Assembly: GCA_003669055.1 (NCBI GenBank)
Contig: RAYB01000017.1
Span: 1 to 64,000 of the forward strand
Length of the DNA: 64,000 bases
From: a bacterium 1XD21-70
GTDB taxonomy: Bacteria; Bacillota; Clostridia; Lachnospirales; Lachnospiraceae
Direction: 5' to 3'
The translations under genes and the position numbers were made by a program. The notes beneath the pieces are model-generated. The model did no database searches. It saw only the letters and a program-made list of their open reading frames with translations, and was not told the DNA's origin. Below are positions 1 through 64,000 of this stretch, one piece after another (the stretch's first letter is position 1; every line of letters starts with the position of its first letter).

Positions 1-530
1 CAGCACCTCCTCCCATGGGCTCCTGCCCCCATCCCCTGCGCCGCATCCTCTATCAGGAGCAGGCCATGCCTCCTTGCCATTTCCCCCAGTGCACCATAGT
101 CCGCCGGGTTCCCCAAAAAGTCCACTGCCACGACTGCCCTCGGCCTCAGCTTCCCTTCTTTTTCCACCCTTTCCACCTGGCGCTCCAGGCTTTCCGGGGC
201 AATGTTATAGGATTCCCTGTCAATATCGCAGAACACCGGCACCGCCCCCATGAGGCACGCCGGCTCAACTGTGGCAATGAAGGTCATGTCCGGGCAGAAT
301 ACCGCATCCCCTGGCCCAATCCCATATGCCATATAAGCCAGCTGCAGTGCCGATGTCCCGTCTGAACAGGACACGGCATGCTTCCTCCCCACATACCTGG
401 CAATGCGCTCCTCAAAAATTCTCACCTCGCCGCCAAGGATGAAATGGGTTTTCCCTATAACCTCCAGAACCTTATGGTCGATTTCCTCTTGGTACTGCCT
501 GTACTGTGCCTTTAAGTCAATAAATTCCAT
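1..530 (-). CDS. Sugar-nucleotide aminotransferase, DegT/DnrJ/EryC1 family (WlbC/WbpE-like), cut by window edge
   Basis: The frame starts at the ATG at 528-530 and runs off the left edge, giving the first 176 residues of a family usually about 360-400 long. The N-terminus (MEFIDLKAQY) resembles the WlbC/WbpE group, which aminates C3 of UDP-2-acetamido-3-oxo-glucuronate using PLP. Visible fold-type-I marks are the cofactor phosphate-binding stretch CSDGTSALQLA near residue 60 and the Asp of IEDAAQG near residue 165, which pairs with the PLP ring nitrogen. The Schiff-base lysine lies outside the window. It follows gtrA by 13 bases in the same direction. With the WlbA-like and WlbB-like genes at 6.4-8.1 kb it would complete a 2,3-diamino-uronate pathway. 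The subfamily is inferred; the aminotransferase family is secure. Confidence 0.85.
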   Translation of the reverse strand, partial: MEFIDLKAQYRQYQEEIDHKVLEVIGKTHFILGGEVRIFEERIARYVGRKHAVSCSDGTSALQLAYMAYGIGPGDAVFCPDMTFIATVEPACLMGAVPVFCDIDRESYNIAPESLERQVERVEKEGKLRPRAVVAVDFLGNPADYGALGEMARRHGLLLIEDAAQGMGAGAHGRRC

Positions 531-543
531 GATATTTCCCCTT

Positions 544-984
544 CTATGTTTCTCTTTTCTTCCCGAATACCCAAATCTTTTGGAGGATGAAGTTCAGCGG
601 GACCGTGGCAGCCAGGCATAAAAACGGCGCTGCCACTTCGGGAATGCCGAATACCCGGACCCATAACAGCATCAGCAGGCTGTTCACAAACAAGCCAGTG
701 AACAGGTATGATGCATATGTTTTCGCCAGCATGCCTGCCATCCCCTCCGGCTTCCTTTCCCTATCGCCAAACACAAACCGGTGGTTCCAATAAAATGACC
801 ATATAATGCTCAGCACATACCCCGCTGCCTGTGCCGCCAGGTAGTCAATGCCCCCAAGCCACCGGAAAACCCTGCATGTTTTCAGGATCAGCAGGTAACA
901 GGCATAGGACAGCAGGGTGTTGCTGGCGCCTACTATGCAGAACCTGAAAAAGCAGGACGCATCCCTTGTTATTCTTTCCCGCAT
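544..984 (-). CDS. gtrA: GtrA-family membrane protein (putative lipid-linked sugar flippase)
   Basis: The 146-residue product is almost entirely four hydrophobic segments (roughly residues 10-30, 45-65, 85-105 and 115-135). It carries GtrA-family marks: an N-terminal FCIVGASNTLL, a central YWNHRFVF and a C-terminal FILQKIWVF. In known Gtr systems GtrA flips an undecaprenyl-phosphate-linked sugar across the membrane for a polytopic transferase to use. Its start lies inside the end of the upstream GT2 gene (16-base overlap), so the pair is translationally coupled, as gtrB and gtrA often are. Family assignment is confident. The sugar carried is unknown and, given the neighbours, need not be glucose. 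Confidence 0.88.
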   Translation of the reverse strand: MRERITRDASCFFRFCIVGASNTLLSYACYLLILKTCRVFRWLGGIDYLAAQAAGYVLSIIWSFYWNHRFVFGDRERKPEGMAGMLAKTYASYLFTGLFVNSLLMLLWVRVFGIPEVAAPFLCLAATVPLNFILQKIWVFGKKRET

Positions 985-1910
985 GGCTCCTGCCCCCCTT
1001 CATCCTCCACAATATAGGGCGGCCTGTTCCGGGATGCCTCAAATGTCCTCCACAGATACTCCCCAAGGATCCCCATGGTCACCATCGTCACCCCAAAACT
1101 GAACAGGCTGAAGATGAACAGGCTGGTCCACCCTTCCACCTGGATTGACCCTGTGGCCTTGAGTGCCAGGACCAATGCCGCCCATATGACTGCCCCTAGG
1201 AAGGAGAGCGCACCCACCGCTTCTATGGCGGCCACAGGCAGAGATGAGAAGCTGAACAGGGTGTCTGCCACAAGGCGCACCTTCTTTTTCAGCGTCCATC
1301 TGCTTTCCCCCACATCCCTTGCCTGCCTGACATACCCAACATACCCTGTGCGGAACCCGCTCCATAGTATCTGCCCTGTCAGTGCACTGTTCCTCTCATC
1401 CAGTTCCAGCAGTACACGGATCACTTTCCTGTCAATGAGGTACACATCAAAACCCTTTTTCGGCATGTTAGGGAATGCTGACTTCCTGGCTATCCAATAG
1501 TACAGGTTCGCAAACATGACCTGGCTCCGGCCCTCCTCCCGGCCTTCCCGTACTGCAAGCACCACATTGTCACCATGCCTCCACTTCTCAACCATCTCCA
1601 GGATCATCTCCGATGGCTCCTGCAGATCCGCCGCCTTTATGACCGCACAGTCCCCTGTGCAGCGTTCCAGGCCGCAAAGCATGGCGGAATGTGACCCGAA
1701 GTTCCGCGAGAGCCTGGCTATCCTGATGTTGCTGTCCTCGGCGGCAAGCTGCCTCATCACGTCATAGCTACCGTCCCCTGACCCGTCGTCAACCATCACG
1801 ATCTCATACTCATAGTCAATGGCATCAATAACTTTCTTCTTTATATCACTGTATAACGGCCTGAGGTTCTCCTCGTTGTAATATACCGGAATAATAATCG
1901 ATAGCCTCAT
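969..1910 (-). CDS. GtrB-like family 2 glycosyltransferase, polyprenyl-phosphate sugar synthase
   Basis: The 313-residue product has an N-terminal GT2 catalytic domain (about 1-225) and two C-terminal membrane helices (about 230-255 and 265-290). Motifs seen are the start IIIPVYYNEEN, the nucleotide-binding DDGSGDGS and AADLQEPSE, which corresponds to the DxD metal site (DADLQ in typical members; the first Asp is Ala here). The layout matches GtrB/DPM1-like enzymes, which load a sugar onto undecaprenyl phosphate. The gene overlaps gtrA at its 3' end and the ketoisomerase gene by 4 bases at its 5' end, so they form one operon. The sugar is not predictable from sequence; a formamido-deoxyhexose is possible from context. 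Confidence 0.87.
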   Translation of the reverse strand: MRLSIIIPVYYNEENLRPLYSDIKKKVIDAIDYEYEIVMVDDGSGDGSYDVMRQLAAEDSNIRIARLSRNFGSHSAMLCGLERCTGDCAVIKAADLQEPSEMILEMVEKWRHGDNVVLAVREGREEGRSQVMFANLYYWIARKSAFPNMPKKGFDVYLIDRKVIRVLLELDERNSALTGQILWSGFRTGYVGYVRQARDVGESRWTLKKKVRLVADTLFSFSSLPVAAIEAVGALSFLGAVIWAALVLALKATGSIQVEGWTSLFIFSLFSFGVTMVTMGILGEYLWRTFEASRNRPPYIVEDEGGQEPCGKE

Positions 1911-2359
1911 GCCCGCCTACCTCCAGACTTTCCCACCACTTCCATATGGGGCGCCACTTCACGCACAAAGTCACTGTAGTCCCTGATATATTCATCCGCA
2001 TCATAGTGGGTGCTTGCAAGGACAAGCAGGACAGAATCCCTGCTGAACCCATACATATCCTTCCACACCATCGCTGGCAGGTAGATCCCCATATGGGGGC
2101 GCCCCAAACAGTAAATCTCCTCGTTGCCTTCCCCGTCCTTCACTTTGACCTTGCTTGTCCCTGCCACGTTAATCAGGACAAACTCCGTCCTGCGGTTGGC
2201 ATGCTGCCCCCGCACCACGTCACTCCCCGATCCATATATGTAAAAGGCACGCCTGATCTCAAAAGGGATATCCACCCCCCCTTCTACCACCACCAGGTGC
2301 CCCCTTTCATCCCCCCGCTGCTGGAAGTCCAGCATCCGGACTTTTTCCATGTTGCCCAT
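1907..2359 (-). CDS. dTDP-4-oxo-6-deoxyhexose 3,4-ketoisomerase, FdtA/QdtA cupin family
   Basis: The 150-residue single-domain cupin has the family marks RGDERGHLVVVEGG near the N-terminus, IRRAFYIYG, and the active-site strand RGQHANRR, which supplies the catalytic histidine. FdtA makes the dTDP-3-oxo-6-deoxygalactose isomer and QdtA the gluco isomer; residues that separate them cannot be judged by eye. The product is the substrate of a PLP aminotransferase, and such a gene lies two places upstream (3625-4746). The stop overlaps the next gene by 4 bases (ATGA type). RmlA and RmlB, which supply the dTDP-4-keto sugar, are not in this window. Confidence 0.88.
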   Translation of the reverse strand: MGNMEKVRMLDFQQRGDERGHLVVVEGGVDIPFEIRRAFYIYGSGSDVVRGQHANRRTEFVLINVAGTSKVKVKDGEGNEEIYCLGRPHMGIYLPAMVWKDMYGFSRDSVLLVLASTHYDADEYIRDYSDFVREVAPHMEVVGKSGGRRA

Positions 2360-2375
2360 GCCTTGTCCTCCTTCC

Positions 2376-3581
2376 TTATGGCGTGCATACCATATAAGGG
2401 CCGATGTTCCTAATCCCTTCCTTGGCGCAATAGTCTTGTAGGGTCAGCCCATTGTAATCTTTTACGGACATGTCAGCCCCAAGGAAGAGGAACAAGGAAA
2501 ACAGCGTATCGTCCCCTGTTTTTCGGTATGCCTCCTTGGCATACATCAGAAGGGTGGTCCCATTATGGTTAACGGCATGGATGTCCGCCCCCTGCGCCAG
2601 CAAAAATTTTACGGTTTCTATCTGGTTATAATAGGCGGATACCATCAATGGGGTCCAGCCATGACAGCCCGCGGCATTGACATGCTTTTTTACGGCACAT
2701 ACGTCATGCACGCCGCCTATGTCCCCCTCCCTGCAGTAGCCCAGCAGTTCCTCCAGCCGGTCATAATACAGGATGATGTTGTAGTCCACTGTTGAGACAA
2801 TGCATGCATTACCATTTTCCATCAGCACTGTCCCTGGCTTTTGGCCCGACCTGATGCCCGTAAAGCAGCTGTCAATGATAGGCTTCCCATTCACCTTTGG
2901 CAGCTGGTATTCCCGGAACCCAAAAGCCCGTATCTGCCTGGAGACGCCTTCTGCTGTCTGGTTGAGGTCTATTTTAACAGACCCATAGTCGATGCATCCT
3001 CTTGGGTAATAGGTGGACCCCAAAGCAGGCTGGGGGCAGGCCCGCTCCCTCCCCTCCAGGATTGCCCTTATGTTCCTGGCCACCACTTCCGTGCCGTGCC
3101 TGATATAAGAAAGGTATACTTCCCTGCAGTCCATCCCCCCGATTGGGAATGCCTCCTGGTCAATGACCCCGCCCGTGTCGATCCCTGCGTCGATCCGGTG
3201 GAGTGTCACGCCGGATTCACTCTCCCCATTCAATATGGGCAATGCAGAAGTATACATCCCTTTATATTTGGGGAGCAGGGAAAAATGGATGTTATAAAGC
3301 CTCGCATCCTTGAAGTTTCCCGGCTTCACCAGCCTGTCAAACTCCATGGAGAGGAACACAAGGTTATCCATGCCATATAAATCCTCCAGGGCATATTCCC
3401 TGACCCCGTGCCTCCCTGCAAACCACCGGAGGGATTTCTGGAAGGAGTTCACCCCGGTCTCCGTCCGGTTGCACACAACCCCCAAGCCATAATCTCCACC
3501 TAGCTTTAATAACTGCCAAAGGGCATTGACTGCAATGTCATTCTTTCCTGCAACACATACAAACTGTTTCCCTTTTTCCAT
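2376..3581 (-). CDS. dTDP-3-amino-3,6-dideoxyhexose N-formyltransferase with C-terminal ankyrin repeats (QdtF-like)
   Basis: The predicted 401-residue protein has an N-terminal formyltransferase domain. Its catalytic triad is visible as the Asn and His of LYNIHFSLLP (about N97, H99) and the Asp of GIDTGGVID (about D135). A C-terminal region (about 300-395) shows ankyrin-type repeats (HGWTPLMVSAYY, FLLAQGADIHAVN, FLGADMSVKDYNGLT). This architecture is known from QdtF of Providencia alcalifaciens, which formylates dTDP-Qui3N using N10-formyl-THF. An upstream in-frame ATG at 3689 would overlap the previous gene by 65 bases. The ATG at 3581 lies 43 bases past that gene, has an AAGGTGG ribosome site, and is preferred. 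Neighbouring ketoisomerase and aminotransferase supply the amino sugar. Confidence 0.85.
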   Translation of the reverse strand: MEKGKQFVCVAGKNDIAVNALWQLLKLGGDYGLGVVCNRTETGVNSFQKSLRWFAGRHGVREYALEDLYGMDNLVFLSMEFDRLVKPGNFKDARLYNIHFSLLPKYKGMYTSALPILNGESESGVTLHRIDAGIDTGGVIDQEAFPIGGMDCREVYLSYIRHGTEVVARNIRAILEGRERACPQPALGSTYYPRGCIDYGSVKIDLNQTAEGVSRQIRAFGFREYQLPKVNGKPIIDSCFTGIRSGQKPGTVLMENGNACIVSTVDYNIILYYDRLEELLGYCREGDIGGVHDVCAVKKHVNAAGCHGWTPLMVSAYYNQIETVKFLLAQGADIHAVNHNGTTLLMYAKEAYRKTGDDTLFSLFLFLGADMSVKDYNGLTLQDYCAKEGIRNIGPYMVCTP

Positions 3582-3624
3582 CCGTTCCACCTTGCCGCCC
3601 ACACATGCCCTCCCCCCTTGCAGG

Positions 3625-4746
3625 TTATTCTCCGCATGCCATAGGCCTAAAATTATTGATTGCCTCGATAACTTCCCTTTGTTCCCCATCCGTCATCCCA
3701 TTGTATATAGGGATGGACAGGACTGTCCCCGCATACCCTTCCGTAACCGGGAGGCACCCTTCCTTATAACCTAAATACCCATATGCCTCCGACAGGTGGG
3801 GCGGTATGGGGTAATGGATCAGGGTCCCGATGCCCTTCTCTTTTAGGTATTCCATAAGCCTGTCCCTGTGCCTGCACCGGATGACGAACTGGTGCCATAC
3901 GTTCCTATCCCCGCCCTCTATTGTCCCCCTGGGCTCTGGCAATGTGATAAAAGGGTTCCTGATCTCCCTGAGGTACCTACCCGCAATCCTTTCCCTCTCC
4001 CGGGTAAGTTTCTCCAGGTGCCCCAGCTTCACCCGCAGCAGCCCTGCCTGCAGTTCGTCCAGCCTGGAATTTGCCCCGACTGCTTTATTATGGTACCGCC
4101 TCTCGCTGCCATAGTTCCGGTACATCCTTATGTCCCTGGCAACCTGCCCATTATCTGTGGTAATGGCGCCTGCATCGCCAAAGGCTCCCAGGCTTTTTGA
4201 TGGGTAGAAGGAAAAACACCCAATGTCCCCGAATGTGCCCATCATCCTCCCATGGTAGGTTGCCCCATGGGACTGTGCGCAGTCCTCAACCAGCTTCAGG
4301 TTATGCCGACTGCAGATCCGGGTGATCACATCCATCTCACATGGGGTCCCATAAAGGTGGACAGACAATATGGCCTTTGTCCTCTTGGTTATTTTCTCCT
4401 CGATCTGGCTGGCATCGATGCTGTAATGTTTATCCGGCTCCACAAAAACAGGGGTCGCCCCGTTGATCGTTATCCCCATGACACTCGCTATGTAAGTGTT
4501 CCCCTGGACGATCACCTCATCGCCTTCCCCGATCCCAAGTGCCTTGAACGCCAGCCACAAGGCATCCAGGCCTGAGGCCAGCCCCACACAGTACTGGGAC
4601 CCGCAGTACCCCGCCCATTCCTGTTCAAAGCGCTCCAGTTCGTTCCCCAGCACATACCAGCCGGAACGCAGCACCTCCACCGCTTTCTGTTCATATTCTT
4701 CCTGGTATAGCTCAAAGCCCCTCTTAAGGTTGTTTGGCATAATCAT
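3625..4746 (-). CDS. dTDP-3-oxo-6-deoxyhexose 3-aminotransferase, FdtB/QdtB-like (DegT family)
   Basis: The 373-residue PLP enzyme is close to the usual family length. It shows LASGLDALWLA (cofactor phosphate site), VEDCAQSHGA (Asp for the pyridine nitrogen), and FYPSKSLGAFGDAG, where the Lys forms the internal aldimine. This lysine context is typical of the FdtB/QdtB/DesV group that aminates C3 of dTDP-3-oxo-6-deoxyhexoses. An AAGGAG ribosome site lies 7-8 bases before the ATG. The neighbouring cupin ketoisomerase makes its substrate and the ankyrin formyltransferase uses its product, so the three genes form a complete 3-formamido module. Gluco versus galacto configuration is undetermined. 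Confidence 0.87.
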   Translation of the reverse strand: MIMPNNLKRGFELYQEEYEQKAVEVLRSGWYVLGNELERFEQEWAGYCGSQYCVGLASGLDALWLAFKALGIGEGDEVIVQGNTYIASVMGITINGATPVFVEPDKHYSIDASQIEEKITKRTKAILSVHLYGTPCEMDVITRICSRHNLKLVEDCAQSHGATYHGRMMGTFGDIGCFSFYPSKSLGAFGDAGAITTDNGQVARDIRMYRNYGSERRYHNKAVGANSRLDELQAGLLRVKLGHLEKLTRERERIAGRYLREIRNPFITLPEPRGTIEGGDRNVWHQFVIRCRHRDRLMEYLKEKGIGTLIHYPIPPHLSEAYGYLGYKEGCLPVTEGYAGTVLSIPIYNGMTDGEQREVIEAINNFRPMACGE

Positions 4747-4766
4747 TGGCTGCTCCTTATCCTCCC

Positions 4767-6368
4767 CTACTGTTCAGGGTCTGCAAACTTGACTACTACT
4801 ACTTGGCCTATCACCTTTATGCTCCCATCTGCTGGATAGGATGGCATCCTTTTTACTTCATCCATCTCCATATAAGATCCATAGTCCTTCCCAGGAAGTT
4901 CTTTTGCCTGGTACCCACACCATAGATACATAAACCTGCTCCACATATAATCATTAATAATACTTGTTTTATTATATGGATTTGTCTGGATGCATTGAAA
5001 TTCTTCTGGTACCCCATCATTCATTACATATTTTCGTCTTGGCTCTATATAAGCCACAGGATATTCTGCTGAATACCCTTCTGTTGACTGTATTCTCGTA
5101 ACCAATGTGGTGAAATAGGATTTTGCATTTTCCATCAATATCTCTGCTTTCAAATAGCAGGCATTATCATACCTGCAAAAGAAAATATTCAGCAGGAATA
5201 CCAACGATATGCAGCTGTAAAATATTATTCTCCCAATCCTTTTTATGGATAGCCGCTCCGCAAGGAAAATCAGCATAATATAGATAAATACATGGCAGTA
5301 AAAGGTCATCTCATAGCTATATCCTGCCAAAACATAGATAAAATTTACGGTCAGCGGAAAAAGAACAAATAAAAATGCCAATTGAATCCCTTTCCTTTTG
5401 TCTCCTATTTTCCATTGTTTTCTTATCAGATATATAAAGAAAACCAAAAGTACAATTACTGATATCCTATATCCCCAAATAGAAAACAATGGGTATGGAT
5501 CCCCATTTCCGGCATATTTCCTTGGCATAAAAAAAGCAGCATATGCAAGTAAAATTCGTTTAATATATTTCTTTATGCTTACAATCCCCATAGAACTAAT
5601 ACCTGCATAGTCTATCAATTCAACATCATATATGTGAACAAATAACTTTGTGAGGACAACATAAAGCAAAACAGACATCCCATAAAAAACTATATATTTT
5701 ATTGCTCTTATCCACCATTTTTTCCAACTGATATCTTCATCTAATGTTTTCTGAATTATATGAATAAGTATTATGCAGATACCAGAGCAAAAAAAAAGCT
5801 GATATGTTCCAATAGCACATACATTTAAAACTAGTGCAATACACCACAAATACCATTTAGAGGATTTACAAATAATAACTGCAGCAATAACTGATAGCAT
5901 TAACGCAAAAGTATAAATAAGCGACATATAAATATAGCCGAACAAACATGTAATTGTTGTATTAACCACTAATATCCCGCTTAATACAAAGAGTGAAACA
6001 GCATACTTGTATTCCAAGATCCCAGCAATCAGTGTAAATGTTATAGCAACGAACACAAATGTAAAAAAACCCTTATATAGGGAAATGCTATAATCATATG
6101 CGTATATTTTTTTAAGAATACAAGCAAAAACTCCCCACATCCATCTACCTTGATTAGTTAGTGACTTTATTCCTGAAGGCCCAAAGAACACAGCAATGTC
6201 ATCATGATAGGAAATTTTATTGAACAACATAAATCCATGCGCCAAAATACCCCATAAAAAGGTAGATAAGCATATAATTTTCATATGTTCTTGTATAATA
6301 CTTATTTTAGTATTAAACCAATTATCTGAATTTCTAAACACAACTCCCTTCTTTAATTTTGTTTCCAA
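4767..6368 (-). CDS. Polytopic glycosyltransferase, GtrII-like (Glucos_trans_II family)
   Basis: The 533-residue protein has about ten hydrophobic segments. An N-terminal loop holds YHDDIAVFF and the motif NQGRW, both typical of the GtrII (Glucos_trans_II) family, which takes sugar from a lipid carrier on the outer face of the membrane and attaches it to a glycan. A hydrophilic C-terminal region follows the last helix at about residue 405. The start is a TTG at 6366-6368 behind GGGGAGGG. The gene is strongly AT-rich, unlike the GC-rich genes downstream. With GtrA and the GtrB-like GT2 it would complete a three-component Gtr system. The family is moderately secure by eye; donor and acceptor are unknown. 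Confidence 0.72.
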   Translation of the reverse strand: METKLKKGVVFRNSDNWFNTKISIIQEHMKIICLSTFLWGILAHGFMLFNKISYHDDIAVFFGPSGIKSLTNQGRWMWGVFACILKKIYAYDYSISLYKGFFTFVFVAITFTLIAGILEYKYAVSLFVLSGILVVNTTITCLFGYIYMSLIYTFALMLSVIAAVIICKSSKWYLWCIALVLNVCAIGTYQLFFCSGICIILIHIIQKTLDEDISWKKWWIRAIKYIVFYGMSVLLYVVLTKLFVHIYDVELIDYAGISSMGIVSIKKYIKRILLAYAAFFMPRKYAGNGDPYPLFSIWGYRISVIVLLVFFIYLIRKQWKIGDKRKGIQLAFLFVLFPLTVNFIYVLAGYSYEMTFYCHVFIYIMLIFLAERLSIKRIGRIIFYSCISLVFLLNIFFCRYDNACYLKAEILMENAKSYFTTLVTRIQSTEGYSAEYPVAYIEPRRKYVMNDGVPEEFQCIQTNPYNKTSIINDYMWSRFMYLWCGYQAKELPGKDYGSYMEMDEVKRMPSYPADGSIKVIGQVVVVKFADPEQ

Positions 6369-6402
6369 CTTCTAATGCCCTCCCCTTACATTTTTTCATA
6401 AT

Positions 6403-7479
6403 TTAGTCAAATCGCCCCTCAAAATCTATTGTTGAGCATTCTTTTAATGGCAATTTTACAGGTTGTCCTATTGCTGCAGATTTGTATATTGCTAATACCA
6501 ACTCTAACGCCCGTTTTCCTGCTTCTGCATCAACTACAAGTTTTTCTTTTCCCTCAACAGCTGCTATTACGTTTCTATATAATTTTGAATGGCCAAACCC
6601 ATATACATTAGGCGGATTTTCTGAACATTCCTGTTTTATCTGTTCTTCATCACCAAAATGATCTGAAAATCTCCATTCATCAATAATATTCACAGCTTGC
6701 CCACCGGCTTTAACCATCCCTTTTTCACCAAAAATATAGAGGGTTTCCTCCAGATTCTTCGGGTAGACATCTGTGGTTCCCTCTACAATACCATAACTTC
6801 CATTTTTAAACTTAACGACAGCAATTCCCAAATCCTCTGCCTGGATATAAGGATGAATCATCCGATCTGTCATCCCAAAAACCATGTCAACTTCATTCCC
6901 CATCATCCAACGAAGAAGGTCAATATTATGGATACACTGATTCATCAGCGCACCGCCATCTTGTTCCCATGTCCCTCTCCATAACGCTCGGTCGTAATAT
7001 TCATGATCTCGTGCCCAGCGAACATGCGCCGTCCCATATAGTAATTTCCCAAATCGCTTCTTTTCCAATGCCTTCCGTATCTCAATAATGCTCTTATTAA
7101 ATCGATTTTGATGACATGCGCATACCTGTAGATTCTTTTTTGTTGCCTTAGCAATAATGGCATCGGCATCAGCAATTGACAAAGCAATTGGCTTTTCAAT
7201 AATCAGGTTGCAGCCATAATCCAAGCAGTCCAATGCGATCTGGGCATGCTTTCCGGATTCCGTAGCGATTGCCACTAACTCTGGTCGTTCCTGCCTCACC
7301 ATTTCTTTATAATCTGTATATATTTTTATATTTTTGTCCTGTAGGTCAAACTTCAATATTTTATCTTCTGCATTTTCCCTGATAATATCACAAAGCGCTA
7401 CAATCTCCAAATTGTTATTCATTGCAGAAACCACATGGTTTGCAGATATTCTCCCACATCCTATCAATGCATATCTCAT
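6403..7479 (-). CDS. wlbA: Gfo/Idh/MocA oxidoreductase, WlbA/WbpB-like UDP-GlcNAcA 3-dehydrogenase
   Basis: The 358-residue protein has an N-terminal Rossmann fold with ALIGCGRISANH binding NAD, followed by the family signature IEKPIALS near residue 95. The C-terminal sheet domain carries GGALMNQCIHNIDLLRW, whose His/Asp pair is typical of WlbA-type enzymes acting at C3 of UDP-N-acetylglucosaminuronate. WlbA oxidises that sugar so that a PLP enzyme can aminate it. The next gene is the matching acetyltransferase and a WlbC-like aminotransferase lies at 1-530, which supports this role over a generic dehydrogenase. The ribosome site is AAAGG before the ATG. AT-rich like its neighbours. Confidence 0.78.
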   Translation of the reverse strand: MRYALIGCGRISANHVVSAMNNNLEIVALCDIIRENAEDKILKFDLQDKNIKIYTDYKEMVRQERPELVAIATESGKHAQIALDCLDYGCNLIIEKPIALSIADADAIIAKATKKNLQVCACHQNRFNKSIIEIRKALEKKRFGKLLYGTAHVRWARDHEYYDRALWRGTWEQDGGALMNQCIHNIDLLRWMMGNEVDMVFGMTDRMIHPYIQAEDLGIAVVKFKNGSYGIVEGTTDVYPKNLEETLYIFGEKGMVKAGGQAVNIIDEWRFSDHFGDEEQIKQECSENPPNVYGFGHSKLYRNVIAAVEGKEKLVVDAEAGKRALELVLAIYKSAAIGQPVKLPLKECSTIDFEGRFD

Positions 7480-7561
7480 TACTTTTCTACCTTTCTTTTA
7501 TGGTTTATTCTAATTTTCCTTTTATATTTTCTTAATTCTAATTAAAAATATAATTTCAAAT

Positions 7562-8131
7562 CTACTGTAATAATATAATCTGACTATTTTTATTTTTTCC
7601 ATATTGTATTCCACAAGAAATACATTTAAGACTATTATTCAATTTACATCCACATTTACAAATATATGCGTGAAATTTAGCTGGATTTCCAACCACCATT
7701 GTATAATCAGGTATTGTTTTTGTTACAACAGATCCTGCACCAATAAAAGAATATCTTCCTATATTATGGCCACATACAATGGTAGCATTAGCTCCAATTG
7801 TTGCCCCTTTATAAATAATAGTTTTTTTGAACTCCTGTTTTCTTTCAATAAAGCTTCTTGGGTTTATCACATTAGTAAACACACAATTAGGCCCAAGAAA
7901 CACATCATCTTCACATATAACACCGGTATATATAGCCACATTGTTCTTTACTTTGACATTATTACCTAATTCAACTCCTGTTTCAATAAAAACATTCTCG
8001 CCAATATTACAATTGTTTCCAATTTTGACACCTTTCATAATATGGCACCAGTGCCATATCCTTGTTCCAGTTCCTATCTCACTCTCTTCATCAATAACTG
8101 CTGTTTCATGCGCAAAATACCTATCATTCAT
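7562..8131 (-). CDS. wbpD: Left-handed beta-helix acetyltransferase, WbpD/WlbB-like, with a four-cysteine tail
   Basis: The 189-residue protein is built of hexapeptide repeats (for example IGNNCNIGENVFIE and LGNNVKVKNNVAIY), which form a left-handed beta helix. NVINPRSFIERK and the histidine of CGHNIG fit WbpD/WlbB enzymes, which N-acetylate the 3-amino group of UDP-2-acetamido-3-amino-glucuronate. A C-terminal tail after about residue 155 has cysteines spaced C-x-C-x7-C-x2-C and probably binds zinc; related enzymes often carry such a tail. The gene sits 82 bases after the WlbA-like gene in transcription-reverse order and 24 bases from the amidotransferase, within the AT-rich block. Confidence 0.85.
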   Translation of the reverse strand: MNDRYFAHETAVIDEESEIGTGTRIWHWCHIMKGVKIGNNCNIGENVFIETGVELGNNVKVKNNVAIYTGVICEDDVFLGPNCVFTNVINPRSFIERKQEFKKTIIYKGATIGANATIVCGHNIGRYSFIGAGSVVTKTIPDYTMVVGNPAKFHAYICKCGCKLNNSLKCISCGIQYGKNKNSQIILLQ

Positions 8132-8155
8132 ATTTTAACCTTCTCATAATTATAT

Positions 8156-9271
8156 TCATTCTAAAATTCTTCTAAACTTTCTAGCTAAAGGTGCAATTTT
8201 ATTCAAAACGGAATGTGGATAATCCGTTTGTCTTTTAGGTGAAAGGCTAATATATTTTTCTAATTGCTCTACGGAGATATTCATAAAATCAGCGATGACT
8301 TTTTTGTCTTTTTGAAGTAATTCATCAGAAATATACAGTGGTTCTTTTAATTTTCTTAATGCTTCCTCTCGCGTCATTTGGCCAGACACAATTAAACTAG
8401 AAAAATGAGACTTTCTTTTATCAATACCAAATTTCACTGGCAAATAATAACATTGGAGAAACCTAGTTAAAATTGATTCATAATGTTTCCCGCCATAATA
8501 TTGATAATCACAAAAATTTTCCAACTCTTTAATGCAATTTTCCAAATCATATGATAAATAATTCAAAGGTCTTAAATGCTTAAGCTTTGATATAAAATTC
8601 CAATTTATATATCTATCAATCAATGAAATAAATTCTATATTTCTAATTATTACCTCTCCAAACTTGTTCTGTAAAGCGACAATATGCTTCTTATCGCAAA
8701 AATCCACGCCATTAGACCTTTCCAGAATACTTTCGTGAGCAATGTTATTCCCATCCAGCAAATACTTAATATGGTTCTTCCTACCATATTCATCCATCGA
8801 TTTCACAATCAAATTATCCTGGACAAATGCCAAATTTGGGACTGATGCTTTAAATAATGTTTTTAATAAATCGGCATACTCTGTATGGTCAGGTTTTACT
8901 GTAATAAGAGGGACTCCTGTCTTATCAATTAAATTTTTAATATTTTGAATTGCTATTGGATTATCTAACCCATCATCAATATGTACTGCTAACATTCTCA
9001 ATCCATATTGATAACCAAGATAAAGAATATATGAACTGTCTACACCTCCAGAGATCCCTATTAAACAATCATATTTATCTTCTTTGCAATCATGCTTTAT
9101 TTGATTAATCAGTTTTTCTAGTTTTCTTTTTCCTGTACTATTAGGAAAATATACTGTTGGCATACGTTTAAGTACATCTGTGCAATAATTGCAATATCCT
9201 CTTCTGTCAAACCTTATTGTTTTATCAGATTTATTATCCATTATACATCTTACGCATCTTTGAAATTTCAT
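8156..9271 (-). CDS. wbpG: N-acetyl sugar amidotransferase, WbpG family
   Basis: The 371-residue protein starts with a cysteine pair motif (CVRCIMDN, then CNYCTD) and has the PP-loop ATP pyrophosphatase motif ISGGVDSSY near residue 75, which adenylates a carboxyl group. This is the layout of WbpG/PseA-type amidotransferases that turn a uronic acid or acetamido group into an amide or acetamidino group. In Pseudomonas aeruginosa WbpG works with HisH/HisF-like partners that supply ammonia; neither is present in this window. The gene overlaps the upstream GT4 gene by 4 bases. Family assignment is strong; the exact product is not known. Confidence 0.85.
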   Translation of the reverse strand: MKFQRCVRCIMDNKSDKTIRFDRRGYCNYCTDVLKRMPTVYFPNSTGKRKLEKLINQIKHDCKEDKYDCLIGISGGVDSSYILYLGYQYGLRMLAVHIDDGLDNPIAIQNIKNLIDKTGVPLITVKPDHTEYADLLKTLFKASVPNLAFVQDNLIVKSMDEYGRKNHIKYLLDGNNIAHESILERSNGVDFCDKKHIVALQNKFGEVIIRNIEFISLIDRYINWNFISKLKHLRPLNYLSYDLENCIKELENFCDYQYYGGKHYESILTRFLQCYYLPVKFGIDKRKSHFSSLIVSGQMTREEALRKLKEPLYISDELLQKDKKVIADFMNISVEQLEKYISLSPKRQTDYPHSVLNKIAPLARKFRRILE

Positions 9272-10533
9272 CTTTTCTCTACTCTTTCAATGATTTCACT
9301 CATTAATTTTTCAAATTTATTATTAATCACCAATACATCAAAATCCTTATTGAAGCATTTCTTTGCTTTAACTCCCATACTTTTTGATTTTTCTGGATTT
9401 ACGATCAAACTTTTTATTACTTTTTTTAAAGAATTTTGATCTTTTTCTCTATAAACTAAGCCAATTCTATATTTCTCTATATACTTCTTTGAAAACCCTG
9501 TGAGAGAAGAAACAACTGGCAATCCTCCGGACATATACTTAACAATCTTATTACCAAATGCATTTTTAAAATCGTCCCAATTTTTATATGGATATAATCC
9601 AGCATTTCCTATGCTAAATAAACTTTGAATTTGATATTTGTCACACCATCCTGCGAATATAATGTTTTTGCTGTTGGCCGCTAACTTTTTATAATTCTCC
9701 CTCCCATCACCATCACCACATATAATAAGACGAAAATCCGGATATTCTTTTGATATCCCTTTTGCCGCTTCTATACAAGTTGAAAGATCAAGAGAATTAC
9801 TACTTAATGTTCCAACAAAACACAAGTTCCATGTTGATTTATTTACCCCTAATAAATTCCACTTTTCTAATGCCAATTTCAATTCTTCCTGATTATCTGC
9901 TAAATTGCTTGTGCTTCCAATATAAATAACCTGATCCATTCTAGTTTTCTTCCGATGAGCTCTTTGTAATCCCCATTGTACCATTGATGGAACCACCCCA
10001 ATAATGGCATCGGCTCTTTTCATCACATAATTTGCTTGAATATCCAGCGGAAACAATCCCATCCTAACAATTTTATGCATATTTTGTGGAAAAGCGCGCA
10101 CAAATATATCTGGCCATAAATCCCTCACATCTACAATTAATGGAATATTATTTTTTTTTGCATAATGTTCTGCCTCTATACAAAATTGCACTATTGGGTA
10201 TGAACAAAGAATAATATCTGGCTGCTCCTCTTCCTCGCAATGTTTTCTGAATTCAATCCCTAAGTTATGATGATATATAAGCCGTTGCAAAGATATATTT
10301 TTCTTATATGAGACTTGTGAATGAAGTAGAATCAGTTTCTCATGTCCAGAAATTTGGATTTTCTTATAACAATTTGAATAATAATCCTTACTTCCATGAA
10401 TAAATGTGGAAGACCACCAGACAACATTATGTCCGTTTTGAGAAAGTGATTCTGCAAGAAGCCCCATCCTCATCAATACTGCCCCCTCTTCGACCGGAAG
10501 AGGTTCTCCCTCACAAAGTATCCATACCTTCAA
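9268..10533 (-). CDS. Glycosyltransferase family 4
   Basis: The 421-residue protein has two Rossmann-like halves. The N-terminal half contains IVDVRDLWPDIF near residue 135, a mark of the WbuB/WbpH-like GT4 group. The C-terminal donor domain has LIICGDGDGRENYKKLA, followed by the region around YPYKNWDDFKNAFGNKIVKY that corresponds to the E-x7-E-type donor-sugar site. It probably adds the second sugar to the lipid-linked unit started by the adjacent phosphoglycosyl transferase, whose gene ends 4 bases upstream. It overlaps wbpG by 4 bases. Donor and acceptor cannot be read from the sequence. AT-rich. Confidence 0.85.
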   Translation of the reverse strand: MKVWILCEGEPLPVEEGAVLMRMGLLAESLSQNGHNVVWWSSTFIHGSKDYYSNCYKKIQISGHEKLILLHSQVSYKKNISLQRLIYHHNLGIEFRKHCEEEEQPDIILCSYPIVQFCIEAEHYAKKNNIPLIVDVRDLWPDIFVRAFPQNMHKIVRMGLFPLDIQANYVMKRADAIIGVVPSMVQWGLQRAHRKKTRMDQVIYIGSTSNLADNQEELKLALEKWNLLGVNKSTWNLCFVGTLSSNSLDLSTCIEAAKGISKEYPDFRLIICGDGDGRENYKKLAANSKNIIFAGWCDKYQIQSLFSIGNAGLYPYKNWDDFKNAFGNKIVKYMSGGLPVVSSLTGFSKKYIEKYRIGLVYREKDQNSLKKVIKSLIVNPEKSKSMGVKAKKCFNKDFDVLVINNKFEKLMSEIIERVEKR

Positions 10534-10537
10534 ACTA

Positions 10538-11230
10538 TTATCCCCTCTCTTTTCCTAAAACAGCAAATATTGTCTTAATCATTGTTGTTGCCTCTCCAAA
10601 AAGAGAAAATGTTCTCATCTGTTCTAGATTAATCCTCATTTTTTCTGGAAGAATATAATCAATATAAATTTTATCAATATCATTCCCAGATTTTAATAAA
10701 TTTTCTTCATCTTTATATTGAATTGATGCTTTACTTGTTAATCCTGCAGGTAATAATAAAGTTGCCCGCATCTCAGGGCTATATTTTCTTACATACTTAG
10801 CCACTTCAGGTCTAACTCCCACAAAACTCATATTACCTAATATAATATCTATCAATTGTGGGAATTCATCTAATCTATATTTTCGTAGTATTCTTCCTAT
10901 TTTGGTCACGCGGTTATCTCCAGACAATGTTAATGTTGGACCATTTTTTTCTGCACTGCTCTCCATAGTCCGAAATTTATGAATTTTAAATTTTCTACCA
11001 TAAGTTGTAATTCGCTCTTGCCTATACAATACAGAACCAGGAGAATCTATGCGTATTAAAATTGCTATCATAATCATAAGAGGACTAAATACAATTAACA
11101 TTCCCGATGCTGTTACAAGGTCAAATATCCTTTTAATAACAAGTTCCAATCGGTGCTTTTGTAAAATATCATAATATTCTTTAACTTCAGGCTTTTTCAT
11201 GAATGTAGGCAAGTTATCCCATTTTTTCAT
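10538..11230 (-). CDS. Phosphoglycosyl transferase (bacterial sugar transferase, PglC/WcaJ type)
   Basis: The 230-residue protein has one hydrophobic re-entrant segment (about residues 38-60). The conserved core follows: YRQERITTYGRKFKIHKFRTM, with the Lys-Phe-Arg-Thr-Met element, then RKYRLDEFPQL with the Asp-Glu catalytic dyad, and VGVRPEV. These enzymes transfer a phospho-sugar from a UDP-sugar to undecaprenyl phosphate, the first committed step of a lipid-linked glycan. It is the only initiating enzyme in the locus and lies directly downstream of an aminotransferase, suggesting that an amino or acetamido sugar is the first residue. About 30 residues longer at the N-terminus than minimal PglC. 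Confidence 0.9.
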   Translation of the reverse strand: MKKWDNLPTFMKKPEVKEYYDILQKHRLELVIKRIFDLVTASGMLIVFSPLMIMIAILIRIDSPGSVLYRQERITTYGRKFKIHKFRTMESSAEKNGPTLTLSGDNRVTKIGRILRKYRLDEFPQLIDIILGNMSFVGVRPEVAKYVRKYSPEMRATLLLPAGLTSKASIQYKDEENLLKSGNDIDKIYIDYILPEKMRINLEQMRTFSLFGEATTMIKTIFAVLGKERG

Positions 11231-11315
11231 TTCTCACCTCATATAATTGTATCTTAATGAAACATAAAAAGTATGAGTCAGCAAATATCTTTGCTTCAAT
11301 TCCCATACTTTTTAA

Positions 11316-12647
11316 TCATAGAACATATTCTTTTATAACCTCTTTAAATTTTATCACTACATACTCAACATCCTCATCTGACAATAGGGTATGAAGAGGA
11401 AGTGTAATCAGATTTTCAAAATATTTATATGCATTTGGAAAATCTTTTATATCTGCCCTGAATCTTTTATATGCTGTCATCATTGGCAACGGTTTATAGT
11501 GGACATTACAGGCTATTCCATTTTCTGCCATTTTTTCAATAATTTCTGACCGTTGTATAGAATTGATACCAGGAATACGTACAAAATAGAGATGATTACT
11601 GCTCTGACCAGCTATTGTACTATGATTGAGATGTTTTATCCCCAACTCATCACACATAATATCATACTGTTCTATTATTTGTTTTCGTCTTTTCAGAAGT
11701 TCTGGATATCTGTCTAATTGCCGTAAACCAATAGCAGCTATAATATCTGTCATATTGCACTTATACCATGGACCTATAATATCATACTCCCACATTCCAG
11801 GTTTGTTTTTAGCCAATGCATCCTTGTTTTGTCCATGAAGAGATAACAGCTGAAAAAATTTATATATTTCTGCATTATCCACACCAGGAATTGGTCTCCA
11901 GGTTGAGGCTCCACCCTCAGCTGTTGTAAAATTCTTTACTGCATGGAAACTGAAACTTGTAAAATCAGCAATAGTTCCTGCATTCATTACTTTCCCATTA
12001 ATATTACGTGATGCCCCTAAGGCGTGTGCGCTATCGGCAAAAACAGCAATCCTCCCTATGCTTTTCTGGATTCTTGTATTTAAGTCACATAATTCGTTAC
12101 TATAATCATCTAGAGCAATAAATAAATCCCGCTTTCTTTTAATCACCTCAAATATTTTTTCATAATCACAAATAATACCTGCCAAATCAACAGTAATAAT
12201 CGCTTTCGTTCGGCTACTAATTACTCTCCCCAATGCCTCATAATCCATTTCTGGAATATGTGTGTCGTCTGAACCATCTGGTTTTATTGTATCCACAAAA
12301 ATAATTTTTGCACCACAATGAATGGCAGCAGATGCTGACGCAGTATAGGTATATGCAGGAACAATAACTTCATCTCCTTCTTTAATACCAAATATGCGAA
12401 GATTCAATTCTTCTGCCGCTGTTGCTGAATTAAGGCATACAACACGATTACTATATTTCTCCATAGCTTCAAGAGTATCTACATTAACATTATTATCTCC
12501 TGATTCTATATAGGCAGCTAAACGACGTTCCAATTTTTTTGTACGTGGTCCTGTAGTTATCCATCCGGAGCCAAGCACATCAACCACTTCTTCTATTTCA
12601 TGGCTACTAATATCTGGTGGGCTAAAAGAAATTGTCCGTTTCTCCAT
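11316..12647 (-). CDS. Sugar aminotransferase, DegT/DnrJ/EryC1 family (long form, 443 aa)
   Basis: The PLP-dependent enzyme begins with SFSPPDISSHEIEEV and GSGWITTGPRT, typical of the family. LNSATAAEELNLR corresponds to the phosphate-binding turn, ADSAHALGA carries the Asp that contacts the ring, and SFHAVKNFTTAEGGA carries the Schiff-base Lys. At 443 residues it is longer than typical relatives (about 370-390), with extra sequence near 60-75 and 145-200. It is the first structural gene after loaP and precedes the phosphoglycosyl transferase, so it likely makes the amino sugar that starts the glycan (a bacillosamine-type 4-amino sugar is one option). This is the third DegT-family gene in the locus; substrate unproven. 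Confidence 0.87.
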   Translation of the reverse strand: MEKRTISFSPPDISSHEIEEVVDVLGSGWITTGPRTKKLERRLAAYIESGDNNVNVDTLEAMEKYSNRVVCLNSATAAEELNLRIFGIKEGDEVIVPAYTYTASASAAIHCGAKIIFVDTIKPDGSDDTHIPEMDYEALGRVISSRTKAIITVDLAGIICDYEKIFEVIKRKRDLFIALDDYSNELCDLNTRIQKSIGRIAVFADSAHALGASRNINGKVMNAGTIADFTSFSFHAVKNFTTAEGGASTWRPIPGVDNAEIYKFFQLLSLHGQNKDALAKNKPGMWEYDIIGPWYKCNMTDIIAAIGLRQLDRYPELLKRRKQIIEQYDIMCDELGIKHLNHSTIAGQSSNHLYFVRIPGINSIQRSEIIEKMAENGIACNVHYKPLPMMTAYKRFRADIKDFPNAYKYFENLITLPLHTLLSDEDVEYVVIKFKEVIKEYVL

Positions 12648-12674
12648 GTCATACTTATCTCCCTTTTTACTAAA

Positions 12675-12690
12675 TCAATTGAACAATTGA
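12675..12690 (-). other. Short inverted repeat between loaP and the first glycan gene
   Basis: TCAATTG and CAATTGA are separated by two bases in the 97-base loaP-aminotransferase gap. The hairpin would be weak and AT-rich, with no clear U-run. It could be a small operator or chance in AT-rich DNA. It marks roughly where base composition shifts from GC-rich (loaP) to AT-rich (glycan genes). Confidence 0.3.
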
Positions 12691-12744
12691 ATTTTCTTGA
12701 CTCTCACAGTCTACAAAAAACACATATCAGTGAAACAAAAAACT

Positions 12745-13251
12745 TCACACTCTCCCCACAATCTCCAACCCCACTGCCACCTCCTGCACCCTCCCAAACA
12801 TATGCATCTCCACCAACGCCGTCCGCTTATGCCGGTCGATCTTGCGGATCACGGTTTCCAGCCCTTCCAGAGGGCCGTCCATAATCATCACCCGGTCTCC
12901 CTCCAGATACCCGGTAGACATGGCAACTAACCGATCCTCATTGAGCAGACGCTCCAGCACCCGCAGATCCTCGTCGATCACTGACGTCCATTTCTCCCCT
13001 GTCCCCAAAAGTTTTGTCAGTTCCGGCACATGCTTGAGTTCCATATAGAATTTTTCGATTTCCTTCGTCTCCACGAACACATATCCGGGAAACAAAAGCG
13101 CCTGGACTATATGCCAGGCGCCTGCGTACTTCTTTTTCTGTTCATATCTTGGTAAAAAGCATTCCCCAAGGCTGGAGTCTGCCACATACTGGCGGATCAT
13201 GGAAATAGTATCCCCTTCCCTTCCGGTCCGCACCTGCATAACATACCACAT
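12745..13251 (-). CDS. loaP: LoaP-type NusG paralogue, transcription antiterminator
   Basis: The predicted 168-residue protein has an NGN domain (start MWYVMQVRTGREGD, then LFPGYVFVET) and a C-terminal KOW domain (EGDRVMIMDGPLEG). LoaP proteins are specialised NusG homologues that let RNA polymerase read through terminators in long exopolysaccharide or antibiotic operons. The frame is open for 29 more codons upstream, but the ATG at 13251 has GGAGG seven bases before it and opens the NGN fold, so it is chosen. It lies at the head of the 13-kb glycan locus, in the same direction, 97 bases before the first aminotransferase. RfaH is the less likely alternative in a Firmicute. Confidence 0.88.
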   Translation of the reverse strand: MWYVMQVRTGREGDTISMIRQYVADSSLGECFLPRYEQKKKYAGAWHIVQALLFPGYVFVETKEIEKFYMELKHVPELTKLLGTGEKWTSVIDEDLRVLERLLNEDRLVAMSTGYLEGDRVMIMDGPLEGLETVIRKIDRHKRTALVEMHMFGRVQEVAVGLEIVGRV

Positions 13252-13359
13252 AACGTTCCTCCAGTTGATAAACCGGGAACTGTGTCTGAAAATGGGTATG
13301 CTTCGCCATTCGCCACAAAAAATGTCACGACAGGGCAAAACAATATAACCTCAAACACA

Positions 13360-13387
13360 GTTAAACGCGGCCACGCGACGATTTAAC
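13360..13387 (-). promoter_or_regulatory. Leader hairpin upstream of loaP, candidate LoaP recognition element
   Basis: On the minus strand GTTAAA pairs with TTTAAC (outer six base pairs), then a one-sided four-base bulge TCGT, then CGCG pairs with CGCG around the loop TGGC. It lies about 20 bases after the expected transcription start of the -10 box at 13415-13420 and more than 100 bases before the loaP ATG. No U-run follows, so it is not a terminator. LoaP homologues are known to bind a small hairpin in the leader RNA of the operons they control. The match is by position and shape, not by comparison of sequences. Confidence 0.5.
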
Positions 13388-13414
13388 TTTGATTGATTTT
13401 ATTTACTATCGCTC

Positions 13415-13420
13415 ATTATA
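13415..13420 (-). promoter_or_regulatory. -10 box of a putative loaP/glycan-operon promoter
   Basis: The minus strand reads TATAAT here, a full consensus match, in an AT-rich gap between the lipase gene and loaP. No convincing -35 hexamer is found at 16-18 bases (the sequence there is close to ATTTAC). Transcription would start near 13408 and give a leader of about 155 bases ahead of loaP. Confidence 0.5.
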
Positions 13421-13507
13421 CCATACAATCCCCAAAAGTAAATAGACAAATTTCCCCATTGCACGGTAAACGCAAGCTTTTGACCTTCAGCTATTGGATC
13501 TCCCCAT

Positions 13508-14737
13508 CTAAAACCCCTGCTCTGCCAGTTCCTTTACCAGCTGGATATAAAACTCCAAAACCTGGAAACCGCGGTAATCTTCCCTGGTAAGGTCAATCAT
13601 ATCCCCATGGGAGATCCCTCTTAGGTAGCGGTTTTTCACCACTCCCTTAAAGTTCGTCCATTGTGCGGATTCCACGGTTACCAGGCCGTCATTTTCTGCA
13701 TCCAGTGCCTTTAAAATCCAGTAGGGGATACACAAAAGCTTGCTGCTAAGCCCATGTTTCATTATGCTGGCATAGCTTTGGTACCACACCCCTTCGGCAT
13801 CCGGGTAATGCCGGTTGAACTCCTCGGCATAAGCGCAGGAAAGCTGGCGGCTGGCCACGTAAGCGTTAGGGTTTTTGTCCCCCAGCCAGCCGAAATACCG
13901 GTCGATCTGGCGGCAAACCAGGCGGTAAACCGGCTCCGGGAGCCGCATCAGAAATTCTACCAGGGCTGACCCACGGTGCGGGGTGTTGATCGTCGTCAAG
14001 GTAGCCACATAAGGCGCCATCGACAGGCCGCTGATTAAATAGCGCGAATCCAGCCCGCCCTTGGAATGGGCGATGATATTTACCTTCCCTGCGCCGCTCT
14101 CCTCCAGGATCTCCTGGATTTTCCCTTGCAGGATCTTAGCATTGTCCTCGACCGTCCCCCAGGCTTCCTGGTGCCCGTAGTAAACCCTGGCACCGTTCCT
14201 TGCCAGTTCCCTGGGGATCCGCCCCCAGTAATTAAAATAATGGAAGTCCCGGAAACCCACGCCATGCACCAGCATAAGCGGATAGCGTGTCCGGCAGACC
14301 TGGCACTCTGCCCGCACATCGTCCAGGCGGATCTTGTGCAGGCTATGGTCGATCTCCTGGCGCGCCAGCCCCCTCACATACCATGCCAGCCCATAATTGA
14401 AAACCGGGATCCAGAGCATGCCCCAGACAATCACCCGCTTCATGATCCGCAGCCTTTTGCAGATAATGCAGAGCCAGAGCAAGGAAGAAAACATCCCCAG
14501 GTAGCACAAAAGGAATGCCAAGAGCGAGACGATGGATGCCCAGTGCCCAAGATAGCCGAAAAAATCCCGAAAAATGTCAAATTTCCTCATCTGTGAAGCC
14601 ATCCAGAAACCGCTAAGCGGCACCAGCACCAGAAATATCGTCAGCACTCCTGCCAGGAAACGCAAAAGCAGTAAATGCAGCCGCCCGGCCACGTCCATAG
14701 CCGTCCCCACAGCGGCATCCAGCTTTTTCTGATTCAT
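13508..14737 (-). CDS. Membrane-anchored alpha/beta-hydrolase, lipase-like
   Basis: The 409-residue protein has three N-terminal membrane helices (about 22-46, 61-87, 102-122) and then a cytoplasmic or extracellular hydrolase domain. LMLVHGVGFRD carries the oxyanion-hole segment and IIAHSKGGLD holds the nucleophile Ser225 in the A-H-S-K-G elbow common to bacterial triacylglycerol lipases. TINTPHRGS is the following conserved strand, and a late His (ISHGD, about residue 375) could complete the triad. Its start overlaps the stop of the pseudouridine synthase gene by 4 bases. The hydrolase fold is confident; ester versus phospholipid substrate is unknown. Confidence 0.8.
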   Translation of the reverse strand: MNQKKLDAAVGTAMDVAGRLHLLLLRFLAGVLTIFLVLVPLSGFWMASQMRKFDIFRDFFGYLGHWASIVSLLAFLLCYLGMFSSLLWLCIICKRLRIMKRVIVWGMLWIPVFNYGLAWYVRGLARQEIDHSLHKIRLDDVRAECQVCRTRYPLMLVHGVGFRDFHYFNYWGRIPRELARNGARVYYGHQEAWGTVEDNAKILQGKIQEILEESGAGKVNIIAHSKGGLDSRYLISGLSMAPYVATLTTINTPHRGSALVEFLMRLPEPVYRLVCRQIDRYFGWLGDKNPNAYVASRQLSCAYAEEFNRHYPDAEGVWYQSYASIMKHGLSSKLLCIPYWILKALDAENDGLVTVESAQWTNFKGVVKNRYLRGISHGDMIDLTREDYRGFQVLEFYIQLVKELAEQGF

Positions 14738-15948
14738 CCCGTCTGCCCCTTCCTGGTTTTGGCAGAACCCTTCTTGCCTGCTGCCGTTTGCCCTTCCCTG
14801 GTTTTGCCAGAACCCTTCTTGCCTGTGGCCGTCTGCCCTTCCCTGGTTTTGCCAGAACCCTTCTTGCCTGCTGCCGTCTGCCCTTCCCTGGTTTTGGCAG
14901 AATCCTTCTTGCCTGCTGCCGTCTTCCCCTTCCCTGTAGCTGCCTCTGCAGCTGCCTCCCAGTCAAGCCCCGCAAACATCCTCCCAAACTCCCCCGGAAC
15001 CGGCGCTGTAAACTGTTTCCCGCTTAATCCGGACAGGGGCTCAGGCATTGCCGGGAATACCATCTGGAATGAGTGGAGCATCTGGCTGCATACTTTGTAT
15101 TTCTTTTTCACCTCTGCATTTGCCCCGGGATCCCCGTATTTGTAATCTCCGGCAATCGGATACCCCGCTGCCGCCAGATGCGCCCGGATCTGGTGTGTTT
15201 TCCCGGTAATCAGCTTTACCTTCAAGAGGGTATAGCCATCCTCGTAGTACAGGGGTTCATACTCTGTGCAGATTTCTGCCCCGGCCTTCCTGCCGTCTTT
15301 GCCCGTCCCTGTCCCCCCCGTCCCCAACTCAACCGACACCTGGTTCGTCCTCCCGGCTTTTGTCAGGATCCCCCGGATCTGCTGCTTTTCCTGAACCCTC
15401 CCCCGAACCGCGCAGAGGTAGTATTTATGCAGCGAACGGTCTTTTAACACCTTAGACAATGCCTGCAGCCCGGCCAGCGATTTCCCGGCTGCCACCAGCC
15501 CGCTGGTGTTCCTGTCCAGGCGGTTGCAGACAGAAGGGCGGAAGCTGCGCAGCTGTTCCCTGGTCAGCTGCCCGGAAGACAAAAGGTAGCTGGTCACATA
15601 CTCCACCAATGACTCGTCCGTGTCCTTTGCTTTCTGGGAAAGCATCCCTGCCGGTTTGTTTACCAGCAGGACATGCCCGTCCTCATACAGGATATCCAGG
15701 GCTTTTTCCTGCACCTTCTGCACCTTCACCTGGGAAAACTTCTCGATCGTCTCATCTGCCAGGAACAGGCGGATCTCGTCCCCTTCCTTAAGCCGCTCCG
15801 AGCCATCACATTTCCTGCCGTTGAGGGTGATGTTTTTCTTGCGCATCATCTTGTACAAAAATCCCTTCCCGGCAAGGTTAAAATATTTCCCCAACAGCTT
15901 ATCAAGCCTCTGCCCGGCCTCGTTTTGGTTTACCTCAATACTCTGCAT
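14734..15948 (-). CDS. RluA-family rRNA/tRNA pseudouridine synthase with a basic tandem-repeat tail
   Basis: The 404-residue protein has an N-terminal S4 RNA-binding domain (about 10-70) and a pseudouridine synthase domain (about 85-315). The catalytic Asp is in CNRLDRNTSGLV and the domain ends with GKTHQIRAHLA and GDYKYGDP. Typical RluC/RluD proteins end near residue 300-320. This one continues for about 80 residues rich in Lys, Gly, Ala and Thr, including four near-identical 15-residue repeats. The tail may add non-specific RNA affinity. Enzyme family is certain; which uridines are modified is not. Confidence 0.92.
   Translation of the reverse strand: MQSIEVNQNEAGQRLDKLLGKYFNLAGKGFLYKMMRKKNITLNGRKCDGSERLKEGDEIRLFLADETIEKFSQVKVQKVQEKALDILYEDGHVLLVNKPAGMLSQKAKDTDESLVEYVTSYLLSSGQLTREQLRSFRPSVCNRLDRNTSGLVAAGKSLAGLQALSKVLKDRSLHKYYLCAVRGRVQEKQQIRGILTKAGRTNQVSVELGTGGTGTGKDGRKAGAEICTEYEPLYYEDGYTLLKVKLITGKTHQIRAHLAAAGYPIAGDYKYGDPGANAEVKKKYKVCSQMLHSFQMVFPAMPEPLSGLSGKQFTAPVPGEFGRMFAGLDWEAAAEAATGKGKTAAGKKDSAKTREGQTAAGKKGSGKTREGQTATGKKGSGKTREGQTAAGKKGSAKTRKGQTG
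14740..14919 (-). repeat. Four tandem 45-bp coding repeats in the RluA-family gene
   Basis: Four in-frame copies of 45 bp encode the unit KTREGQT followed by AAGKKGS or close variants (residues 344-403). Copies differ by single substitutions (Asp/Gly, Ala/Gly, Ala/Thr, Glu/Lys). The very high identity suggests recent expansion by slippage or unequal exchange, so copy number could vary between strains. Confidence 0.9.
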
Positions 15949-16026
15949 GCCAAGCCTCCCGTTTCCCTTTGTCTTCCTTATCCTCTTTCCGGCAGTTGGG
16001 CCTGCCTTTGCTCCCTGTCCTTTTCT

Positions 16027-16593
16027 TCACATCGAAAAGCTTTTCAGCAGCGATACTGCATATTCCACCGTCCCGTCATCCCTGGAGCCGTCTGCTGGCT
16101 TTAGGCTCTCCATGCGGCGCCAGAAATTCTTTTCCTCACAGATCAGCTTGATTTTCTGTTCCAGCCGGTTGGCCGCAAGCAGTGCATTCAGCGATTTCTC
16201 CGCCTTTGCCACGTCCAGGTTTGCCGCCGTGCAGTATGCGTATATCCCCTGGGGATGGACTGCGATTACATCCATGGGCATAACATATTCCTTCGTTGTC
16301 AGGATCAGGTCATAGAGGATCTCACAAAAAGCTTCATAGGGCACCGCCTTCTGATGGAATTCTTCCGGCGGCGTCCGGTAGCGCCAGGAAGCCAAAAGCG
16401 GCGAGGCCATATTGGCCATCGGAAGCACGGTCAATACCGCCATTACGGTCAGGATATTCTTTACCGCCTGGCTGTCGGTCAGGAGACGGGCAAGCAGCTG
16501 GGCAACCACCCCTGCCGCCAAAACCGCCGTGATCAGCAGGCGCATCTTCCTCATGCCGTCCCGGTACCCGTATTGTCCTTTTTTCTTCTTCAT
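16027..16593 (-). CDS. Uncharacterised membrane protein, 188 aa
   Basis: I do not recognise the family. The protein begins with a basic stretch (MKKKKGQYGYRDG), followed by two hydrophobic segments at about 19-38 and 45-66. A soluble region of about 115 residues follows, with a mixed alpha/beta look and an NLDVAKAEKSLNALLAANR helix. The predicted topology is inside-out-inside with a cytoplasmic C-terminus. It lies between the RluA-family and SDR genes in the same direction, 78 bases upstream of the rluA-like start. Codon use is like the neighbours. The coding call rests on length, composition and a plausible N-terminus. Confidence 0.72.
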   Translation of the reverse strand: MKKKKGQYGYRDGMRKMRLLITAVLAAGVVAQLLARLLTDSQAVKNILTVMAVLTVLPMANMASPLLASWRYRTPPEEFHQKAVPYEAFCEILYDLILTTKEYVMPMDVIAVHPQGIYAYCTAANLDVAKAEKSLNALLAANRLEQKIKLICEEKNFWRRMESLKPADGSRDDGTVEYAVSLLKSFSM

Positions 16594-16696
16594 AGCTGTC
16601 CATTCTCCCTTCTTTCTCCCCTTGCCGCCCTTTGCCTTGCCTGCAGGTGCAGGCCGTGCGCCGGGATGCCCATAAACGGTTGGATTTTTTGCCGCC

Positions 16697-17461
16697 TCAG
16701 CGCCCGCGCTTCTCCATCAGCGCCAGGACCAGCCTGTGCGGGATCACCTTTGCCAGCAGGCAAAAGGCATTCATCGCCAGCCCGTACACCGAGATTTCCT
16801 TCCCCATCATGCTGTCCCTCATTGCCTTGCGGACTACCCTGCGGGGATCGGCCATCACCAGCTGTTTATAAAAAGGCATCTTTTCCTGTGTCTTAGCAAC
16901 CTCAAAAAATTCCGTTGCCACCGGACCCGGGCAGACCGCCGTCACTACAATGTCCCTTGGCTTTAACTCCACGTTCAGCGCCCGGCTGTAGCTGACAACA
17001 AATGCCTTGGTCGCGGCATAGACGGCAAAGCCAGGCTGCGGCAGGAACCCGGCGGCGGAAGCAAACATCAAAATCCGGCTATGGTTTGTCATATAGGGGA
17101 GTACCAAATGCGTCACTGCGCACAGTGCTTCACAGTTAAGGCGCACCATACCGGCCTCCTCTGCCAGCCTCACTGCCCCTACATTGCCGATCTTCCCATA
17201 CCCTGCCGCATTGACTAAGATCTTAACCTCCGGCCTTCTCTGCTGCAGTTCCCGGCGCAGCACCTCCAAAGAGCCTCCGTCTGCCAGGTCAAGCGGGAAA
17301 ATCCGCAGGTAGGCCGGAACCTCTCTGCAAAGTTCCTCCAGGCGTTCCTTGCGCCGGGCAACCACCCAGATTTCCCCGATCCCTCCAAACCGGTCTGCTG
17401 CCTGGATCACTGCCTCCCTGCCCATCCCGGACGACGCCCCGGTCACTATCGCAATTTTCAT
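16697..17461 (-). CDS. Short-chain dehydrogenase/reductase
   Basis: The 254-residue protein has the SDR glycine motif TGASSGMGRE near residue 7, NAAGYG near 88, and the active-site Tyr-Lys pair in YAATKAF near 155. The preceding Ser is in MFASAAG. These are the marks of classical SDRs using NAD(P)(H). An upstream in-frame ATG at 17611 would add 50 low-complexity basic residues inside the previous gene. The ATG at 17461 has AAAGGTGA before it, opens with the Rossmann strand MKIAIVTGA and lies 5 bases after the upstream stop, so it is chosen. Substrate unknown; the C-terminal region resembles DltE/YqjQ-like members. Confidence 0.9.
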   Translation of the reverse strand: MKIAIVTGASSGMGREAVIQAADRFGGIGEIWVVARRKERLEELCREVPAYLRIFPLDLADGGSLEVLRRELQQRRPEVKILVNAAGYGKIGNVGAVRLAEEAGMVRLNCEALCAVTHLVLPYMTNHSRILMFASAAGFLPQPGFAVYAATKAFVVSYSRALNVELKPRDIVVTAVCPGPVATEFFEVAKTQEKMPFYKQLVMADPRRVVRKAMRDSMMGKEISVYGLAMNAFCLLAKVIPHRLVLALMEKRGR

Positions 17462-17466
17462 GTCCG

Positions 17467-19407
17467 TCACCTTTTGCCTTTCTTCTGATGGATGCTGCGG
17501 ATTGTCTTTTTCTTTTTTTCCGGCTCTTTCTTTTTCTTTGGGTTTTCGCGGGGATCCTTCCCCCGCCCGGCCGTTTTCCCTTCTGCCTTCCCCGGCGGCC
17601 GCACCAGGCATTTCTTGCCGTATCCGACCAGGTCTGCCCGCCCGGCCAGCCTAAGCGCCTCCAGCACCAAGCCGTAATTTTTCGGATCCCGGTACTGGAT
17701 CAGCGCCCGCTGCATCGCCTTCTCATGGGGGTTTGTCGGCACATACACCGGCTCCATGGTACGCGGATCCAGCCCGGTATAATACATACAGGTAGAGATG
17801 GTGGACGGCGTCGGGTAGAAATCCTGTACCTGCTCCGGCATATACCCCAAATCCCGCAGGTATTCGGCCAGTTCCACAGCCTCCTTAAGCGTAGAGCCGG
17901 GATGGGAGGACATCAGGTAAGGCACCAGGTACTGATCCTTCCCCAGCCGCTCGTTCATCTGTGTATACTCCCGGACAAACCTTTGGTACACCTCGTTTTT
18001 GGGCTTGCCCATCCGCCGAAGCACCGTGTCTGACACATGCTCCGGGGCTACCTTCAGCTGCCCGCTGACATGGTGCTCGCACAACTCCCGCAAAAAAGCC
18101 CGGCTCTTATCCGCAAGCAGGTAGTCAAAGCGGATCCCAGAACGGATAAACACCTTCTTCACCCCAGGCAGCGCCCGCAGCCTGCGCAAAAGCGCGATAT
18201 AGTCCCCATGGTCCGCCTTCATGTTCCTGCATGGCTGCGGGAACAGGCACTGGCGGTCCGGGCACGCCCCCTTCTTCTCCTGCTTTTCACAGGCCGGGAA
18301 ACGGAAATTCGCCGTCGGCCCGCCGACATCGTGGATGTAGCCCTTAAAATCCGGGTCCTTGGTCAGAAGCCTTGCCTCCGCTTCCAGCGATTCCTGGCTC
18401 CGTGCCTGGATGATGCGCCCCTGGTGGAAAGTCAGGGCGCAAAAACTGCATGCGCCAAAGCATCCCCGGCTGCTGATCAGGCTAAAGCGGATCTCCTGCA
18501 GCGCAGGCACCCCGCCTGCCTCCTCATAGGAAGGGTGGTAATTCCTCTTGTAGGGGAGCCCGTAAACCTCATCCATTTCCTCCTGGGACAAAGGCTTTGC
18601 AGGCGGGTTCTGCACCACATATTCCACATACCCGCGCCCGCTATAGGGCTCTGCCAGCCGTCTGCCCACAAAAGGGTCCGTATTGCGGTACTGGATCCCA
18701 AAGCTGCGGGCATACTGCCTTTTATCCCCCTTCATCTCCTCATAGTCCGGCAGCAATTCGTAATCATAGACATTTTCCAGGCTCCGCGTCCGGTAAACCG
18801 TCCCGTCCACAAAGGTAATCATCTTCACGTCAATCCCAGCGTCCAGCGCCTCCGCGATCTCCACAATGGAATGCTCCCCCATCCCATACGACAAAAGATC
18901 CGCCTGGGAATCCAGCAGGATGGAACGCTTCAAGCGGTCTGACCAGTAATCATAGTGGGCGAAGCGCCGCAGGCTGGCCTCGATCCCGCCGATAATGACC
19001 GGGACATCCTTATAAGCCGAGCGGATCAGGTTGCCGTAGACAATGGTGGCATAATCCGGCCTCTTCCCCATCACCCCGCCCGGAGTGTACGAATCCTGGC
19101 GGCGCCGTTTCTTTGACACGGAATAATGGTTGACCATGGAATCCATATTGCCCGCTGACACCAAAAACCCCAGGCGTGGCCGCCCTAAGGCCCGGATGCT
19201 TTCTGCGTCCCGCCAATCCGGCTGGGCTATGATCCCCACCCGGTAGCCCCGCGCCTCCAAAAGCCTGCTGATTATGGCCGTCCCAAAAGAGGGATGATCC
19301 ACATAGGCATCGCCGGTCACATAGACAAAATCACACTGCCCCCAGCCCCGCGCCTTTATATCTTCCCGGCATACCGGCAAAAAATCAGCCATCCCTGTCT
19401 CCTCCAT
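17467..19407 (-). CDS. YgiQ-family radical SAM protein
   Basis: The 646-residue protein has the YgiQ arrangement. An N-terminal domain carries YVTGDAYVDHPSFG. A radical SAM core follows, with the cluster motif CFGACSFC near residue 320 and IHDVGGPTANFRFP after it. The C-terminal part carries VAPEHVSDTVLRRMGKP and DFYPTPSTISTCMYYTG. The motif spacing is C-x3-C-x2-C, binding the 4Fe-4S cluster that cleaves SAM. The biochemical role of YgiQ is not established. The last 60 residues are lysine-rich and low in complexity. Its 5' end overlaps the HAD gene by 23 bases and the SDR starts 5 bases after its stop, implying one operon. Confidence 0.93.
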   Translation of the reverse strand: MEETGMADFLPVCREDIKARGWGQCDFVYVTGDAYVDHPSFGTAIISRLLEARGYRVGIIAQPDWRDAESIRALGRPRLGFLVSAGNMDSMVNHYSVSKKRRRQDSYTPGGVMGKRPDYATIVYGNLIRSAYKDVPVIIGGIEASLRRFAHYDYWSDRLKRSILLDSQADLLSYGMGEHSIVEIAEALDAGIDVKMITFVDGTVYRTRSLENVYDYELLPDYEEMKGDKRQYARSFGIQYRNTDPFVGRRLAEPYSGRGYVEYVVQNPPAKPLSQEEMDEVYGLPYKRNYHPSYEEAGGVPALQEIRFSLISSRGCFGACSFCALTFHQGRIIQARSQESLEAEARLLTKDPDFKGYIHDVGGPTANFRFPACEKQEKKGACPDRQCLFPQPCRNMKADHGDYIALLRRLRALPGVKKVFIRSGIRFDYLLADKSRAFLRELCEHHVSGQLKVAPEHVSDTVLRRMGKPKNEVYQRFVREYTQMNERLGKDQYLVPYLMSSHPGSTLKEAVELAEYLRDLGYMPEQVQDFYPTPSTISTCMYYTGLDPRTMEPVYVPTNPHEKAMQRALIQYRDPKNYGLVLEALRLAGRADLVGYGKKCLVRPPGKAEGKTAGRGKDPRENPKKKKEPEKKKKTIRSIHQKKGKR

Positions 19408-20110
19408 CCGTCCTGCAGCACTCAGCCATTAGGTGCGGGTAATCCTCAATATAGTAATCAGCCAGCCTTATCTTTTCCTCCCGCATGCCGGACGAATAGC
19501 TGTCCTCCACCGCACAGACGGTCATCCCGGCCGCCTTACCGGCCAAAATCCCGGCCGGGACGTCCTCAAATACCATGCATTGCTCCGGCCGGACCCCCAT
19601 CCTCCCGGCCACATTCAGATAGATATCCGGCGCCGGTTTCCCGGATGCCACCTCACAGGCCGTGGCAATCACCTGGAAAAACGGTTCGACTTTTTGCGAC
19701 TTAAGCACCGCATCCACCATCTCCCTGCCATTGCTGGTGGCAATCCCCATGGAAATCCCGCCATCCCTAAGGAACTCCAGAAATGGCCGGACGCCCTCCT
19801 TTAGGGGCACCTCGTTGCGGTATTTCTCAATGCTCATCTCCACCCAATCCTGCTTGATCCTCTCCACGCTGTCCGGGATCGCAAACGTTTCCTTAAAATA
19901 AGCTGCGGTCTCGGAAAAACTCATGCCCTCAATCTCCTTTTGCAGAAGCGGAGGGCATCCGTATCCATAGCGCCCCAGGTACTCGACATCAATCGCCTTC
20001 CACATCCACATGGAGTCCACCAATGTGCCGTCCAAATCAAAAATCACTGCCTTCTTCTGCAAAAGTGCCTGCCGGATCTGCTTTTTGGGATCCCCTAATC
20101 TTCTCTCCAC
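19385..20110 (-). CDS. HAD-superfamily phosphatase/phosphomutase-like hydrolase
   Basis: The 241-residue protein carries the HAD nucleophile motif VIFDLDGTLVDS (first Asp attacks phosphate). An alpha-helical cap follows (about 30-95), then motif II IATSNG, motif III Lys, and VFEDVPAGILAGKAAG as motif IV. The layout is that of the beta-phosphoglucomutase-like subgroup, which includes sugar-phosphate phosphatases. The gene starts 5 bases after the pseudouridine synthase stop and overlaps the YgiQ start. Substrate cannot be predicted. Confidence 0.9.
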   Translation of the reverse strand: MERRLGDPKKQIRQALLQKKAVIFDLDGTLVDSMWMWKAIDVEYLGRYGYGCPPLLQKEIEGMSFSETAAYFKETFAIPDSVERIKQDWVEMSIEKYRNEVPLKEGVRPFLEFLRDGGISMGIATSNGREMVDAVLKSQKVEPFFQVIATACEVASGKPAPDIYLNVAGRMGVRPEQCMVFEDVPAGILAGKAAGMTVCAVEDSYSSGMREEKIRLADYYIEDYPHLMAECCRTDGGDRDG

Positions 20111-20114
20111 TTTT

Positions 20115-20873
20115 TTATCCTTCCTTATCCCCGGCTCCCGTCTCCGCCCTTAAGCGCGCCAGTTCCTCGCCTGTCAGCGGGCGGTATTCTCCCGGCTGAA
20201 GCGTTTCGTCCAAAGACAAAGAACCCATCGAAAGCCTCTTTAAATAAACCACCTGGCAATCTAAGGCCTCAAACATCCGCTTTACCTGATGGAATTTCCC
20301 TTCCCGGATGGTCAGCAGAACCTCCGCCTCCCCGCCCCTGCTTCCCCCAGGTTTTAAAACCTTTAGTTCTGCCGGTTTCAGCCGGATTTGGCCTTGCAGC
20401 ACCATGCCTGCCGCCATCTGCCCTGCGGCATCCTCCGGCAGCCTTCCTGACACTCTGGCAAAATAAGTCTTGTCCACATGCTTTTTCGGCGAGAGCAGGC
20501 AGTGCGCCAGTTCGCCGTCGTTGGTCATCAAAAGCAGCCCTTCTGTATCAATATCCAGCCTTCCCACAGGGAACAGGTCACGCCGCTTCTCCCCGCCCAA
20601 TAAATCCGACACTGTCCGGTGGCGCATATCCTCCGTGGCCGATACCACCCCCTGCGGCTTGTTGAGCATAAAGTATTCCAGCGCACGGTATTCTACGGGC
20701 TTCCCGTCCATCGCCACGATGTCCGTGCCCGGGTCAACCTTGGCATCTGCCTGCTTCTCTGTCCTGCCGTTCACCTGGATCCGCCCTTTTTTTGCGGCAG
20801 AGCGGATCTCTGTGCGGCTGCCTTTTCCCATCTCTGACAGAAAACGGTCCAGCCTTATCTTCTTTGCCATCAT
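20115..20873 (-). CDS. RsuA/RluB-family pseudouridine synthase
   Basis: About 252 residues. An N-terminal S4 domain (RLDRFLSEMGKGSR onward) is followed by the synthase domain, with the catalytic Asp in PVGRLDIDTEGLLLMTND. It also shows YFMLNKPQGVVSAT and FHQVKRMFEAL, all typical of RsuA/RluB/RluE enzymes. The frame extends 32 codons upstream into the methyltransferase gene. Two adjacent ATGs at 20873 and 20870 overlap that gene's TGA stop and start the S4 domain, so coupling by an ATGA overlap is likely. In Firmicutes this enzyme usually modifies 23S rRNA (RluB). Confidence 0.92.
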   Translation of the reverse strand: MMAKKIRLDRFLSEMGKGSRTEIRSAAKKGRIQVNGRTEKQADAKVDPGTDIVAMDGKPVEYRALEYFMLNKPQGVVSATEDMRHRTVSDLLGGEKRRDLFPVGRLDIDTEGLLLMTNDGELAHCLLSPKKHVDKTYFARVSGRLPEDAAGQMAAGMVLQGQIRLKPAELKVLKPGGSRGGEAEVLLTIREGKFHQVKRMFEALDCQVVYLKRLSMGSLSLDETLQPGEYRPLTGEELARLRAETGAGDKEG

Positions 20874-22270
20874 TGCCACCGCCATCCTGGATAATATTTG
20901 TTTTTCAGCATCCTGCCGCAAGACTTTGCCCAGCCAAGAGCAAAACCATCCACGCAGACTAACACCCACCCGCCAGGAATCTCCTCCCCTGCAGCGGGAA
21001 GAAGGCTCTCCCCTTTTAGGTAACGGATCACCCGCGGATCCTCCCTCTCCATGGAAAATGTGTGGGCAAACTCCCCCCTGCCCAGTGCCATCGCCGCTGC
21101 CTGTGACGGCTCAAACCGCCCTTTTCCCACGCTTCCCAGCAAAAGGCCGGTGCGGAGATACCGCAGGCGCCACCCGGGGTCAAAGCCTTCCGGCAGCAGG
21201 TATAGCTGGCCTTCCCTTCTCATCATCTGCCCCCGGTCAAACGGGTGTGCCAAAAGAGCCTCCCAATCAGCAAAACCGGCGACAGCATCCAAAGAACCGG
21301 CATCCTCCCAGCCCGCGCCCCACGGCCCCTTTTTGCCTGCCTTCTTCCAGGCATGCCCCCCATCGGCATTGCCGTTTCCGGCATCATTTCCCTTTTTTCT
21401 GAAAAGTGCCACAAAATGCCCTTCCCCCTCGGCCTTATGGGGAAACAGACGGATCACCGGCTCATTTTTGGTTCCTCCTGCCGCCCCTTCCCAGGGTTTT
21501 ATGGGAACCAGTTCCATCTCCGGCATGTTGGCAAGCAGCCAGCCCACAGCCCCTTCATCCTCTTCCTCGGAAAAGGTGCAGGTGGAATAAACCAGCTCCC
21601 CTCCGGGCTTTAGCATCCGTGCTGCCTGCGCCAGGATCTCCCGCTGCAGCGGCACGTAGGCCGCCGGCCCTTTTTCCTGCCAGCTTTTTATCAGTTCTGG
21701 CTCCTTGCGGAACATCCCTTCCCCTGAACAGGGCGCATCTACCAGGATTTTGTCGAAATATCCCGCAAACACCTCCGCCAGCCTCCCCGGCTCCTCCGCC
21801 GTCACGCAGGCATTCGTTATCCCGGCCATCTCCAGGTTCTTTAGCAGTGCCTTTGCACGGGATGCGCTGATATCGTTCGACACCAGTATCCCCCGCCCCT
21901 TTAGCTGTGCCCCCAGCTGCGTGCTTTTTCCTCCCGGGGCGGCACACAAATCAAGCACCTTCTGCCCCGGCTTAACCCCCAGCACCGCCGCGGGCGCCAT
22001 CGCGCTTGGCTCCTGCACATAGTAAAGCCCGGCGTAATAATAGGCATCCTTCGCCGGACGGCTTCCCGGTTCACAATAATATCCGTCCCTGTTCCACATA
22101 ACAGGGCGGATCCCCCACGGGCAAAGGCGCTCCCATTCCTCCTGCGTTATCTTTGCCGGGTTTATCCGGATCCCCTGCACGGGATCCTGCCCATAAGTTT
22201 CCAGCCAGCGGCCGTACTCCTCCCCCAGCATCCTTTCCATACGTTCCAAAAATGCCTCCGGCAGCCTCAT
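20870..22270 (-). CDS. RsmF-type rRNA m5C methyltransferase (NSUN/NOL1 family), copy 1
   Basis: The 466-residue protein has SAM motif I in DLCAAPGGKSTQLG, the Pro-Cys motif DAPCSGEGMFRK and the catalytic Thr-Cys motif VYSTCTFSEEED. About 170 C-terminal residues form the PUA-like RNA-binding part seen in RsmF/YebU-type enzymes (LPEGFDPGWRLRYLRTG, then FALGWAKS). An ATG at 22300 lacks a properly spaced ribosome site; the one at 22270 follows AAAGGTGTGAG and is preferred. A TATGAT box (22321-22326, minus) lies upstream. A second copy of the same architecture lies at 55242-56729. Confidence 0.92.
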   Translation of the reverse strand: MRLPEAFLERMERMLGEEYGRWLETYGQDPVQGIRINPAKITQEEWERLCPWGIRPVMWNRDGYYCEPGSRPAKDAYYYAGLYYVQEPSAMAPAAVLGVKPGQKVLDLCAAPGGKSTQLGAQLKGRGILVSNDISASRAKALLKNLEMAGITNACVTAEEPGRLAEVFAGYFDKILVDAPCSGEGMFRKEPELIKSWQEKGPAAYVPLQREILAQAARMLKPGGELVYSTCTFSEEEDEGAVGWLLANMPEMELVPIKPWEGAAGGTKNEPVIRLFPHKAEGEGHFVALFRKKGNDAGNGNADGGHAWKKAGKKGPWGAGWEDAGSLDAVAGFADWEALLAHPFDRGQMMRREGQLYLLPEGFDPGWRLRYLRTGLLLGSVGKGRFEPSQAAAMALGRGEFAHTFSMEREDPRVIRYLKGESLLPAAGEEIPGGWVLVCVDGFALGWAKSCGRMLKNKYYPGWRWQ

Positions 22271-22463
22271 CTTCTCACACCTTTTCCCACCATTCTTCAC
22301 TGGACTTAAATTTCCTCCCTATCATACCACAACCTTGGCGCAAAATAAAAGGCAATACAGAAAAAAACAAGAAAAACAGAGGAAATTCCTCCCAAACTAT
22401 GTTATACTATAGCCAATTGCAACACATTTCCAGGTTGTTTATTATCCAAAGGAGAACGAACCG

Positions 22464-23516
22464 ATGACCAGACTTATTACCAAATACTCGACAGCAGCAA
22501 CCCTTACCCTTATCCTGTCCTTATTCCCGGTGCATGCCCTGCCCCTTCCTCCTGGCATAGCATCTCCGCCGCTGGCCTATGCCGCCTCCGCCTCCCGGGG
22601 GAATACCCCTGGGAACCTCCAGAACGGCGGGGCTGCCGCTGAGGCCGGCGGATGGGTTTACTTTTATGAAGACGGCAACCTCTGCAAAGCCCGTCCGGGG
22701 GAAAGCAGCCAGATCCTCATCCCGGATATCAACTCCAAGCTCTCCGATTCGTTTTGGGGAAATATCAACATTGCCGACGGGCAGCTTTTCTTTAAAACCC
22801 TCCACGGCACGATCTACAAGGTTCCCATAGAAGGAGGGACACCGAAAGAGTTCTTTCCGGCCAAAACACCGTTTGGCATGGGAACGTGTGAGTTTATTAC
22901 CTCCGGTGACTGGCTCTATTTCAACTATGAGACCACTACCGGGATGGAACGCACCAGCATGATCGGCCGGATCCATCCGGACGGCACCGGGGGGGAGATC
23001 CTCCGGGACGGCAGGGGGGCGGAGATGTACTGGCTCCTTGATGTGTGTGACGACACCATCTATTATTCCGGGATCCGCCACGAGGAGAATATCTTTTATA
23101 ATTACCGGATGCCCGCGTCGGGCGGGACTCCGCAGCGCCTGGAGTTCATCCCCTATACGCCCATCCTGCAGGTGGTCGATGGCTGGATCTACTACCGGGA
23201 TTCCATCGATAACTCCATTAAAAGGATCCGCCCGGACGGCACCGGCCTTACCGTCATCCACAGCCGCCCTGCCGCCATGAGTTTCAATGTGACTGACGAC
23301 GGGGAGTGGATCTATTTCTCTTCCCTGGCACAAGCCCACGAAAGCGCTGCTTACATGCGTATCAAACCCGATGGCAGCAATCTGCAGTCCCTCGGTGAGA
23401 TCACCATGTACCACGCCTCCGTGGCCGGGGACCGGATCATATCCCTCATCAACGGCAACATGCGCATGATCCCCCAGGGCTCCGGAGCACCGAAGCTGGA
23501 AAAAACCAGCAAATGA
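22464..23516 (+). CDS. Secreted DUF5050-type repeat protein (beta-propeller-like)
   Basis: The 350-residue protein begins with a signal peptide (hydrophobic core about 11-27). Repeated modules of about 45-50 residues follow, of the form GGWVYFYEDGNLCKA, GDWLYFNYE, DDTIYYSG, DGWIYYRDSIDNSIKRIRPDG, DGEWIYFSS. These W/LYY-x-(N/D) modules with paired RI/KPDG turns are the DUF5050 pattern, thought to fold as a beta-propeller at the cell surface. It follows AAAGGAGA eight bases before the ATG and a TATACT box at 22403-22408. It may be co-transcribed with the ylbJ-like gene 104 bases on. Ligand unknown. Confidence 0.82.
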   Translation: MTRLITKYSTAATLTLILSLFPVHALPLPPGIASPPLAYAASASRGNTPGNLQNGGAAAEAGGWVYFYEDGNLCKARPGESSQILIPDINSKLSDSFWGNINIADGQLFFKTLHGTIYKVPIEGGTPKEFFPAKTPFGMGTCEFITSGDWLYFNYETTTGMERTSMIGRIHPDGTGGEILRDGRGAEMYWLLDVCDDTIYYSGIRHEENIFYNYRMPASGGTPQRLEFIPYTPILQVVDGWIYYRDSIDNSIKRIRPDGTGLTVIHSRPAAMSFNVTDDGEWIYFSSLAQAHESAAYMRIKPDGSNLQSLGEITMYHASVAGDRIISLINGNMRMIPQGSGAPKLEKTSK

Positions 23517-23620
23517 CCTGGTGGGCCATGAATACGGAATGTCTTTCTTCTTTTTTTCATACAATGAGATAAAAACAGGGGGGTGCCTTTCCCCCCTGAA
23601 CCCGGAAAAAGGAGACCGCA

Positions 23621-24544
23621 ATGACATTGCCCGCCATCCCGATCTTTCTGCTTATCCTTCTTTTAGCCTTCCCTTCCCAGTCCGTAAGCGGCTCCCGGGA
23701 CGGACTGCTTCTGTGGTTTAACGTAGTGCTCCCTACCCTGTCGCCTTTTATCATCTGTACCCAAATGATTACTGCCCTGGGCGGAACCGAAATGATGATG
23801 CGCCCTTTCGGCCCTGTCTTAAACCGTCTGTTTTGCCTCTCCCTGTCCGGCTCCTTTATCCTGCTATGCGGCCTTTTATGCGGCTACCCTTTGGGCGCAA
23901 AATTATGTGCCGACTTTTTAAGGCGGGGCATCATCAGCGAAAAGGAGGCGGCTTATCTGCTTGCCGTCTGCAACCATCCGAGCCCTATGTTCCTGCTAGG
24001 CTATGTACAGGCACAGCTTCCCTGCTCCCCTTCCCCGCTTTTGCTGCTTTCCTGCCTCTACCTCCCCATCCTTCCGCTCTCCTTAGCTGCCCGGCACTGC
24101 TATAGCATTGGCAAGGACCGGGCCGGCACCGCTATGGCAATGCACACGCCCTTGCCTCAATCAGCAAAAATCTCCTTGGAGGATGCCATCGCCGCTGCCT
24201 GTGAAACCATGGTGGTCATCGGAGGCTATATGATGCTTTTCTCCATCCTTTCCGTATGGATCCGGCAATGCCCCCTGTTCCCTCCGGCTGTCCGCGCCGC
24301 CCTCACCGGGGCAGCCGAGATCACCACTGGGGTCAACAGCCTATGCTCTTCATTCCACGGCAAAAAAGCCCTGATGCCTGTCGTCTGTGCCGTAGCTTTC
24401 GGAGGATTCTCTGGGATCTTCCAGACTAAAAGCGTAATCAAGGGCACCGGACTTTCCATCCGGCATTATGTATGCTGGAAGCTGGCACATACCGGCCTCT
24501 CCTGCCTTATTACAGCATTCCTTCTGTCGGTTCCTGCCCGTTAG
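23621..24544 (+). CDS. YlbJ-like sporulation integral membrane protein
   Basis: The 307-residue protein has about seven to eight hydrophobic segments. It shows LLLWFNVVLPTLSPFII near the N-terminus, LLCGYPLGAKLCADF near residue 85 and VCNHPSPMFLLGYV near 120, which are marks of the YlbJ/SpoVV group with nucleoside-recognition (Gate) domains. In Bacillus this protein imports dipicolinate into the forespore or acts late in sporulation, so a spore role is likely. A GGAGACC site precedes the ATG. Its last 35 bases overlap the 3' end of a convergent gene on the other strand. Confidence 0.83.
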   Translation: MTLPAIPIFLLILLLAFPSQSVSGSRDGLLLWFNVVLPTLSPFIICTQMITALGGTEMMMRPFGPVLNRLFCLSLSGSFILLCGLLCGYPLGAKLCADFLRRGIISEKEAAYLLAVCNHPSPMFLLGYVQAQLPCSPSPLLLLSCLYLPILPLSLAARHCYSIGKDRAGTAMAMHTPLPQSAKISLEDAIAAACETMVVIGGYMMLFSILSVWIRQCPLFPPAVRAALTGAAEITTGVNSLCSSFHGKKALMPVVCAVAFGGFSGIFQTKSVIKGTGLSIRHYVCWKLAHTGLSCLITAFLLSVPAR

Positions 24545-25082
24545 GCATACCGGACGAAAGTTCCGTGCGGTTAGCCGTGATAATATCATAGGTTGACTGC
24601 ATAGATGCCAAATACTCCCCAAAACGCCCCTGTGCCCCCTCCATGGAATGTGTGATAATCGTCTGGAGGCTCCTTAACATCTCATCCGTATAGTTGATTG
24701 AGCCCTGGCGGATACTGTCCGCGTCTGCCATCGCACTGTCGATAATGGCCTGTGCCTGTGCCTGTGCTTCCTCCACGATCTCGTTGGCACGGGTATATGC
24801 CTGCTGCATTATCTCATGCTCATTGACCAGTTCATTCGTCTGTTCCGTGGCCTGGGCGAGGATACTGTCCGCCTGCACGCGCGCTTCCGAAAGGATTGCA
24901 TCCTGGTTGCTGATAATCTTCTGGTATTTCTTAATCTCATCCGGAATCCGCAGGCGCAGTTCTACCAAAAGTTCCTCCAACTCCTCCTTGTTGACCTGTA
25001 TCTTTGTGTTAGACAGCGGTGAAAACTTACAGCTGTCAATATATTCTTCAATCTCGCCAATCAATTGTTCTATTCTGCTCAT
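24510..25082 (-). CDS. Coiled-coil protein of the DivIVA / V-ATPase subunit H-like type
   Basis: The 190-residue protein is almost wholly helical. A long coiled coil (about 60-155) has regularly spaced Ala, Gln and Glu (ARVQADSILAQATEQ, VEEAQAQAQAIIDSA). Such proteins are often annotated as vacuolar ATPase subunit H-like or DivIVA-like in Clostridia and commonly sit beside coaD, as here, but their role is not established. No membrane segment. It starts 47 bases after coaD in the same direction and probably belongs to the rsmD-coaD operon. Its 3' end overlaps the convergent ylbJ-like gene by 35 bases. Confidence 0.8.
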   Translation of the reverse strand: MSRIEQLIGEIEEYIDSCKFSPLSNTKIQVNKEELEELLVELRLRIPDEIKKYQKIISNQDAILSEARVQADSILAQATEQTNELVNEHEIMQQAYTRANEIVEEAQAQAQAIIDSAMADADSIRQGSINYTDEMLRSLQTIITHSMEGAQGRFGEYLASMQSTYDIITANRTELSSGMPNGQEPTEGML

Positions 25083-25129
25083 TTTTCCCTCTCCTTGCTT
25101 CTGGCCAGTCCCATCCCTGCCTGGCCGGG

Positions 25130-25615
25130 TTATCTTCTGTCTTTTGACTTTTCCCTCACCATCTCCGCGATCTCCGGGTGCAAAAATGCCTCCAGGTTCC
25201 CGTCAAAAGATGCGATCTCTTTTACAATCGTAGAACTCACATAGGAATAATTTAAGTTTGTTGTCAAAAAAACAGTATCAATGTCCGGCGCCATCACCCG
25301 GTTGGTATGCGCCATCTGCAGTTCGTACTCAAAATCTGTGATTGCACGCAGCCCCCGCACAATCACATTGGCATGGCATGCATGCACAAAATCTACCAAA
25401 AGGCCGTCAAAAGACCGGATCTCCACGTTTTCCAGATGGGAAGTGACTTTTTGCAGCATCCTAACACGTTCTTCCACCGAAAATAGCGGTGTTTTGGAAC
25501 TGTTCTGCAAAACACCGACTACCACCCGGTCCATCATCCTGGCTGTCCGCCCAATGATATCCATATGCCCTAATGTGACCGGGTCAAAGCTTCCCGGATA
25601 AACCGCTACTGTCAT
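25130..25615 (-). CDS. coaD: Pantetheine-phosphate adenylyltransferase
   Basis: The 161-residue protein matches CoaD in length. The nucleotidyltransferase motif TLGH is in [32 protein letters not shown] binds substrate, and the C-terminal [13 protein letters not shown] is the ISSTxxR-like signature. It makes dephospho-CoA from 4'-phosphopantetheine and ATP, the fourth step of CoA synthesis. It overlaps rsmD by 4 bases, the standard rsmD-coaD pair of Firmicutes. Confidence 0.97.
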
Positions 25616-26172
25616 TCTTCTCTCTCCCGATGCACAAAAATATGTTTATTGCTTTTGTAAAGCTTTTCTTTGTCTGTTACATAACCCATAGACCCCAAAT
25701 AAGAAATATCCTCTTCCAGCTTGGTTTCCACAATCAATGTGCTTTCCTTCCTGATCAGGCCGGAATCCGCCAAATACGCCAGCACCTGCTTCTCGAGCAG
25801 CATCCCGTAAGGGGGATCCATGAAAACATAGTCAAAGCAATATTTACCCTCCAGCCTGCGCAAAGCTGCCAAAGCATCACAATGCATCACGGCTGCACAG
25901 CCTGCTAACCGCGTTGCCTGCAAGTTCTCCCGGACACATTCCACCGCCTCCCGGCCCTGGTCCACAAATACACACTGCGCGGCCCCGCGGCTCAGCGCCT
26001 CTATCCCGATCCCGCCGCTGCCTGCAAACAAATCAAGGAAGCAGCAGTCTGCCAGGTTATATTGCAGCATATTAAAAAGGGTCTCTTTAATCCTGTCCGT
26101 TGTTGGTCTGGTTGCAAGCCCCTTTGGTGTCTTAAGTAAAATCCGTTTTGCACTTCCGGCTATTACCCGCAT
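25612..26172 (-). CDS. rsmD: 16S rRNA guanine-966 N2-methyltransferase
   Basis: The 186-residue protein has a Rossmann methyltransferase fold. It starts [18 protein letters not shown], with SAM motif I in [16 protein letters not shown] and the catalytic DPPYGM motif near residue 120. This is the standard RsmD signature, modifying G966 in the 30S decoding region. It is the first gene of the rsmD-coaD-coiled-coil operon, behind a TATAAT promoter that contains a palindrome. Confidence 0.95.
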
Positions 26173-26202
26173 GCTGATTCTCCTTTTCTGGTTCCATCTA
26201 CC

Positions 26203-26231
26203 ATTATAGTATCAATTTTTGTGATACACAA
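26203..26231 (-). promoter_or_regulatory. rsmD-coaD promoter with internal palindromes
   Basis: On the minus strand TTGTGT (26226-26231) and TATAAT (26203-26208) are spaced 17 bases apart. The spacer holds a perfect inverted repeat GTATCA-N7-TGATAC (26209-26227). A shorter palindrome TTGTG-TAT-CACAA overlaps the -35 element (26219-26231). Either could be an operator for a repressor; the binding protein is unknown. Confidence 0.6.
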
Positions 26232-26286
26232 GCATTTATTATGAATCTTATGAAAATTTTATCATTGCAGTCTTTGGGGGCAGTTC

Positions 26287-26315
26287 TTTACTAATGGCCG
26301 GATATGCGGTATAAT
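26287..26315 (+). promoter_or_regulatory. galM promoter
   Basis: TTTACT (26287-26292), a 17-base spacer and TATAAT (26310-26315) form a good sigma-A type promoter 35 bases before the galM start. A second TATAAT follows at 26318-26323. Confidence 0.65.
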
Positions 26316-26349
26316 GTTATAATATTATAACCAAGGAGGTTTTTTGCTT

Positions 26350-27408
26350 ATGGGGTGGAAAAAAGAAGTATTTGGCACATTGGAAAACGGCGCACAGGTG
26401 AACCGTTATACCTTGACGAATGGGAACGGGGTTTCGGCATCTTTTACTGATCTCGGCGGTATCTGGCTGTCCATGGTGGTGCCGGATAAGTCCGGCCAGA
26501 TGGAGGATGTCCTTTTAGGGCGCGCTACCGTAGAGCATTGCCTGTCCTTATCGGGGCATTTGGGGGAGATTGTCGGGCGTAATGCTAACAGGATCGGCAA
26601 TGCTGCTTTTTCCCTCAACGGGGTCACTTACGCACTAGGAACCAACGATGCAGGCAAAAACAACCTGCATAGCGGCCCTGATTTTTACCGGGACCGTCTG
26701 TGGGACGCCTGCGTGGAGGAGACGGCTGAAGGCACAAAACTGGCGTTTTCCCTGTTCAGCCCGGACGGCGACCAGGGTTATCCCGGGAATGCAAAGATTA
26801 CCGTCAGCTATACTTTATCCGAGGACAACAGCCTCCGCTTAGATTACCATATGGCGGCAGATGCCGATACGGTGGCAAATTTTACCAACCACGCCTATTT
26901 TAACCTGGCCGGCCATGCCTCCGGCGATATTTTGGCCCAGAAAGTATGGATTGATGCAGATTATTTTACCATGGCAGATAAGGAATCCATCCCTACCGGT
27001 GAATTGGTGCCCGTAAAAGGAACCCCTATGGATTTCACCCAGCCCAAGGCCATCGGGCAGGACATCGGCGCGGATTACGAGCCGCTGGTTTTCGGTAAGG
27101 GATATGACCATAACTGGGCACTGAACCACCCGCAAGGAGAACTGGCGCTCTCCTTAAAAGCGGTTGACGAAACAAGCGGCCGGGGGATGGAAGTCTATAC
27201 GGATCTTCCCGGTGTGCAATTTTATACCGGCAATATGCTGAATGGGATCGGCAAAGACGGCGTTGAATACCAGGCCAGGCATGGGTTCTGCTTTGAAACC
27301 CAGCATTACCCGGATGCCGTCAACAAGCCGCAGTTCCCCTCTCCGTTTTTAAAAGCAGGTGAAGAATATAAGACAACGACGATTTACAAATTTACTATAG
27401 AAAGCTAA
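26350..27408 (+). CDS. galM: Aldose 1-epimerase (galactose mutarotase)
   Basis: The 352-residue protein has GalM-family marks. GRNANRIGNAAFSLNG carries the substrate-binding Asn-Arg, NLHSGPDF holds the first catalytic His, FTNHAYFNLAG the second, and the catalytic Glu is in FCFETQHYPDA. It interconverts alpha and beta anomers of aldoses for the Leloir pathway. A TTG at 26344 is only 4 bases from the AAGGAGG site; the ATG at 26350 (10 bases away) is preferred. It stands alone, with its own promoter and terminator. Confidence 0.94.
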   Translation: MGWKKEVFGTLENGAQVNRYTLTNGNGVSASFTDLGGIWLSMVVPDKSGQMEDVLLGRATVEHCLSLSGHLGEIVGRNANRIGNAAFSLNGVTYALGTNDAGKNNLHSGPDFYRDRLWDACVEETAEGTKLAFSLFSPDGDQGYPGNAKITVSYTLSEDNSLRLDYHMAADADTVANFTNHAYFNLAGHASGDILAQKVWIDADYFTMADKESIPTGELVPVKGTPMDFTQPKAIGQDIGADYEPLVFGKGYDHNWALNHPQGELALSLKAVDETSGRGMEVYTDLPGVQFYTGNMLNGIGKDGVEYQARHGFCFETQHYPDAVNKPQFPSPFLKAGEEYKTTTIYKFTIES

Positions 27409-27413
27409 CCGCC

Positions 27414-27441
27414 AAAAGCTGCCGCCGGTACGGCAGCTTTT
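27414..27441 (+). terminator. Terminator after galM
   Basis: A perfect 11-bp stem, AAAAGCTGCCG with CGGCAGCTTTT, around a six-base loop, six bases after the galM stop. The stem ends in TTTT and the next bases are T-rich. Confidence 0.8.
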
Positions 27442-27512
27442 GCTTTGGCCGCCGAATTTCCAGCTATGCTATCCCTTTTCAAATTTATGACAGATTACAC
27501 AGAAGCTTCTAG

Positions 27513-27540
27513 TGTATTATCCTTTCATGGGCACATAATA
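27513..27540 (+). promoter_or_regulatory. Possible sporulation (sigma-G-like) promoter of the SASP gene
   Basis: TGTATT (27513-27518), a 15-base spacer and CATAATA (27534-27540) resemble forespore sigma-factor promoters, which read roughly TGHATA and CATNNTA. The spacing and -35 match are imperfect. It would give a leader of about 85 bases. A forespore promoter is expected for this gene type, which supports the call more than the sequence alone. Confidence 0.4.
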
Positions 27541-27568
27541 AGAGCGTAACAAAAAACAAACGTGTCGT

Positions 27569-27607
27569 GAGGCAGAACTTTTCGATAAGGCCTGCCTCAG
27601 GGCAGGC
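27569..27607 (+). promoter_or_regulatory. Two mutually exclusive hairpins in the SASP 5' leader
   Basis: GAGGCAG (27569-27575) can pair with CTGCCTC (27592-27598). GCCTGCC (27590-27596) can instead pair with GGCAGGC (27601-27607) around the loop TCAG. The two stems share the central arm and cannot both form. The second ends 11 bases before the AAAGGAGGG ribosome site, so the leader could stabilise the message or affect translation. Confidence 0.5.
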
Positions 27608-27632
27608 AAAGAAGAAAAGGAGGGCCTATATT

Positions 27633-27839
27633 ATGGCAAGCAAATCTTCTAACAGAGCTGAAGTACCGGAAGCAAAGGAAGCACTGGATCGTTTCAAAAT
27701 GGAGGTTGCACAGGAACTCGGAGTTCCGTTATCCAACGGCTACAATGGCAACCTGACCTCTGCCCAGAATGGTTCCGTGGGCGGCTATATGGTTAAGAAA
27801 ATGATCGAGGCTCAGGAGAAGCAGATGGCCGGCAAGTAA
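27633..27839 (+). CDS. Alpha/beta-type small acid-soluble spore protein
   Basis: The 68-residue protein has both SASP motifs. One is near EALDRFKMEVAQELGV, which contains the site cut by the germination protease GPR. The other is GYNGNLTSAQNGSVGGYMVKKM. SASPs coat forespore DNA, force it toward an A-like form and protect it from UV; they are amino-acid stores on germination. The ATG at 27633 has a strong GGAGGG site. Extending to an upstream ATG would add 22 basic residues from the leader. This is direct evidence for a spore-forming host. Confidence 0.96.
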   Translation: MASKSSNRAEVPEAKEALDRFKMEVAQELGVPLSNGYNGNLTSAQNGSVGGYMVKKMIEAQEKQMAGK

Positions 27840-27868
27840 GGGCCGCACACTGGGCAAAAGGCAAAAAT

Positions 27869-27913
27869 AAAAAAGGGTCTCCTGGCGAAGGAATCTTCAC
27901 CAGGAGGCTTTTT
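27869..27913. terminator. Bidirectional terminator between the SASP gene and recG
   Basis: CTCCTGG (27879-27885) pairs with CCAGGAG (27900-27906), with an inner GAAG/CTTC stem. It is flanked by an A-run on the left and CTTTTT on the right, so it can stop transcription from both convergent sides. Confidence 0.85.
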
Positions 27914-27930
27914 CATCATTACACTGTCCC

Positions 27931-29988
27931 CTATAAATTCAATTTCTCATAACTCCTGCCAAGATAGGCCTCCAGCCGCTCCCTTAATGCCTGGTGCTCC
28001 TCATGTTCCAGCATCGGATCCTCGTGGAGCATTCGGTCCACTTCTTCCGAAACCGTCTTTAAAAGGTTGGCATCCGTGAAAATATCTGCCAGCTTAAACT
28101 CCATCTCACCGCTCTGGCGCAGGCCAAAGAGATCCCCCGGCCCGCGCAGCTTTAAGTCCTCGGACGCAATATGGAACCCGTCGTTGGAACGTTCCAGGAT
28201 CTTTAACCGTTCCTTGGCATCTTCCTCGCCGGAAGCATCAATCATGATACAGTAAGACTGATATTTCCCCCGGCCTACACGTCCGCGCAGCTGGTGCAGC
28301 TGTGCCAGGCCGAAACGCTCTGCATTCTCAACCATCATGACTGTGGCATTAGGGACATTGACTCCCACCTCCACCACCGTGGTGGACACCAATACCTGGA
28401 TCTCTCCGGAAGCAAACCGTTCCATAATCTGGTTTTTCTCTTTTCCCTTCATCTTCCCATGGAGATATTCCACCACAATTGCCGGAGGCAATTTTTCTTT
28501 TAACCGTTTTGTATAGTCAAGGACGTTTTCTGCCTCGATCATCTCACTCTCCTCCACCATCGGGCAGATCACATAAGCCTGCCGGCCGGCGGCAACCTCC
28601 TTCTCGATAAAGCGGTATGCCCGCTCCCGGTAACCGGTATCTACCACACAGTTTTTGATCGGCAGCCGATTGGCCGGCATCTCGTCGATCACAGAAATAT
28701 CCAGGTCGCCGTACAAGATAATGGCCAGCGTGCGCGGGATCGGGGTGGCGCTCATCACCAGGACATGCGGCTGGCTGGCGCCCTTCTGCCCCAAGGCTTC
28801 CCGCTGCCCCACACCAAAGCGGTGCTGTTCATCGGTGATCACCAACGCCAGCCGGTCATAGGCCACTTTTTCCTGGATCAGCGCATGCGTCCCTACAATA
28901 ATATCCGCCTCATGGCTGGCGATCTTCCCATAAGCAATCCTCTTCTCTTTTGCCGTCATCGACCCTGTCACCAGTACCACCTGTTTGGTGATTTTGTGTG
29001 CTGTAAAAAGTTCCTTTATCGATTCAAAATGCTGCCTTGCCAGCACCTCTGTCGGCACCATCAAAGCCCCTTGGCAGCCGTGGCATGCTGCCTGCAGCAA
29101 AGCAAACACTGCTATGACCGTCTTGCCGGAGCCAACATCCCCCTGGACCAGGCGGTTCATCACCAGCCCGCTGGCCAAGTCCTTCTCCACCTCTTTAAGC
29201 ACCTTCTGCTGGGCATTGGTCAAAGCATACGGCAGATTTTGCTTTAAAAGCCTGGTCTCCTCAACCGGCTCCATCCGGTAAGCACTTTTTGCATCCTGCC
29301 TTTTTTCTTTCAGGCGCCGCACTGCCAGCAGAAAAAACAGAAATTCATCAAATACCAGGCGCTTGCGGGCAGCCAGCATCTCCTGCTGGCATGAAGGGAA
29401 ATGGATATGCTCCAAAGCATAATTGTACTCCGCCAGTTCATATTTTTGGCGCAGCCATGTCGGCAGGTACTCCCGTTCCAGCTCGCGCTGCCCGAGAGCC
29501 TGCACCACTGCTTTCGTGATCGCTTTGTTCCCCAGCCCTTTCGTCTGCCCGTAAATCGGCTGCAGGGAATGAACCTTCCCTTCATAAGCCTCCTGGGTGC
29601 AGACCTCCGGCTGCTCCATTGACAGGCGGCTTCCCTTTTTTACCACCCGCCCCCGGAACAAAAGCACCCGGCCCATCTGCAAAGACGCCCGCAGATAAGG
29701 CATGTTGAACCAGGTCAGCTGCAGGCTGCCGGTCAAATCCTTTACCACGGTCACTGTTACCTGCATATTCTGGAACCGGCGCACGGTTGCCGTCTTTAGC
29801 AGCTGGCCGCAGACCGTGCAGACCGTGCCCTCCTTTACCTGGCCGATGGCAACCGGCGGTTCATACGCGTCATAAGCCCGCGGATAATTATGAAGAAGGT
29901 CGTCCACCGTCTCCACTCCCAGACGCCCAAAAAGCCCGCCGGTCTTTTCTCCGATTCCTTTTAAGCTAGTCACTGGTTCCTGGTTCAT
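27931..29988 (-). CDS. recG: ATP-dependent DNA helicase RecG
   Basis: The 685-residue protein has an N-terminal wedge domain (OB fold, about 50-150). The helicase core follows: Walker A GDVGSGKTVIA, motif II TDEQHRFGV (DExH type), motif III MSATPIPRTL and motif VI QLRGRVGRG. RecG remodels stalled replication forks and Holliday junctions. The ATG at 29988 follows GGAGGAAAGAAA; an ATG 32 codons upstream lacks such a site. It lies downstream of fakA, a common Firmicute order (asp23-fakA-recG), and ends at a bidirectional terminator. Confidence 0.97.
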   Translation of the reverse strand: MNQEPVTSLKGIGEKTGGLFGRLGVETVDDLLHNYPRAYDAYEPPVAIGQVKEGTVCTVCGQLLKTATVRRFQNMQVTVTVVKDLTGSLQLTWFNMPYLRASLQMGRVLLFRGRVVKKGSRLSMEQPEVCTQEAYEGKVHSLQPIYGQTKGLGNKAITKAVVQALGQRELEREYLPTWLRQKYELAEYNYALEHIHFPSCQQEMLAARKRLVFDEFLFFLLAVRRLKEKRQDAKSAYRMEPVEETRLLKQNLPYALTNAQQKVLKEVEKDLASGLVMNRLVQGDVGSGKTVIAVFALLQAACHGCQGALMVPTEVLARQHFESIKELFTAHKITKQVVLVTGSMTAKEKRIAYGKIASHEADIIVGTHALIQEKVAYDRLALVITDEQHRFGVGQREALGQKGASQPHVLVMSATPIPRTLAIILYGDLDISVIDEMPANRLPIKNCVVDTGYRERAYRFIEKEVAAGRQAYVICPMVEESEMIEAENVLDYTKRLKEKLPPAIVVEYLHGKMKGKEKNQIMERFASGEIQVLVSTTVVEVGVNVPNATVMMVENAERFGLAQLHQLRGRVGRGKYQSYCIMIDASGEEDAKERLKILERSNDGFHIASEDLKLRGPGDLFGLRQSGEMEFKLADIFTDANLLKTVSEEVDRMLHEDPMLEHEEHQALRERLEAYLGRSYEKLNL

Positions 29989-30095
29989 TTTCTTTCCTCC
30001 ACGCCTTATGTAACAGCTTTGCAGCTTAGGGCAGGATCCGCCTATAACAGAAACCGCACCGGCGCCAACCGCCGGTGCAGCCATGGTTCCTGCCT

Positions 30096-31847
30096 TTATT
30101 CCGCAGACATCAGATAATAATAGATCGGCTGGCCGCCGTCATGCAGCTCTACCTCGCATTTTGGGCATGCCTCCTGCGCCATGGCGAACACCCGTTCGGC
30201 CTCCTCCGGCTTCACATCGCTGCCATAATAGATGCTGACCAGTTCCGAATCCTCATCCACCATCGCCTTCAGCGTATCGATCGCTGTCCCCTCAATACTG
30301 GTTCCCACTGCCAGCATCCCCTGGTCACCGATTCCCATGATATCTCCCTGGTGAATCTCCATGCCGTCGATCTGGGTGCTGCGCACGGCATACGTAACCT
30401 GCCCTGTTTTGATCCTCCCCATCTCCTCTGTCATGGCCTTAAGGTTCTCCTCGGCTGAAAGTTCCGGGATAAAATTGATCAGTGCCGTGATCCCTTGGGG
30501 AACTGTCTTCGACGGCACTACAATGATCTCCTTATCCTCTGACAGATACTTCGCCTGCTCCGCTGCCAGAATGATATTTTTATTGTTCGGCAGGATAAAG
30601 ATCTTATCGGCATTCACCTGGTCAACCGCATTCAGCATATCCTCCGTGCTGGGGTTCATCGTCTGCCCGCCCTCAATCAGGTAATCCGCACCGATCCCCC
30701 GGAAAATCTCTCCCATCCCGTCTCCGATGGACACTGCGATAAAGCCATAAGGTTTTCTGGGTTCCTGGCTGTTTACCGGTGCCTCTTCCCTGCCCGGCGT
30801 CTTGACCTTTGCCCGGGCAGCTTCCCGCTGCTCCTCTGCCAGCTTCTCCGAATTCTGGATCAGCCGCTCCTGGTGCTCCTCCCGCATATTGTCAATCTTC
30901 ATCCGGGACAGGGAGCCGTAGGAGAGCGCCCGCTGGATCGCGAGCCCCGGGTCATTGGTATGCACATGGACTTTTACCACATCGTCATCGGAAACCACAA
31001 CCAGGGAATCCCCTATGGATTCCAGGTATGCCTTAAACTCCTGCTCGGTTTCCTCATCATACTGCTTTTCTATGTTAATGATAAACTCGGTACAGTAGCC
31101 AAAACGGATGTCGGAGGTGTCTAACTCCGATACGTCCACACTGCCCGGCGCCGCATGGCTGCCCATGTCTTTTGCACCTGCACCGGACGGCTCCCCGGCC
31201 ATTCGCCCGGCTTTTGGCCAGTCCACCGCCTTGCCTAAGAGGCCTTCCATGGCGCCCTTCATCACCTGCATCAGCCCCTGCCCGCCCGAATCCACCACCC
31301 CGGCCTGCTTTAGCACCGGCAGCATCTCCGGTGTCTGGCTCAGCACCAGGTCGCCGTGCGCGATAACCTCCCTGGCAAATTCCTCCACATCCCCGGTCTT
31401 CTCCGCCATCTCCACTGCCTTGTCCGCCATGCCCCTGGCCACCGTAAGGATCGTGCCCTCTTTCGGCTTCATCACCGCCTTATATGCCGTCTCTGTTCCG
31501 CGCACAAAGGCACGGGAAAGCGTCGGCACATCCACGGTCTTTTGCGTTTTGATCTCCTTGGTAAACCCCCTAAACAGCTGGGATAAGATGACACCGGAAT
31601 TCCCCCTCGCCCCCCGCAGGGAACCGGAGGAAATAGCCCTGGCAAGTGTCTCCATCGTCGGTTCTTCCAGCGCGGCCACCTCCCTCGCGGCGGCCATGAT
31701 CGTCATCGTCATATTTGTCCCCGTATCTCCGTCCGGAACCGGAAATACATTCAGTTCATTAATCCACTCCTTTTTCTCTTCCAATCCCTGGGCGCCCGCC
31801 AGAAATGCCTGTTTCATCAGCGGGGCATCGATTTCTCGTATATTCAC
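30096..31847 (-). CDS. fakA: DhaL/DegV-like fatty acid kinase subunit FakA (YloV)
   Basis: The 583-residue protein has an N-terminal DhaL (DAK2) ATP-binding domain (about 1-205). NVFPVPDGDTGTNM binds Mg-ATP, and SLRGARGNSGVILSQL is typical. A middle domain and a C-terminal DegV-like region follow (IRFGYCTEFIINIE to the end). FakA phosphorylates fatty acids held by FakB, feeding exogenous fatty acids into phospholipids. FakB is not in this window. An Ala/Pro/Glu-rich linker near 345-370 joins the halves. The gene follows asp23 by 13 bases, the usual arrangement. Confidence 0.93.
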   Translation of the reverse strand: MNIREIDAPLMKQAFLAGAQGLEEKKEWINELNVFPVPDGDTGTNMTMTIMAAAREVAALEEPTMETLARAISSGSLRGARGNSGVILSQLFRGFTKEIKTQKTVDVPTLSRAFVRGTETAYKAVMKPKEGTILTVARGMADKAVEMAEKTGDVEEFAREVIAHGDLVLSQTPEMLPVLKQAGVVDSGGQGLMQVMKGAMEGLLGKAVDWPKAGRMAGEPSGAGAKDMGSHAAPGSVDVSELDTSDIRFGYCTEFIINIEKQYDEETEQEFKAYLESIGDSLVVVSDDDVVKVHVHTNDPGLAIQRALSYGSLSRMKIDNMREEHQERLIQNSEKLAEEQREAARAKVKTPGREEAPVNSQEPRKPYGFIAVSIGDGMGEIFRGIGADYLIEGGQTMNPSTEDMLNAVDQVNADKIFILPNNKNIILAAEQAKYLSEDKEIIVVPSKTVPQGITALINFIPELSAEENLKAMTEEMGRIKTGQVTYAVRSTQIDGMEIHQGDIMGIGDQGMLAVGTSIEGTAIDTLKAMVDEDSELVSIYYGSDVKPEEAERVFAMAQEACPKCEVELHDGGQPIYYYLMSAE

Positions 31848-31860
31848 CGGTAGGTCCTCC

Positions 31861-32217
31861 TTAATCTATCACTCGTACACCTTCTACATAGATATTGATA
31901 TTGTCAACATCCATGCCGGTGAATTCTTCTACTTTATATTTTACATTGGCAATCAGGTTGTCCGCTACCGCACAGATACTGACGCCGTATGCCACAATCA
32001 CATGAAATTCCAGGCTGATATGGCTGTCTTCCACCTTGACATGGATTCCCTTTGTCAGGCTCTCCCGCTTTAAAAGCTTGACCAGGCCATCCTTCATGCT
32101 GACTGCCGCCATCCCGACGATCCCGAAGCACTCTACTGCCGTCATACCGGCATACAGGGCAATCACCTCAGAACTGATCCGGATTTCCCCCAGCTTATTA
32201 TTGATGCGTCCTTTCAT
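31861..32217 (-). CDS. Asp23/Gls24 family protein
   Basis: The 118-residue protein matches short Asp23 (YloU-type) proteins. It shows GEIRISSEVIALYAGMTAVECFG, where the IA-x-A-x-EC-GV-type motif is seen, and VEFHVIV-type strands ending in VNIYVEGVRV. Function is not well defined; members are linked to envelope stress and sit before fakA. The frame is open for 79 codons further upstream, but only the ATG at 32217 has a ribosome site (GGAGGGG) and starts the domain. Confidence 0.92.
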   Translation of the reverse strand: MKGRINNKLGEIRISSEVIALYAGMTAVECFGIVGMAAVSMKDGLVKLLKRESLTKGIHVKVEDSHISLEFHVIVAYGVSICAVADNLIANVKYKVEEFTGMDVDNINIYVEGVRVID

Positions 32218-32293
32218 GAAACCCCTCCATTCGCATTTACTATTTGCACATAGCTTTTCCTTCTCTTTATCGATTATTTTATTTATTATTTTC

Positions 32294-32321
32294 ATTATAC
32301 CATTTTTCCCGGAAACCACAA
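32294..32321 (-). promoter_or_regulatory. Promoter of the asp23-fakA-recG operon
   Basis: On the minus strand TTGTGG (32316-32321), a 16-base spacer and TATAAT (32294-32299) precede asp23 by about 75 bases. The gap of about 250 bases between asp23 and the ABC genes otherwise holds this AT-rich promoter zone and one terminator. Confidence 0.6.
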
Positions 32322-32424
32322 CCGGAATTTTTTTCACCCGGGATCCTGCCGTTTTTTGTTTCTGGGAATTCTCCCATTCTGCCGCCAGCCAGCAGCCCAA
32401 AATGGCAGCTGTCCCAGTTTTTTC

Positions 32425-32460
32425 AAAAAAAGGGCGCCTATGCCCCACGCACAAACGCCC
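32425..32460 (-). terminator. Terminator of the amino-acid ABC operon
   Basis: On the minus strand GGGCGTTTGTGC pairs with GCATAGGCGCCC (one wobble, small bulge) and is followed by seven T's. It lies just after the stop of the ATP-binding subunit gene. Confidence 0.8.
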
Positions 32461-32466
32461 GTCCTC

Positions 32467-33190
<724 letters not shown>

Positions 33191-33201
<11 letters not shown>

Positions 33202-33871
33202 AGGACACCTTCCTCTCCACCAGCACTGCCACCTTGGAAAGCACCGTACATACCACCAGATAGAAAGCGGCAACCACCAGCCAGATCGCCATCACCCGCG
33301 AAGCCGAGTTCGCCGCGATGATCTTGCCGTTCTGTGTCAGTTCCCGGATCCCGATGACTGAAATCAGGGAGGTGTCCTTCATGGAAATGATAAACTGGTT
33401 GATGATGGACGGCAGCATGGTGCGGAATGCCTGCGGCAGGATCACCTTGCCCATTGCCTTGCCATAAGGCAGCCCCAGGCTGCGTGCGGCTTCCATCTGG
33501 CCCTTGTCCACTGCCTCAATCCCGCCGCGGATGATCTCCGCCATATAAGCGCCGGCGTTTAAACTCAATGTCACTGCACCCGCCGTAAAATTGCCGCCGA
33601 TGTCCCCCCAGGAGAACCCATAGGGGCGCAGCACCTGGCTCAGCCCGTAGAAGATAATCATCACCTGTACCATCAGCGGGGTCCCCCGGATGATATCAAT
33701 ATAAAGGTTGGCAACCATCTTAAGCGGGGTGATCCCTGATACCTTAAAAAGCCCGAAAATCACCCCCAGGACTGTCGCACAGACCAGCGAAATTGCAGTC
33801 AGCTTCACTGTCTCCCCCAGCGCTACGCAGAAAGAAGGAAAATATTGTACAAGCACCTCGATAAAAACCAT
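33191..33871 (-). CDS. Polar amino-acid ABC transporter permease
   Basis: The 226-residue protein has five predicted membrane helices and the EAA loop [22 protein letters not shown]-type motif (about 130-150), which couples to the ATPase. ASLIR-like start and [13 protein letters not shown] are typical of HisM/GlnP-type subunits. It is the only permease in the operon, so it probably acts as a homodimer. It lies between the binding-protein and ATPase genes. Confidence 0.95.
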
Positions 33872-33917
33872 TTTACCATCACCCTTTTTCTATATCATTT
33901 GGCAAAAACCGGATCCT

Positions 33918-34781
33918 TTATTTGGAAATATAGGTATTCAGGATCTCGTCATACTTACCGCTGTCCTTCATGTTCTTAAGCCCGGCATCAAACATCTCCA
34001 GCAATTCGGTGTTCTGCCCCTTCAGCACTGCAAAACCGTAAGAATTGCCATGCTCCATCTCCAGCGGCATCTTGAAGGCCGTACCACGGGAAATCTCATA
34101 GCCGAGCACCGGGTAGTCCTCAAAACAGGCTACGGAATTGCCGGCCAGCACATCCTGGTACATGCTGGAGGAATCCTCAAACTGCATGATGGTAAAGCCG
34201 TACTGATCCGCAATCGACTCCGCGAAGGTGCAGCCTTCCGTGCCGATTTTGGCAGCCACCGTCTTGCCGTTTAAATCCTCGTAAGAAGCAATGTCAGAAT
34301 CTGCATTCACAGCCATGCCCACCCCGGAATCATAATACGGCTCGGAAAAGTCATATTTTTCCTTCCTGGCGTCGGTGATGGACATTCCGGCAATCACCGC
34401 ATCATATTCACCGGCCTCTAATCCCGTCGTCGCAGCGGAAAAGCCTGCCACTACCAGTTCATACTCAAAGCCCTGGTCTTTTGCAATCTCCTTTAGCAGA
34501 TCCAAATCAATCCCTACCATCTCGCCCTTGTCGTTCTCAAACTCAAAGGGGGCAAAGGTCGTGTCGGTGGCAATCTTATATACCTTATCTGCACCGGCTG
34601 CCTCGCTCTCTGCCGCCTCGCTGCCCTCGGCAGCCTCCGTATCCTCAGCCTCTTCTGCTGCCTTTGTATCCGCAGCTGTGGTAGCTGCAGCCGTCGTATC
34701 TTTCGTACTGCTGCCCCCGCAGGCACTCAAAGATGCTGCCATCAGGGCTGCCATGGTTAATGCAATCACTTTCTTCTTCAT
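33918..34781 (-). CDS. Polar amino-acid ABC transporter substrate-binding lipoprotein
   Basis: The 287-residue protein has a lipoprotein signal with lipobox SLSAC (acylated Cys21). A linker of about 45 residues, rich in Ala, Glu and Thr, follows, then a type-II binding domain starting YKIATDTTFAPFEFENDKG. GIDLDLLKEIAKDQG and DAVIAGMSITDARKEKYDFSEPYY-type segments are family marks. The Asp of MSITDAR-like and the nearby Arg usually bind the amino-acid carboxylate. Closest in look to GlnH-type proteins, so glutamine or another polar amino acid is likely; not provable here. Confidence 0.94.
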   Translation of the reverse strand: MKKKVIALTMAALMAASLSACGGSSTKDTTAAATTAADTKAAEEAEDTEAAEGSEAAESEAAGADKVYKIATDTTFAPFEFENDKGEMVGIDLDLLKEIAKDQGFEYELVVAGFSAATTGLEAGEYDAVIAGMSITDARKEKYDFSEPYYDSGVGMAVNADSDIASYEDLNGKTVAAKIGTEGCTFAESIADQYGFTIMQFEDSSSMYQDVLAGNSVACFEDYPVLGYEISRGTAFKMPLEMEHGNSYGFAVLKGQNTELLEMFDAGLKNMKDSGKYDEILNTYISK

Positions 34782-34813
34782 AATTATTCCTCCTCATAAA
34801 ATAATTGGAATAC

Positions 34814-34849
34814 AAAAAGGACAACGCAAACAGAAGCGATGTCCCCTTT
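34814..34849 (-). terminator. Terminator-like hairpin in the ABC operon leader
   Basis: On the minus strand AAAGG-GG-ACA pairs with TGTCCTTT (two-base bulge), with an inner CGC/GCG pairing, followed by TTTTT. It lies downstream of the promoter at 34880-34908 and upstream of the binding-protein ATG. It could therefore be an attenuator, or simply the radA terminator overlapping the new promoter region. Confidence 0.55.
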
Positions 34850-34879
34850 GACCACTGGCTCGCATAAGCCATGGTAACG

Positions 34880-34908
34880 ATTTTAGCACAACTCCTTGCC
34901 AAAGTCAA
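34880..34908 (-). promoter_or_regulatory. Promoter of the amino-acid ABC operon
   Basis: On the minus strand TTGACT (34903-34908), a 17-base spacer and TAAAAT (34880-34885) make a near-consensus sigma-A promoter. The leader would be about 90 bases and contains a terminator-like hairpin. Confidence 0.75.
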
Positions 34909-34943
34909 GCAATTGTTATTGGTACAACTAAAACATTGTGATT

Positions 34944-36311
34944 TTAGATCAACCCGATAGCCTCCCGCACATTGCGGACTCCTTGCAGGCGGATGCCCTC
35001 CACTTTTTGCATCCGCTCCAGGCACACCTGCGGCAGGATGCAGGCCTCAAACCCCAGCTTCACAGCCTCGCGCACCCGCTGTTCTGCCATCGAAACCGCC
35101 CGCACCTCGCCGGAAAGCCCTACTTCCCCGAATATGATGCATTTGGGGTTCACCGGCCGGTCCTTTAAGCTGGAAACCAATGCCAGCACGATCGCGAGGT
35201 CAAGCGCAGGCTCATTCATCCGCACCCCTCCGGCAATATTGACATAGGCATCATAGCGGGACATCTCATAATGGCACCGTTTTTCAAGCACTGCCATCAG
35301 CAGGTTTACCCGGTTATAATCCGTACCTGCCGCCGTCCGCCTGGCCATGCCGAAATTTGTCTGTGCCACCAGGGCCTGCACCTCGAGAAGGATCGGCCTC
35401 GTCCCCTCAATCGAACAAGCCACCACTGCTCCGGAAGCTTCCTCCGGGCGGCCGCTCAGCAAATATTCCGAGGGGTTCTCCACCTCCATAAGCCCTTGCT
35501 CCCTCATCTCAAATACACCGATCTCATTCGTGGAGCCGAAACGGTTTTTGACGCCCCGCAGGATCCGGTAGGATGCATTGCGTTCGCCCTCGAAATAAAG
35601 TACCGTATCCACCATATGCTCAAGTACCCTAGGGCCTGCCACCACCCCCTCCTTGGTCACATGCCCCACAATGAACACCGATACCCCCATGCCCTTTGCG
35701 ATCTGCAAAAGGATATTGGTAGATTCCCGCACCTGGCTGACGCTGCCCGGCGCCGAGGATACGTCATCCCGGTACATGGTCTGTATGGAATCAATAACTA
35801 CAACCTGGGGGCTCACCTTTTTGATCGCCTCTTCGATATCATCCAGGTTCGTCTCACATAAAAAAAGCAGTTCCCCCCGGATCTCCCCGATGCGGTTCGC
35901 CCTCAGCTTAATCTGTTTTAACGATTCCTCCCCGGAAATGTACAGCACCTTATGCCCGGCGGACGCCAGTTTTTGGCATACCTGCAAAAGCAGCGTGGAC
36001 TTGCCGATCCCCGGATCCCCCCCTACTAAAACCAGGGAGCCGGACACAATGCCGCTCCCCAGTACCCTGTCTAGTTCCCGGTATCCCGTGGATATCCGGT
36101 CCTGCTCTTCGATCGATACATCGGAAAGCTTCACCGGTTCGGATACCTGTTTTATGGTTCCGGATGTGGCGCGCCGGGAATTCTCCTTCTTTGCCACCGG
36201 CTCCTCCACCATCGTATTCCATGCCCGGCAGGCCGGGCACTGCCCTGCCCATTTTGCGGACTCATAGCCGCACTCCTTGCAGAAAAACGCAGTAGTTTTT
36301 GCCTTTGCCAT
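34944..36311 (-). CDS. radA: DNA repair protein RadA
   Basis: The 455-residue protein has a four-cysteine zinc finger at the N-terminus (CKECGYES, then CPACRAWN). The RecA-like ATPase has Walker A GGDPGIGKST, the RadA-specific KNRFG motif near residue 255, and a C-terminal LonB-like domain that includes DLAIVLALVSSLKDRP. RadA drives branch migration during recombination. It is the last gene of the clp cluster, as in Bacillus (mcsA-mcsB-clpC-radA), but one small gene sits between clpC and radA. Confidence 0.96.
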   Translation of the reverse strand: MAKAKTTAFFCKECGYESAKWAGQCPACRAWNTMVEEPVAKKENSRRATSGTIKQVSEPVKLSDVSIEEQDRISTGYRELDRVLGSGIVSGSLVLVGGDPGIGKSTLLLQVCQKLASAGHKVLYISGEESLKQIKLRANRIGEIRGELLFLCETNLDDIEEAIKKVSPQVVVIDSIQTMYRDDVSSAPGSVSQVRESTNILLQIAKGMGVSVFIVGHVTKEGVVAGPRVLEHMVDTVLYFEGERNASYRILRGVKNRFGSTNEIGVFEMREQGLMEVENPSEYLLSGRPEEASGAVVACSIEGTRPILLEVQALVAQTNFGMARRTAAGTDYNRVNLLMAVLEKRCHYEMSRYDAYVNIAGGVRMNEPALDLAIVLALVSSLKDRPVNPKCIIFGEVGLSGEVRAVSMAEQRVREAVKLGFEACILPQVCLERMQKVEGIRLQGVRNVREAIGLI

Positions 36312-36327
36312 ATGTATCCCTGACCTC

Positions 36328-36741
36328 CTAGCGCTTCACCACTTTCACATGGCTCCCCACACCCTCATCCAACTCCACGCTTACTACCAGCTTCCCGCTC
36401 ATATTGGTCTTCATGCCTCCTACCGCAGCACCGTCCACAAAAACCTCATAATCGGTATCATCCTCCAGCTGAATCGTGATCTGGGCGTCCTTGTCTCCTT
36501 CCACCACAAAGTCCACCCCGTCGTTGGTCACCATAAAATTCTCCACTGCCGTCCCCGGCACCGACTCATAGACAAACATCCCGTTGCGTTCCAGCTTGGT
36601 TATCTCATAAAAAGTCTTGATTTTATAAGAATCTCCGTCATGCTCGTAATCCTGGAGTTTTGATTTTGCCGATAATTTGTAATTGCCAAAACTGATGGTT
36701 CCGTCTGCCTCCGAACGAATTAAAGATTCCACTACTGGCAT
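36328..36741 (-). CDS. Uncharacterised 137-aa protein between clpC and radA
   Basis: I do not recognise the family with certainty; similar small proteins are seen beside radA in Lachnospiraceae. The sequence is acidic and rich in predicted beta strands (IKTFYEITKLERNGMFVYES, FVVEGDKDAQITIQLED), with no membrane segment or signal peptide. A C-terminal half ending GKLVVSVELDEGVGSHVKV suggests a small beta sandwich. A GGAGGG site lies before its ATG. It starts 86 bases after clpC, behind overlapping inverted repeats, and radA follows 16 bases after its stop. Confidence 0.75.
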   Translation of the reverse strand: MPVVESLIRSEADGTISFGNYKLSAKSKLQDYEHDGDSYKIKTFYEITKLERNGMFVYESVPGTAVENFMVTNDGVDFVVEGDKDAQITIQLEDDTDYEVFVDGAAVGGMKTNMSGKLVVSVELDEGVGSHVKVVKR

Positions 36742-36770
36742 ATCTGTTGCCCTCCTGTAAATATGGTGTT

Positions 36771-36810
36771 GGTATGGGTATACTCAAAGCCCCATACCCT
36801 GAGTATACCC
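36771..36810 (-). promoter_or_regulatory. Overlapping inverted repeats between clpC and the next gene
   Basis: A perfect 11-bp inverted repeat (GGGTATACTCA at 36776-36786, TGAGTATACCC at 36800-36810) overlaps a second perfect 8-bp one (GGTATGGG at 36771-36778, CCCATACC at 36791-36798). The two stems share three bases and exclude each other. There is no U-run, so it is not a plain terminator. It may be a double-stranded operator or an RNA switch or processing site. Confidence 0.6.
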
Positions 36811-36827
36811 CAACCGGCAAAAAAACG

Positions 36828-39293
36828 CTAGTTATTTATGAGTTCCTTTGTAAAAAATTTCAGTTCGTCCCCGTCCACCCCGACAGCCACCTGATCCCCG
36901 TCTTTGACCGTGCCGTCTAAGACCGCCTCTGCCAGTTTGTCCTCTAAATAGTTCTGGATTGCCCTGCGCAGCGGCCTGGCTCCATACTTCTCGTCGTAGC
37001 CTTTCTCCACCAAAAATGCCCTGGCTTCCTCCTCCACAGAAAGCCGCAGGTTCATCTGGCGCGCCGTCCGCCCCTCGATGCTGCGCAGCATGATGGATAC
37101 AATCTGTCCCATATGCTCCTGGTTCAGCGGGTGGAAAACCATGACTTCATCGATACGGTTTAAAAATTCCGGTTTAAACAGCCGCTTCACTTCCTCCATC
37201 ACCCGGCTCTTCATCTGCTTGTAGCGCTCTTCCTCACTCTCCTGGGAAGTAAAGCCTAAACGTTTGGGCGACAGGATGCTCTGTGCCCCCGCATTGGATG
37301 TCATGATCAGCACCGTATTTTTAAAATCGATCCTGCGCCCCTGGGCATCGGTAATATGGCCGTCATCCAACACCTGCAGCAGGATATTGAACACATCAGG
37401 ATGGGCTTTTTCAATCTCGTCAAACAGGATCACCGAATAGGGGTTGCGCTTCACCTTCTCACTAAGCTGCCCGCCCTCATCATAGCCTACATACCCTGGC
37501 GGGGAGCCGATCATCCGCGATACGCTGTGTTTTTCCATGTATTCTGACATATCAACCCGGATCAGTGCATTCTCCGTGCCGAACATCGCCTCCGCTAAGG
37601 CTTTGCACAATTCAGTCTTGCCCACGCCGGTAGGTCCGAGGAATAAAAACGACCCGATCGGGCGTTTGGGATCCTTCAGGCCGACCCGCCCGCGCCGGAT
37701 TGCCTTAGACACGGCGGCCACGGCCTCATCCTGGCCTACTACCCGTTCATGCAGGATCCCTTCCAGTTTTTTGAGACGTTCCGTCTCTCCCTCTTCCAAT
37801 TTGCGCACCGGGATTTTCGTCCAGCCGGAGACCACATCGGCAATCTGCCCTTCATCCACCAGCAGCTTGCGGCTGTTCTTCTCCTTTTGCCACTTCCCAC
37901 GCACCTTCTCAATCTTTTCGCGCTTTTTTTCCTGCCTGCGCTTGATATCTCCCGCCTTTTCATAAGCCTCAGCCTTAATGGCGGCTTCCTTCTGCTGCTC
38001 CAGGTTCTCGATATCCTGTTCCAGCTGCTTAATCTCAGTCGGCTCCACATAAGTCGTTAAGCGTACCTTTGATGAGGCCTCGTCAATCAAGTCTATGGCC
38101 TTGTCCGGCAGGAAACGGTCGTTGATGTAGCGGGAGGACAAGCGCACGGCCGCCGTCAGCGCATCATCGGTAATCGTCACCTTGTGATGCTCCTCGTAGC
38201 GCGGCCGCAGCCCTTTTAATATGCTGACGGATTCCTCTTCCCCCGGTTCCTCCACCGTCACCGGCTGGAACCGCCTCTCCAGGGCGGCATCCTTTTCGAT
38301 ATATTTGCGGTACTCATCGATCGTGGTAGCGCCCACTAACTGGATCTCCCCCCGTGCCAGGGATGGCTTTAGTATATTGGAGGCATCTATGGCTCCCTCG
38401 GCGCCGCCGGCTCCGATGATCGTGTGGATCTCATCGATAAACAGAAGAACCTCCCCGTCCTCTTTCACCTCGGACAGTACCCGCTTGATCCGTTCCTCGA
38501 ATTCGCCCCGGTATTTGGAACCGGCCACCATGCCGGACAAATCCAGCGTCAGTACCCGTTTGCGGGCAATGGTTTCCGGAATGTCGCCGGAAACGATCAT
38601 CTGGGCCAAGCCTTCCACCACTGCGGTCTTGCCTACCCCCGGCTCCCCGATCAGGCAGGGGTTGTTCTTGGTACGCCGGCTCAAAATCTGGATCACCCGG
38701 CGGATCTCCTGTTCCCGCCCGATGACCGGGTCTAACTTCCCCTCCCTGGCCAGTGCCGTCAGATCCCTGCTGTAATTATTCAAGGTAGGCGTATTGCTTT
38801 TTCCGCGTGCCCCCCGGCCCGCCTGCAGCTCGTCCCGGTTTGACGGTGCATCCTCCCCCATGGCAGACAGGATCTCAACATATAATTTCTGGACACTCAC
38901 CCCGATTGTGTTCAGAAGGCGCGCCGCCACGCAGTCGCTCTCCCGGATCATGGCAATCAAAAGGTGCTCCGTCCCAATCAGCGGAGCCTTAAACCGCACC
39001 GCCTCCCGGTAGCTGTTCTCCAGCACACGCCGGGCGCTTGGCGTATAGGTGCTCCTCTCTGCTAACCCCACCGGCTGGTTGGGTGAAATCAGCTGGCTGA
39101 CCAGTTCTGTCACTTTGTCAGCCTTCACGCCGCAGTCGGACAGCACCTTTGCCGCCACGCCGCTCCCCTCCTGCAAAAGGCCGATCAGCAGATGCTCCGT
39201 CCCCACATAGCCATGCTCTAACTGCTGCGCCGCATCCACAGCTAAGCTGATTGCCTCCTTTGCCTGTTCTGTAAACCTGTCTATCATCGCCAA
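36828..39293 (-). CDS. clpC: ATP-dependent Clp protease ATP-binding subunit ClpC
   Basis: The 821-residue AAA+ unfoldase has two Clp_N repeats (1-145). The first AAA module has Walker [11 protein letters not shown]. The middle domain has a UVR-like coiled coil (about 405-480), and the second AAA module has Walker [12 protein letters not shown] ClpP-binding loop is expected near LGFTSQ. It feeds proteins to ClpP. Both GTEH glutamates of the N-domain that bind phosphoarginine in Bacillus ClpC are kept. It follows mcsB by 99 bases, with a hairpin in the gap. ClpP is not in the window. Confidence 0.97.
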
Positions 39294-39324
39294 TTTACAT
39301 CCTCCTGATCTGTTTTTCGGTCAT

Positions 39325-39343
39325 GGCCCAGGTATCCTGGGCC
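39325..39343 (-). other. Intercistronic hairpin between mcsB and clpC
   Basis: A perfect 8-bp stem GGCCCAGG/CCTGGGCC with a three-base loop lies 32 bases before the clpC start and has no following U-run. It may be an RNA-processing or stability element that sets clpC expression apart from mcsB. Confidence 0.5.
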
Positions 39344-39392
39344 GCCTATATCTGTCCTGGGCTTTGCCAAAACACGGATGGCAGCACCGCTG

Positions 39393-40427
39393 TCACAATA
39401 ATTCCGGAAGTTCTTTCCGGATATAAGATGCACGTGCCTCGTCCAGCTCCTCCTTGCCAAGAGGGCGTTCGGAAACCCTCTGCAGATTCGCAGGCTGGAT
39501 CCCCAGCATAAAACGGTAGACCGCACAATCCCCCTCTGTCTCTAAGATGCCGTCCGCAATCCCGGACATTATCCGCGACAGAAAAACCATCGCATCCTTG
39601 GCGCTTAAGCGCCTTGCATATTTGAGAACCCCATAAGATTTATATGCTTCATCCGTATATTCCAGCCGGTGCTTTTCCAATGCCATTTTACGCACCTGCT
39701 TTTCCTGTGCGATCAGCTGTAAGGACACCCGGTTCACCAGGTCCAAAATCTCTTTCTCGGACAAGCCAAGTGTCTTTTGGTTGGAAACCTCATACAATGC
39801 CCCGTAATTCTCGCTGCCTTCCCCATATACCCCGCGGACGGATGCCCCGAACCGCCCCATCTCCGCCACCAGGCCGTGGAACTTCTTTCCCATGGAAAGC
39901 GTGGGCAGGTGCAGTATGGCCGAGGCTCTCATTCCGGTTCCCACATTTGTCGGGAATGACGTCAGATACCCATATTTTTTATCAAAGGCATAGGGGAAAC
40001 GTGCATTGATATAGTCATCCATCTGGTCACACCGTGCCCACAATTCCTCTAAGCGGAGTCCTGGCGAAATCATCTGCATGCGGAAATGGTCGGTGCCGTT
40101 GAGCACAATCCCGGTGTCCTCCTCCTCCGACAATATCAGCCCGGCCGGCGTCTTTTTCGAGGCGATGGTAGAATTGAACACCCTCCGTTCCTGCAGGGAT
40201 TTTTTCTCCAGTTCCCCCATATCTGCCAGATAGTAATATTTATAACGCTTCCCGTCCAAGGAACCGAGGTTCTGCAGCCCAAGTTCCAGGCGGCGGAGCA
40301 TCTCCAGGCTCTCTTTTTGCGGCAGCCTGGAAGGGAAAGCGTACTGATTCCAGTTCCGGACCAGGCGCACCCGGCTGCAGATAATGCCTGGGCGTCTCTC
40401 ATCCACACATTCAAACCATTTTAACAT
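39393..40427 (-). CDS. mcsB: McsB-like protein arginine kinase homologue with altered active site
   Basis: The 344-residue protein aligns along its length with McsB and the guanidino kinase fold: CSRVRLVRN at the N-terminus, NVGTGMRASAILHLP and VRGVYGEGSENYGALYEVSNQ. Two catalytic segments differ. The NEEDH motif reads NGTDH (residues 110-114), and the usual Cys of LTSCPTNVG is Phe158 (codon TTC at 39954-39956); this Cys is essential in Bacillus McsB. So the protein may be a pseudokinase or use altered chemistry. It overlaps mcsA by 7 bases and precedes clpC. McsB normally phosphorylates arginines to mark proteins for ClpC-ClpP. Confidence 0.9.
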   Translation of the reverse strand: MLKWFECVDERRPGIICSRVRLVRNWNQYAFPSRLPQKESLEMLRRLELGLQNLGSLDGKRYKYYYLADMGELEKKSLQERRVFNSTIASKKTPAGLILSEEEDTGIVLNGTDHFRMQMISPGLRLEELWARCDQMDDYINARFPYAFDKKYGYLTSFPTNVGTGMRASAILHLPTLSMGKKFHGLVAEMGRFGASVRGVYGEGSENYGALYEVSNQKTLGLSEKEILDLVNRVSLQLIAQEKQVRKMALEKHRLEYTDEAYKSYGVLKYARRLSAKDAMVFLSRIMSGIADGILETEGDCAVYRFMLGIQPANLQRVSERPLGKEELDEARASYIRKELPELL

Positions 40428-41002
40428 TTTCCGATTCCCTCTCTCAATTCCCTGATCTTATCCCTGCATTGTGCGGCGATCTCATATTCTTCCCTGGCAA
40501 GCGCCTCTTTAAGCCTCGCATCCAAAACCTGGATCTGCTCCTCCACATCCAATTCTCCGCCCGGGATCCCGCTCCCTGCCGCGGATATGTCCTCCACGGA
40601 AAACGACGCCCCTGTTTCCTGGTAATGGTAGCGCGGCTGTTTGCCTTTATGGATGCTGCTCCCTTGCAGCTGCTTGATGTTCTCACCAATCAGAAGGTCA
40701 AATACCCCGTAGCATTCCGGGCAGCCGAACCGGCTGTTTTTAATGAATTCTTCATAGGTCGTTTTGCAGGCCGGGCAAACCACCTGATGGGCTTTATTCT
40801 GCTCATCCTGCTCCTCACCGATCCCCAAAAGGCCGGAAAGCAGTTTCCCTAAAGGGAACTCACTGTCAAAAATAGCCGCATAAGGCCCAAAATCCATCTC
40901 TTTGGCACACTGGGCACAAAAATGGTGTTCTGTCTTTACCCCGTTAATGACCTCCGTATATTGGATATTTGCCTCTCTGATTTTACAGTGCTCACACAAC
41001 AT
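40421..41002 (-). CDS. mcsA: McsA, activator of the McsB arginine kinase
   Basis: The 193-residue protein has two zinc-type cysteine clusters (MLCEHCKIRE with HHFCAQCAKE, and CPACKTT with GCPECYGVF). A C-terminal UVR domain follows (LDARLKEALAREEYEIAAQCRDKIREL). McsA binds zinc and heavy metals and activates McsB. Its start lies 15 bases after the GntR regulator. The UVR motif is intact even though the adjacent McsB has lost catalytic residues. Confidence 0.93.
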   Translation of the reverse strand: MLCEHCKIREANIQYTEVINGVKTEHHFCAQCAKEMDFGPYAAIFDSEFPLGKLLSGLLGIGEEQDEQNKAHQVVCPACKTTYEEFIKNSRFGCPECYGVFDLLIGENIKQLQGSSIHKGKQPRYHYQETGASFSVEDISAAGSGIPGGELDVEEQIQVLDARLKEALAREEYEIAAQCRDKIRELREGIGKC

Positions 41003-41017
41003 AATCGTCCTCCATCA

Positions 41018-41392
41018 CTATTTCCCGGTATAATAATCATAAATCTCATCAACCAGCCCGTGTACCTCCTGGCGGCTGACCCGCCTGCATATGCAACGCG
41101 CCAGGACCACCGCCAAATCCTCCCGCAGTTCTTCCATCGCGCGAAGCTTATCCGCGTCGAGGGCAATCACGGCACCTTTCCTGCGGTCCAGCTTGATAAA
41201 CCCCTCTTGCTTTAATACAGCATATGCCTTATTCACCGTGTGCATGTTAATTCCAATATTATCTGCCAGCTGCCGGACGGAAGGCAGGGAATCCCCCTCC
41301 CGGATCCTTTCAGCCGCTATCCCGATAATAATCTGATTCCGGAGCTGTATGTATATCGCCTCATCGCTCTCAAAATCAATTGTCAGAACCAT
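41018..41392 (-). CDS. GntR-family (YtrA-like) transcriptional regulator heading the clp cluster
   Basis: The 124-residue protein (start at 41392, after GGTGA; an ATG at 41413 would add seven residues) has a GntR winged helix. The motifs are IYIQLRNQIIIGIAAERIREG and LPSVRQLADNIGINMHTVNKAY. A short helical C-terminal dimer domain, as in the YtrA subfamily, follows. YtrA-type proteins usually repress their own operons, often under envelope stress. It occupies the place of CtsR, which heads this cluster in Bacillus and most Clostridia, so it may control mcsA-mcsB-clpC. Confidence 0.9.
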   Translation of the reverse strand: MVLTIDFESDEAIYIQLRNQIIIGIAAERIREGDSLPSVRQLADNIGINMHTVNKAYAVLKQEGFIKLDRRKGAVIALDADKLRAMEELREDLAVVLARCICRRVSRQEVHGLVDEIYDYYTGK

Positions 41393-41475
41393 ATCTTCAC
41401 CATCTTTCGTCATCTTTGTCTGGCAAGTCTCCCTTGTGCGGGTTTCGCTGTCTTCCTTGCAAATTTGTTATAATA

Positions 41476-41504
41476 ATTATAGAACAAGAAAGCGGCGAAG
41501 TCAA
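41476..41504 (-). promoter_or_regulatory. Promoter of the GntR-mcsA-mcsB-clpC operon with a palindromic -10
   Basis: On the minus strand TTGACT (41499-41504), a 17-base spacer and TATAAT (41476-41481) form a strong promoter. The -10 is half of a perfect inverted repeat TATAAT-T-ATTATA, a possible GntR operator. No CtsR box (tandem GGTCAAA heptads) is present. The -35 lies in the loop of the upstream gene's terminator hairpin. Confidence 0.75.
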
Positions 41505-41516
41505 TACGCCGCTTTC
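41488..41516 (-). terminator. Terminator of the cohesin/cadherin-like gene, overlapping the clp promoter
   Basis: A perfect 10-bp stem GAAAGCGGCG/CGCCGCTTTC with a nine-base loop follows the stop of the gene at 41530. On the minus strand it is followed by TTGTTC, a weak U-tract. Confidence 0.7.
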
Positions 41517-41529
41517 AAATACCAATTTC

Positions 41530-43074
41530 TTACTCATCAAGGTCAAAAAACTCAAAATCATCTGCATCCGGCTCTTTGGAAGGTTTTTCTTCCGTGGTGG
41601 CCGCCTCACGCGCCAGGCTTGCCGCAAGCGTCTTTTCCATATCCACCACCGGCGCCTTTCTCTTTTGCTCCGGCTCCCTTTCCGGGCGTTCCGGGCGGTA
41701 ATTTTTGGAATCCTCCCTGGCGGGTTCCGGCTGATAAGCCTCTACCGGGATCTCCTCGTTAAAGTCCTCGTCTTCCTCCTCAAATTCTTCTTCCTCTCCG
41801 CGCATATACCGCTCTTCCCGTGTCATACGCCTTCCCGGCGCCCTGGAGGCAGAGCCCGGTTCCCGGGCATTTTCACGCCGCAGCGCAGATTCTCCAAAGC
41901 TGCGGCTGCGCCTGGAGGAAACCAGTAAGATCAGCAGGATCAAAATCAGCACCAGCATGGCTCCGCCGCCGCCAATCGCACCCCACTTGAGCAGGTTGTA
42001 ATCATCTACCAATTCATTATATTTCTCTCCGACTTCCAGAAGTTCCGGATCCACCTTGGCTCCGTCGTCAAAATATCTCTGCAGGGTCTTTTCCTTGCGG
42101 TCATAGCGGTAGAAACTCTGCTCCCCGTTATCGTTGACACAGTAGAATACACAGTATTCCGGATCCGTCTCTGCTTCCGGCACCCATCCGGTTACCTTGG
42201 CCGAACCGATTGTAATTTCGCTCTCTTTCAGCCCTTTGGGAACAGCGATATCTGCCGGCAGGCTGACGATCTGCACCTTCTTTGCCTGGGAACTGAGTTC
42301 AGCAAGTACCTCCGGCGCTGCTTCCGGCACAGAAGCCTCCCCGCTGTTTTCCCCGCCTTCCACTTTATTGACCACAATCGTATATGCCTTTACGGTCGTG
42401 CCGTCAGCAGCGGTCACCCGGCAGACTACCGTATTCTCTCCTGCCTGCAGCCCGCTGTCACCCTCCAGTGCCACTGTCGCCCCCTCATTGTTGGGCACGG
42501 CGCTGACTGCAAGGTTCTCTGTTTCCAGCCCCACAGTGGCCGTGTAGTTTTCTGTGGACGGGGTGAAAGCAGGATCCAACGTGCCTGGGGATATCTGGAG
42601 TGACTGCAGGGTCGCATCTTCGGAAGACGTCTCTAATCCCTGTATTGTGATAGCCGAGGAACCGGTCTTGACTTCCGAGAGCACCTGCCCGTTATTATCG
42701 TAGCCTTCCCAGTCACTCACAGTGATGGATGCCGTGCCGGAACGCAGCGTTTTAAACTTCATCTCCGTGACAACCTCTGTCTTCCCGGAGGCTCCCCGGA
42801 TCACCAGCTTCCCGGTCCCTCCGCTGACGTTATCGCTCCCGCCGATATATTCCAGCATCCCGGCATCATAATCCAGGGTCACCTTCGTATCCCCCAAAAG
42901 CTGCCCGTCGGTGGATGTGAACTTCATTGTTACGCTGACTTCCTGCCCCACCTGGGCAGACGGATCCGAAAATGCAATCCTTGCACTTGCCGCAAAACTT
43001 TGGAAAGCCATCACCATTGTCAGCAGTGCTGCCAGCAGCAGCCTGCCGATGAATTGTCGCTTCTGTCTGTTCAT
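41530..43074 (-). CDS. Membrane-anchored surface protein with cohesin-like and cadherin-like domains
   Basis: The 514-residue protein has a signal peptide (1-29) and a cohesin-like domain (about 31-145, starting ARIAFSDPSAQVGQEVSVTM, with VTLDYDAGMLEYIGG). A cadherin-like beta-sandwich domain follows (about 155-236, LQSLQISPGTLDPAFTPSTENYTATV). A third domain precedes a membrane helix (about 365-386). The cytoplasmic tail of about 125 residues is rich in Glu, Asp, Arg and Pro and ends FEFFDLDE. Cohesin folds bind dockerins or other surface partners; no dockerin is in the window. It lies 50 bases after the glucosaminidase gene, which also carries a cadherin-like domain. Function inferred only from domains. 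Confidence 0.82.
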   Translation of the reverse strand: MNRQKRQFIGRLLLAALLTMVMAFQSFAASARIAFSDPSAQVGQEVSVTMKFTSTDGQLLGDTKVTLDYDAGMLEYIGGSDNVSGGTGKLVIRGASGKTEVVTEMKFKTLRSGTASITVSDWEGYDNNGQVLSEVKTGSSAITIQGLETSSEDATLQSLQISPGTLDPAFTPSTENYTATVGLETENLAVSAVPNNEGATVALEGDSGLQAGENTVVCRVTAADGTTVKAYTIVVNKVEGGENSGEASVPEAAPEVLAELSSQAKKVQIVSLPADIAVPKGLKESEITIGSAKVTGWVPEAETDPEYCVFYCVNDNGEQSFYRYDRKEKTLQRYFDDGAKVDPELLEVGEKYNELVDDYNLLKWGAIGGGGAMLVLILILLILLVSSRRSRSFGESALRRENAREPGSASRAPGRRMTREERYMRGEEEEFEEEDEDFNEEIPVEAYQPEPAREDSKNYRPERPEREPEQKRKAPVVDMEKTLAASLAREAATTEEKPSKEPDADDFEFFDLDE

Positions 43075-43124
43075 AATCTCTCCTGATTCTCTATTCTGTA
43101 ATTATATTTCATCCAGCCACAACC

Positions 43125-45347
43125 CTATGGGCTGATAATGATCACATTGCTTCCGCCCGGTGTCGGTGCCCCTCCCAAAGAACCGCCGGAACCAGGCCCA
43201 GGCCCGCCGCCGGAACCGGGTCCGGTAACCATGCCTGCCTGGCCGCTGCCATTGCTGCCGTTATAGGTGGCACCACCGCCCTGGCGGACCACATGGATCA
43301 CATATTCACGTTCATTGCCATTCTGTGCCCGCACACGCACCCGGATCTCATTGGCACCGGAAGATATCTGGTAATTCCCCGTCCCGCTGACCACAGCCGT
43401 GCCGTCAAGGGCATTGGCATAAACCGAAACCGTCCCCACCGAATTGCTGACAATCAGGTTATAGGAATATGTATCCCGGTGAAAGGTAGGAGTCAGGGAA
43501 AACCCTTCCACCCCTAAGTTCCCCAGTTTGTTATTCGGGCTCCCGTCCCCGGTCGGCTTGGCACATGGGGCATCCGGCATCCCGCTATAAACCGGTATCT
43601 TAAAATGCAGCGGCAGGGATTTTAGCTTATCCGAATAACTCTCGGCAAAGATCGAGCCTTCCGAAGCCGCACCGTCCACATTGGTCATATATTGGTGCTT
43701 ATATAAATTATTACCTTGTACATTATACTTTTTCAAATAAAAAGTATCCTGCCCCGAACGGACATAATTCTCCCCATAAAACTGCGCCCCGCCGACAATT
43801 GCTTTTTCCGGGGTATTCCACGGCCTTCCGTAAGAGCCGGACTGGGAAGCATACCACAGCCCCCGTTCCACAGCACCCATGCCGTCTGCCGCATATGCCC
43901 CGACATTAAAATAATTGTAATAGCCAGGATAAGAAGCATTATTCCCTTTTATTGAATTCCCCCGGCCGTCGGATCCCTGCTCCTGTATAATCATGGATGC
44001 CAGCACATAAGGGTTCACCCCGGAAACCTCGGCCGCCTTCATAATCACATCCACATAGGAAACCGTTCCCCCGGCAGATGTCCCCGGCAGGGAACCGCCT
44101 GGTGAAACCACACCGGCGGAAGAAGAACCGCCTCCCGGTGAAACCGCCCCTCCAGAGGAAGAACCGCCTCCCGGCGTCACGACCGGTGAAGGAGATACGT
44201 TTCCCTGGGAAGTATTTCCGGGGGATGGGGAACTTCCCCCCTGCACACCGCCTCCGGGCGATGGGGACGTCCCCCCCTGCACACCGCTCCCCGGTACCGG
44301 GGATGTTCCTCCCGAACCGCCTTGGCCCGGTTTCACACCCACCCTCACAGAAGATGCCACCCGCGGCGCATCATGCCTGCTGACAGAGGCAGAGGGGCTC
44401 TGTAAGCGTACATCCTGGTCTTGGGACGGCCTGCTCCCCCCGCTTCCTCCAGAAACCCCAGGGCCGTACCCGCTCCCGGACGCCCCGGGCGATACCACCA
44501 CGCCAGAAGAACCCCCGGAGGAACTCCCTCCCGGCCCGTAGGAAGAGCCTCCTCCCGAACTCCCTGTGCTGCCGCTCCAGCTGCCTCCCCCTGTGGTGCT
44601 TCCGTCAAGAAAAGTCCCCCGGAGCATGGACTGAAGCCCTTCTCTCGTCTGTGTGGAGGGATCATAGCTATGGTTCATAAACTGGAAAATATATACGTCA
44701 TCCAAGAAATTCCGCGGATCCATATAATAACGGAGGATCTCCTCGGAAGCCGCCACCCAGCTGCTGCCGTCAAACCCAGTCCAGGTACCGTTCTCCCAGT
44801 TATAGGCACCGTCAGCAGTGGACTTATGCGAAGAGATGCTGTTCTTATGGATCAGGCTGCGGGGGATAATGCTCTCATTCTGGATCACCGTATTCCAGTC
44901 CAGCCCTGTCCGGTGTGCCTCAAATACCCAGTTCGGATACTGTGCATGAAGCTGCCGCAAGGCCGGTTTATAACTTTCCGGAAACCCCTGCGATGTCAGA
45001 TATGCTTCAAAATTAGAATCCGTATTATAAGCAACCGGGAAACGGAGGTAAGATCCCAGTACATACCCTGTGCCGCTGCCGGTGCGGATCTGGTACCATA
45101 GTTTCCCGTCGCTGCCGTTCACTTCGTTGACCACAGTCACCGAGGTTCCTTTCGACACGCTGGTCACCCGGGAATAGGAAGTGCCCGGGCCGCTGCGCAC
45201 ATTCAGGGAAGAAGCATTGACCGTGGCAGGCCTCTCTGTATACGCATAAACCTGTCCGAACGGAACCTGTATGGCCAAGGACATCTGTATTCCAAGAACC
45301 AACGCAAGCAAAACCGCTATCCTTCTTTTCCATCTTTGTCGTTTCAT
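43125..45347 (-). CDS. Secreted SH3 / glucosaminidase protein with a large low-complexity insert
   Basis: The 740-residue protein has a signal peptide (about 1-36), an SH3-type wall-binding domain (about 40-103, SLNVRSGPGTSYSRV) and the first part of a LytB-like region (WVFEAHRTGLDWNTVIQNE). A 180-residue insert rich in Gly, Ser and Pro comes next (about 248-428). A glucosaminidase domain follows (VNPYVLASMIIQEQGSDG, likely catalytic Glu456; FNVGAY) and a C-terminal cadherin-like domain (about 620-700). It likely cleaves the glycan chain of peptidoglycan. The C-terminal 40 residues are again Gly-rich. A TTGACA-N18-TATAAT promoter lies upstream. Confidence 0.86.
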   Translation of the reverse strand: MKRQRWKRRIAVLLALVLGIQMSLAIQVPFGQVYAYTERPATVNASSLNVRSGPGTSYSRVTSVSKGTSVTVVNEVNGSDGKLWYQIRTGSGTGYVLGSYLRFPVAYNTDSNFEAYLTSQGFPESYKPALRQLHAQYPNWVFEAHRTGLDWNTVIQNESIIPRSLIHKNSISSHKSTADGAYNWENGTWTGFDGSSWVAASEEILRYYMDPRNFLDDVYIFQFMNHSYDPSTQTREGLQSMLRGTFLDGSTTGGGSWSGSTGSSGGGSSYGPGGSSSGGSSGVVVSPGASGSGYGPGVSGGSGGSRPSQDQDVRLQSPSASVSRHDAPRVASSVRVGVKPGQGGSGGTSPVPGSGVQGGTSPSPGGGVQGGSSPSPGNTSQGNVSPSPVVTPGGGSSSGGAVSPGGGSSSAGVVSPGGSLPGTSAGGTVSYVDVIMKAAEVSGVNPYVLASMIIQEQGSDGRGNSIKGNNASYPGYYNYFNVGAYAADGMGAVERGLWYASQSGSYGRPWNTPEKAIVGGAQFYGENYVRSGQDTFYLKKYNVQGNNLYKHQYMTNVDGAASEGSIFAESYSDKLKSLPLHFKIPVYSGMPDAPCAKPTGDGSPNNKLGNLGVEGFSLTPTFHRDTYSYNLIVSNSVGTVSVYANALDGTAVVSGTGNYQISSGANEIRVRVRAQNGNEREYVIHVVRQGGGATYNGSNGSGQAGMVTGPGSGGGPGPGSGGSLGGAPTPGGSNVIIISP
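44064..44606 (-). repeat. Low-complexity Gly/Ser/Pro coding repeats inside the glucosaminidase gene
   Basis: Imperfect in-frame units such as SPSPGGGVQGG and VSPGGGSSSGG recur over about 540 bases (residues 248-428). They look like a flexible stalk that has grown inside the gene. The tandem nature suggests copy number may vary. Confidence 0.8.
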
Positions 45348-45387
45348 CTATATTCTCCAATATTTTTCCTTTTATGACACAGGTTCT

Positions 45388-45417
45388 ATTATAATGACAA
45401 AAGATGGGATATGTCAA
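45388..45417 (-). promoter_or_regulatory. Promoter of the glucosaminidase gene
   Basis: On the minus strand TTGACA (45412-45417), an 18-base spacer and TATAAT (45388-45393) match consensus at both hexamers, 41 bases before the start codon. Confidence 0.8.
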
Positions 45418-45472
45418 CAAAATCCATAAAAGTTCACACTTTTGGAACAATTCGTAAGAAATCCTTAAAACC

Positions 45473-45509
45473 AAAACAGGATCTGCCTTCTCACAGATCC
45501 TGTTTTTTT
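45473..45509. terminator. Terminator of the carboxylase/sodium-pump operon
   Basis: A perfect 13-bp stem AAAACAGGATCTG/CAGATCCTGTTTT with an eight-base loop, just after the oadA-like stop. The arms provide A and T runs on both sides. Confidence 0.88.
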
Positions 45510-45516
45510 GCTATTC

Positions 45517-46926
45517 TTATACGGGATATGCCTTGCTCTGCGTATCCGCCACTGCAGCATCTACCTTGGTCTGCTGCGCTTCTCTGTACTTAAAGAACTC
45601 CTCTGCTACCTTCGGAAATAAGGCATAGGAAAGGACATCCTCATCCTGCTGTTTCCAGCGGGCGCATTCCTTCTCAAACTGCGGCAGCTGCGGCTCGATC
45701 AGATCCGCCGGGCGGCAGGTAATCGGGGTCTCGTCACCGATAATCTTCTTTTGCACTTCCGGGTTGAACGGCTTAACCGTCTGCCCGAATTCGCCCAGCA
45801 TGATTTTTTTCGACTCCTTCGGAACCAGCTTATAGCGTTCACCGGCAATCACGTTCATCACTGCCTGCGTGCCTACGATCTGGGAAGACGGGGTAACTAA
45901 CGGCGGCTCGCCAAAATCCTTCCGCACGCGCGGGATCTCTTCCAGCACTTCACGGTATTTATCCTCCTTGCCGGCCTCCTTTAACTGGGACACTAAGTTG
46001 GACAGCATGCCGCCCGGTACCTGGTACTGCAGGGTCTTAATGTTTACCCCCAAGACCTTCGGGTTCAAAAGCCCGCTCTTTAACACTTCCTCACGGATCG
46101 GGGTAAAGTAGTCGGCAATCTCTGCCAGCTTCACCTGATCCAGACCCGTGTCATATGGTGTCCCACGGAACGTTTCCACCATAACCTCCGTCGCCGGCTG
46201 GCTGGTACCCAGTGCCAGCGGGGACATGGCGGTATCAATAATATCGCAGCCAGACTCCACTGCCTTTAAGTAAGTCATGGAAGCCACACCGGAAGTATAA
46301 TGGGTATGCAAATCAATCGGCAGTGCCGTTGACTCCTTTAAGGCAGCAACCAATTCCTGTGCGGCATACGGGGTCAGCAGGCCAGCCATATCCTTGATGC
46401 AGATGGAGTCCGCCCCCATATCTTCAATCCTCTTGGCAATGTCCTTCCAGTAATCCATGGTATAAGCATCACCAAGCGTATAACACAAGGCAATCTGTGC
46501 ATGCGCCTTCTCCCTGTTCGCAGCGGTAACCGCCGTCTGCAGGTTGCGCAGGTCGTTGAGGCAGTCAAAAATACGGATAATATCAATGCCGTTCGCCACG
46601 GACTTCTGCACAAAATATTCTACCACATCATCCGCATAGTGGTTATACCCCAGGATATTCTGCCCGCGGAACAGCATCTGCAGCTTGGTGTTTTTAAAAC
46701 CTGCTTTCAGCTTCCTTAAGCGCTCCCACGGATCCTCTTTCAGGAAGCGCAGGGATGCGTCAAAAGTCGCCCCTCCCCAGCACTCCACGGAATAATAGCC
46801 GATCTGATCCATCTTGTCGATGATAGGCAGCATCTGCTCGGTACTCATTCTGGTCGCGATTAAAGACTGGTGCGCGTCACGGAGGACGGTCTCCACGATC
46901 TTAACCGGCTTCTTCTCTATTGCCAT
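45517..46926 (-). CDS. oadA: Oxaloacetate decarboxylase alpha subunit / pyruvate carboxylase subunit B type carboxyltransferase (no biotinyl domain)
   Basis: The 469-residue protein has the conserved carboxyltransferase start RDAHQSLIATRMST, with a metal-binding Asp, and AMSPLALGTSQPATE. The metal-binding histidines are in DLHTHYTSG and the Lys-containing loop lies near SICIKDMAG. It transfers a carboxyl group between oxaloacetate/pyruvate and biotin. It ends after the conserved PYC_OADA region and lacks a biotinyl domain; a separate carrier (48154-48522) serves instead. It corresponds to the 5S subunit of transcarboxylase. Last gene of a five-gene operon, followed by a strong terminator. Confidence 0.93.
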   Translation of the reverse strand: MAIEKKPVKIVETVLRDAHQSLIATRMSTEQMLPIIDKMDQIGYYSVECWGGATFDASLRFLKEDPWERLRKLKAGFKNTKLQMLFRGQNILGYNHYADDVVEYFVQKSVANGIDIIRIFDCLNDLRNLQTAVTAANREKAHAQIALCYTLGDAYTMDYWKDIAKRIEDMGADSICIKDMAGLLTPYAAQELVAALKESTALPIDLHTHYTSGVASMTYLKAVESGCDIIDTAMSPLALGTSQPATEVMVETFRGTPYDTGLDQVKLAEIADYFTPIREEVLKSGLLNPKVLGVNIKTLQYQVPGGMLSNLVSQLKEAGKEDKYREVLEEIPRVRKDFGEPPLVTPSSQIVGTQAVMNVIAGERYKLVPKESKKIMLGEFGQTVKPFNPEVQKKIIGDETPITCRPADLIEPQLPQFEKECARWKQQDEDVLSYALFPKVAEEFFKYREAQQTKVDAAVADTQSKAYPV

Positions 46927-46968
46927 TTTATTTCCCTCCTAAATTTTCAACAAAAATCCCCTATTGCA

Positions 46969-48117
46969 TTACACACCGAAGATCGCCATAAACGTACCGG
47001 CTGCCACGGCTGTACCGATCACACCGGCCACATTCGGCCCCATGGCATGCATCAGCAGGAAGTTGGTCGGATCGGCCTCTGCCCCTACCTTCTGGGACAC
47101 ACGTGCCGCCATCGGCACCGCAGACACACCGGCAGAGCCGATCAGCGGATTGACTTTCCCCCCGGTCAGCCTGCACATAATCTTGCCAAAAAACACGCCT
47201 GCCGCCGTACCGAACGCAAATGCGATCAGACCCAAAGCCACGATCTGCAGGGTCGTCAGCTTTAAAAATGCCTCTGCGCTGGTGCTGGCTCCCACGGAAG
47301 TGCCCAGCAGGATTACAACAATGTACATCAAGGCATTGCTGGCTGTCTCCTGCAGCTGCTTTACCACGCCCGACTCCCTAAACAGGTTGCCTAACATCAG
47401 CATGCCTACAAGCGGAGCCGTGGTCGGCAGGATCAGGCAGACCACAATCGTAACAATGATCGGGAACAGGATTTTCTCCAGCTTTGACACCGGGCGGAGC
47501 TGTTCCATCTTGATCTTGCGCTCTTTCTCAGATGTCATCAGCTTCATGATCGGCGGCTGGATAATCGGCACCAGGGCCATGTAAGAGTAAGCAGCCACTG
47601 CAATCGGCCCCATGAACTCTGTCTGCCCAAGCTTACCGGCCAGGAAGATGGAGGTCGGGCCGTCCGCACCGCCGATAATGGAAATGGCAGCGGCAGCCTT
47701 GTCGTTAAAGCCCATGAAAATCGCCATAAAATAAGCCGCATAGATACCGAACTGGGCGGCAGCCCCCAACAAGAAACTCTTGGGGTTCGCAATCAGGGGT
47801 CCGAAATCCGTCATCGCGCCCACACCCATGAAAATCAGAGACGGCAGGATGCTCCATTCATCCAGCAGGAAGAAGTAGTGAAGCAGTCCGCCCACACCGT
47901 TTGACATATCTTCAGGCCTTGCCATAATATCCGGATAAATATTGACAAGCAGCATACCAAAAGCAATCGGAACCAGCAAAAGCGGTTCAAACCCGTATTT
48001 GATCGCCAGCATCAAAAACACCAGCGCCACGCCGATCATCAGGAAATTGCCGAAGGTAAGGTTGCAAAATGCTGTCTGCTGAAGAAGATTAGACATTGTC
48101 GTTGCAATATAATCCAT
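46969..48117 (-). CDS. oadB: Sodium-ion-translocating decarboxylase beta subunit
   Basis: The 382-residue protein has about nine to ten membrane segments. Functional motifs are GGADGPTSIF near residue 180, whose Asp is essential for sodium movement in OadB/GcdB, and NFLLMHAMGPNVAGVIG near the C-terminus. It decarboxylates carboxybiotin and pumps sodium outward. It lies between the biotin carrier and the oadA-like gene. GcdB, MmdB and OadB subunits cannot be told apart by eye. Confidence 0.95.
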   Translation of the reverse strand: MDYIATTMSNLLQQTAFCNLTFGNFLMIGVALVFLMLAIKYGFEPLLLVPIAFGMLLVNIYPDIMARPEDMSNGVGGLLHYFFLLDEWSILPSLIFMGVGAMTDFGPLIANPKSFLLGAAAQFGIYAAYFMAIFMGFNDKAAAAISIIGGADGPTSIFLAGKLGQTEFMGPIAVAAYSYMALVPIIQPPIMKLMTSEKERKIKMEQLRPVSKLEKILFPIIVTIVVCLILPTTAPLVGMLMLGNLFRESGVVKQLQETASNALMYIVVILLGTSVGASTSAEAFLKLTTLQIVALGLIAFAFGTAAGVFFGKIMCRLTGGKVNPLIGSAGVSAVPMAARVSQKVGAEADPTNFLLMHAMGPNVAGVIGTAVAAGTFMAIFGV

Positions 48118-48153
48118 TTTTATCCCTCCATAGTGGAACTTTTATTCAGCAGA

Positions 48154-48522
48154 TTAGTTCATGGTAGCAAGGGTTGCGCCCGGCTCCACAGAATCGCCGA
48201 CAGCTACGTTGACGCTGGCAATAGTTCCATCCTGGGGGGCTACGATATCATTCTCCATCTTCATGGCCTCCAGGACCATGATGACATCCCCTTTCTTCAT
48301 GGCCTGTCCGTTGCTGGCCTTGACTGCCAGGATCTTGCCCGGCATGGGAGCCGTCACTGCCACAGAGCCCTGTGCCCCTGCAGGGGCTGCCGCCTTTGGT
48401 GCCGCTTTGGGGGCTGCTTTTGGTGCTGCCTTAGGAGCCGCTGCCGGTGCCCCGGTGGATCCCCCTTCTTCTACCGTCACTTCATAAACATTGCCATTGA
48501 CTGTTATTGTATAATTCTTCAT
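48154..48522 (-). CDS. Biotin carboxyl carrier protein of the sodium-pump/transcarboxylase complex
   Basis: The 122-residue protein has an N-terminal strand (TITVNGNVYEVTVEEG) and an Ala/Pro/Lys linker with about four APKA repeats (about 25-48). The C-terminal biotinyl domain has the lysine to be biotinylated in EAMKMEND. It matches GcdC/MmdC or the 1.3S subunit of transcarboxylase. The swinging arm would visit the carboxyltransferase(s) and the beta subunit. It lies 31 bases after the gamma subunit gene. Confidence 0.95.
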   Translation of the reverse strand: MKNYTITVNGNVYEVTVEEGGSTGAPAAAPKAAPKAAPKAAPKAAAPAGAQGSVAVTAPMPGKILAVKASNGQAMKKGDVIMVLEAMKMENDIVAPQDGTIASVNVAVGDSVEPGATLATMN

Positions 48523-48552
48523 GATCAGAATCCTCCTGTTTTTCTATATGGT

Positions 48553-49341
48553 TTATGCCCTTTTCCACTTTGCCCCTGGAGCCCGTTTGATGGAACGCAC
48601 CACCAGGCCATCTGCAGAGGTGTTGCCAAATGCTGCGATTGCCGCAGTAATTACCGCTACCAGTTCCAAATCATCTGCCAGGTTTTCCTCTTCCTCGGCT
48701 GCTGCCGGGACAGGTGCCGGAGCCGGGGCAGGTGCAGGCGCTGCCTGAGGTGCTGCCGCCCTCGCCCGGTTCTCAAAATTATTGATAAATTTGAAGCAGC
48801 TGATGATCAGGCTGATGAATACCAGCACCATAAATACGGTTCCCATGCCCATCAGGGTATTCATGCCGGCCTTTGCCAGTTTCTCCCCGGTGGAATACTC
48901 CGGGGTGAAGGAATACGATGCCGGAACCGGCACCCCGTTGGCACCGCTCTCATAAAATGCCTTAAAGGTTACCATCCGGTTCGCAAAACTGGCCTCTATG
49001 ATGCACTCATAGCCGCCGTCCTCCGTTATCCTTGCCGTCCTGGAAACGACCTCCGCAAAAGCGCCGGTATCATTCATAACCCCTTTCCAGGACGAGTAAA
49101 GGGCTGCCCCCACCGAATCCTTGTACTTAACAGCCAGGGCCTCCTTCTTTTCAATCTCATCCGCCGGGATTTTAGTGCATTCCACCAGGATTTCTTCGGT
49201 AATGTCGCACAATAGTTCTGACTGCTGCTCGTTTAATTCTTCTGCCTCAATATCCGCCGCAGAACACGCCGACAGCGCCAGCAGGCTGAATGCCACGCAT
49301 ACCATTAACCATAACCGTTTTATATTCTGTTTCATATACAT
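48553..49341 (-). CDS. OadG-family gamma subunit with an N-terminal lipoprotein domain
   Basis: The 262-residue protein begins with a lipoprotein signal (LLALSAC, Cys at about 26). An extracellular domain of about 130 residues follows, then one membrane helix (about 160-182, GMGTVFMVLVFISLIISC). The cytoplasmic tail has an Ala/Pro stretch and ends LVVRSIKRAPGAKWKRA. The membrane helix and tail are typical of OadG gamma subunits, which scaffold the pump; simple OadG proteins are about 80-90 residues, so the lipoprotein part is an addition. The C-terminal tail probably contacts the carboxyltransferase. Confidence 0.85.
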   Translation of the reverse strand: MYMKQNIKRLWLMVCVAFSLLALSACSAADIEAEELNEQQSELLCDITEEILVECTKIPADEIEKKEALAVKYKDSVGAALYSSWKGVMNDTGAFAEVVSRTARITEDGGYECIIEASFANRMVTFKAFYESGANGVPVPASYSFTPEYSTGEKLAKAGMNTLMGMGTVFMVLVFISLIISCFKFINNFENRARAAAPQAAPAPAPAPAPVPAAAEEEENLADDLELVAVITAAIAAFGNTSADGLVVRSIKRAPGAKWKRA

Positions 49342-49352
49342 GTCACCTCATC

Positions 49353-50807
49353 CTAGACCGTTCCGTGTTTTCTGTCCGGACGGCCCTCTCTCTTGGTAAA
49401 CAGCATCTCAAACGCGGCAATCACACGTTTTCTGGTATCACAGGCCTCGATAATATCATCCACATAGCCTCTCTTGGCGGCTGCCACTGCACTGGACTGC
49501 AGTTCACGGTACAAGGTTGCCTTCTCGTTGATCAGGGAAAGGCTGTCATCCGCACCGGCCAGTTCATCTGCATACATAATCTTTGCTGCTGCAGCCGGAT
49601 CCATCATGCCGACCGATGCCGACGGCCATGCATAGACCACATCCGCGCCGATGGATTTGCTGTTCATCGTCAGGTAAGCAGTGCCGTATGCCTCGCCCAC
49701 GATCACGGTTACCTTCGGTACGCTGGCATTGGCAAACGCGTAGGTCAGGCGCCCGGCATTCTTTGCAATCTTGCGCTCGGTGCACTTGGTGGCTTTGTAG
49801 CCCTTCACATTCACCAGCGTCAGGAGCGGGATATTAAAAGCATCACAGAAGGAGACAAACTTCTCTGCCTTCTCGCAGCCATGGGAGGTAAGGACGGCCT
49901 CGTACTCGGCATCTTTCACGCCATTCTCCCCGTACAGTTCCGTGCGGTTGGCCACACAGCCGACCGTGCTGCCGTTGAGCCGGATAAACCCGGTCACCAT
50001 GGACGGGTCATACGCTTTTTTCACTTCCAGGAAAAACCCGTTATCCGAGATCTGCTGCAGGGCAATGTCCGTAGCCCCCGCACAATTCTCCAGGCTGGCA
50101 CAGACGCGGTTTAAATCATCCTCACACTCGCTGTAGGACATGTCATCTTCATTGTTCGCCGGGAGGATTGTAACCAGGGTACGGATCTGCTCTAACACCG
50201 CCGCCTCGTCCCCGGTAAAGTCCACCAGGCCGGTGTCCTCGCTCTGGAAAGCAGCACTTGAGGTATCACACTTCTCAATACGGTTGCCTTCAAGGGCATT
50301 GGGAGAATTGACAAAGAGTTTGGCTTTCTTTTCCTCCATGAAAATGAAATCCGCCATTGCCGAAGATACGGCCATCCCGCCGCCGCAGGTGCCGAACACT
50401 GCCGCGATCTGCGGAACCACGCCGGACGCCATCGCCTGGCTTAAATACATCTGGCCGAACCCGTTCAGCGCGTCGGTCGCCTCCTGCAGGCGCAGGCCCG
50501 CACAGTCGATCAGGCCGATCACCGGCGCCCCCATCTTCATCGCCATGGAATAAATGTTAGAAATTTTCTTTGCATGCATCTCACCCAGGGATCCGCCCAG
50601 TACGGCAGCGTCCTGGCTGTACACATACACAAGGCCTCCGTCGATGGTCCCGTAGCCGGTAACTACGCCATCTGCAGGAGTTTCCTTGTCAGCCATGTTG
50701 AAGTCAGTCGCTCTTGCCGTGATGTAAGAACCCACTTCAACAAAACTGTTCTCATCAAGCAGAGCGTTGATTCTGCTACTTGCTGACGTTTGTGCTGAAT
50801 TACTCAT
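49353..50807 (-). CDS. Biotin-dependent acyl-CoA carboxyltransferase subunit (MmdA/PccB/12S type)
   Basis: The 484-residue protein has two crotonase-like halves of the carboxyltransferase family: VYSQDAAVLGGSLGEMHAKK, then the oxyanion glycines in FGTCGGGMAVSSAM and GEAYGTAYLTMNSKSIGAD, with YAWPSASVGMM near the C-terminus. It moves a carboxyl group between biotin and a short acyl-CoA, such as propionyl/methylmalonyl-CoA. The ATG at 50807 follows GGAGGATTGCAAA; upstream in-frame starts lack a site. First gene of the operon with a gamma subunit, biotin carrier, beta subunit and OadA-like enzyme. Substrate could also be glutaconyl-CoA. Confidence 0.93.
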   Translation of the reverse strand: MSNSAQTSASSRINALLDENSFVEVGSYITARATDFNMADKETPADGVVTGYGTIDGGLVYVYSQDAAVLGGSLGEMHAKKISNIYSMAMKMGAPVIGLIDCAGLRLQEATDALNGFGQMYLSQAMASGVVPQIAAVFGTCGGGMAVSSAMADFIFMEEKKAKLFVNSPNALEGNRIEKCDTSSAAFQSEDTGLVDFTGDEAAVLEQIRTLVTILPANNEDDMSYSECEDDLNRVCASLENCAGATDIALQQISDNGFFLEVKKAYDPSMVTGFIRLNGSTVGCVANRTELYGENGVKDAEYEAVLTSHGCEKAEKFVSFCDAFNIPLLTLVNVKGYKATKCTERKIAKNAGRLTYAFANASVPKVTVIVGEAYGTAYLTMNSKSIGADVVYAWPSASVGMMDPAAAAKIMYADELAGADDSLSLINEKATLYRELQSSAVAAAKRGYVDDIIEACDTRKRVIAAFEMLFTKREGRPDRKHGTV

Positions 50808-50900
50808 TTTGCAATCCTCCATTTTAAAATATTGACGGCATTTGCCAGGAATCGTTAAACTTTTGACAATATGCCGTATAGTAACTCCAAATTTCTGCCG

Positions 50901-50935
50901 ATTATAATTGTATAATGACACGGGACAAAATTCAA
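50901..50935 (-). promoter_or_regulatory. Promoter(s) of the carboxylase/sodium-pump operon
   Basis: On the minus strand TTGAAT (50930-50935)-N17-TACAAT (50907-50912) and an overlapping TTGTCC (50923-50928)-N16-TATAAT (50901-50906) both fit sigma-A spacing. The leader is about 90-100 bases with no clear riboswitch. Confidence 0.65.
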
Positions 50936-51001
50936 GTTATTTTTGTACTTTTTTCAAGAACTGTCAAATTTTCACAAAATTTTAATACCCTGCCCCTCCC
51001 C

Positions 51002-52342
51002 TCATTCTTCCCTCTCTCCCATGCCTGGCCAAAAATGCTGCCACACCTGCCCCACGCAATAATAGAAATCCCTCCGCCCGACACTGTTGCCGGCATAGAG
51101 CGGGTAGCTGCAGACCGTCCTCCCGTCGAGGAGATAGCGGATGTTCCCGATCATCTCCCCCTTTTTTACCGGTGCCTTTAAAGTCTTTGGAAGTTCTGCC
51201 TGCAGTTCCACCTCCTCCCCCTCTGCGAGCAAAAGCATAAGATGCCGCTCCTGTTCTTTTGGCCCGGTTACCGGTTTCACCGCAGAGGTTCCCGTCTTGT
51301 CCTCAATCCCGCCCTCCACCGGCACCTGCGCCAGGTCCGGCTCTTTATAGGCATCCCGGAAATGGAACTGTTCTTTCCCATATTCAAACAGCTTGCGGGC
51401 ATCCTCCCACTTGTAAGCCTTGTGCGGCGGCCATCCGCTGCCTAGCAATGCCAAAACATAAGTCCTGCCGCCGTCCTCCAACGCTGCCACATAAGAGTAT
51501 CCTGCGCCGCCGGTGAATCCGGTTTTTCCGCTCAGCACCCCGTCCATCATGGACAGCAGCGCATTGTGGTTTGTGCAGGAAAACGAACGCTTCCCTTCCA
51601 CGTCCGTGAATGTGTAGTTTGACGTGCGGGTAATTTCCAAAAACTCTTCCCTCCTCGGTGATTCCCGGATGCAGTAGCGCATCAGCGCTGCCAGTTCCCG
51701 GGCTGTCGTACCGTGGGTGTATTCTTTCCCGTCCGGCGCCGTATAAGTCCTGTCCAGGCCATTGGGGGTCAAAAAGCAGGTGTTATAGCACCCTAAGTCC
51801 CTGGCCTTCTGGTTCATCATCTTAGAAAACCCGTCCACGCTGCCCCCGATCTGCTCGGCGATCATGACTGCCGTATCATTGTGGGATTCCAGCATCAGGG
51901 AATACAGCAGATCCTTTAAGTAAAACCGTGCGCCTTTGCCTGCCCCTAAATGGACCTTTGGCTGTGATGCCGCCTCCTTTGACACGGTGCAGACATCGGA
52001 AGGGCTGCCGTTTTCCAATGCCAGGATGCAGGTCATGATCTTGGTCGTGCTGGCCATGGGGCGGAACACCTCCCCCTCCTTCTCGTAGAGGATGCGGCCG
52101 GTATCCCCGTCCATTAAGACGGCGGACAGCGCATGGAGGTTTAATGCCTGGCCTTCCTTTAAAGCTGCTGTTTGTATTATTCCCACATCTGCCTCTTCCG
52201 ATTCCATCCTTGCCAGTACCCTTGGCGGCCCGGAATGCTCCCGTACCGCCCTCATTGGCGGCGCCGTCTTCACACTTCCCCAAAATGCAAAGCCGATGGT
52301 GATCCCCACCATCAGCCCATATACCCGGTTCGTCTTCACCAT
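51002..52342 (-). CDS. D-alanyl-D-alanine carboxypeptidase (DacF/PBP5-like)
   Basis: The 446-residue penicillin-binding enzyme has all three active-site motifs: SxxK in MASTTKIM, SxN as SHN in LESHNDTAVM, and KTG in SGKTGFTGGAGYS. An N-terminal hydrophobic segment (about 8-25) acts as signal or anchor, and a C-terminal PBP5-type domain follows after about residue 330. It trims the terminal D-Ala from peptidoglycan. DacF-type enzymes are often linked to spore cortex in Firmicutes, but vegetative DacA cannot be excluded. It stands alone, divergent from dinB. Confidence 0.93.
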   Translation of the reverse strand: MVKTNRVYGLMVGITIGFAFWGSVKTAPPMRAVREHSGPPRVLARMESEEADVGIIQTAALKEGQALNLHALSAVLMDGDTGRILYEKEGEVFRPMASTTKIMTCILALENGSPSDVCTVSKEAASQPKVHLGAGKGARFYLKDLLYSLMLESHNDTAVMIAEQIGGSVDGFSKMMNQKARDLGCYNTCFLTPNGLDRTYTAPDGKEYTHGTTARELAALMRYCIRESPRREEFLEITRTSNYTFTDVEGKRSFSCTNHNALLSMMDGVLSGKTGFTGGAGYSYVAALEDGGRTYVLALLGSGWPPHKAYKWEDARKLFEYGKEQFHFRDAYKEPDLAQVPVEGGIEDKTGTSAVKPVTGPKEQERHLMLLLAEGEEVELQAELPKTLKAPVKKGEMIGNIRYLLDGRTVCSYPLYAGNSVGRRDFYYCVGQVWQHFWPGMGEREE

Positions 52343-52414
52343 TGTCCCACCCCCGCATATGATTACTCTATCCTATTCCTTCCCAAATATAAATATTCCA
52401 TCCCTATAAATCCA

Positions 52415-52443
52415 TGGAAAAGCCAGGATATTTATGGTATAAT
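52415..52443 (+). promoter_or_regulatory. dinB promoter
   Basis: TGGAAA (52415-52420), a 17-base spacer and TATAAT (52438-52443) precede dinB by about 60 bases. No LexA box of the Gram-positive type is apparent nearby. Confidence 0.55.
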
Positions 52444-52504
52444 TGAGGGAACTTAAAAGAACCCCGCCGCCCAAGCCCTCCCCAAAGAAAGGAGCCCCTT
52501 CCCC

Positions 52505-53785
52505 ATGGAACGCCAAAGGCTGATCTTCCATATCGATGTCAATTCTGCTTTCCTAAGCTGGGAATCCGTATACCGCCTGGAGCAAGACCCGGGCGGAACC
52601 GACCTGCGCACCATTCCCTCTGCCGTCGGCGGCGACACCAAATCCCGGCACGGCGTTGTCCTAGCCAAGTCCCCCCTGGCCAAAAAAGCCGGCGTCACAA
52701 CCGGGGAGCCCCTGGCCAGTGCCTTGCGCAAATGCCCTGGCCTTGCCATCGTCCCCGTGCGTTTTGGCCTCTACCAAAAATGTTCCAAACAGCTGGCCGC
52801 ACTTCTGGAAAACTATAGCCCCACTATTGAGAAATTCAGCATTGACGAAGCCTTCCTTGACATGACAGAAACCATCCACCTGTTCGGCGAACCGGCACAA
52901 ACCGCAGACCAGATCCGCAGGCGGATCCGGGAAGAGTTAAAGTTCACGGCCAATATAGGCATTTCCTCCAACAAACTTTTGGCCAAGATGGCCTCTGACT
53001 TTGAAAAGCCGGACAAGACCCACACCCTATTCCCGGAAGAAATCCCGGATAAGATGTGGCCGCTTCCCCTGCAGGAACTGTTTTTCGTAGGGCCTTCTGC
53101 GGCCGACAAGCTAAGGCGGATCGGGCTGTATACGATCGGGGATGTGGCCCGCTGTGACGAGCGGGTTTTAAAGGCACATTTGGGCAGCAAATTCGGAACC
53201 ATGGTCTGCCGTTATGCCAACGGCACCGACGACTCCCCTGTGGCCGGGCACGAGCCTGCAAACAAGGGCTACGGCAACAGCATCACGCTCCCCCGGGACG
53301 TGTCCGACTATGAGACCGCCTGCCAGGTATTGCTTGCACTGAGCGAAACCGTCGGGGCTCGGCTCAGGGAGGACAATATCTGCTGCAGCTGCATCTGCGT
53401 GGAATTAAAGGATTGGCAGTTTTCCACCCAATCCCACCAGCTTACGCTGGATGCCCCCACCAGTTCTACCGCCGTGATCTACCAGAACGCCTGCCGCCTG
53501 TTAAGGGAATTCTGGGATTTAACCCCGGTCCGTTTAATCGGGCTGCGGACCAGCCGGACTGCGGACAGCTCCTATGAGCAGATAAGCCTCTTTGAGAGCA
53601 GCCAGTCCCGCAAAATGAAGGAATTAGAAAAAGCAGTGGACAAAATCAGGGGAAAGTATGGGATAGACAGCATCAAACGAGCCAGCTTCCTGAAAGAGGA
53701 TTCCCTGGTAGACCATGCTGTCAGCAAGAAGAAGCACCTCACTCCCTGCACACAGGAACGAAATTCGGAGGATCAAGCCCCATGA
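52505..53785 (+). CDS. dinB: DNA polymerase IV (Y-family, DinB)
   Basis: The 426-residue protein has the Y-family start FHIDVNSAFLSWES, with a catalytic Asp, and KFSIDEAFLDMT, with the Asp-Glu pair that binds metal. A helix-hairpin-helix region (KLRRIGLYTIGDVA) follows and then a little-finger domain. Residues 35-60 (TIPSAVGGDTKSRHG) resemble the DinB steric-gate and finger region. It performs translesion synthesis. A GAAAGGAG site precedes the ATG. Its stop overlaps the DUF1576 gene by 4 bases. A clamp-binding motif is plausible at EQISLFES. Confidence 0.94.
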   Translation: MERQRLIFHIDVNSAFLSWESVYRLEQDPGGTDLRTIPSAVGGDTKSRHGVVLAKSPLAKKAGVTTGEPLASALRKCPGLAIVPVRFGLYQKCSKQLAALLENYSPTIEKFSIDEAFLDMTETIHLFGEPAQTADQIRRRIREELKFTANIGISSNKLLAKMASDFEKPDKTHTLFPEEIPDKMWPLPLQELFFVGPSAADKLRRIGLYTIGDVARCDERVLKAHLGSKFGTMVCRYANGTDDSPVAGHEPANKGYGNSITLPRDVSDYETACQVLLALSETVGARLREDNICCSCICVELKDWQFSTQSHQLTLDAPTSSTAVIYQNACRLLREFWDLTPVRLIGLRTSRTADSSYEQISLFESSQSRKMKELEKAVDKIRGKYGIDSIKRASFLKEDSLVDHAVSKKKHLTPCTQERNSEDQAP

Positions 53786-55278
53786 AACAAAAAGATTTTA
53801 CAAACAGCCAGGTAATCAACGGGATCGCGTTTGGTTTTTCCCTTTTTTTCCTCGTCTCATCATTCATAGCCGCCGTCTACACCGGTGAATGGGGCAAGGT
53901 TTTCCTCAATTGGTACCAGATCATGATCACGCCCTGCCCGTTGGTGACCGATTACTTTGAGATCGGGGGGCTGGCCAGCGCCCTGCTCAATGCCGGAGCC
54001 TGCGGGCTGGCCTGTGCCCTGTTCATGGTTTCCTTAAAAGGCGAGTCCCATGCCAATACCATGGCCGGATATTTCCTGGTGGTAGCCCATTGCTTTTATG
54101 GCCTCAATTTCCTGAACATGTGGCCATGCTTTTTGGCTCCCTTTTTATACCTGTACACAAAAAGGCTGGACTTTAAGAACAACCTGCATATCTGTATGTT
54201 CGCCACCTCCTTCAGCCCCTTTGTCAGCGAACTTTTGCTCCGCTATACCCAGCGCGGCAGCTTTGTCTTCGGGCGGCTCCAGCTGAATGCATCCGGCATC
54301 CTGCTGACTGTCCTTTTCAGCCTGATGATCGGCTTTGTCATCCCCGCCATCCTCCCCGGCGCCCATGCCTGGCACAAGGGCTATAACCTTTACAACGGCG
54401 GGCTGGCATTTGGTTTGTTCGGGTTTTTCCTGTTCAACCTGCTGTTCCGCACCATGGGGCTTTCCCCGCATCAGCCGGTTACCCACATAAACCCTATCTA
54501 TGAGTCCTTTGGCCGCTCCTACCGCCTTTATGCCAACCTGTTCTTCCTTACCATCTTCGCCGCCTGTATCCTGGCAGGCTATCTTTTAAACGGCAAAAGC
54601 TTCCAGGGCTACCGGCGCCTGATGAAGGACACCGGGCACGCCAGCAATTTTTCCGAAAAATACGGAATGCCCCTCTGCCTGGTCAATATCGGCTGCCACG
54701 GGGCACTGTTCCTATTGTATATCAATTTGAGCATCTTCTTCACCACCGGTGTCGGTTTTACCGGCCCCACGGTCGGCGTCGTGATCGCCTCCCTGACCTT
54801 CACCGCCATGGGGCAGCATCCCAAAAATGTGTGGCCCATCCTCTTCGGTTACCAGCTCCTCTATTTCGTCACCAGCTACCTCTGCTTTACCGACGGCAGG
54901 GAACTGGCCTGGTCGCTCTCCACCCAGGGCTATATCAACGGTGTCGCCTTTGCCACCGGTCTGTGCCCTATCGTCGGCCGCTACGGCATCCGTGCCGGTA
55001 TTGCCGCCGGTTTCATGTGTGCCTCCATGTGCACGGCAACCAGTGCCCTCCACGGCGGCTTTGTCCTCTATAACGGAGGGCTCACCACCGGCATCACCGC
55101 CCTGATCCTTTTGCCTATCCTGGAACATTACCAGCCCCATGCCCGCCAGGAGATCAAGTCCCAGGCCTCCAGCCTCCAGGCCATGATTGCCCTTGTGGAT
55201 GACCTTGCCCTGGAAGTCCGCCATGCCCATGATGAAATCAGCTACGGCAGCTTTGACGGCTTTGACGATCCCGGCTGA
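53782..55278 (+). CDS. DUF1576 multi-pass membrane protein
   Basis: The 498-residue protein has about eleven to twelve hydrophobic segments and DUF1576-type features: two similar halves, with FNLYNGGLAFGLFGFFLF-like and FVLYNGGLTTGITALILLP segments, which suggests internal duplication. Function is unknown; a transporter is likely from the topology. The last 40 residues are soluble and acidic. It is coupled to dinB by a 4-base overlap, and its 3' end overlaps the convergent methyltransferase gene by 37 bases. The link with dinB is unexplained. Confidence 0.82.
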   Translation: MKQKDFTNSQVINGIAFGFSLFFLVSSFIAAVYTGEWGKVFLNWYQIMITPCPLVTDYFEIGGLASALLNAGACGLACALFMVSLKGESHANTMAGYFLVVAHCFYGLNFLNMWPCFLAPFLYLYTKRLDFKNNLHICMFATSFSPFVSELLLRYTQRGSFVFGRLQLNASGILLTVLFSLMIGFVIPAILPGAHAWHKGYNLYNGGLAFGLFGFFLFNLLFRTMGLSPHQPVTHINPIYESFGRSYRLYANLFFLTIFAACILAGYLLNGKSFQGYRRLMKDTGHASNFSEKYGMPLCLVNIGCHGALFLLYINLSIFFTTGVGFTGPTVGVVIASLTFTAMGQHPKNVWPILFGYQLLYFVTSYLCFTDGRELAWSLSTQGYINGVAFATGLCPIVGRYGIRAGIAAGFMCASMCTATSALHGGFVLYNGGLTTGITALILLPILEHYQPHARQEIKSQASSLQAMIALVDDLALEVRHAHDEISYGSFDGFDDPG

Positions 55279-56729
55279 ATCCTCAGCCCCTTGGGGTAAT
55301 GGTTTTTCACCACATCCCCTGCCTGCTTCCCCCAGCCCAGGGGATATCCCCCTGCACAGACCAGGATCCAGCCTTTCCCCGCCTCCCGGGCGGACACCGT
55401 CCCTCCCGCCAGGTATTCCCGGATTTCCTCCCCATCCGCCTCGAGGCAGAGTGTACGGTTTGCCTGGCGTGCGGCCAGCGCAAGAGCCAGCGCATGCGAC
55501 GGTTCAAAGCGGTTCTTTTGCAGCGTCCCCAGATGGAGCCCCGGCCGTACTACCCGCAGCTTATCCAGATCCGGCATTCCCTTTGGCACCTGGTATATCT
55601 GTTCCCCGAACGCGGCAAGGCGTGGGACGCCCAAGGCCTCCCCTGCCTTTTTTGCCCTGTCCAGTTCCTCCTGGCAGATAATCTCTTTCAGGCATTCCCT
55701 TAACAGCTTTATCCCCTCTCTATCCTTCCAGGAACGCTGCCCTTTCCTTTTCTCCTTCTGCTGCGCCCTTTCCTCCCTGCCTCCTTCTTCCCGCATTTCC
55801 AGCAGTGCAAGGAAATGCCCTTCCCCCTCTGACAGGTGGGGCCAGATCCGGTAAGTGTCCGCAACCTGCGGACAGTCCTCCCGGCACCATTCCACCCGGC
55901 CTGCGGACAGCCCGGGCAGCCGCCTCCCTTTTTGCCCCACTACCGAAAACATGGGGTGGGTTTCCAAAAACCTTGCAATCTGGCTTTCATTTTCTTCCGG
56001 TGAAAACGTGCAGGTCGAATATACCAGCTGCCCTCCCGGCCTTAACATCCTGGCAGCATTTTCTAAAATCTCCTGCTGCCTGGCAGCACAAAGCGCTACG
56101 TTTTCCAGGCTCCATTCTTTCCCGGCCTCCGCATCCTTGCGGAACATCCCCTCACCCGAACAAGGGGCATCCACCACGATCTTATCAAAAAATCCCCCAA
56201 AAACATCCGCCAGGCGGCCGGGATCCTCATTCATCACCACAGCGTTACAGACCCCCATCCGTTCCATATTCCGGGAAAGGATTTTTGCCCGGGCAGGATG
56301 GATCTCATTGCTGACTAAAAGACCCTCCCCCGCCAGCCTCGATGCGATATGGCTGCTCTTCCCGCCCGGTGCCGCGCACAGGTCCAGCACATAATCCCCC
56401 GGCTGCGGATCCAGCAGGGAAACCACCGCCATCGCACTGGGCTCCTGGATATAGTAGACCCCGGCTTCATGAAACGGGTGGAGCCCCGGCCTGGTCTGCG
56501 GGTCATAGTAAAACCCTTCCTCACACCAAGGCACCGGGCGCAGCCCGAATTTGTCCCGGTTCTGTCTGTACCAGGTATCCGTCTCCCCTTTTAAGGCATT
56601 GAGGCGAAGGCCGTATACACGTTTTGCCCCATAGCTTTGCATAAAGGCCTGGTATTCCTCCGCCAGCAAAGCTTCCATTCTCCCGGCAAACTCTTTTGGG
56701 AGCCATACCGGCAGTTCTTCTGTCTTCAT
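55242..56729 (-). CDS. RsmF-type rRNA m5C methyltransferase, copy 2
   Basis: The 495-residue protein has the same order of motifs as copy 1 at 20870: DLCAAPGGKSSHI, DAPCSGEGMFRK and VYSTCTFSPEENES, then the PUA-like C-terminal part (LPGLHLGTLQKNRFEPSHALALAL-type) ending GYPLGWGKQAGDVVKN. A charged linker (about 310-345) rich in Glu and Lys separates the two halves. A GGAGGGG site precedes the ATG. The two copies are clearly diverged paralogues and probably modify different rRNA cytosines. Convergent overlap with DUF1576. Confidence 0.91.
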   Translation of the reverse strand: MKTEELPVWLPKEFAGRMEALLAEEYQAFMQSYGAKRVYGLRLNALKGETDTWYRQNRDKFGLRPVPWCEEGFYYDPQTRPGLHPFHEAGVYYIQEPSAMAVVSLLDPQPGDYVLDLCAAPGGKSSHIASRLAGEGLLVSNEIHPARAKILSRNMERMGVCNAVVMNEDPGRLADVFGGFFDKIVVDAPCSGEGMFRKDAEAGKEWSLENVALCAARQQEILENAARMLRPGGQLVYSTCTFSPEENESQIARFLETHPMFSVVGQKGRRLPGLSAGRVEWCREDCPQVADTYRIWPHLSEGEGHFLALLEMREEGGREERAQQKEKRKGQRSWKDREGIKLLRECLKEIICQEELDRAKKAGEALGVPRLAAFGEQIYQVPKGMPDLDKLRVVRPGLHLGTLQKNRFEPSHALALALAARQANRTLCLEADGEEIREYLAGGTVSAREAGKGWILVCAGGYPLGWGKQAGDVVKNHYPKGLRIQPGSSKPSKLP

Positions 56730-56859
56730 CGCATCGTCCCCTCCTGCTTTCTATTTCCCGTACAGCCCTTTGCTGCACGGAGGCCCTTCCTTATAAAATA
56801 TACTCTCCCACAAAGCGGAAAAGCCATGCATCCTGGCGGATCCACGGCTCATCTCTTCA

Positions 56860-57279
56860 TTAGAATAACTCAATCTTATTGTCGCCCTGGGAATCGTCAC
56901 CGTTCACTACATAGTAAGCGGCTCTCTCCTCCGGCTTGATATATACCTCAACAGTCTTGATCTCCACACCTTTGTGCTTTGACTTGTATGCTTTAACGGC
57001 AGCCGCAACGACATCCTTCGTCACAACCTCATCTGAACCATACTGGATCACCACGGACTGCGTCGGCTCTGCAGGCTTAGCTGCCGGCTTCTTTTCCACG
57101 GCCTTTTTCTCAACCGTTTTCTTTTCGGCTGTTTTTTTCTCGACAGCCGCCTTTTCCTCAGTCTTTTTGGCAGTTCCTTCTGCCGGGGCCTTGGCCGCCG
57201 GCTTCCGCCCCCTAAGCTTTTTTTCTGCCGATATATCAGCAGTATCTGTCGCAGCAGCTCCCTTTTTTATTTCTGTCAT
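56860..57279 (-). CDS. DUF6465-type protein with a Lys/Ala-rich N-terminus
   Basis: The 139-residue protein has a basic, low-complexity first half (about 15-70) made of repeated EKK-x-AEKK-like units. It resembles histone-like or nucleic-acid-binding tails. A compact C-terminal domain follows (about 75-139, VVIQYGSDEVVTKDVVAAAVKAY, VEVYIKPEERAAYYVVNGD). The C-terminal part fits DUF6465, common in Lachnospiraceae, of unknown role. It is a single-gene unit with a full-consensus promoter and may be strongly expressed. Confidence 0.8.
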   Translation of the reverse strand: MTEIKKGAAATDTADISAEKKLRGRKPAAKAPAEGTAKKTEEKAAVEKKTAEKKTVEKKAVEKKPAAKPAEPTQSVVIQYGSDEVVTKDVVAAAVKAYKSKHKGVEIKTVEVYIKPEERAAYYVVNGDDSQGDNKIELF

Positions 57280-57356
57280 TTCTTCCTCCTCATCCCTTTT
57301 GGGACCTCTATCTTTATCATTTCTATAATTATGTCATTCCCCTGTTGCTTTATGGC

Positions 57357-57385
57357 ATTATAAAACTATTTCCTTCTTTTGTCAA
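57357..57385 (-). promoter_or_regulatory. Full-consensus promoter of the DUF6465 gene
   Basis: On the minus strand TTGACA (57380-57385), exactly 17 bases and TATAAT (57357-57362): both hexamers and the spacing match the sigma-A consensus. It begins 7 bases after the azlD stop codon. Confidence 0.88.
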
Positions 57386-57392
57386 TGAATTT

Positions 57393-57698
57393 TCAAATCA
57401 CCAATTCTGCTAAGAACACTGCGATACAGGCGCCAATGGAAACCCGGAACAAATTCCCGTCCACCCAGGCAATGGCTGATGCTGCCAAAAATCCGGCAAG
57501 GCCTGACCAGAAAGACGCTGTCGCAGACAAGATCGCCGGGAATGTCATCACGGACAGACTCACATAAGGGACATAAAAAAGAAACGAGCGGACCAGGGGG
57601 CTGCGGATTTCTTTCTGCAGCAAGGCCAGCGGCAAGGCACGCACCAGGTAAATCGTCACTGCCATCACCAAAAGCGCCATGTTGGCATCAGGCTTCAT
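57393..57698 (-). CDS. azlD: Branched-chain amino-acid exporter small subunit AzlD
   Basis: The 101-residue protein has about four hydrophobic segments. Its start (ALLVMAVTIYLVRALPLALL) and YVPYVSLSVMTFPAIL segment are typical of AzlD. It forms the small subunit of the AzlCD exporter of branched-chain amino acids and analogues. The ATG at 57698 follows GGAGGAGACAGAAG and lies inside the end of azlC (11-base overlap). Longer in-frame starts give a basic, unlikely N-terminus. Confidence 0.9.
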   Translation of the reverse strand: MKPDANMALLVMAVTIYLVRALPLALLQKEIRSPLVRSFLFYVPYVSLSVMTFPAILSATASFWSGLAGFLAASAIAWVDGNLFRVSIGACIAVFLAELVI

Positions 57699-58449
57699 CT
57701 TCTGTCTCCTCCTTTCCCTCCTGTACCGGGAACAGCACGGCGGCCGCACCAGATATCAGGATTGTCAATATAATTACCTGGAAGCCGGAGGATATCTGCT
57801 TCAGCCCCGGCATCCCGGCAAAAAGGGCGCTCACGGCCATGGAACCCACCACTACCCCGGCAATAATCCGGCTTTTCTTTGCAGGCGGTATCACAATCGC
57901 CAAAAACATCCCATAGAGCGCCACCCCCATGGCACTCATGGCACGGGCGGGCAAGACCATGCCCAGCAATGCCCCCAGTACCGTACCCATCACCCACCCC
58001 GGCGCCGCTGTCGCTGCCGCGCCGTACATGTAGCAGGGATGCAGCCTCCCCGGCACGCCCATGGACACTGCAAATATCTCATCTGTGACCCCATAAGCCA
58101 TCAGCAGACGGTGAAAAAAGGGCTTATCCCTCATAACCTTCTGGGAGAGGGCTCCCGACATCAAAAGATACCGGAGGTTTACCACGATCTCCGTCACCAC
58201 CATCTCCAAATACCCGGCCCCTGATGCCAATGCCCCAAAACCGGCAAACTGCCCGGCGCTGGCTAACATCGTAGCCGACATGAATCCCGCCTGGACGGAA
58301 CTTAAGCCTGCCTTCCTCGCCGCAATCCCCAGGGTAAACGCCACCGCAAAATACCCCATCCCAATGGGAAGCCCCGCCTTCATTCCGCGCAGAAACCAAG
58401 TTCTTCCCGGCAGGGCTGATTGCTGCGGCTCTTCTTTCCATTCTTCCAT
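57688..58449 (-). CDS. azlC: Branched-chain amino-acid exporter large subunit AzlC
   Basis: The 253-residue protein has six to eight membrane segments. GMKAGLPIGMGYFAVAFTLGIAARKAG is the AzlC signature region (about 22-48, shown in part), and ASAGQFAGFGAL follows. The ATG at 58449 has GGGAGGAAAGC before it; an upstream ATG at 58482 has none. It exports branched-chain amino acids with AzlD. It is divergent from a LysR regulator, with face-to-face promoters, so control by that regulator is likely. Confidence 0.92.
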   Translation of the reverse strand: MEEWKEEPQQSALPGRTWFLRGMKAGLPIGMGYFAVAFTLGIAARKAGLSSVQAGFMSATMLASAGQFAGFGALASGAGYLEMVVTEIVVNLRYLLMSGALSQKVMRDKPFFHRLLMAYGVTDEIFAVSMGVPGRLHPCYMYGAAATAAPGWVMGTVLGALLGMVLPARAMSAMGVALYGMFLAIVIPPAKKSRIIAGVVVGSMAVSALFAGMPGLKQISSGFQVIILTILISGAAAVLFPVQEGKEETEDEA

Positions 58450-58494
58450 GCTTTCCTCCCTCTTCGCACACATTCTGCACACCCAAACAGTAAC

Positions 58495-58563
58495 ATCATA
58501 CTCGCAACTTTTCGTTAAGTCAACCGCAAAACTTTTGACGCCGTCCGGATTTTATATTATAAT
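58495..58563. promoter_or_regulatory. Divergent azlCD and lysR promoters with a candidate LysR operator
   Basis: For azlC (minus): TTGACT (58518-58523)-N17-TATGAT (58495-58500). For lysR (plus): TTGACG (58535-58540)-N17-TATAAT (58558-58563). The -35 boxes are 11 bases apart. Between and over them lies AAGT-N10-ACTT (58517-58534), an interrupted dyad of LysR-box type (T-N11-A form), plus a direct repeat AACTTTT (58506-58512 and 58530-58536). Confidence 0.7.
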
Positions 58564-58649
58564 GGGGCGTGTGTCCCCTTGTCCGCTGAGGGTATCTGGG
58601 AATACGCAAAGAATAACCGCAGGAGCATAGAAAGCACAGGATCCCTACT

Positions 58650-59576
58650 ATGACACAAAAAGAACTGATCTACGTCAAAACCGTGGCAGACGAAAAGAGC
58701 ATTTCCCGGGCCGCACGGAAACTTTTCATGGCGCAGCCCTCTTTAAGCCAATCCATCCAGCGGATAGAGGAGGGGCTTGGCACTGCGCTTTTTAACCGCA
58801 CCAGCAACGGGCTGACCCTCACCTTTGCCGGGGAACGTTATTACCATATGGCCACGCAGGTCCTTAAAATGTATGAAGATTTTGAATTGGAGATCAGCGA
58901 CATCAACAACTTAAAGACCGGCCGCATCCATTTCGGCATCACCCATCATTTAGGAACCTTAGCGCTCGCCCGGACCATTCCGGAATACCGGCAGCTTTGC
59001 CCTTTTATCGAACTCTATGTCCACGAGGAAAATACCACGGTTTTAGAGCAGATGCTTCTGCGCGGCGAACTGGATTTTGCCATCCTGCATGCCCCCAAAG
59101 AAGCCTCACAGCCGCAGATCCGCTATGATACCATGAAAAAGGATCCCTTCGTGATTGCCATCCACCCGCAGCACAGCCTCCTCCAAAAGGCAGCAGCAAA
59201 GCCAGGCTATCCCTACCCGGTCCTGGATATCAGCCTACTGAAACAGGAGCCTTTCCTGATGCTCCATAAGCAGCAGCGCATCCGGCAGATCACGGACAGC
59301 GTCCTCTCAAAAGCCGGGATCCTGCATCCCAGGGTTGCCCTCACATTGCGGAATTATGAGACTGCCCTGCTCCTGGCTGCCAGGGGGCTGGGCGTAACCA
59401 TGATCCCGCTTCAATATTTCCAGATGGCCTCCTACGAATTCTGCCCTGCCCTGCTCTGTATCGATGAAAAATATGATGCCAGCTGGGATATGTGCATCGC
59501 CAGCCTGCACAACAGCTTCCTTTCCAAAGCGGACCGGCTTTTTATCCGCCTGGTAAAAGAACAGTTTGGCACATAG
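58650..59576 (+). CDS. LysR-family transcriptional regulator
   Basis: The 308-residue protein has an N-terminal winged helix (about 2-62, SRAARKLFMAQPSLSQSIQRIE). A linker helix and a two-lobed effector domain (about 90-300) follow, with GRIHFGITHHLGTLALA and RGLGVTMIPL. LysR proteins usually control a divergent target from a shared promoter; here azlCD. An amino acid could be the effector. The downstream dehydrogenase and MATE genes run in the same direction and might also be under its control. Confidence 0.94.
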   Translation: MTQKELIYVKTVADEKSISRAARKLFMAQPSLSQSIQRIEEGLGTALFNRTSNGLTLTFAGERYYHMATQVLKMYEDFELEISDINNLKTGRIHFGITHHLGTLALARTIPEYRQLCPFIELYVHEENTTVLEQMLLRGELDFAILHAPKEASQPQIRYDTMKKDPFVIAIHPQHSLLQKAAAKPGYPYPVLDISLLKQEPFLMLHKQQRIRQITDSVLSKAGILHPRVALTLRNYETALLLAARGLGVTMIPLQYFQMASYEFCPALLCIDEKYDASWDMCIASLHNSFLSKADRLFIRLVKEQFGT

Positions 59577-59645
59577 CCGCCCCCCTTCCTTGGGCGAAGG
59601 GATACATCCTTGCCCACGGAGAATACTAATGGAGGAATGAATACC

Positions 59646-60668
59646 ATGAAAGCAGTACAGATCAAAAGCCCGCACGAACTGAGGGTCATAGAGATGGAAA
59701 AGCCTTCCGCTGATCCCCGCAACAATGTCCTGGTCCGTATGGTGGCTGCAGGGATCTGCGGCTCTGACGGGACGATTTACCACGGAACCAATGCCATCGT
59801 CACCTATCCCCGGATCATAGGCCATGAGATGGTAGGCGTTGTAGAAGAAACCTTTGAAAATGTAAAAAACCTAAAACCTGGCGACCGGGTTATCATCAGC
59901 CAGGTGGTCAGCTGCGGCCGCTGCTACCCCTGCAGAAACGGACGTGGCAATGTCTGCGATAACCTTAAAGTAAGGGGAATCCATATCGACGGCGGGTTCC
60001 GGGAATACATTGCTGTCCCGGAATCGGACTGTTGCCTGCTGCCTGATTCCCTCTCGGACCGTGATGCCGTCATGATCGAACCCGCCACTATCGCCATCCA
60101 GGCCTGTGCCAGGGCACAGCTTGCCCAGGATGACATGCTCCTCATTTTAGGCTATGGCGCGCTGGGAAGTTCTGTTTTAAGGATCGCCAGGCTGCTTTGC
60201 CGCCATATCATTGTCGCCTGCCGGACAGACAGCAAGCTGGAAGATGCCCGGCAGAACGGAGCCCTCCATACCGTCAATGTCCTCAAGGAAGACCTGGCCA
60301 AAAAAACCATGGAATACACGGGCGGCCACGGCGCCACCGTATCCATCGACGCCGCCAATACGGGAGATTCGTTATCTTCGCTTTTAAAGGCCACCGGGAA
60401 CGCCGGGCGGGTGGTAGTCATGGGGCTTACTGCCGCCGCCGCGCAGATCAACCCCTTCCTGATTACCGCAAAAGAACTTGATGTGAGAGGTTCGCGCTTA
60501 CAAAACCGTATGTTTGGCACCGCAATTGAAATGGTCCGCAGCGGGAAGCTGGACTTAGCAGGCAGTGTCTCCCACACCTTCCCCTTAACAGAAGCCCAAA
60601 AAGCCTTTGACCTGATCGACAGCCATGATCCGTCCGTACGCAAAGTTGTGCTGACTTTTGAATTTTAA
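59646..60668 (+). CDS. Zinc-dependent medium-chain alcohol/polyol dehydrogenase
   Basis: The 340-residue protein has an N-terminal GroES-like catalytic domain with GICGSDGTIYHG (zinc-ligand Cys) and GHEMVGVVEE (His-Glu). The structural zinc cysteines are in CGRCYPCRNGRGNVCDN. The Rossmann domain has ILGYGALGSSVLRIA. The ATG at 59646 follows GGAGGAATGAATACC; 12 extra residues from an earlier ATG are unlikely. Members act on threonine, sorbitol, galactitol or galactonate-type substrates; the substrate here is not predictable. It lies 27 bases before the MATE gene. Confidence 0.92.
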   Translation: MKAVQIKSPHELRVIEMEKPSADPRNNVLVRMVAAGICGSDGTIYHGTNAIVTYPRIIGHEMVGVVEETFENVKNLKPGDRVIISQVVSCGRCYPCRNGRGNVCDNLKVRGIHIDGGFREYIAVPESDCCLLPDSLSDRDAVMIEPATIAIQACARAQLAQDDMLLILGYGALGSSVLRIARLLCRHIIVACRTDSKLEDARQNGALHTVNVLKEDLAKKTMEYTGGHGATVSIDAANTGDSLSSLLKATGNAGRVVVMGLTAAAAQINPFLITAKELDVRGSRLQNRMFGTAIEMVRSGKLDLAGSVSHTFPLTEAQKAFDLIDSHDPSVRKVVLTFEF

Positions 60669-60695
60669 CACAATTTAGAAAAGGAATTTATCAGT

Positions 60696-62045
60696 ATGAA
60701 CAAAAAGCAGAAACTGGTGGAAGGCTCCCCCGGGCGTTCCTTGTTTTTCTTCGCCCTGCCCATGATCCTGGGCAATCTGTTCCAGCAATTTTATAATATG
60801 GCGGACTCCGTGATCGTCGGGCGTTATGTCGGCGAAGATGCCTTGGCGGCAGTCGGGGCTTCCTATTCCTTTACCAATGTTTTTATCATGGTTGCCATCG
60901 GCGGCGGCATCGGGGCGTCCGTGCTGACCAGCCAGTACTTAGGCGCTGAAAAATACCAGGAGATGAAGACCTCCGTCTACACCTTCCTGGCCGCTTTTCT
61001 AGGGCTTAGTGCCCTGCTGGCGCTTTTTGGCCTGTCTTTCAATCCCTATATCCTATCTGCCCTGGGCACGCCCGAAAACATCTATGGCGATGCCGTGTTA
61101 TATCTGCAGATTTATTTTGTGGGCCTTCCCTTTATGTTTATGTATAACGTTTTGGCCGCCAATTTCAATGCACTTGGCAAGTCCGGGATCCCCCTGGCCC
61201 TTCTGGTCTTCTCTTCCCTGCTGAACATCCTTTTGGATCTTTTCATGGTAATCCGGTTCGGCATGGGGGTGGACGGCGTGGCTATTGCCACGGTTATTGC
61301 CCAAGGGATATCCGCTGTAGTCTCATTCCTGATTTTGATGCTCCTGCTTAGAACCTACCCCACCCGGGACAAGCCGCGCCTGTTCCATGTTTCCACGTTT
61401 TTAAACGGTACCAAGATCGCCGTCCCGTCAATTGTCCAGCAGTCCATTGTCAGCATCGGGATGCTGCTGACCCAGTCCTCCGTCAACCGGTTCGGGTCTT
61501 CTGCGCTGGCCGGTTACACTGCCGGGATGCGCCTGGAATCTATCGCTATCGTCCCTATGATCGGCACCGGCAACGCTGTGTCCACCTTCACCGCGCAGAA
61601 CCTAGGCGCCGGGAAACCGGAACGGGTACAGCAAGGCTACCGGATCTCATACGGCATCATAGCGGCCTTTGCCCTCCTGCTTGGTGTGCTCTGCGAGTTC
61701 TTTTACCACCCGATCCTGTCTGCCTTTATGGACACAACGGCCTCTGCCGTTGCCTATGAAACGGGTGCCGCCTACCTGCGTTTTATCGGCTGGTTCTTCT
61801 GCCTGATTGGTTTTAAAGCCACCACTGACGGGGTCTTGAGGGGATCCGGGGATGTGGCCGTCTACATGGCCGCCAATCTGGTGAACCTAAGCGTGCGTGT
61901 GGCTGTGGCCAGGGTCTGCTCCCCGATCTGGGGCATTCAGATGATCTGGTATGCCGTCCCCTTAGGCTGGGGCGTCAATTACCTGATCTCCTTTTGCCGC
62001 TACCGGACCGGGCATTGGCGAAAAAAAGCGCTGGCCACAAAGTGA
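60696..62045 (+). CDS. MATE-family efflux transporter
   Basis: The 449-residue protein has twelve predicted helices in two related halves. FALPMILGNLFQQFYNMADSVIVGRYVG is the typical N-terminal MATE signature (about 18-45, first residues quoted in part). The second half has GYTAGMRLESIAIVPMIGTGNAVSTF. MATE proteins export drugs or metabolites using a proton or sodium gradient. It ends 12 bases from the convergent asd gene. Substrate unknown. Confidence 0.94.
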   Translation: MNKKQKLVEGSPGRSLFFFALPMILGNLFQQFYNMADSVIVGRYVGEDALAAVGASYSFTNVFIMVAIGGGIGASVLTSQYLGAEKYQEMKTSVYTFLAAFLGLSALLALFGLSFNPYILSALGTPENIYGDAVLYLQIYFVGLPFMFMYNVLAANFNALGKSGIPLALLVFSSLLNILLDLFMVIRFGMGVDGVAIATVIAQGISAVVSFLILMLLLRTYPTRDKPRLFHVSTFLNGTKIAVPSIVQQSIVSIGMLLTQSSVNRFGSSALAGYTAGMRLESIAIVPMIGTGNAVSTFTAQNLGAGKPERVQQGYRISYGIIAAFALLLGVLCEFFYHPILSAFMDTTASAVAYETGAAYLRFIGWFFCLIGFKATTDGVLRGSGDVAVYMAANLVNLSVRVAVARVCSPIWGIQMIWYAVPLGWGVNYLISFCRYRTGHWRKKALATK

Positions 62046-62057
62046 CCAGCAAAGTTT

Positions 62058-63146
62058 TCACTCTTTTGCCTGGATATACCCCTGTGCCGTCAGAAGTTCG
62101 GCACAGAGCACGGCTCCGCCCGCGGCTCCCCGCAGTGTATTGTGGGACAGGCCCACAAATTTATAGTCATATACCGTATCCTCCCGCAGGCGCCCCACAG
62201 AGATCCCCATCCCGTTCTCAAAATCCACATCCTGGGTGACCTGCGGCCGGTTCTCTTCCTCCAGATACTGGATGAACTGCTTCGGCGCGCTAGGGAGCGA
62301 CAGCTTTTGGGGAAGCCCGCTGAAATTCACCATTTTCCCAATCAGTTCTTCCTTCGTCGGATGCTTGCGGAATTTCACAAATACAGCCGCCGTATGCCCA
62401 TTGAGGACGGGCACGCGGATGCACTGGCAGGTGATCGTGGGCTCTGCCGCCTTGACAATCACCCCATCCTCGATCTTCCCCCACAGGCGCAGCGGCTCCT
62501 GCTCGCTCTTCTCTTCCTCCCCGCCGATATAAGGAATAATGTTTCCTGCCATCTCCGGCCAGTCCTGGAAGGTCTTCCCTGCCCCGGAGATGGCCTGGTA
62601 AGTGGTTGCCACCACCTCATACGGCTCGAACTCCTTCCATGCCGTCAGCACCGGCGCATAACTCTGGATCGAGCAATTCGGCTTCACGGCGATAAACCCT
62701 CTCTTTGTGCCCAGCCGCTTTTTCTGGAATTCAATCACCTGGAAATGCTCCGGGTTGATCTCCGGCACCACCATCGGCACATCCGGCGTCCAACGGTGGG
62801 CGCTGTTGTTGGAAACCACCGGCACTTCCGCCTTCGCATAGGCCTCCTCAATCGCCCGGATCTCCTCCTTGCTCATATCCACGGCACTGAACACCATATC
62901 TACCCCGGCAGACACCTTCTCCACCTCATTGACATTCATCACCACCAGCCCTTTTACCGTCTCCGGCATCGGGCTGTCCATCTTCCAGCGGCTGCCCACG
63001 GCCTCCTCATAAGTCTTCCCTGCAGAACGCGGGCTTGCAGCCACCGCCGCCACCTCGTACCAAGGGTGCTTCTCCAGCAGCGTGATAAATCTCTGCCCTA
63101 CCATCCCGGTAGCGCCCAGCACTCCTACCTTAAGTTTCTTATCCAT
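62058..63146 (-). CDS. asd: Aspartate-semialdehyde dehydrogenase
   Basis: The 362-residue protein has an NADP-binding start GVLGATGMVGQRF, the catalytic Cys in KPNCSIQSY (about residue 157), and a catalytic His in RVPVLNGHTAAVF. It ends GLSHNTLRGAAGGAVLCAEL, the longer form found in archaea and some Firmicutes. It makes aspartate semialdehyde for lysine, diaminopimelate, threonine and methionine synthesis. A TTGATT-N17-TAGGAT promoter (63237-63265, minus) lies about 90 bases upstream. No lysine riboswitch was recognised in the leader. Confidence 0.96.
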   Translation of the reverse strand: MDKKLKVGVLGATGMVGQRFITLLEKHPWYEVAAVAASPRSAGKTYEEAVGSRWKMDSPMPETVKGLVVMNVNEVEKVSAGVDMVFSAVDMSKEEIRAIEEAYAKAEVPVVSNNSAHRWTPDVPMVVPEINPEHFQVIEFQKKRLGTKRGFIAVKPNCSIQSYAPVLTAWKEFEPYEVVATTYQAISGAGKTFQDWPEMAGNIIPYIGGEEEKSEQEPLRLWGKIEDGVIVKAAEPTITCQCIRVPVLNGHTAAVFVKFRKHPTKEELIGKMVNFSGLPQKLSLPSAPKQFIQYLEEENRPQVTQDVDFENGMGISVGRLREDTVYDYKFVGLSHNTLRGAAGGAVLCAELLTAQGYIQAKE

Positions 63147-63236
63147 AATTATCGTCTCCTCATTTCCTGGTTATTTTCACCCGGCTGGCGAAACAGCTTT
63201 AGGGAGAATAGCCTTTTTGCTCTTTAAGCTTTGACT

Positions 63237-63265
63237 ATCCTATCTCATATTAGCAAAAAAATCAA
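63237..63265 (-). promoter_or_regulatory. asd promoter
   Basis: On the minus strand TTGATT (63260-63265), a 17-base spacer and TAGGAT (63237-63242). It sits in the 260-base gap between asd and the coat-protein genes; the rest of the gap shows nothing clear on the plus strand beyond AT-rich sequence. Confidence 0.55.
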
Positions 63266-63406
63266 TACTTATTCGCGAGAAAAATACATTTGTATTTATA
63301 CCGCGGACATTTGTTGCATTTTCGTCTACCACAACCACACTTTGGGATGTTTTCCCTCACATATCTGCCACCGATGCCACACATACTACGTATGGAGGTG
63401 ATCATT

Positions 63407-63580
63407 ATGAGTCCGAAAGAACTGAACTATATTGACGATGCCCTTGGCCATGAGAAATTCCTCAAAACTCAGTGCCAGGATGCAATCAAGAACCTGCAGG
63501 ACATGGAACTGAAAAGCTGTGTCCAGCAGATTTATGATAAGCACCAGCAGATCTTTGACACATTTTATCAATTGACCTAA
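63407..63580 (+). CDS. Small CotF-like spore coat protein, N-terminal-type partner
   Basis: The 57-residue protein is helical and resembles the small coat proteins found next to CotF homologues in Clostridia (LNYIDDALGHEKFLKTQC, MELKSCVQQIYDKHQQIF). The start at 63407 follows a strong GGAGGTGAT site; the frame stays open 39 codons upstream, but that part has no site and looks non-coding. It lies 13 bases before a second coat-like gene. Expressed presumably late in sporulation; no sigma-K promoter was clearly seen. Confidence 0.8.
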   Translation: MSPKELNYIDDALGHEKFLKTQCQDAIKNLQDMELKSCVQQIYDKHQQIFDTFYQLT

Positions 63581-63593
63581 GGAGGGGAACGCA

Positions 63594-63842
63594 ATGGGCG
63601 ACAGAGATATCATGGAAAACCTGCTCCTGACTACCAAGGGAGTATGTGACCTGTATATGCATGGGACGATCGAATCCTCGACGTCTAATGTGCACCAGGC
63701 CTTCCACCAGGCACTGAAAGACAGCCTCTGCATGCAGGACGATATTTACCAGAAAATGTCTGCCAAAGGCTGGTACAGCACCGAGCAGGCACAAGCCAGC
63801 CAGATCCAGAAGGTTCACAGCCAATATGCCGGGATCTCATAG
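63594..63842 (+). CDS. CotF-like spore coat protein
   Basis: The 82-residue protein starts MGDRDIMENLLLTTKGVCDLYMHG, a CotF-type pattern (first 20 residues or so), followed by helical segments ending KGWYSTEQAQASQIQKV. CotF is an outer coat protein in Bacillus; the short Clostridia forms are ferritin-like helical bundles. A GGAGGGG site lies before the ATG. It probably forms a pair with the preceding gene. Confidence 0.88.
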   Translation: MGDRDIMENLLLTTKGVCDLYMHGTIESSTSNVHQAFHQALKDSLCMQDDIYQKMSAKGWYSTEQAQASQIQKVHSQYAGIS

Positions 63843-63850
63843 GCCTGCCT

Positions 63851-63866
63851 AAGCGTGCGCGCTTTT
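63851..63866 (+). terminator. Small terminator-like hairpin after the coat genes
   Basis: AAGCG-TGCG-CGCTT followed by TT, eight bases after the stop of the second coat gene. Weak; a stronger terminator follows. Confidence 0.4.
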
Positions 63867-63872
63867 GGGCAG

Positions 63873-63925
63873 AAAAAACAGGCCATCCCATTTTGTCCAT
63901 ATCACAAAAGGGATGGCCTGTTTTC
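63873..63925. terminator. Strong bidirectional terminator
   Basis: ACAGGCCATCCC pairs with GGGATGGCCTGT, with a further TTTTGT/ACAAAA stem inside, flanked by an A-run and TTTT. It separates the coat genes from a convergent gene at the right edge. Confidence 0.9.
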
Positions 63926-63931
63926 TTGCCC

Positions 63932-64000
63932 TTACACCCGCAGGCGGCTGCCTTTTCCGTCGCGTTTCCCCATCTTCATCCGGTTTAAGTGCACTTCCTT
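63932..64000 (-). CDS. Possible 3' end of a gene entering from the right edge
   Basis: The minus strand is open from the edge to a TAA at 63932-63934 (22 residues, ending GKGSRLRV). It sits right next to a bidirectional terminator, as a convergent gene would. The fragment is too short to identify. Confidence 0.4.
   Translation of the reverse strand, partial: KEVHLNRMKMGKRDGKGSRLRV

Follow-up and report, generated by a model that had tools for sequence, protein, structure and literature searches.

We propose that the mcsB homologue of the Lachnospiraceae bacterium 1XD21-70 encodes an arginine pseudokinase, i.e. a protein no longer able to transfer phosphate to arginine but maintained by selection as a partner of other proteins, and we assign this reading a probability of about 0.6. 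The gene lies on the minus strand of the window, by which we mean the whole 64,000-nucleotide stretch of DNA analysed here. The genes of its operon and the residues on which the argument turns are as follows, the residues being placed by alignment and, for the retained arginines, by the spacing of the published B. subtilis numbers as well.

41018..41413, minus strand: regulator of the GntR family, first gene of the operon, in the slot held elsewhere by ctsR (domain and neighbourhood)
40421..41002, minus strand: mcsA, 193 aa, with four CxxC motifs and a UVR motif (NCBIfam McsA model, 114.7 bits, below the cut-off of 210)
39393..40427, minus strand: mcsB homologue, 344 aa (phosphotransferase domain and McsB-aligned C-terminal region)
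36828..39293, minus strand: clpC, 821 aa, whose N domain carries two GTEH motifs (open reading frame, domain and motif reading)
40371..40373, minus strand: Arg19, equivalent of B. subtilis Arg29, retained
40086..40100, minus strand: NGTDH (residues 110-114), replacing NEEDH
40080..40082, minus strand: Arg116, equivalent of B. subtilis Arg125, retained
39954..39956, minus strand: Phe158, codon TTC, replacing the catalytic Cys (Cys167 in B. subtilis)
39927..39929, minus strand: Arg167, equivalent of B. subtilis Arg176, retained
39834..39836, minus strand: Arg198, equivalent of B. subtilis Arg207, retained
39444..39446, minus strand: Leu328, where the pArg pocket has Arg337 (LDEARA for RDxxRA)

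The identity of the gene as an mcsB homologue follows from domain, structure and neighbourhood. The frame starts with ATG, while the plus strand of 39393-40427 is rich in stops, and Pfam finds a single domain in the product, PF00217 (ATP:guanido phosphotransferase, 3e-52), over residues 58-244. Its closest solved chains are the protein-arginine kinases 8wtb, 6tv6 and 6fh1 (E 1.8e-63 to 3e-60), and the alignment of solved McsB covers nearly the full length, residues 12-340 (best E 1.8e-63). Five NCBIfam models match, all of them named protein-arginine kinase and all scoring below their curated cut-offs, the best with 315.9 bits against 385 and the other four with 167.9-295.3 against 381-679. 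The genes run on the same strand in the transcription order gntR-type regulator, mcsA, mcsB, clpC, the operon with mcsA and clpC being shared with McsB kinases, and 7 bases are common to mcsA and the beginning of mcsB. A second intact mcsB, which the sequence-only reading had named as evidence against its own proposal, was looked for in the assembly (completeness 96.7%, contamination 3.34%) and not found: the homology search gave one match at E<=1, and PF00217 likewise one. An AlphaFold model of the protein, computed from an alignment of the window protein and four database records (L023-L026), was too poor for use, with a mean pLDDT of 45.9.

Is the protein still a kinase? The sequence-only reading had placed Phe158 at the position of the essential Cys and had read NGTDH in place of NEEDH, and the alignment to 8wtb, 6tv6 and 6fh1 bears out both. 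At 39954-39956 the plus strand has GAA, hence TTC on the coding strand, and Phe158 aligns with the Cys of LTSCPTN in the solved chains, which is Cys167 in B. subtilis and Cys157 in S. aureus. The FDKKYGYLTS loop immediately before the old Cys is retained. Within the altered NEEDH motif Glu111 and Glu112 are gone, while Asp113 and His114 remain. We take Glu225 of arginine kinase to be the second Glu of NEEDH. In arginine kinase the guanidinium group is held by Glu225, Glu314 and Cys271, and the phosphates by arginines and Mg (PMC11075012, in excerpt). Kinase activity of B. subtilis McsB requires R29, R31, R34, R125, R176, R207 and R337 (excerpt of PMC7235348); by alignment and spacing the first six are present in the window protein as R19, R21, R24, R116, R167 and R198, but the seventh is a Leu, the pArg pocket reading L328-D329-E-A-R332-A333 with its first Arg lost and its D and RA kept. 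Read in this way from the alignment, the guanidinium side is broken in the window genus and the ATP side is kept, an ATP-binding pseudokinase may fairly be inferred, and it is very probable that the window protein lacks arginine kinase activity.

These changes are fixed well beyond the strain. An mcsB homologue is present in 22 of the 24 genomes of the genus, and the frames are full-length and stop-free in 21 of these 22 matches. All 21 readable members have lost both glutamates and the Cys (residues 111/112/158 are G-T-F in 16, G-S-F in three, D-T-Y in one and G-T-Y in one), with Thr or Ser at position 112 in every one of them. The remaining genome, L013, was left out of this reading for an in-frame TAG early in its mcsB frame, which reflects either a disrupted gene or an error of assembly. 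The same losses appear in the four database records (two MAGs, one isolate and one strain), and the agreement of 21/21 members and four records rules out a sequencing error or an oddity of the strain, the second objection that the sequence-only reading had raised against itself.

In a sample of 396 family genomes, some of them MAGs, homologues were found at E 1e-10 in 94 genomes and in 68 of 280 genera. Glu111 and the Cys are both lost in 68 of the 94 homologues; another seven have lost the Cys and keep Glu111 (Ser in six and Lys in one for the Cys, three with Asp at position 112), and 19 are canonical. At position 112 the 68 rows have Asp (43), Glu (10), Thr (7) or another residue (8). We also computed a tree of 142 proteins, from which the motif columns were removed and L013, L118 and the duplicates L023-L026 left out. 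A single clade of 77 rows in it contains no canonical protein and has an SH-aLRT support of 100, such supports coming from a quick search. Glu is found at position 111 in none of the 77 clade rows; position 112 is Asp in 42, Thr in 21, Glu in six, Ser in four and something else in four, and position 158 is Phe in 53, Tyr in 21, Ser in two and Trp in one, i.e. an aromatic Phe or Tyr in 74. The canonical rows, in contrast, have Glu at 111 and 112 and Cys at 158 in 49/49. The family alignment that had been suggested as a check therefore finds the changes at Glu111 and the Cys fixed in a 77-row clade, with Glu112 also lost throughout the genus.

Two further arginines separate the clade from the canonical proteins. 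The Arg337 equivalent is Arg in 0/77 clade rows and in 37/49 canonical rows. In B. subtilis, the exchange of R272 for Lys removed the stimulation of McsB by McsA, and Arg to Lys exchanges at the essential arginines abolished the signal (PMC7235348, in excerpt). The R272 equivalent is Lys in the window protein and in 66/77 clade rows but R in 49/49 canonical rows, so that McsA stimulation of the usual kind is unlikely here. Arg or Lys occupies all of positions 19, 116, 167 and 198 in 58 of the 68 family rows that lost Glu111 and the Cys, strictly Arg in 25. Phosphate binding could persist in the rows with Lys, which, given the effect of the B. subtilis exchanges, are at the same time further evidence of lost catalysis.

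In eight McsB proteins (L087, L097, L099, L100, L106, L107, L251 and L252) Glu111 is retained and the catalytic Cys is replaced by Ser. In six of these genomes (all but L097 and L107) the P-loop of the arginine phosphatase YwlE, to which we return below, is intact in four and degenerate in two. Some of these McsB proteins may be partly active intermediates.

A protein that has lost its chemistry may simply be on its way out. According to this explanation a useless kinase persists only through the position of its gene between mcsA and clpC, as the 302 of 396 family genomes without a match at E 1e-10 and the in-frame TAG of L013 might suggest. The rates of substitution speak against it. Comparison of the window gene with L002, the relative closest to it (the L001/L002 pair), gives an NG86 dN/dS of 0.062 at a dS of 0.98. 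Pairs that lost Glu111 and the Cys have values of 0.019-0.118 (13 of 15 with finite dS), as low as the 0.050-0.110 of canonical pairs (six of seven finite), one further Cys-lost pair being saturated in dS; NG86 is a simple method, and dS is often near saturation. These values argue strongly that the lost-residue genes are under purifying selection as strong as that on canonical genes. The segment around the old Cys (residues 151-172) is conserved equally in the clade and in canonical proteins, with mean entropies of 0.75 and 0.72, and the columns that are conserved to at least 90% in canonical McsB and to less than 50% in the clade are few: E111, E112, C158, A23, S85, M108, M171 and R263. Tyr270 is present in 85/86 lost rows against 21/49 canonical rows, and Arg272 is near-invariant among lost rows (83/86). 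With these residues and with the stop-free frames of 21/22 genus matches, we consider a decaying relic very improbable.

The alignment also bears on the possibility that the enzyme was rewired rather than lost and goes on phosphorylating arginine or some other group, the missing residues being replaced by Glu206 and, in many relatives, by an acid at position 112. Position 206, which aligns with Glu314 of arginine kinase, is Glu in 65 and Asp in 10 of 86 lost rows, compared with Glu in 20 and Lys in 18 of 49 canonical rows; Glu206 is thus commoner in the lost rows, and Asn207 is present in 71/86 of them. Because of this enrichment and of the acid at 112 in many relatives (Asp 43 or Glu 10 among the 68 family rows), some residual or altered chemistry may remain, and the ATP-site arginines, mostly retained, would fit it. 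Against a working enzyme stand the Thr or Ser at 112 in 21/21 members of the window genus, the loss of the R337 equivalent, essential in B. subtilis, and the finding that a change of Cys to Ser alone inactivates the B. subtilis kinase (excerpt of PMC7235348). A profile search, moreover, detected no YwlE in the window genome or in 20 others of the genus. On this evidence we regard a rewired kinase as quite unlikely.

The loss of YwlE deserves a closer look. We take the Thr in C-T-G-N-T-C-R to be the marker of YwlE, tyrosine-type enzymes having Ile instead. A single residue sets the specificity for arginine phosphatase activity (PMC5506225, in excerpt). With a YwlE profile built from 24 family members, whose E-values are helped by the profile having been built from proteins of the same genomes, 33 of 80 family genomes match at E <=1.5e-43 and the remaining matches lie at >=1.8e-15. 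The window genome has one LMW phosphatase, a tyrosine-type enzyme with CHGNICRS and an E of 5.5e-10 to the profile; a YwlE orthologue with a C-x-G-N-T-C-R P-loop was found there neither by the profile nor by a DNA pattern for the P-loop (zero hits), and the profile found YwlE in 0/20 further genus genomes, with no match better than 2.5e-11. The DNA pattern was rejected as a means of finding YwlE: it is noisy, with 12 of 27 matches on an LMW-phosphatase hit, 15 off any such hit, and 16 matches for a reversed control pattern. Outside the family the gap is narrower: canonical genomes have YwlE at E <=8.4e-23, except for one truncated match at 1.4e-16 and one at 9.2e-17, and Cys-lost genomes have matches at 5.3e-19 and 3.8e-17, followed by 2.2e-15. 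We worked with a cut-off of 1e-16 and admitted the 1.4e-16 match as one cut by a contig end.

The comparison covers 146 genomes with both traits, L273 (incomplete) and G009 (unread) having been left out. Among the genomes with canonical McsB, 44 of 47 have a YwlE with the P-loop Cys and Arg, against seven of 99 among those with changed McsB. The three other canonical genomes have a YwlE truncated before the motif, none, and a degenerate one, respectively, and in the changed group 11 genomes have a homologue that lacks the P-loop Cys or Arg and 81 have no homologue. Two class matches with a stop inside the matched frame (G591 and G511) were scored as intact from their P-loop. The seven exceptions include four in which Glu111 is retained and Ser replaces the Cys (L087, L106, L251 and L252); the other three lack Glu111 (L065, L067 and G588, the last at a borderline E below the cut-off, counted because its P-loop is intact). 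After correction for kinship, coded before later corrections of the P-loop readings, the association comes down to four supported independent pairs with a non-significant median sign-test p of 0.125. The pattern is strong and the statistic weak, with few independent events.

Ten Lachnospiraceae relatives of YwlE (L198, L199, L200, L202, L208, L209, L210, L211, L212 and L215) have a changed or broken P-loop, for instance FVSMNNTCMGP, FVDRENTCRSI or FVDEANTDLSV, and mostly retain an SRGLVVLFPEP-like motif. Two of them, L209 and L210, come from genomes without McsB. The relatives with a broken P-loop look like pseudophosphatases.

Clade-wide fixation, purifying selection, the targeting of the guanidinium site, the loss of the Arg337 equivalent and the absence of YwlE all support the pseudokinase that the sequence-only reading had proposed. 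Does it stand alone? We read homologues from a non-random set of class genomes, 30 with the highest Pfam scores and another 30 chosen mainly from the low-scoring ones, with 139 hits outside the reading. The 30 picked homologues comprise 24 that lack both an intact Glu pair and the Cys, three that lack the Cys alone, two canonical and one incomplete, and the 27 changed ones belong to the families f8, f10, f13, f30, f39, f53, f59 and f74. In a tree of 171 rows the label canonical or changed needs 12 changes, at least five of them forced by supported branches; the Lachnospiraceae rows make up one side of a branch (97), and several long branches are unsure. From these sequences, similar catalytic losses recur in other Clostridia. 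Unlike in the window clade, however, the phosphate arginines are mostly lost as well, Arg or Lys occupying all four positions in only 3/27 changed rows of other families. Degenerate McsB proteins were seen in several other Clostridia families (L250-L278).

The partner genes are preserved. McsA and ClpC are intact, as first read from the window alone, with four CxxC motifs in McsA and both GTEH motifs in ClpC. The further argument drawn from the phosphoarginine-binding GTEH glutamates of ClpC fails, because both are also retained in 19 of 20 McsB-less Lachnospiraceae genomes. mcsA adjoins mcsB in 93/94 family loci, the exception (L055) lying at a contig end, and all eight zinc Cys are present in 67/67 McsA proteins beside a McsB that lost Glu111 and the Cys. 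In the 20 McsB-less genomes (L279-L298) mcsA and mcsB were not found in the 1.5-kb flanks of clpC, L292 starting at a contig end and so having no upstream flank. It is as if mcsA-mcsB had been excised as a unit. Since McsA and McsB tend to go together, we argue that the pseudokinase works with McsA.

The regulator of the operon has its own history. B. subtilis carries both mcsB and ctsR. CtsR was found in 0/80 family genomes (68 with an mcsB homologue, canonical ones included, and 12 without) and in 20/20 class genomes with canonical McsB. The latter served as positive control since a 14-genome panel was unusable for this operon, giving 0 PF00217 hits and CtsR only in L. lactis, with B. subtilis positive for PF01451. 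From the two counts, the loss of CtsR came with the family and not with the loss of the kinase. We also rejected the idea that the kinase was lost because CtsR had gone, given that the family lacks CtsR even in canonical genomes and that CtsR is still next door in 21 of the 27 catalytically changed loci of other families. A relative of the window GntR regulator is present in 81/94 family loci, and it seems that in Lachnospiraceae the clpC regulator was swapped from CtsR to GntR, a swap of which we found no mention in the literature searched.

Could the protein then be a non-catalytic regulator, which sequesters or assembles ClpC, titrates McsA, or acts on GntR as McsB does on CtsR? The shared operon and its conserved gene order are consistent with such a role, and so is the proximity of CtsR at the 21/27 changed loci. 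The McsB of B. subtilis is held and inhibited by ClpC, and once released from oxidised McsA it can strip CtsR off DNA (both PMC5506225, in excerpt). The GntR regulator, on the other hand, seems independent of McsA and McsB, for it persists, no more than 230 bases upstream of clpC, in 12 of the 20 genomes where neither gene was found there. We judge this explanation unlikely.

The preferred reading, an arginine pseudokinase kept as a partner, leaves the question of what the partner does. On balance we somewhat favour a main role as a McsA-dependent partner of ClpC. McsA would bind the conserved loop just before the old Cys, as in the kinase; in the S. aureus complex McsA contacts the loop right before the Cys (excerpt of PMC12467219). 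The McsA-pseudokinase pair would then act on ClpC, and we infer that the complex serves ClpC without catalysis, as an adaptor or a factor of assembly by which aberrant proteins are recruited or retained, perhaps under the control of bound nucleotide. The closest analogue is B. subtilis McsB C167S, which is kinase-inactive and with which MgsR has a half-life of 12.3 min, compared with 17.7 min without McsB; its authors read this as a kinase-independent adaptor function and suspect ClpX, not ClpC (PMC7235348, in excerpt). A review states that the ClpC stimulation and adaptor function of B. subtilis McsB need kinase activity (PMC5506225, in excerpt); the window clade may have been freed from that requirement. 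By this analogy the delivery of substrates to ClpC by the predicted adaptor, as suggested in the sequence-only reading, is plausible.

The protein can be set beside several known systems. With the McsB kinases of B. subtilis, G. stearothermophilus and S. aureus it shares homology over residues 12-340, the mcsA-clpC operon, the phosphate-binding arginines, the loop before the Cys and the D and RA of RDxxRA. It differs from them in lacking the NEEDH glutamates and the catalytic Cys, in having Leu for Arg337 and Lys for the Arg272 equivalent, in a genome where CtsR and YwlE were not found, and in missing five NCBIfam cut-offs. With C167S it shares the loss of the catalytic Cys in a protein that is otherwise present, a partial adaptor function being reported for that mutant (PMC7235348, in excerpt); C167S, however, is a laboratory point mutant in a cell with CtsR and YwlE, whereas the losses described here are natural, extend beyond the Cys and span a large clade. 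Ser/Thr pseudokinases have a fold different from that of McsB. What the bacterial ones have in common with our protein is a kinase fold retained without catalytic residues (PMC12599244, in excerpt), the mentions of McsB found in that source sitting in its reference list. MecA and YpbH act on ClpC non-covalently, and if the adaptor reading is right the window protein would resemble them in this. Both are named as ClpC adaptors (excerpt of PMC5506225). In the literature searched, outside which most subscription papers lie, we found no report of a natural McsB without catalytic residues.

An mcsB gene is commonly taken as a sign of arginine kinase activity. Our broadest proposal, which we put forward only tentatively, is that much of Lachnospiraceae and, repeatedly, other Clostridia may have switched off phosphoarginine tagging: the writer would have been kept as an ATP-binding, non-catalytic, McsA-dependent adaptor of ClpC, YwlE would have been lost or turned into a pseudophosphatase, and a covalent tag would have given way to a nucleotide-gated adaptor made from the same parts. 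If this is true, many gut bacteria with mcsB probably make no phosphoarginine. Natural McsB proteins that lack the catalytic residues, in such numbers, would allow the kinase role of McsB to be told apart from its role as a ClpC adaptor, and with them one could readily test how McsA and McsB act on ClpC when the chemistry is missing.
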